Assembly (NCBI GenBank): GCA_903958285.1
Contig: CAJBSR010000196.1
Coordinates: 1-13,864, forward strand
From: an uncultured Sphingomonadales bacterium
GTDB lineage: Bacteria; Pseudomonadota; Alphaproteobacteria; Sphingomonadales; Sphingomonadaceae
Length of the DNA: 13,864 nucleotides
Direction: 5' to 3'
This document shows, piece by piece, positions 1 to 13,864 of the stretch. Both the position numbers and the translations under genes were made by a program. The first letter of the stretch is position 1; every line of letters starts with the position of its first letter. The notes beneath the pieces were generated by a model. It made no database searches. It worked only from the letters and a program-made list of their open reading frames with translations, and was not told the origin of the DNA.

Positions 1-752
1 CCGGTCGAGCGGCGGAGGCGTTCCGCAATGCCCGGGGCGGCAGTTGCGGGCCGCACCTTGATTTCGATCCGCGAGACGCCTGTCGACAGATCGAACAGGG
101 CTCTGGCCGTCGTGAAGTTCATATAGATGGACTGGCGATCCGCGCTGGCGATGCCCAAGCTGAAGACCCCGCCAATCCTGAAGCTGCGGGAGCGTCCGCG
201 ATCAGAAGTCAGCTGCACGACCTGCCCCACCCGAAGCCCCAAATCCCGCGCAAGAACGCTGCCGATGAGAATGCCGTCCGCCGGCAGGCTGCCGGACCCC
301 GCAACAATTGCGGCGTCAATATTGGCGATGTCCGACAATTTGCCCGCCATGGTGCCGATAACGCCGACCGGCGACACGGCCTGCCCGCGCACGACAAAGG
401 CAGAGCCTCTAATCTGCGGGGAGACGGCGATCACCCCGGCGGTCTTTTCGATAATCGGGATCATCGGCTGCCAAATGGCGATCTGATCGCGGCGGCTGAG
501 GTCCTTTTGCAGCACCACTTGCGCACCCGGATTTGCATTTAGAACCGCCGGATCTCGGTCTGGCATTTCCAGCACAATGTGCGGAATGCTGCCGACGGTG
601 CGCAACGTCAGCAAAGTTGCCAGCCCGCCAATCAGCGCGCTCATAAAAATGAAGACGCTGACGCCAAGCGCCACTCCGGCCATCAGTAACGCGGTCTGCC
701 CGGGGTGGGAGAACAAATGCCGGAAGGCCAGTTTGACGGCATAGGGCGTCAT
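1..752 (-). CDS. ABC transporter permease, FtsX/MacB-like (partial, C-terminus off the left edge)
   Basis: Translating the minus strand from the ATG at 752-750 gives an open frame of about 250 codons that leaves the window, beginning MTPYAVKLAFRHLFSHPG. One hydrophobic helix lies near residues 17-40 (core TALLMAGVALGVSVFIFMSA). It is followed by a long extracytoplasmic-type domain with MacB_PCD features such as DGILIGSVLARDLGL and VGQVVQLTSDRG. This is the permease architecture of MacB/LolC/DevC-type exporters: N-terminal helix, periplasmic core domain, then three C-terminal helices, which would lie beyond the edge. It starts one base after the stop of the adaptor gene, so the two are translationally coupled. 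The ATPase subunit is not in the window and is expected further left. The family is fairly certain; the exported substrate is unknown. Confidence 0.85.
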   Translation of the reverse strand, partial: MTPYAVKLAFRHLFSHPGQTALLMAGVALGVSVFIFMSALIGGLATLLTLRTVGSIPHIVLEMPDRDPAVLNANPGAQVVLQKDLSRRDQIAIWQPMIPIIEKTAGVIAVSPQIRGSAFVVRGQAVSPVGVIGTMAGKLSDIANIDAAIVAGSGSLPADGILIGSVLARDLGLRVGQVVQLTSDRGRSRSFRIGGVFSLGIASADRQSIYMNFTTARALFDLSTGVSRIEIKVRPATAAPGIAERLRRST

Positions 753-753
753 T

Positions 754-1809
754 TCACGGGCTGACCCGCACCCTGTCGCCCGGTGCTGCCGAACCCGGAT
801 CTGCCAATATCCGCGCGCCCGGCTGAAGCCCGCGGGTGACGATCACCGAATCGGCCGGCCAGTCGATGATGGTGACAGGACGTTCGGTGACGACATTGTC
901 CGCGCCGATGACACGCACCTTAGCGGTCGCGCCCGAGGAGATCAGCGCGCTTCTCGGCACACTGAGGGCATCTTGCCGCCGTTCAATGAGCAGATTGACG
1001 GTGACAGTCAGCCCGGAGGGTGCGTCTACGGTGCCTCCGATCAGGCCCAAGCGGACCGCGCGTGCGCCGGTGGCCGGATCGACGCGAGGCTCGACATGCA
1101 GCACCTTGGCTTTGAGCAGGCGTTGTTGCCCCGGCATGGCCACCGTTGCGTCCATTCCCGGCCGGATTTCAGCAGCGTAGACCTCGTCGACCTCGACACT
1201 GATTTCCGGGCTTGCGAGGTCAGCCAAACGGTAAATGACGCTGTCCAGCCCAACGGTCTGGCCGGGATCGACCGGTCGCTCCAGAATAACTCCGGCAAAG
1301 GGCGCGCGCAGCACACGCCGGTCACGCAGTTCACTGGCCTGCACAACGGCAGCCCGAAGGCGGGTGAGCTCGCGCTCTCCTTCCACGACAGTCAGGCGCC
1401 GCTGTTCAACCTCTCGCTTGGTCGAAAACTGCCCAAGGGCTGCGAACCGCGCCAAATCCCGCCGGGCCTGCGCCAGCGTTGCCTGTTGCGTCGCAACAGA
1501 GGCTTGGGCTTGGGCAATCGCCGCTTGTTCAGGCGCATCGTCAATCTTGGCAATTATTTGCCCGGCGGCCACCCGGTCTCCGACATCAAAGGGCAAGGCA
1601 ATCAGTTCCCCGCCGAGCGAGGGGCTGATGTCCACCTGAAGGCGTGGCCTGATCCGCCCGTTCACCGCAAGAATGCGCTCTGCCGGGGCCTTTTTGATAA
1701 TGAGCGTCGCCACTTCCGGGTCGCGGGGCGCAAAAAGCCAATAGCCGGTGATGGCGAGGGCCAATGCGGCTAAGGCCACAAGAATGTTCCGGCGGTGATT
1801 CTTCTTCAT
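754..1809 (-). CDS. HlyD/MacA-type periplasmic adaptor subunit of an ABC efflux system
   Basis: This 351-aa protein would link an inner-membrane ABC exporter to an outer-membrane channel. After a basic start (MKKNHRRN) a single membrane anchor spans about residues 9-26. The first half of the biotinyl-lipoyl-like domain is at about 58-92 (LGGELIALPFDVGDRVAAGQ), and an alpha-helical hairpin rich in Ala, Gln and Arg runs over about 93-165. The second lipoyl half is at about 167-192 (RAPFAGVILERPVDPGQTVG), followed by beta-barrel and membrane-proximal domains. The length is normal for RND/MacA-type adaptors. The permease gene follows after one base on the same strand, which favours an ABC (MacAB-like) partner over an RND pump. 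Upstream is a 316-base gap that should hold its promoter, though I see no convincing -35/-10 pair there. The substrate is unknown. Confidence 0.9.
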   Translation of the reverse strand: MKKNHRRNILVALAALALAITGYWLFAPRDPEVATLIIKKAPAERILAVNGRIRPRLQVDISPSLGGELIALPFDVGDRVAAGQIIAKIDDAPEQAAIAQAQASVATQQATLAQARRDLARFAALGQFSTKREVEQRRLTVVEGERELTRLRAAVVQASELRDRRVLRAPFAGVILERPVDPGQTVGLDSVIYRLADLASPEISVEVDEVYAAEIRPGMDATVAMPGQQRLLKAKVLHVEPRVDPATGARAVRLGLIGGTVDAPSGLTVTVNLLIERRQDALSVPRSALISSGATAKVRVIGADNVVTERPVTIIDWPADSVIVTRGLQPGARILADPGSAAPGDRVRVSP

Positions 1810-2125
1810 CTGTCCGTTACTCTAACTCACACCGGCAGAGATGTTTCCATGCCATGATGAAGTGAGGGGTGGCGAGGGGCAATGCAAGGGCCAAACATCC
1901 GTGTTCATCAGCGGCGCTTGAAGCCGCGCGGCTGGAGGGAAACCCGCTCTGTCTTGTAAAGGCCGGGTTTGGCGCCCATATCTTACAGATGCTTTGACGC
2001 TTCACAGAGCGCAAGCCTGCCCTGCGCATAAGAGCGCGGCGCGCCGTCCCAAGACCTGAAACCGGTTGCCGCGTTTTTTGCCGCGGCGTGAACCAGCGCC
2101 TGCCTCTCGTTCCTGAAAGGACATC
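1810..2125. other. 316-base divergent intergenic region with two inverted repeats
   Basis: The region separates the minus-strand efflux operon from the plus-strand small genes, so it should carry divergent promoters; none matches the sigma-70 consensus well. Two inverted repeats are visible. AAACCCG at 1940-1946 pairs with CGGGTTT at 1964-1970 across a 17-base loop. GCCGCG at 2068-2073 pairs with CGCGGC at 2082-2087, extended by GGTT (2064-2067) with AACC (2091-2094) across a three-base bulge. The second would lie in the leader of the small gene at 2129. No tRNA, rRNA or known riboswitch was recognised. Confidence 0.5.
1908..1979 (-). CDS. Possible 23-aa micro-ORF (speculative)
   Basis: On the minus strand an ATG at 1979-1977 opens a 23-codon frame ending in TGA at 1910-1908. 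It encodes a basic peptide beginning MGAKPGLYKTERV and ending GFKRR. An in-frame TAA lies two codons upstream, so the frame cannot be longer. The only ribosome-binding hint is a weak TAAGAT run into the start. The AAACCCG/CGGGTTT inverted repeat sits inside it. Conservation is unknown. It may be chance, or the frame may mark a structured non-coding transcript. Confidence 0.15.
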   Translation of the reverse strand: MGAKPGLYKTERVSLQPRGFKRR

Positions 2126-2128
2126 ATG

Positions 2129-2257
2129 ATGGCTAAATCCCAGAAGAAATCGAACCGCGAAGTGCGCAAGCCCAAGGCGGAAAAGCCGAAGTCCAATGCC
2201 TCCAAACCTTCCGAAAAGAGCGGCGTTGTGGCCGGTCTGGAACATATGAAACGATAG
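2129..2257 (+). CDS. Small basic hypothetical protein (42 aa)
   Basis: The frame encodes a 42-residue, Lys/Arg-rich, low-complexity peptide (start MAKSQKKSNREVRKPKAE, end GLEHMKR). It has no cysteines, membrane segment or signal peptide. Two ATGs are adjacent, at 2126 and 2129. AAAGGA at 2116-2121 sits 7 nt before the second and 4 nt before the first, so 2129 is preferred. The composition resembles short, highly charged proteins found widely in sphingomonads and other alphaproteobacteria without known function; that resemblance is from memory. It is followed 11 nt later by the 85-aa gene in the same direction, probably one transcript. No function is proposed beyond possible nucleic-acid or ribosome association suggested by the charge. 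Confidence 0.7.
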   Translation: MAKSQKKSNREVRKPKAEKPKSNASKPSEKSGVVAGLEHMKR

Positions 2258-2268
2258 GATCCAGGGAT

Positions 2269-2526
2269 ATGCGCGTTTCCGAAACCTTCTGTCAGGAACA
2301 GGAGGCCCTGCAGCGGGCCAAGGCCGCAGCCGAGCCACTGGAAAGCCGTCGCAAGATTGCGCTAACGGCGGCCGCGGCTTGGGCGGTGGAAGGCGCGCTT
2401 GCCAAAACCCGCGCGCTCAAACAGGCGCCGCTGGATAAGCTGGATGCCGATATTGCGCGCGAATTTGCGGAGGAAGATGCGGACCTCGCCGAACAGGCGG
2501 ACGCCGCAGACGACGGAACGCCCTAA
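2269..2526 (+). CDS. Hypothetical helical protein (85 aa)
   Basis: This is an 85-aa cytosolic protein with no signal peptide or membrane helix. The N-terminal two thirds is Ala/Glu/Lys/Arg-rich and predicted helical (QEALQRAKAAAEPLESRRKI); the last 30 residues are strongly acidic (AREFAEEDADLAEQADAADD). It starts 11 nt after the 42-aa gene. AGGGA at 2263-2267 is only one base before the ATG, which is too close for a classic ribosome-binding site, so coupling to the upstream gene or a weak start is likely. No other in-frame start lies in the preceding 45 bases. I do not recognise a named family. The pairing of a short basic and a short acidic protein is the only functional hint. The gene ends 4 nt before the terminator hairpin. 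Confidence 0.65.
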   Translation: MRVSETFCQEQEALQRAKAAAEPLESRRKIALTAAAAWAVEGALAKTRALKQAPLDKLDADIAREFAEEDADLAEQADAADDGTP

Positions 2527-2564
2527 ATGCAAAAGCCCCGCCCTGTCGGGTGACAGGACGGGGC
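2525..2564 (-). terminator. Rho-independent terminator of the TonB receptor gene
   Basis: A 13-base stem (arms 2535-2547 and 2552-2564) with one C/A mismatch closes a four-base loop GGGT. Read on the minus strand the hairpin is followed by TTTTGCATTT (2534-2525), as expected for a terminator 27 bases past the receptor stop. On the plus strand no T-run follows, but the hairpin lies directly after the 85-aa gene and could still affect its transcript end. Confidence 0.85.
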
Positions 2565-2591
2565 CTCTGCGACGCCAAAGGCGCTTCTATT

Positions 2592-5102
2592 TTAGAACTT
2601 CACGCTGCCTTCCACACCGATCAGGCGACGCGTGCCCGGCGTGATGAACGATCCGCCAAATTCAACGGCGGTGATGACTTCGTTGAGATAGCGCTTGTTG
2701 AGCAGGTTGTTGGCAAACACGGCCAGACCGAAGCGGTCCGACTGGATACCGATACGCCCGTTCATGACGCCAAAGGAATTCCGCTTCGCGACATCATACT
2801 TGCCGTCACCGACAAAGGCAGGAAGCGCGAGTGCGGAGCCCGGCAGCAGGCCGGAGAACAGCGTCGGGATCGACTGGTTCTGCACGGTGTGGAACCAGGT
2901 CGGGCCGGTCAGGCGGTAATCGACACGACCGACGATCTTCAGATCATCCGAAACAGCATGGTCCAGATCGACACCAACGTTCAGCGTATAGTCCGCCGTG
3001 TAGGGCGACTTGTTGCCGACAGTGTACGGGCGTGAGCTGTTCTGCTTGATCTTGCTGTCGGTGTAGTTGAACGAACCGAACAGCTTGACGCCGCGGACTG
3101 GCTTGACCGTGGTGGAGAGTTCCACGCCCTTCAGGTCGACACGGTCGATGTTCGACACGACGCGCAGCAGGCCGAAGCCGCCGACGAAGAATTCGAAGAA
3201 CTGCATGTCGTGGACCTGCGTGTAATAGCCCGCGAGATCAAACGTCACCGCACCATCGGCAAGATTGCCCTTCACACCTGCTTCAAACGCGCTCGACCAT
3301 TCCTTCTTATACTGGTCGTTCACCTTCACATTGGCGCCGAAGAAGTTGACGAAGCTGTTGGTGATCAGCTGGGCTGACCCCTGGTTGTTGAAGCCGCCGG
3401 ATTTGAAGCCGATGCCCCAGTTGCCATAGATGTTCAGGTCATCATTGGGCTTGTAGCTCAGCGTCACCTTCGGCTCGAACTGCTTGAAGCTTGCGCTCTT
3501 GTCCGTCAGCGCACCGAAGGCCTGGCCGGGGTTGATCGGACCACCGGAGAACGGATCGGTCGCGGTCGGGACAAGCGAAGAGGCTTTGCGGTCTTCCACG
3601 TCATAGCGCACGGCAACACCGGCATCGAACTTGTCACTGGCCTTCCATTCAACCGCACCAAAGGCTGCATAGACGTTGGTGTTGAAGCGGTCGGCCAGAA
3701 GCAGCGTTGTCGGGTTGGTGGATGTCGGCGCGTTGTAGAGCGCCTTAATCACGCCTTTGCCGGTGTCGGCGCCAAGGCTGACACCCACAGTGCGCTTGAT
3801 GTGCAGGTAATAGGCACCCAACTGCCAGTTGATGTTGCCGGCATCACCCATCAGGCGCCATTCGGTGCTGAAGTCAGTCTGCTTGCGGACCTGATATTGC
3901 GTCCCGTCACAGGTGGTGGGGCTATAGGGGCCAAAGGTGGAGCCGTTGGCCGGTGCAAAGATGAACGGAACCGGGATCGCACCGATGCCGCCCGGCTGGT
4001 TGACCGGATAACCGGTCAAGGCCGCTGTGCTGGCAAAGCAGGCATTGACCGCAGCCTGACCGGCAGGGTTGGCCGCGCCGAGGAAGCGGGCAAAGTCGGC
4101 AGACGTGCCGTCAGCCACCAGATCCTGATCGACGTCGGAATACAGCGCCCAGGCAACAAGCTTCAGGCTGTCCGACAATTCGTGATCGAGCTTCGCCGAG
4201 AAGTCGAGGCTCGTCTGGTCGTTGGTCGGACGGATGTTGTTGTAGAATTTGAACGGGTGCTTGTTCACGTCTTCGTAGAAGGCGGGGTTTGCGGCGGCGA
4301 AATTGGGCAGATGGAAGGCGGCATTGAAGGGCAGCGATGCGCCGCTGAATTCCGCATAGCGCGCCTTGAGGTCGATCTGCGTTGGGCCACCGTCGCCAAT
4401 CAGGACGCGGCCATCCAGGGCCCAGTTCTGCTTGTCATCGACTGTCTTCGAATCGGTGAAGACGTTGCGGTAAAAACCATCCGACTTGCTGGCATAGCCG
4501 GAGAGCACGAAGCCTGCGCCCGCGCCGAGCGGCCCGGCAATGTGCGCGGTCGATTCCCAGGTGTTATACTGACCATAAGACAGCTTGGCCGCACCGGTGA
4601 GCGTGTCAGTCGGCTTTAGCGTCTGGATGACGATGGCTCCGGCCGCAGCGTTGCGGCCATAAATGGCGCCCTGCGGACCTTTGAGCATTTCAACCTGACG
4701 CAACGTACCCTGCGGCTGGTTGAGCTGGGCTGTGTTGGTCTTCAAAATGCCGTCGACGACGAGCGCCACGGAGCTTTCCGCGTCGCGTGCGCCGTTGATG
4801 CCGCGGATGTTGATCTGCGTGTCGCCCGCTTCTGCGGTGCCCGTCACGATCGTGATGCCCGGCGTCAGGCGAACAAAGTCTTCTGCCTTGGTGGCACCGG
4901 TGCGACCGATGACTTCAGCGGTGATGACCGCAACCGAGGCCGGAACATCCTGCAGCCGCTCATTCTGGCGGCGGGCCGTGACGATGATCGCGTCTTCGCC
5001 ATCTGCCTGCGGCGCGCTTGTGTCTGTCATTTGCGCCATGGCCGGGGCAGCGAACGTCATCGCGCCTGCGGTGGACATAAGAAGCCATTTTGAAAACGTC
5101 AT
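2592..5102 (-). CDS. TonB-dependent outer-membrane receptor
   Basis: The product is an 836-aa outer-membrane ligand-gated channel powered by TonB-ExbBD. It has a cleavable signal peptide (residues 1-23, AMA|Q) and a TonB-box-like segment AIIVTA at about 38-43. A plug domain covers about 52-165, with the family signature around VEMLKGPQGAIYGRNAAAG (137-155). The beta-barrel ends in VKF, with the terminal aromatic residue typical of outer-membrane proteins; ANNLLNKRYL near the C-terminus is also typical of the family. The start is supported by GGGAG at 5110-5114, 7 nt upstream. It is divergent from the GntR-led catabolic operon and shares its control region, so it probably imports that pathway's substrate rather than an iron chelate; this is inference. 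A TGTATACA operator touches its ribosome-binding site. Confidence 0.95.
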   Translation of the reverse strand: MTFSKWLLMSTAGAMTFAAPAMAQMTDTSAPQADGEDAIIVTARRQNERLQDVPASVAVITAEVIGRTGATKAEDFVRLTPGITIVTGTAEAGDTQINIRGINGARDAESSVALVVDGILKTNTAQLNQPQGTLRQVEMLKGPQGAIYGRNAAAGAIVIQTLKPTDTLTGAAKLSYGQYNTWESTAHIAGPLGAGAGFVLSGYASKSDGFYRNVFTDSKTVDDKQNWALDGRVLIGDGGPTQIDLKARYAEFSGASLPFNAAFHLPNFAAANPAFYEDVNKHPFKFYNNIRPTNDQTSLDFSAKLDHELSDSLKLVAWALYSDVDQDLVADGTSADFARFLGAANPAGQAAVNACFASTAALTGYPVNQPGGIGAIPVPFIFAPANGSTFGPYSPTTCDGTQYQVRKQTDFSTEWRLMGDAGNINWQLGAYYLHIKRTVGVSLGADTGKGVIKALYNAPTSTNPTTLLLADRFNTNVYAAFGAVEWKASDKFDAGVAVRYDVEDRKASSLVPTATDPFSGGPINPGQAFGALTDKSASFKQFEPKVTLSYKPNDDLNIYGNWGIGFKSGGFNNQGSAQLITNSFVNFFGANVKVNDQYKKEWSSAFEAGVKGNLADGAVTFDLAGYYTQVHDMQFFEFFVGGFGLLRVVSNIDRVDLKGVELSTTVKPVRGVKLFGSFNYTDSKIKQNSSRPYTVGNKSPYTADYTLNVGVDLDHAVSDDLKIVGRVDYRLTGPTWFHTVQNQSIPTLFSGLLPGSALALPAFVGDGKYDVAKRNSFGVMNGRIGIQSDRFGLAVFANNLLNKRYLNEVITAVEFGGSFITPGTRRLIGVEGSVKF

Positions 5103-5113
5103 TAGGTATCTCC

Positions 5114-5123
5114 CTGTATACAG
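5114..5123. promoter_or_regulatory. Operator candidate O1, CTGTATACAG palindrome
   Basis: This perfect 10-base palindrome lies in the leader of the TonB receptor gene, its last base overlapping the GGGAG ribosome-binding site. FadR-subfamily GntR proteins usually bind short palindromes with a GT-N(2-4)-AC core, and the regulator gene starts 128 bases away. The same TGTATACA core recurs at 5211. A protein bound here would act as a roadblock or promoter block for the receptor gene. Which protein binds is inferred. Confidence 0.65.
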
Positions 5124-5190
5124 TCATGAGCGCAAACCCTGACCGATCTTTGCTGCCGCGCCCCTTTTTGGCTCGTCCTTTAAACGCGAC

Positions 5191-5218
5191 TTGATGAGAA
5201 GAGTGGATAATGTATACA
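5191..5218 (+). promoter_or_regulatory. Candidate promoter of the GntR-led operon
   Basis: TTGATG at 5191-5196 and TATACA at 5213-5218 are separated by 16 bases and face the regulator gene, whose ATG is at 5251. The -10 element is embedded in the TGTATACA operator, so repressor binding would directly exclude RNA polymerase. It is a consensus match only, with no transcript data. Confidence 0.45.
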
Positions 5219-5233
5219 AATAGCTCTGGTCAA
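5207..5233 (-). promoter_or_regulatory. Weak candidate promoter for the TonB receptor gene
   Basis: On the minus strand TTGACC (5233-5228) is followed after 15 bases by CATTAT (5212-5207). The -35 match is good; the spacer is short and the -10 match is fair. If real, the two divergent promoters overlap around operator O2, and the receptor mRNA would have a leader of about 100 bases containing O1. Confidence 0.3.
5211..5218. promoter_or_regulatory. Operator candidate O2, TGTATACA palindrome
   Basis: This is a second copy of the eight-base palindromic core, centred 96 bases from O1, close to nine helical turns. It overlaps the predicted -10 element of the regulator operon and the spacer region of the predicted divergent promoter. 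Two identical cores in one 148-base intergenic region next to a GntR gene strongly suggest autoregulation and co-control of the receptor. Confidence 0.65.
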
Positions 5234-5240
5234 GTTTTTT

Positions 5241-5245
5241 GGGAG
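5241..5245 (+). promoter_or_regulatory. Ribosome-binding site fixing the regulator start
   Basis: GGGAG lies 5 nt before the ATG at 5251. It selects that ATG over the in-frame TTG at 5239, which has no binding site of its own and would add four residues. Confidence 0.75.
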
Positions 5246-5250
5246 TAGAG

Positions 5251-5919
5251 ATGTCGCGCGCCTCCGACCGCGCCTTTGAGGCCATCCGCAGCATGATTCT
5301 GTCGGGCGAACTGCCGGCGGGTGCGCAGGTCGTGGAAGAGGCTCTCGCCGAGAAGTGTGGCGTCTCGCGGACCCCGGTGCGTGATGCGCTGCGGCGGCTG
5401 GAATCCGACCTTCTTGTTGTGCGTACGGACACACAGCGCAGCTTTGTGGCGGATTGGTCCTTGGACGATGTGGCCGATGCTTTTGAGCTGCGGTCGATCT
5501 TGGAGGCCGAAGCGGCACGGCGCGCCGCCGACCAGATGACGGAGGGCGCGCTGGCCCGCATTCGTGATGCGAATCGCCAGATTGCCGACGCGATCATGAA
5601 GCCCGTGCCCGACGTTGGCGGCTTTTTGGAAGGCAACCGGGAGTTTCATGCCGTCATTCTTGAAGTGGCAGGATCGCGGCGGCTCGCGTCGCTGCTGGGA
5701 ACGTTGATTGAACAGCCGGTCGTCTGGCGCACGGCGCATCACTATAGCCGCGAGGCCCTCCACCGGTCGCACAGTGAGCATGACGAGCTGATTGCCGCCT
5801 TTGCCCGCCGCGATGGCGCTTGGGCCAAGTCCATCATGACAAGCCATATTTTGCGGGCCTATCATGCCTATGCCGATGCGCATGGCCTGACCGCCGAGTT
5901 TCAGCAGGCTGCCGAATAA
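5251..5919 (+). CDS. GntR-family transcriptional regulator, FadR subfamily (FCD domain)
   Basis: The product is a 222-aa DNA-binding regulator. The N-terminal winged helix-turn-helix (about residues 5-65) has the GntR signature: MILSGELPAGAQVVEEAL, then the recognition-helix region GVSRTPVRDALRRLE. The C-terminal all-helical FCD ligand domain (about 75-210) keeps the likely metal or acid-binding positions N129-x3-H133, H177 and H199. Proteins of this subfamily usually repress small catabolic operons and are released by a carboxylate ligand. It heads the operon and its stop overlaps the next start (TAATG), so it is co-expressed with the enzymes. Two TGTATACA palindromes upstream are its probable targets. 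The inducer is unknown, plausibly a pathway acid intermediate. Confidence 0.93.
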   Translation: MSRASDRAFEAIRSMILSGELPAGAQVVEEALAEKCGVSRTPVRDALRRLESDLLVVRTDTQRSFVADWSLDDVADAFELRSILEAEAARRAADQMTEGALARIRDANRQIADAIMKPVPDVGGFLEGNREFHAVILEVAGSRRLASLLGTLIEQPVVWRTAHHYSREALHRSHSEHDELIAAFARRDGAWAKSIMTSHILRAYHAYADAHGLTAEFQQAAE

Positions 5920-6827
5920 TGGGTCCCGATCAGATCGAAATGGTCGAAGTCGCCCCGCGCGATGGCCTTCAGAACGAAAAGACGCTGATTGAAACGGCGG
6001 ACAAGATCGCGCTGATTGAGCGGGCCATTGCAGCGGGCGCGCGCCGGATTGAGGTGACGAGCTTCGTCAACCCCAAGGCTGTGCCGCAAATGGCGGACGC
6101 CGAAGCGGTCTGTGAAGGCTTGCCCGAGCGCAACGACGTGACCTTTATCGGCCTTGTCATGAATGCGCGCGGTGCGACGCGGGCGCTCGCCACCGGACGG
6201 ATTGACCAGCTGGGCGCAGTCGCTGTGTCGACCGACGGCTTTGCCATGGCCAATCAGGGGCAGACGAGCGACGGATCGGTTGCGGCGGCGCAAGAGATCA
6301 TCGCGCTGTCACAGGCCGCGGGCAAGACCGGTCAGGTGACCATCGGCGCCTCTTTCGGCTGCCCGTTTGAGGGCGAAGTGGCGCAGGACCGCGTGGTCGC
6401 CATGGCGGTCGCGCTGGCGGACGCCGGGCCTGTCGAGATTGGCCTTGCTGATACCATCGGCGTCGGCAATCCGGCTCAGGTCGCGGCGCTGGTCGCTAAG
6501 GTTCGGGCCGCCGTTCCGCATATCCCGGTCCGCGTTCATTTCCATAATACCCGTGGCACGGGGCTCGCCAATGTGTGGGCCGCGATTGCGGCGGGTGCCG
6601 TCGCGGTCGACGCCTCGATCGGCGGGCTGGGCGGCTGCCCTTTTGCTCCGGGTGCTGCGGGCAATGTCTCCACCGAAGACGTCGTTTACATGCTGGAGCG
6701 CGCAGGCGTGCGCACCGGCCTTGATCTTTCCGCGCTCGTTTCAGCCAATCATTGGCTGGGCGAGATCATGCAGCGCACACTTCCGGGCATGGTGGCCAAA
6801 GCGCCGCCCTTCCCCAAACAGGCATAA
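5919..6827 (+). CDS. Hydroxymethylglutaryl-CoA lyase-family enzyme
   Basis: This 302-aa TIM-barrel lyase belongs to the family that cleaves HMG-CoA to acetyl-CoA and acetoacetate. By motif alignment to human HMG-CoA lyase (from memory) all key residues are present: R14-D15 in PRDGLQNE, E45 in IEVTSF, D178, the metal ligands H207 and H209 (HFHNTRG), C240 in the loop GLGGCPFAPGAAGN, and N249. The start is the ATG at 5919, overlapping the regulator stop; the frame is open further upstream, but the first motif comes right after this start. Its place beside a CoA-transferase rather than leucine-degradation genes suggests the substrate may be a different 3-hydroxy-3-substituted acyl-CoA. In the segment after the metal ligands it has NTRGTGLAN, where the human enzyme has DTYGQALAN. 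The family is certain; the substrate is not. Confidence 0.9.
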   Translation: MGPDQIEMVEVAPRDGLQNEKTLIETADKIALIERAIAAGARRIEVTSFVNPKAVPQMADAEAVCEGLPERNDVTFIGLVMNARGATRALATGRIDQLGAVAVSTDGFAMANQGQTSDGSVAAAQEIIALSQAAGKTGQVTIGASFGCPFEGEVAQDRVVAMAVALADAGPVEIGLADTIGVGNPAQVAALVAKVRAAVPHIPVRVHFHNTRGTGLANVWAAIAAGAVAVDASIGGLGGCPFAPGAAGNVSTEDVVYMLERAGVRTGLDLSALVSANHWLGEIMQRTLPGMVAKAPPFPKQA

Positions 6828-6845
6828 AGAAGGGACTTTCGATCC

Positions 6846-8894
6846 ATGGGTTATCGTTTGGGTGTGGATGTCGGCGGTACGTTTACCGATCTCCTGCTGT
6901 TCGACACAGCGACCGGCGCATTTTGGCGGCACAAGACGCCATCGACGCCGCATGATTCCTCTGAAGGCATTTTGAATGGCGTGACAGCCATCTGCGCGAA
7001 TGCCGGTGTGGCCGCCAATCAGATCGACTATTTCCTGCACGGGACGACCGTTGCGACCAATGCCGTGCTGGAAGGCAAGGGCGCCAAGGTCGGCCTCGTC
7101 ACCACCGAAGGCTATCGCGACATCATGCAGATCGCGCGCAGCTTCGTGCCCGGTGGTCTGGCCGCATGGATCATCTGGCCCAAGCCACAGCCGCTGGCCG
7201 CGCTGGAGAACACCGTCACCGTCAAGGGCCGCATGAATGCGGAAGGCAAAGAAGTCCGCCCGCTCGACGAAGCCGATGTCCGCACCCAGCTGACCTATTT
7301 GAAAGGTCAGGGCGTTGAGGCGATCACGGTCAGCCTGATCAACGCCTATGCCAGCGGCGCGCACGAAGCCCGCATCGGCAAGATCGCAGCCGAAGTCCTG
7401 CCGGACATCCCCGTCTCGCTCAGCCATGAAGTCCTGCCCGAAATGCAGGAATATGAGCGGACGCTGACGACGGTTGCCAACGCCTCGGTCCGTCCGGTCG
7501 TCGGCAAATATGTGTCGAACCTGCGCAACCGCCTGGCCAAGGAAGGCATGACGGGCAAGCTGTCGCTGCTGCGGTCCGATGGCGGTCTGATGAGCGCGGC
7601 CAAGGCCGAAGAACATCCCGTCAGCATCCTGATGTCGGGTCCGGCAGGTGGCGTCACCGGCGCCATCTGGGTTGGCCGCAATGCGGGCATCAAGAACATC
7701 CTGACGCTCGACGTTGGCGGCACCAGCACAGACGTGGCTCTGATTGAAAATCTGGAGCCACGCCGTCAGCGCACGACCGAAGTCGGCCATCTCTCCGTCC
7801 GTGCCTCGGCACTCGATGTGAAGACGGTCGGCGCAGGTGGTGGCTCCATTGCTTATGTGCCGGAACTCACCCGCGCGCTGCGCGTCGGTCCGCAAAGCGC
7901 CGGTGCCGTGCCGGGGCCGGTCGCGTACGGCAAAGGCGGCGTCGCCCCGACCGTGACCGATGCCAATGTCGTCCTCGGCTATCTGCCGGAAAATCTGCTC
8001 GGCGGCACCTTCAAGCTCGACCGCGCAGGCGCCAAGGCCGCTGTCCAGACCATCGCTGACGCGCTTGGCATTGACCTGATGGCAGCCGCGCGCGGCATCA
8101 TCGACATCGTCAATGAAAACATGTTTGGCGCCTTGCGGATGATCTCCGTCCAGCAAGGCTATGCTCCGCGCGACTTCGCGTTGATGGGCTTTGGCGGGGC
8201 AGGGCCGCTGCACGTGAATGCCGTCGCCAAGCTGATGGGCAGCTGGCCCGCCATCTCTCCCGTCAGCCCCGGCGTGCTGTGTGCGCTGGGCGATGCGACG
8301 ACGCGGATGCGGACCGAAACCGCCCGCTCCTGGTCGCGTCTGGCGCAGGACACTAAGCCGGAAGATCTGGTCGCGGTGCTCGCCGAAATGGCCGAGCAGG
8401 TGACGGGCGAACTCCTGTCCGACGGTGTTCCGGCGGATGAGATCACGACCGCGTTTGAAGTCGATGTCCGCTATGCCGGACAGGCGTTTGAAGTGCCGTT
8501 GACGATCTCGGCTGATCTGCTTGCGGCGGAAGGCATTGCTGGCATTCTCGGCCGCTTTGATGAGGAGCATAAGCGCCTCTTCACCTTCAACATGGATACC
8601 CCGCATGAGATTGTGAACCTGCGGGCCGTGGCCTTGGGCCGTGCGCTTGATCTGCCTTCGCCGCCGATTGAAAAGGGGAATGGAGATCCGTCCGCGGCCA
8701 AGCTGCGGGATCACACGCTCTGGATGGACGGTCGCGAACATGCAGCGGTCATCTATGACCGGGCCCTGCTGAAGGCGGGGGACATCATCCCGGGGCCTGC
8801 CATTGTTTGCGAAATGGACTCCACGACGCTGATCGAATCCGATTGCGTCGGCACTGTCGACCACGTCGGCAACATCCTCATCAATCTGGCCTGA
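6846..8894 (+). CDS. Hydantoinase/oxoprolinase family protein, HyuA-type ATP-binding subunit
   Basis: The 682-aa protein is the ATP-binding subunit of the HyuA/ApcA/AcxA superfamily, which activates a carbonyl or amide oxygen by phosphorylation in ATP-dependent hydrolases (N-methylhydantoinase, 5-oxoprolinase, caprolactamase) and ketone carboxylases. The N-terminal domain has the phosphate-binding motif GVDVGGTFTDLLLFD (6-20) and FLHGTTVATNAVLE (63-76). A second phosphate motif LTLDVGGTSTDVAL (286-299) is followed by VGAGGGSIA (328-336), PTVTDANVVLGYL (368-380) and GFGGAGPLH (448-456). The length fits the family (about 680-700 aa). AGGGA lies upstream in the 18-base gap after the lyase gene. 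HyuB follows after 16 bases, its obligate partner. The substrate class cannot be decided from sequence. Confidence 0.92.
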   Translation: MGYRLGVDVGGTFTDLLLFDTATGAFWRHKTPSTPHDSSEGILNGVTAICANAGVAANQIDYFLHGTTVATNAVLEGKGAKVGLVTTEGYRDIMQIARSFVPGGLAAWIIWPKPQPLAALENTVTVKGRMNAEGKEVRPLDEADVRTQLTYLKGQGVEAITVSLINAYASGAHEARIGKIAAEVLPDIPVSLSHEVLPEMQEYERTLTTVANASVRPVVGKYVSNLRNRLAKEGMTGKLSLLRSDGGLMSAAKAEEHPVSILMSGPAGGVTGAIWVGRNAGIKNILTLDVGGTSTDVALIENLEPRRQRTTEVGHLSVRASALDVKTVGAGGGSIAYVPELTRALRVGPQSAGAVPGPVAYGKGGVAPTVTDANVVLGYLPENLLGGTFKLDRAGAKAAVQTIADALGIDLMAAARGIIDIVNENMFGALRMISVQQGYAPRDFALMGFGGAGPLHVNAVAKLMGSWPAISPVSPGVLCALGDATTRMRTETARSWSRLAQDTKPEDLVAVLAEMAEQVTGELLSDGVPADEITTAFEVDVRYAGQAFEVPLTISADLLAAEGIAGILGRFDEEHKRLFTFNMDTPHEIVNLRAVALGRALDLPSPPIEKGNGDPSAAKLRDHTLWMDGREHAAVIYDRALLKAGDIIPGPAIVCEMDSTTLIESDCVGTVDHVGNILINLA

Positions 8895-8910
8895 CGAAAG
8901 GGACACAACC

Positions 8911-10797
8911 ATGCCTGCAACAATCGTTCAGACCAACACGACGCCATTCAAGAAAGTGGCGATTGATCCGGTCACCCTCGACATCATGGAAAACGCGCTG
9001 CGCAATGCGCGCGTTGAAATGGATGCCACCCTTGTGCGCACCGCCATGTCGCCTGGTATCCGCGAACAGGGCGATGCCTTCCCGCTGATCGCCGATCACA
9101 CCGGCAAGATGATTGTCGGCCAGTTCGGCAGCTTCATCGGTGGCTTCCTCGACAATTATGAAGGCACGCTCGAAGACGGCGACATGATCTTCCTGTCTGA
9201 CCCTTATTCGGTCGGCGGGGCGGTGAGCCACTCTAACGACTGGCTTGTGCTGCTCCCCGTGTTCAAGGACGGCCGCCTGATCGCCTATACCTCGATGTTC
9301 GGCCATCAGTCCGACATTGGCGGCAAGGTCGTCGGCTCCATGCCGATCAACGCCCGCTCCATCTTCGAAGAAGGCGTCCGCATTCCGCCCGTTAAAATCT
9401 GGAAGAAGGGCGAGTATAATGATGATCTGATGAAGCTCGTCATGCACCAGACCCGTAAGCCGGACTGGTGTGCAGCCGATTTGAACGCGCTCATCGCGTC
9501 TTGCCGTGTGGCGGCCCGCCGTGTGGTCGAAATGGCAGAGCGCTTTGGCGATGACGTCTATGTCTCGGCCACGCAGGAGCTTCTCGCGCGCAACCACCGC
9601 GCGATGAAGACGCTGTTGTCTCAAGCCGTCAGCGAAGAGCCGGTGAGCTTTGAGGATTATATTTGCGACGACGGCATGGGCTTTGGCCCTTATCGCATCA
9701 AATGCACGATGCGCCGCGAAGGCGAAGTCGTCATCCTCGATTTCGACGGAACCGACCCGCAATCGATCGCTTCGATCAACTTCTATCTGAACGAGAACAT
9801 GTTCAAGATGTTCTTCGGCATCTACATGATCATGGTCTTCGACCCGCAGATCCTGTTCAACGACGGCTTCTACGATCTCATCGATGTCCGCATTCCAGAA
9901 GGGTCGCTCCTGAAGCCGAAATTCCCGGCAGCACTGTCGGGCCGCACCCATGCTTTGGGCCGCATCTTTGACATATTGGGCGGTCTGCTCGGTCAGAAGA
10001 CGCCGGAATTCCTGAACGCCGCTGGCTTCTCTTCGTCGCCGCATCTGTTCTATTCGGGCAATGATCAGCGTCCGGGCAAGGGCAATGCCTGGTTCCAGCT
10101 GTTCCAGATCGGCTTTGGCGGTATTCCGGGGCGTCCCTTGGGCGACGGGCCGGACGGCCACTCGCTCTGGCCGGGCTTCACCAACGTGCCCAATGAGTTT
10201 CTGGAACGTTACTTCCCGATGATCATTGAACGCTATGAGACCGAGCCGGACTCGGGCGGTGCGGGTCTGCATCGCGGCGGCAATGGTATTCACATGACAT
10301 ATCGTTTCCTGTCGGCCGGCACGATCTCCATCCATGATGACCGCTGGTTCGTGCCCCCTTGGGGCGTGAATGGCGGTGAACCCGGAAAGCGCGCGCGCAA
10401 GATCCTCGAAAAGGCGGACGGCACCCAGATCATCATCGGCAATAAGGTCGAAGATATCGATGTTCAGGTCGATGATCAGCTGCACTTCATCACATGGGGC
10501 GGCGGTGGCTGGGGCGACGCTTTGGAGCGCGACCCTGCCTTGGTCGCCAAGGAGATCACACAGGGTCTCGTGACGCCTGAAGGTGCGCGTGATTATGGCG
10601 TGGTTGTCGATGCGTCCGGCGTCGTGGATGCAGCGGCCACCGATAAGCTGCGCGCTGACATGCGTGCGTCGCGTGGCGAACTCCTGCTGTTCAACTCTGG
10701 CCCCGGCATTGAGGTGCTGCGCGCCAATTGTCTGGCAGAAACGGGCCTGCCCGCGCCTGTCCAGCCTGTGTGGCAGCATCTGGAGGCCGCAGAGTGA
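8911..10797 (+). CDS. Hydantoinase/oxoprolinase family protein, HyuB-type subunit
   Basis: The 628-aa HyuB-type catalytic partner is somewhat longer than many family members. Family features run in order: LDIMENALRNARVEMDATLV (23-42), SPGIREQGD (47-55), GDMIFLSDPYSVGG (90-103), HSND (107-110), then GHQSDIGG (131-138) and GSMPINARSIFEEGVRIPP (142-160). HSND keeps an H-x-x-D pair and GHQSDIGG an H-x-x-D-x-G-G block, both common in the family and likely metal or substrate binding. Near the C-terminus Gly-rich blocks (about 450-460, GGAGLHRGGNG; about 530-537, WGGGGWGD) are also typical. AAAGGGA lies just upstream of the ATG. No biotin carboxylase or small gamma subunit follows, unlike acetone and acetophenone carboxylase operons, which slightly favours a hydrolase or lactamase. 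The last codon overlaps the next start. Confidence 0.92.
   Translation: MPATIVQTNTTPFKKVAIDPVTLDIMENALRNARVEMDATLVRTAMSPGIREQGDAFPLIADHTGKMIVGQFGSFIGGFLDNYEGTLEDGDMIFLSDPYSVGGAVSHSNDWLVLLPVFKDGRLIAYTSMFGHQSDIGGKVVGSMPINARSIFEEGVRIPPVKIWKKGEYNDDLMKLVMHQTRKPDWCAADLNALIASCRVAARRVVEMAERFGDDVYVSATQELLARNHRAMKTLLSQAVSEEPVSFEDYICDDGMGFGPYRIKCTMRREGEVVILDFDGTDPQSIASINFYLNENMFKMFFGIYMIMVFDPQILFNDGFYDLIDVRIPEGSLLKPKFPAALSGRTHALGRIFDILGGLLGQKTPEFLNAAGFSSSPHLFYSGNDQRPGKGNAWFQLFQIGFGGIPGRPLGDGPDGHSLWPGFTNVPNEFLERYFPMIIERYETEPDSGGAGLHRGGNGIHMTYRFLSAGTISIHDDRWFVPPWGVNGGEPGKRARKILEKADGTQIIIGNKVEDIDVQVDDQLHFITWGGGGWGDALERDPALVAKEITQGLVTPEGARDYGVVVDASGVVDAAATDKLRADMRASRGELLLFNSGPGIEVLRANCLAETGLPAPVQPVWQHLEAAE
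10782..10786 (+). promoter_or_regulatory. Ribosome-binding site fixing the CoA-transferase start
   Basis: GGAGG inside the end of hyuB lies 7 nt before a GTG at 10794. This selects the GTG that overlaps the HyuB stop (GTGA) over the in-frame GTG at 10803 and over further upstream candidates inside hyuB. Confidence 0.75.
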
Positions 10798-11990
10798 CTG
10801 TTGTGAACACGGGTGCATTGAAGGACATTCGCGTTGTCGAACTCGGCCAGTTGCTGGCCGGGCCCTTTTGCGGACAATTGCTTGGCGACATGGGTGCCGA
10901 CGTGATCAAGGTCGAACCGCCGGTCACGGGCGATCCGATGCGCGAATGGGGGCAGGGCGACCAAAAGGTCCAATGGGAAGTCATCGCCCGCAATAAGCGG
11001 TCAGTGAGTGCCAATCTGCGCGTGCCCGAAGGGCAGGCGCTGGTGAAGCGGCTGATTGCGCAGGCCGATGTTCTCATCGAGAATTTCAAGCCCGGCACGA
11101 TGGAGAAATGGGGCCTTGGGCCTGACGTTCTGCTGGCGGAATTCCCCGGACTCATCATCGCGCGCATGTCCGGCTATGGGCAGACGGGCCCCTATTCCAA
11201 CCGCGCCGGCTTTGGCGGCATTGGGGAAGCGATGGGTGGCTGGCGCTATATCGTTGGGGAACCAAACCTCCCGCCCAGCCGCATGGGCGTGTCCATCGGC
11301 GACACGCTGACGGCAACCTATGGTTGCATGGGCGTGTTGGCGGCGCTGCATGAGCGGGACCGCTCCGGCAAGGGCCAGGTCATTGATGCGGCGCTTTATG
11401 AAAGCGTGCTGCAGGTGATGGAAGGGCTGGTGCCTGAATATGACCGCATGGGCCTGATCCGCGAACGCTCAGGCTCGGTGTTGAAGGGCATCGCTCCGTC
11501 CAACGTCTATAGCTGCAAGGACGGCGAGTTCATGATCGGCGCCAATAAGGACTCGCTCTGGAAGCGGCTGGCCGATGCGATGGGCCGTCCCGAATTGGGC
11601 GATGACCCGCGCTATGCGACGCATCTGGCGCGCGGCGAAAATCAGGATGAGCTGGATGCGCTCATCAACGATTGGACCAAGACGCTGACTGTTGATGACG
11701 TCGACGCGCTGATGATCGAACACTCCATCCCCGCCGGTCGCGTCTACCGTGCGCCGGACATGCTGGAAGACCCGCATTTTCAGGCGCGCGAAGCGATCAT
11801 CGAGGTGGAAACAGAACGCTTCGGCCCGCTCAAGATGCAGTCGAGCTTCCCCAAATTCTCCGCCACCCCTGGCAGTGTCCGGCGTGCAGCACCGTCCAAG
11901 GTCGGGCAGCATAATGCGGAGATTTATGGCGAGTTGCTGGGCCTTGGTGCAGCGGACCTCGATGCCATGGTTGAGAAGGGCGTGATCTAA
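10794..11990 (+). CDS. Family III CoA-transferase (CaiB/BaiF/formyl-CoA transferase type)
   Basis: The 398-aa enzyme moves CoA between acyl-CoA and a free carboxylate by way of an aspartyl anhydride. Conserved blocks are DIRVVELGQLLAGPFCGQLL (11-30), LGDMGADVIKVEPP (30-43), ADVLIENFKPGTMEKWGL (91-108) and MSGYGQTGPY (125-134). The catalytic Asp is D170 in GVSIGDTLTATYG, the position of the nucleophilic Asp in formyl-CoA transferase. GKGQVIDAALYE follows at about 205. The length is normal. Start GTG at 10794 overlaps the HyuB stop by four bases, so translation is coupled. Downstream it converges on the flavoprotein gene with overlapping stops. It probably activates the carboxylic acid made by HyuAB for cleavage by the lyase encoded in the same operon; donor and acceptor are unknown. 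Confidence 0.93.
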   Translation: MTVVNTGALKDIRVVELGQLLAGPFCGQLLGDMGADVIKVEPPVTGDPMREWGQGDQKVQWEVIARNKRSVSANLRVPEGQALVKRLIAQADVLIENFKPGTMEKWGLGPDVLLAEFPGLIIARMSGYGQTGPYSNRAGFGGIGEAMGGWRYIVGEPNLPPSRMGVSIGDTLTATYGCMGVLAALHERDRSGKGQVIDAALYESVLQVMEGLVPEYDRMGLIRERSGSVLKGIAPSNVYSCKDGEFMIGANKDSLWKRLADAMGRPELGDDPRYATHLARGENQDELDALINDWTKTLTVDDVDALMIEHSIPAGRVYRAPDMLEDPHFQAREAIIEVETERFGPLKMQSSFPKFSATPGSVRRAAPSKVGQHNAEIYGELLGLGAADLDAMVEKGVI

Positions 11991-13360
11991 ACCAGCACCT
12001 TGCCCGGATTGAGGAGGCCCATCGGATCAAAGGCCGCTTTAAGGCGGCGCATGGTGGCGATCTCATCTGTGCTGCGGGAGAGGTGGAGGAAGTCGCGCTT
12101 GTGAAGGCCAATGCCATGTTCGGCGGAGATCGATCCGTCGAGCGTCTGCGCGACTTCGTACACCGCTTCTTCCACCGCCAGCAGATCGCCCGGACCAAAG
12201 CCGCCTGCGATCAGGTGGACGTTGCCGTCGCAGACATGGCCGAAATAGATTTGCGTCGTCCCCGGCCAGCGTGCTTCTAGGGCTGCGGTGCAATTCTCCA
12301 CGAACGCGCCGATGCGGCTGGTGGGCACGCTGATGTCGAAATTGCCGACCGGGTTGAAGGCTTGGATCAGTTCCCCGCCCATGTCGCGCACCGACCAGAT
12401 GGCGCGCGTCTGCTGAACCGATTGGGCGAGCACGGCGTCCTCAGCCAGACCTTGTTCAAAGGCGGCTTCAAGGAAGGCGGACAGTTCCGCCTCGGCCTGT
12501 TCGCCAGAGGATGACACTTCGGTGATGACATAGCAGCCCGCACCAGGTGCAAGTGGTGGTGGGGCGGACTGCTTGGCGGCGGCGCGGACATAGAATTCGG
12601 GCCACATCACCTCGAATGCCGACAGGCTATCTCCCAGTCGTTCGCGCGCCAGACCAAGGAAACGTTCAACACCCGCATAGTCGGCAAAGCTGGCTAAGGA
12701 GGTTGCCACACTGCGTGGCTTGGGCGCCATGCGCAGCACGACGCGGGTGATAATGCCCAATGTCCCTTCGCTGCCTATGAAGATCTGTTTGAGATCATAG
12801 GCGGCGTTGTTCTTCAGCATCTGGTTCATCGACGAGACGATGGTGCCGTCGGCAAGTACGGCCTCCAGCCCGAGCACCATGGCGCGGGCCATGCCATAGC
12901 GCAGCACCCGGTTCCCGCCGGCATTGGTCGAAAGGTTGCCGCCGATCTGACAGGTGCCGCGCGAGCCGATATCGAGCGGAAAGAGCATGCCGGCGGCGTC
13001 CGCGGCAATCTGGATGGCTTCCAGCGGGACGCCCGCCTGCGTCGTCAGCGTCTGCGAGACGGGGTCCACCGCTTCGATCTTGTTCATCCGCTCCATCGAG
13101 ATCAGCAGCGCGCCCTCGTTCGGCACGGTCCCGCCGGTCAATCCCGTCAGCCCGCCTTGCGGCACCACGGGGATGCGATGCGCGGTTGCGATCTTCATCG
13201 CGTCCGACACCTCTTGCGTGGAACGTGGTCGGAACAATGCGAGCGGCTTGACGCCCGGCGCGGCGCGCATCAGCCAGTCGCCAAAATATTTATCGCTGAT
13301 TTCGGTTTCGGGTGGATTATGGGGGAAGGCCGCGATCAACGCGTCGAGGGCGGATGACAT
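11987..13360 (-). CDS. FAD-binding oxidoreductase, GlcD/D-2-hydroxyacid dehydrogenase type
   Basis: This 457-aa cytosolic flavoprotein of the vanillyl-alcohol-oxidase fold oxidises D-2-hydroxyacids (D-lactate, D-2-hydroxyglutarate, glycolate) in its family. The FAD-binding domain (about 38-215) has VVPQGGLTGLTGG (65-77), IGSRGTCQIGGNLSTNAGGN (131-150) and IGSEGTLGIITR (195-206). The C-terminal cap and substrate domain has the metal/substrate motif GHVCDGNVH (374-382), the catalytic EHGIG (414-418) and the closing NPGKV (451-455). GGGAG lies 9 nt before the ATG at 13360-13358. The gene is convergent with the catabolic operon (stop codons overlap by two bases) and divergent from the Rieske oxygenase. 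It may oxidise a hydroxyacid made in the same pathway; the specific acid is not readable. Confidence 0.92.
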   Translation of the reverse strand: MSSALDALIAAFPHNPPETEISDKYFGDWLMRAAPGVKPLALFRPRSTQEVSDAMKIATAHRIPVVPQGGLTGLTGGTVPNEGALLISMERMNKIEAVDPVSQTLTTQAGVPLEAIQIAADAAGMLFPLDIGSRGTCQIGGNLSTNAGGNRVLRYGMARAMVLGLEAVLADGTIVSSMNQMLKNNAAYDLKQIFIGSEGTLGIITRVVLRMAPKPRSVATSLASFADYAGVERFLGLARERLGDSLSAFEVMWPEFYVRAAAKQSAPPPLAPGAGCYVITEVSSSGEQAEAELSAFLEAAFEQGLAEDAVLAQSVQQTRAIWSVRDMGGELIQAFNPVGNFDISVPTSRIGAFVENCTAALEARWPGTTQIYFGHVCDGNVHLIAGGFGPGDLLAVEEAVYEVAQTLDGSISAEHGIGLHKRDFLHLSRSTDEIATMRRLKAAFDPMGLLNPGKVLV

Positions 13361-13422
13361 GGTGAAACTCTCCCATATTGTATGTGTCGCGTATCATTGC
13401 GCTTCCGGGAATGGAGCGTAAG
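13361..13422. promoter_or_regulatory. 62-base divergent promoter region between flavoprotein and Rieske genes
   Basis: Both genes must be driven from, or transcribed through, these 62 bases. The segment ATTGTAT at 13377-13383 matches one half of a TTGTATACA-type site, but the other half reads GTG instead of ACA. TACAAT (13382-13377, minus strand) could be a -10 for the flavoprotein, without a good -35. No full TGTATACA palindrome is present. Confidence 0.35.
13413..13416 (+). promoter_or_regulatory. Ribosome-binding site fixing the Rieske oxygenase start
   Basis: GGAG lies 6 nt before the ATG at 13423. Two other in-frame ATGs exist: 13411 has its purine run directly adjacent, and 13432 has a poorer upstream sequence. 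Confidence 0.6.
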
Positions 13423-13864
13423 ATGCAAGCCATGATATGGGAAGAGGTGAAGGCTCTTGTCGATGATCGCATCGATGACGGCTGGTTCAGCGTGCACAAA
13501 CGGGCGTTTACGGCGCAAGAGGTCTTTGACCTGGAGATGCGGCATGTCTTTGAAGGCGGCTGGGTCTTTCTCGGCGTGGCAAGCCAGTTGCCCAATCCGC
13601 ATGATTATCTGACGACCACTGTCGGCCGCGTGCCTGTCGTCGTGATGCGTGATGGGGAAGGCGCGCTTGGCGCCTATATCAACGCCTGTACGCACAAAGG
13701 CGCGCTCATCTGCCACAAGCGGACGGGCAGCGGGCGGCTGCATGTCTGCCGCTATCACAGCTGGAGCTTTGACAGCGCAGGCAAGAATGTCGCGGTCAAG
13801 GCGATGAAGGACGGCGCCTATTCGGACACGTTCAAAGCTTTTGACCGCAACCTTGTCCGCCTCG
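13423..13864 (+). CDS. Aromatic-ring-hydroxylating dioxygenase large (alpha) subunit, Rieske type (partial, C-terminus off the right edge)
   Basis: An open frame of 147 codons runs off the edge, beginning MQAMIWEEVKALVDDRIDDG. The N-terminal pattern (VDDRIDDGWFSVHKRAF, then VFEGGWVFLGVASQLPNPHDY) resembles alpha subunits of the benzoate/anthranilate/salicylate oxygenase branch. The Rieske [2Fe-2S] ligands are complete: C89-x-H91 in CTHKGA and C109-x2-H112 in CRYHSW, with 17 residues between. The mononuclear-iron catalytic domain would lie beyond the window. It would need a small subunit and a reductase, expected to the right. It likely dihydroxylates or hydroxylates an aromatic acid; the exact substrate is unknown. 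It is divergent from the flavoprotein gene. Confidence 0.9.
   Translation, partial: MQAMIWEEVKALVDDRIDDGWFSVHKRAFTAQEVFDLEMRHVFEGGWVFLGVASQLPNPHDYLTTTVGRVPVVVMRDGEGALGAYINACTHKGALICHKRTGSGRLHVCRYHSWSFDSAGKNVAVKAMKDGAYSDTFKAFDRNLVRL

Follow-up and report, generated by a model that had tools for sequence, protein, structure and literature searches.

The five-gene operon at positions 5251..11990 stands, in our judgement, an even chance of encoding the greater part of a catabolic pathway in which a small cyclic imide (or lactam) is mineralised, yielding a 2-oxo acid and an acyl-CoA; substituted maleimides are the candidate substrates that fit best. It represents one variant of a gene set that is widespread among bacteria and archaea and apparently undescribed; paper searches of the open-licence PMC literature returned no description of it. 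Beyond the five genes of the preliminary description, the gene set includes an isochorismatase-family amidase and, probably, a divergent TonB receptor with a shared operator. The window (the whole stretch of DNA analysed) is an entire contig of 13,864 bases from a 593-contig draft and, thus, genes further downstream are not visible. Its features are as follows:

2592..5102, minus strand: TonB-dependent outer-membrane receptor, divergent from gntR
5115..5122: second TGTATACA copy, 12 bases upstream of the TonB-receptor start
5208..5220: putative operator TAATGTATACAAA, 30 bases upstream of gntR
5251..5919, plus strand: GntR/FCD regulator, first gene of the operon (reading frame and Pfam match)
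5919..6827, plus strand: HMG-CoA-lyase-like DRE-TIM lyase (PF00682, PRK05692), proposed alkylmalyl-CoA lyase
6846..8894, plus strand: HyuA, ATP-binding subunit (Hydantoinase_A)
8911..10797, plus strand: HyuB, metal-site subunit (Hydantoinase_B)
10794..11990, plus strand, GTG start: family III (CaiB) CoA-transferase (CoA_transf_3)
11987..11991: 3'-end junction of the CoA-transferase and oxidase genes, the point at which genus-mate G059 has an amidase gene
11987..13360, minus strand: GlcD-like FAD oxidase
13378..13864, plus strand: Rieske oxygenase large subunit, N-terminal part, cut by the contig end

The reading frames place the five operon genes on the plus strand with the tight spacings already described (-1, 18, 16 and -4): a 1-base overlap between the GntR and lyase genes, gaps of 18 and 16 bases on either side of hyuA, and a 4-base overlap between hyuB and the CoA-transferase gene. 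The family assignments were borne out by a profile search of the window proteins, in which all five exceeded the Pfam cut-offs (GntR plus FCD, PF00682, Hydantoinase_A, Hydantoinase_B and CoA_transf_3). Cassette-type HyuB was detected in 96 of the 296 Sphingomonadales genomes sampled and, outside this order, in gammaproteobacteria (one SAR86 genome among them), Geobacillus and haloarchaea. Among 99 non-redundant loci with full flanks around HyuB, a CoA-transferase was nearby in 84, an HMG-CoA-lyase-like lyase (HMGL) in 76 and a LeuCD or MmgE/PrpD hydratase in 22. The lyase and CoA-transferase were jointly within 10 kb of HyuB in 73/99 loci versus 0/12 controls with a distant HyuB (all Sphingomonadales), around which CoA-transferase, lyase, amidase and hydratase were each absent (0/12), counts to be read with the detection models derived from the very loci counted and the loci chosen by ourselves. 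Nor is the lyase-HyuA-HyuB-CaiB neighbourhood unique to the window genome, as at least 13 of the 20 Sphingomonadales stretches compared keep the exact gene order on a single strand; in loci other than these, the CoA-transferase is often divergent. Family and context thus lend support to the earlier proposal that the linked genes may form an uncharacterised catabolic route. The five genes do stay together as a catabolic set, but as a route they are incomplete, the amidase having been absent from the earlier list.

The isochorismatase-family amidase, of the family to be expected for an N-carbamoyl amidohydrolase, was found near HyuB in 73/99 loci, yet is absent from the window; the window genome carries a relative on another contig (C346). 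In the complete genome of G059, a genus-mate, precisely the CoA-transferase/oxidase junction is occupied by an isochorismatase-family amidase gene of 633 bases. The FAD oxidase and the Rieske gene are probably not core and were set aside as pathway members, because G059 alone among the 150 loci searched shares them with the window.

The residues of HyuAB fit ATP-dependent hydrolysis. HyuA has intact DVGGT (8), DVGGT (289) and GAVPGP (353) motifs, and D55, H107, D110 and H132 of HyuB fit, in pattern and spacing only, the Asp-His-Asp-His tetrad of caprolactamase CapB; PMC8453981 gives these motifs as DxGGT twice and GxxPGP in HyuA and Asp-His-Asp-His in HyuB. An A-B gene pair without a third (gamma) subunit is the organisation of the hydrolases, according to PMC5214803, and the window has this two-gene arrangement, HyuA-HyuB being followed by CaiB with no gamma gene. 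Similarity to solved structures was likewise highest for hydrolases rather than carboxylases, with HyuA scoring 455 bits to N-methylhydantoinase, 326 to acetophenone carboxylase and 233 to acetone carboxylase, and HyuB 210, 120 and 52 bits, respectively. The ATP motifs, metal-ligand pattern and two-subunit organisation are shared with caprolactamase CapAB and the ATP-dependent hydantoinases/oxoprolinases. However, the cassette proteins fall far under the caprolactamase NCBIfam equivalog cut-offs (CapA, 528 of 1000 bits; CapB, 217 of 1000) and are tied to an amidase, a CoA-transferase and a lyase. Ring opening by HyuAB with ATP, as first proposed, is a reading that family and context favour. 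Of the substrates suggested in the preliminary description, a cyclic imide or lactam agrees with family and context, whereas a ketone finds no support. That HyuAB activates or carboxylates a ketone to give a 3-hydroxy-3-substituted dicarboxylate might be argued from the acetone and acetophenone carboxylases in its family; we regard it as very improbable, given the missing gamma subunit, HyuAB scores that favour hydrolases and a conserved amidase that it leaves unexplained, and ketone carboxylation was set aside.

A hydantoin-type pathway is a more serious alternative, albeit still an unlikely one. HyuAB would then act as an ATP-dependent hydantoinase, with the amidase serving as an N-carbamoyl hydrolase; together they would release an amino acid, and the CoA-transferase and lyase would act later on its carbon skeleton. 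The N-methylhydantoin pathway (HyuAB plus N-carbamoylsarcosine amidohydrolase) uses the same first two enzyme families and provides the nearest solved relatives, for the cassette amidase of N. capsulatum is closest to N-carbamoylsarcosine amidohydrolase (156 bits) and to 3ot4/3uao. A cluster from three loci also includes an allantoinase/hydantoinase-like protein, the one member scanned being under all equivalog cut-offs. Unlike that pathway, the cassette also provides for CoA transfer and retro-aldol cleavage and, in 22/99 loci, encodes a hydratase; the recurrence of LeuCD, MmgE/PrpD and PrpB-, CitE- and LeuA-type enzymes is left unexplained by hydantoin chemistry. Among the neighbour clusters that were identified, no aminotransferase or ammonia-lyase was noticed to recur.

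With 298 bits to the HMG-CoA lyase subfamily model PRK05692 (cut-off, 246), the lyase exceeds the threshold for that subfamily, and it keeps R14, D15, E45, H207, H209, C240 and N249, which we take to be the catalytic and metal residues. The R, D and E are conserved in 84/85 cassette lyases and the H, H, C and N in all 85. The CoA-transferase scored 415 bits to Pfam CoA_transf_3 (cut-off, 23.3) and attained no equivalog cut-off; among named models, it comes closest to those of dicarboxylate CoA-transferases (glutarate, mesaconate), with scores under their cut-offs, and human succinate-hydroxymethylglutarate CoA-transferase is among its better solved matches (193 bits). Both proteins could thus be accommodated in a route in which 3-hydroxy-3-methylglutarate is freed by HyuAB and the amidase from a six-membered ring (imide or lactam), converted to HMG-CoA by the CoA-transferase and then cleaved by the lyase to acetoacetate and acetyl-CoA. 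We consider this route doubtful, as it gives LeuCD and the PrpB-type lyases no role. A quick lyase tree (104 rows) also separates the human and Pseudomonas aeruginosa HMG-CoA lyases from all 84 cassette lyases (branch SH-aLRT 99), but as an argument this is weak because the two chains split off are the outgroup and Bacillus subtilis 1ydo, which comes next, and 6nds, among the long branches, fall on the cassette side. The lyase pocket bears no clear mark that separates HMG-CoA from alkylmalyl-CoA, and the tree does not discriminate between the two substrates either.

The same subfamily model and catalytic residues raise leucine breakdown as an explanation, with the lyase and CoA-transferase serving leucine and lying beside HyuAB by chance. 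In its favour, the cassette lyase is the sole HMG-CoA-lyase-like match at E 1e-20 in four of the six genomes examined (the complete G059 genome, G156, G209 and G157), all of which carry a methylcrotonyl-CoA-carboxylase-type subunit; solved matches of the G059 subunit are MCC and related carboxylases. Against it, neither the reading frames nor the profile search revealed a carboxylase in the window. Across the window's family, the lyase was present in 58/58 genomes with HyuB versus 32/155 others, and 119 of the 207 carriers of the carboxylase-type gene had no such lyase. Gene order and the operator also bind the operon genes together. We therefore give leucine breakdown hardly any credence and set it aside, for the lyase tracks HyuAB rather than the carboxylase. 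The earlier caveat that the lyase could be the only HMG-CoA lyase of its genome and serve leucine holds in its first half for G059 but not in its second. Two non-cassette lyases (loci L244 and L245), considered as leucine enzymes beside a carboxylase, were rejected; their neighbours are an amidohydrolase and a molybdopterin enzyme, and a SUF protein, respectively.

What narrows the chemistry of the proposed imide pathway is the interchangeability of its lyases and hydratases. An HMGL or CitE lyase was found in 75/84 loci with CaiB versus 3/15 without it (p 1e-7), whereas the PrpB/dimethylmalate-lyase type showed the reverse distribution (1/84 versus 7/15; p 3e-6). Of 12 loci lacking both CoA-transferase and HMGL, six had a methylisocitrate/dimethylmalate-type lyase, and the one PrpB-like member scanned matched methylisocitrate lyases and the 2,3-dimethylmalate lyase 3fa3. 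The CitE-like lyase scanned (one member) came nearest to the models of citE and RipC without reaching the cut-off of either. In Haladaptatus, a LeuA-like lyase adjoins CaiB; it is the LeuA type, too, that occurs in one of the 15/99 full loci without a recognised HMGL, CitE or PrpB-type lyase nearby. LeuC/LeuD and MmgE/PrpD are hydratase/dehydratase families. Locus L182 has an uninterrupted LeuC-LeuD-amidase-lyase-HyuA-HyuB-CaiB row, and four Sphingomonadales LeuC copies near HyuB lie outside the presumed housekeeping LeuC clade. Linked hydratases are uncommon in this order (LeuC in four and PrpD in none of 43 full loci), and the window has no dedicated one; genome G000 has one LeuC in the presumed housekeeping clade and one unlinked MmgE/PrpD, and G059 has no MmgE/PrpD. 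A sigma-54 regulator cluster was present in seven loci, with PrpR as the best model (the one member scanned was above one PrpR cut-off and under another).

Two known systems combine similar modules. Anaerobic nicotinate breakdown includes a dimethylmaleate hydratase/dimethylmalate lyase module made of a LeuCD-type hydratase and a PrpB-family lyase, the same pair found in some cassette relatives; most cassettes, in contrast, have a CoA-transferase and an HMGL-like lyase, and imide opening would come first. The itaconate route uses a CoA-transferase, a hydratase and the citramalyl-CoA lyase RipC/Ccl. It resembles the cassette in following CoA transfer with cleavage of a citramalyl-CoA-type ester, and a CitE/RipC-like lyase occurs in 4/139 cassette loci, but the window lyase is of a different family and HyuAB and the amidase are added. 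The replaceable partners point to an alkylmalate, and acetyl-CoA finds no support as a fixed product. The retro-aldol step of the preliminary description agrees with family and context. CoA loading by the family III transferase is likewise favoured by family and context. The alkylmalate step assumes that cassettes with different lyases take like substrates.

From the computed gene content, conservation, co-occurrence, residues and operator pattern, we infer GntR binding as well as the substrates, the products and the sequence of steps, as follows. HyuAB would activate the ring at the expense of ATP and open it, yielding a half-amide from which the isochorismatase-family cysteine hydrolase, encoded on a separate contig in the window's genome, would free ammonia to leave the dicarboxylate. 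If this is unsaturated, as from a maleimide, a LeuCD- or MmgE/PrpD-type hydratase (linked in some relatives but not beside the window copy) would add water to give a 2-hydroxy-2-alkyl-3-alkylsuccinate (alkylmalate). The CaiB-type transferase would then load CoA, probably taken from succinyl-CoA, onto the carboxylate adjacent to the carbon without the hydroxyl group. Cleavage of this alkylmalyl-CoA by the HMG-CoA-lyase-like enzyme would yield an acyl-CoA and a 2-oxo acid, which would be pyruvate in the case of a methyl substituent.

Expression of the pathway may be under dedicated control. The pattern TAWTGTATACAWW occurs nowhere else in the draft genome than in the putative operator at 5208..5220, and two copies of TGTATACA were seen in none of the 29 other divergent TonB-GntR regions examined. 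The 13-base pattern was found at a single place per genome in 8/8 genomes (a reversed control pattern matched once, in G287), which suggests a dedicated GntR regulon. GntR would act through a TATTGTATACAAT-type operator to control the operon, with the divergent TonB receptor probably under the same control; a sigma-70 scan of positions 5000-5400 returned no promoter. A receptor scoring above 500 bits to the same model was present in 33/40 stretches compared. The solved relatives of the window's TonB receptor match chiefly the plug region and are uninformative on the ligand.

The cassette emerges as a modular catabolic pathway common to sphingomonads, marine gammaproteobacteria, Geobacillus and haloarchaea, seemingly with no described substrate. 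Interchangeable lyases and hydratases narrow the chemistry and, therefore, a small imide panel suffices for a direct test. More speculatively, and as a long shot, the cassette could be the missing bacterial pathway for the 3,4-disubstituted maleimides left by oxidised tetrapyrroles (chlorophylls, haems and bilins). From each of methyl-ethyl-maleimide, methyl-vinyl-maleimide and haematinic acid imide, the pathway would then release ammonia and pyruvate, together with butyryl-, butenoyl- or glutaryl-CoA as the acyl-CoA. Such a role would fit the spread of the cassette among aquatic and soil bacteria and haloarchaea (as judged from record titles) and its dedicated TonB receptor. If substituted maleimides are indeed the substrates, the cassette would supply an as yet unassigned late step in the way chlorophylls, haems and bilins are broken down in nature.

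The reading frames of the window, an entire contig of a 3.0 Mb draft genome in 593 contigs, agreed exactly with the five genes of the preliminary description (a GntR regulator, an HMG-CoA-lyase-like (HMGL-like) lyase, HyuA, HyuB and a family III CoA-transferase) and with their spacings of -1, 18, 16 and -4 bases, and family model searches returned the same gene families. The observation is thus right; the route read from it (ATP-dependent activation by HyuAB, CoA loading and retro-aldol cleavage) stands in part only. The other genes of the window are:

Upstream of the five genes, divergent: TonB receptor
Downstream of the five genes, convergent with a 4-base overlap: GlcD-like FAD oxidase
After the FAD oxidase, cut by the contig end: Rieske oxygenase, start only
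3-1809, at the contig edge: HlyD-type membrane-fusion protein (no match in the 150 loci searched) and MacB-like permease

In a complete genus-mate genome (G059), whose HyuB is 96% identical to the window's, the genes run TonB receptor, GntR, lyase, HyuA, HyuB, CoA-transferase, amidase, the same FAD oxidase and the Rieske gene. The window holds all of these save the amidase gene (12090-12722 of the genus-mate locus, L126), which is cleanly missing at window junction 11987-11991, where the two flanks abut. A diverged amidase-family gene, 56% identical to the N. capsulatum amidase, lies on another contig (C346) of the window genome. Amidases were present somewhere in the genome in 7 of 7 genomes of a first search and 7 of 8 of a second, one of them (G034) matching at 34-39% identity only; the unmatched eighth, G142, has no entry in our list of Sphingomonadales genomes with a close relative of the window HyuB (cassette-type HyuB).

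Of 296 Sphingomonadales genomes, 96 carry cassette-type HyuB; the search (E 1e-60) matched 99, and G027, G046 and G076 were discounted because their sole match was ~30% identical. Across a sample of the phylum, 14 of 398 genomes, the window genome included, matched at E 1e-150, and the best 80 of 569 loci of a genome scan were mostly proteobacterial. HyuB proteins 45-90% identical to the window's also occur on plasmid records of Novosphingobium, Acidiphilium, Geobacillus, Rubrobacter and haloarchaea. Our comparison covered 151 loci, made up of the window, 10 plasmid records (chosen among the matches listed, 30 of 925 matching), the best 80 of the 569 genome loci and 60 hand-picked Sphingomonadales stretches. 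Cassette-type HyuB was carried by 139; the remaining 12, all Sphingomonadales, carried a distant HyuB (~30% identical) and served as controls. Clustering at 97% identity reduced the 139 to 132 loci, of which 99 had flanks of 7 kb or more on each side. Profile models derived from the same loci that were counted, and which therefore detect rather than test, placed a CoA-transferase near HyuB in 84 of these 99 full loci, an HMGL-like lyase in 76 (73 together with the CoA-transferase), an isochorismatase-family amidase in 73, LeuC in 17, a PrpB-like lyase in 8, MmgE/PrpD in 6 and a CitE-like lyase in 2; none of these was detected in the 12 control loci. A search of open-licence papers brought up no account of this gene set. 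Two plasmid loci, on pJE1 (L037) and pTomTYG65b (L038), combine HyuAB with a flavoprotein, a zinc-binding dehydrogenase/quinone oxidoreductase and a succinate-semialdehyde dehydrogenase, with no lyase or CoA-transferase annotated in either stretch; on pJE1, MmgE/PrpD and a RedY/HapK-like gene are present as well. The ring-opening enzyme is perhaps in divergent use there.

The best solved relative of both HyuA and HyuB was the N-methylhydantoinase 7hk5 (455 and 210 bits), followed by 6yra (402 and 199 bits), labelled 5-oxoprolinase and hydantoinase and which we take to be caprolactamase. Acetophenone carboxylase (326 and 120 bits) and acetone carboxylase (233 and 52 bits) trailed. The N. capsulatum cassette amidase matched best N-carbamoylsarcosine amidohydrolase 26st (156 bits) and 3ot4/3uao (147 bits), presumably the maleamate amidohydrolase NicF. 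In window HyuA both DxGGT motifs and GxxPGP are intact, and HyuB keeps an Asp-His-Asp-His pattern described for caprolactamase (PMC8453981), whereas 7hk5 aligns a Gln at its last His. The two-gene organisation without a gamma subunit is the one reported for hydrolases (PMC5214803). Together, these relatives and motifs point to a front end that uses ATP to open a cyclic imide or hydantoin ring, followed by loss of ammonia. Hydantoins would suit the N-methylhydantoinase and N-carbamoylsarcosine amidohydrolase matches, and we consider them an unlikely substrate. Two haloarchaeal HyuB proteins (L041 and L042) have asparagine at the last metal-ligand histidine (window H132). A Sua5/YrdC-like gene (one member scanned) lies near HyuAB in 9 of the 139 loci, including L054, L059, L072, L097, L105, L113 and L114. 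YrdC proteins are bicarbonate users. Because caprolactamase also requires bicarbonate (PMC8453981), a functional link to HyuAB is possible.

Among cassettes with a CoA-transferase the lyase slot varies, being filled by an HMGL-like, a CitE-like (L097 and L114, without HMGL) or, in Haladaptatus, a LeuA-like enzyme. HMGL or CitE was found in 75 of the 84 loci with a CoA-transferase versus 3 of the 15 without, and the PrpB/dimethylmalate-lyase type (one enzyme scanned) in 1 of 84 versus 7 of 15, with 6 of the 12 full loci lacking both CoA-transferase and HMGL carrying it. In 15 of the 99 full loci no lyase of the HMGL, CitE or PrpB type was detected near HyuB; the Haladaptatus locus with the LeuA-like enzyme is one of these. 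Hydratases of the LeuCD or MmgE/PrpD type occur in 22 of 99 full loci; one genome (G217, L182) has LeuC, LeuD, amidase, lyase, HyuA, HyuB and CoA-transferase as seven genes in a row, and in a tree, four Sphingomonadales LeuC copies near HyuB were separate from the clade formed by seven presumed housekeeping LeuC. The reactions typical of these families are hydration of alkylmaleates (LeuCD) and cleavage of alkylmalates (PrpB type) or of malyl- or citramalyl-CoA (CitE type), so that alkylmalate is one substrate class fitting all; the HMGL-like lyase would act on the CoA ester of an alkylmalate. A sigma-54 regulator cluster lies near HyuB at 7 loci, the one member scanned scoring over one PrpR cut-off (590 vs 499) and under another (545 vs 703). 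One stretch (L227, G200:C1:1250000-1269900) groups LeuC-like, HMGL-like, CoA-transferase and aldehyde-dehydrogenase-cluster genes without HyuAB, and contains an amidase relative.

An alternative considered for the lyase was a role in leucine breakdown. In the window's family (213 genomes; at most seven candidates scored per genome), the lyase was present in 58 of 58 HyuB genomes versus 32 of 155 others, and 119 of the 207 genomes with a methylcrotonyl-CoA-carboxylase-type (MCC) subunit were without such a lyase; the G059 carboxylase protein matched solved MCC and related beta subunits. The cassette lyase was the sole match at E 1e-20 in G059 and three others of six genomes searched, and may therefore have a second role in leucine breakdown in those four. 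The window genome has a second, truncated lyase (41% identical) next to a CoA-transferase on contig C213. In a quick tree of 104 lyases, a branch (SH-aLRT 99) separated the HMG-CoA lyases of human and P. aeruginosa, which doubled as the outgroup, from the rest; the B. subtilis chain 1ydo branched next, and 6nds sat on the cassette side, surrounded by long branches. This topology makes no choice between HMG-CoA and alkylmalyl-CoA. An imide derived from HMG would suit the former, the PrpB-type, CitE-type and LeuCD neighbours suit an alkylmalate, and we think the HMG-derived imide improbable. One clade united 70 of 84 cassette lyases with 12 lyases lacking a nearby HyuB; some lyases of the cassette type thus exist without HyuAB. 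One genome absent from the HyuB list (G150) carries a lyase that shares 86% identity with the window lyase (L236, near 4482-9371), in the neighbourhood of an MFS transporter and a LigXa-like Rieske oxygenase. The cassette lyase type may be used in further pathways too.

The motif TGTATACA, palindromic as expected of an operator for a GntR/FCD regulator, was present in 28 of 30 intergenic regions between divergent TonB and GntR genes (two locus pairs being near-copies). In 21 of those 28 regions it lies 30-40 bases upstream of where the aligned gntR begins, and its density is 2.7 per kb in the intergenic regions versus 0.05 per kb over the loci. A longer pattern drawn from these sites, TAWTGTATACAWW, matched exactly one place per genome in 8 of 8 chosen genomes. 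In seven of them the site is at the cassette's promoter, that of gntR or of the operon; in G287, which is outside the HyuB list, it lies between a CoA-transferase and the lyase. Since the pattern was drawn from cassette sites, its presence there is expected and its absence elsewhere in the genome is the new fact; its reversed control gave one match in G287 and none in the other seven genomes. The sequence pattern supports a single, dedicated local regulon.

Tetrapyrrole-derived maleimides are the boldest reading of the substrate, drawn from chemistry and distribution; the neighbour genes identified at the loci supplied no proof of it, and we regard it as a long shot. We see an even chance that this conserved, modular gene set encodes a pathway that breaks down a cyclic imide or lactam and in which an alkylmalate is the likely central intermediate.
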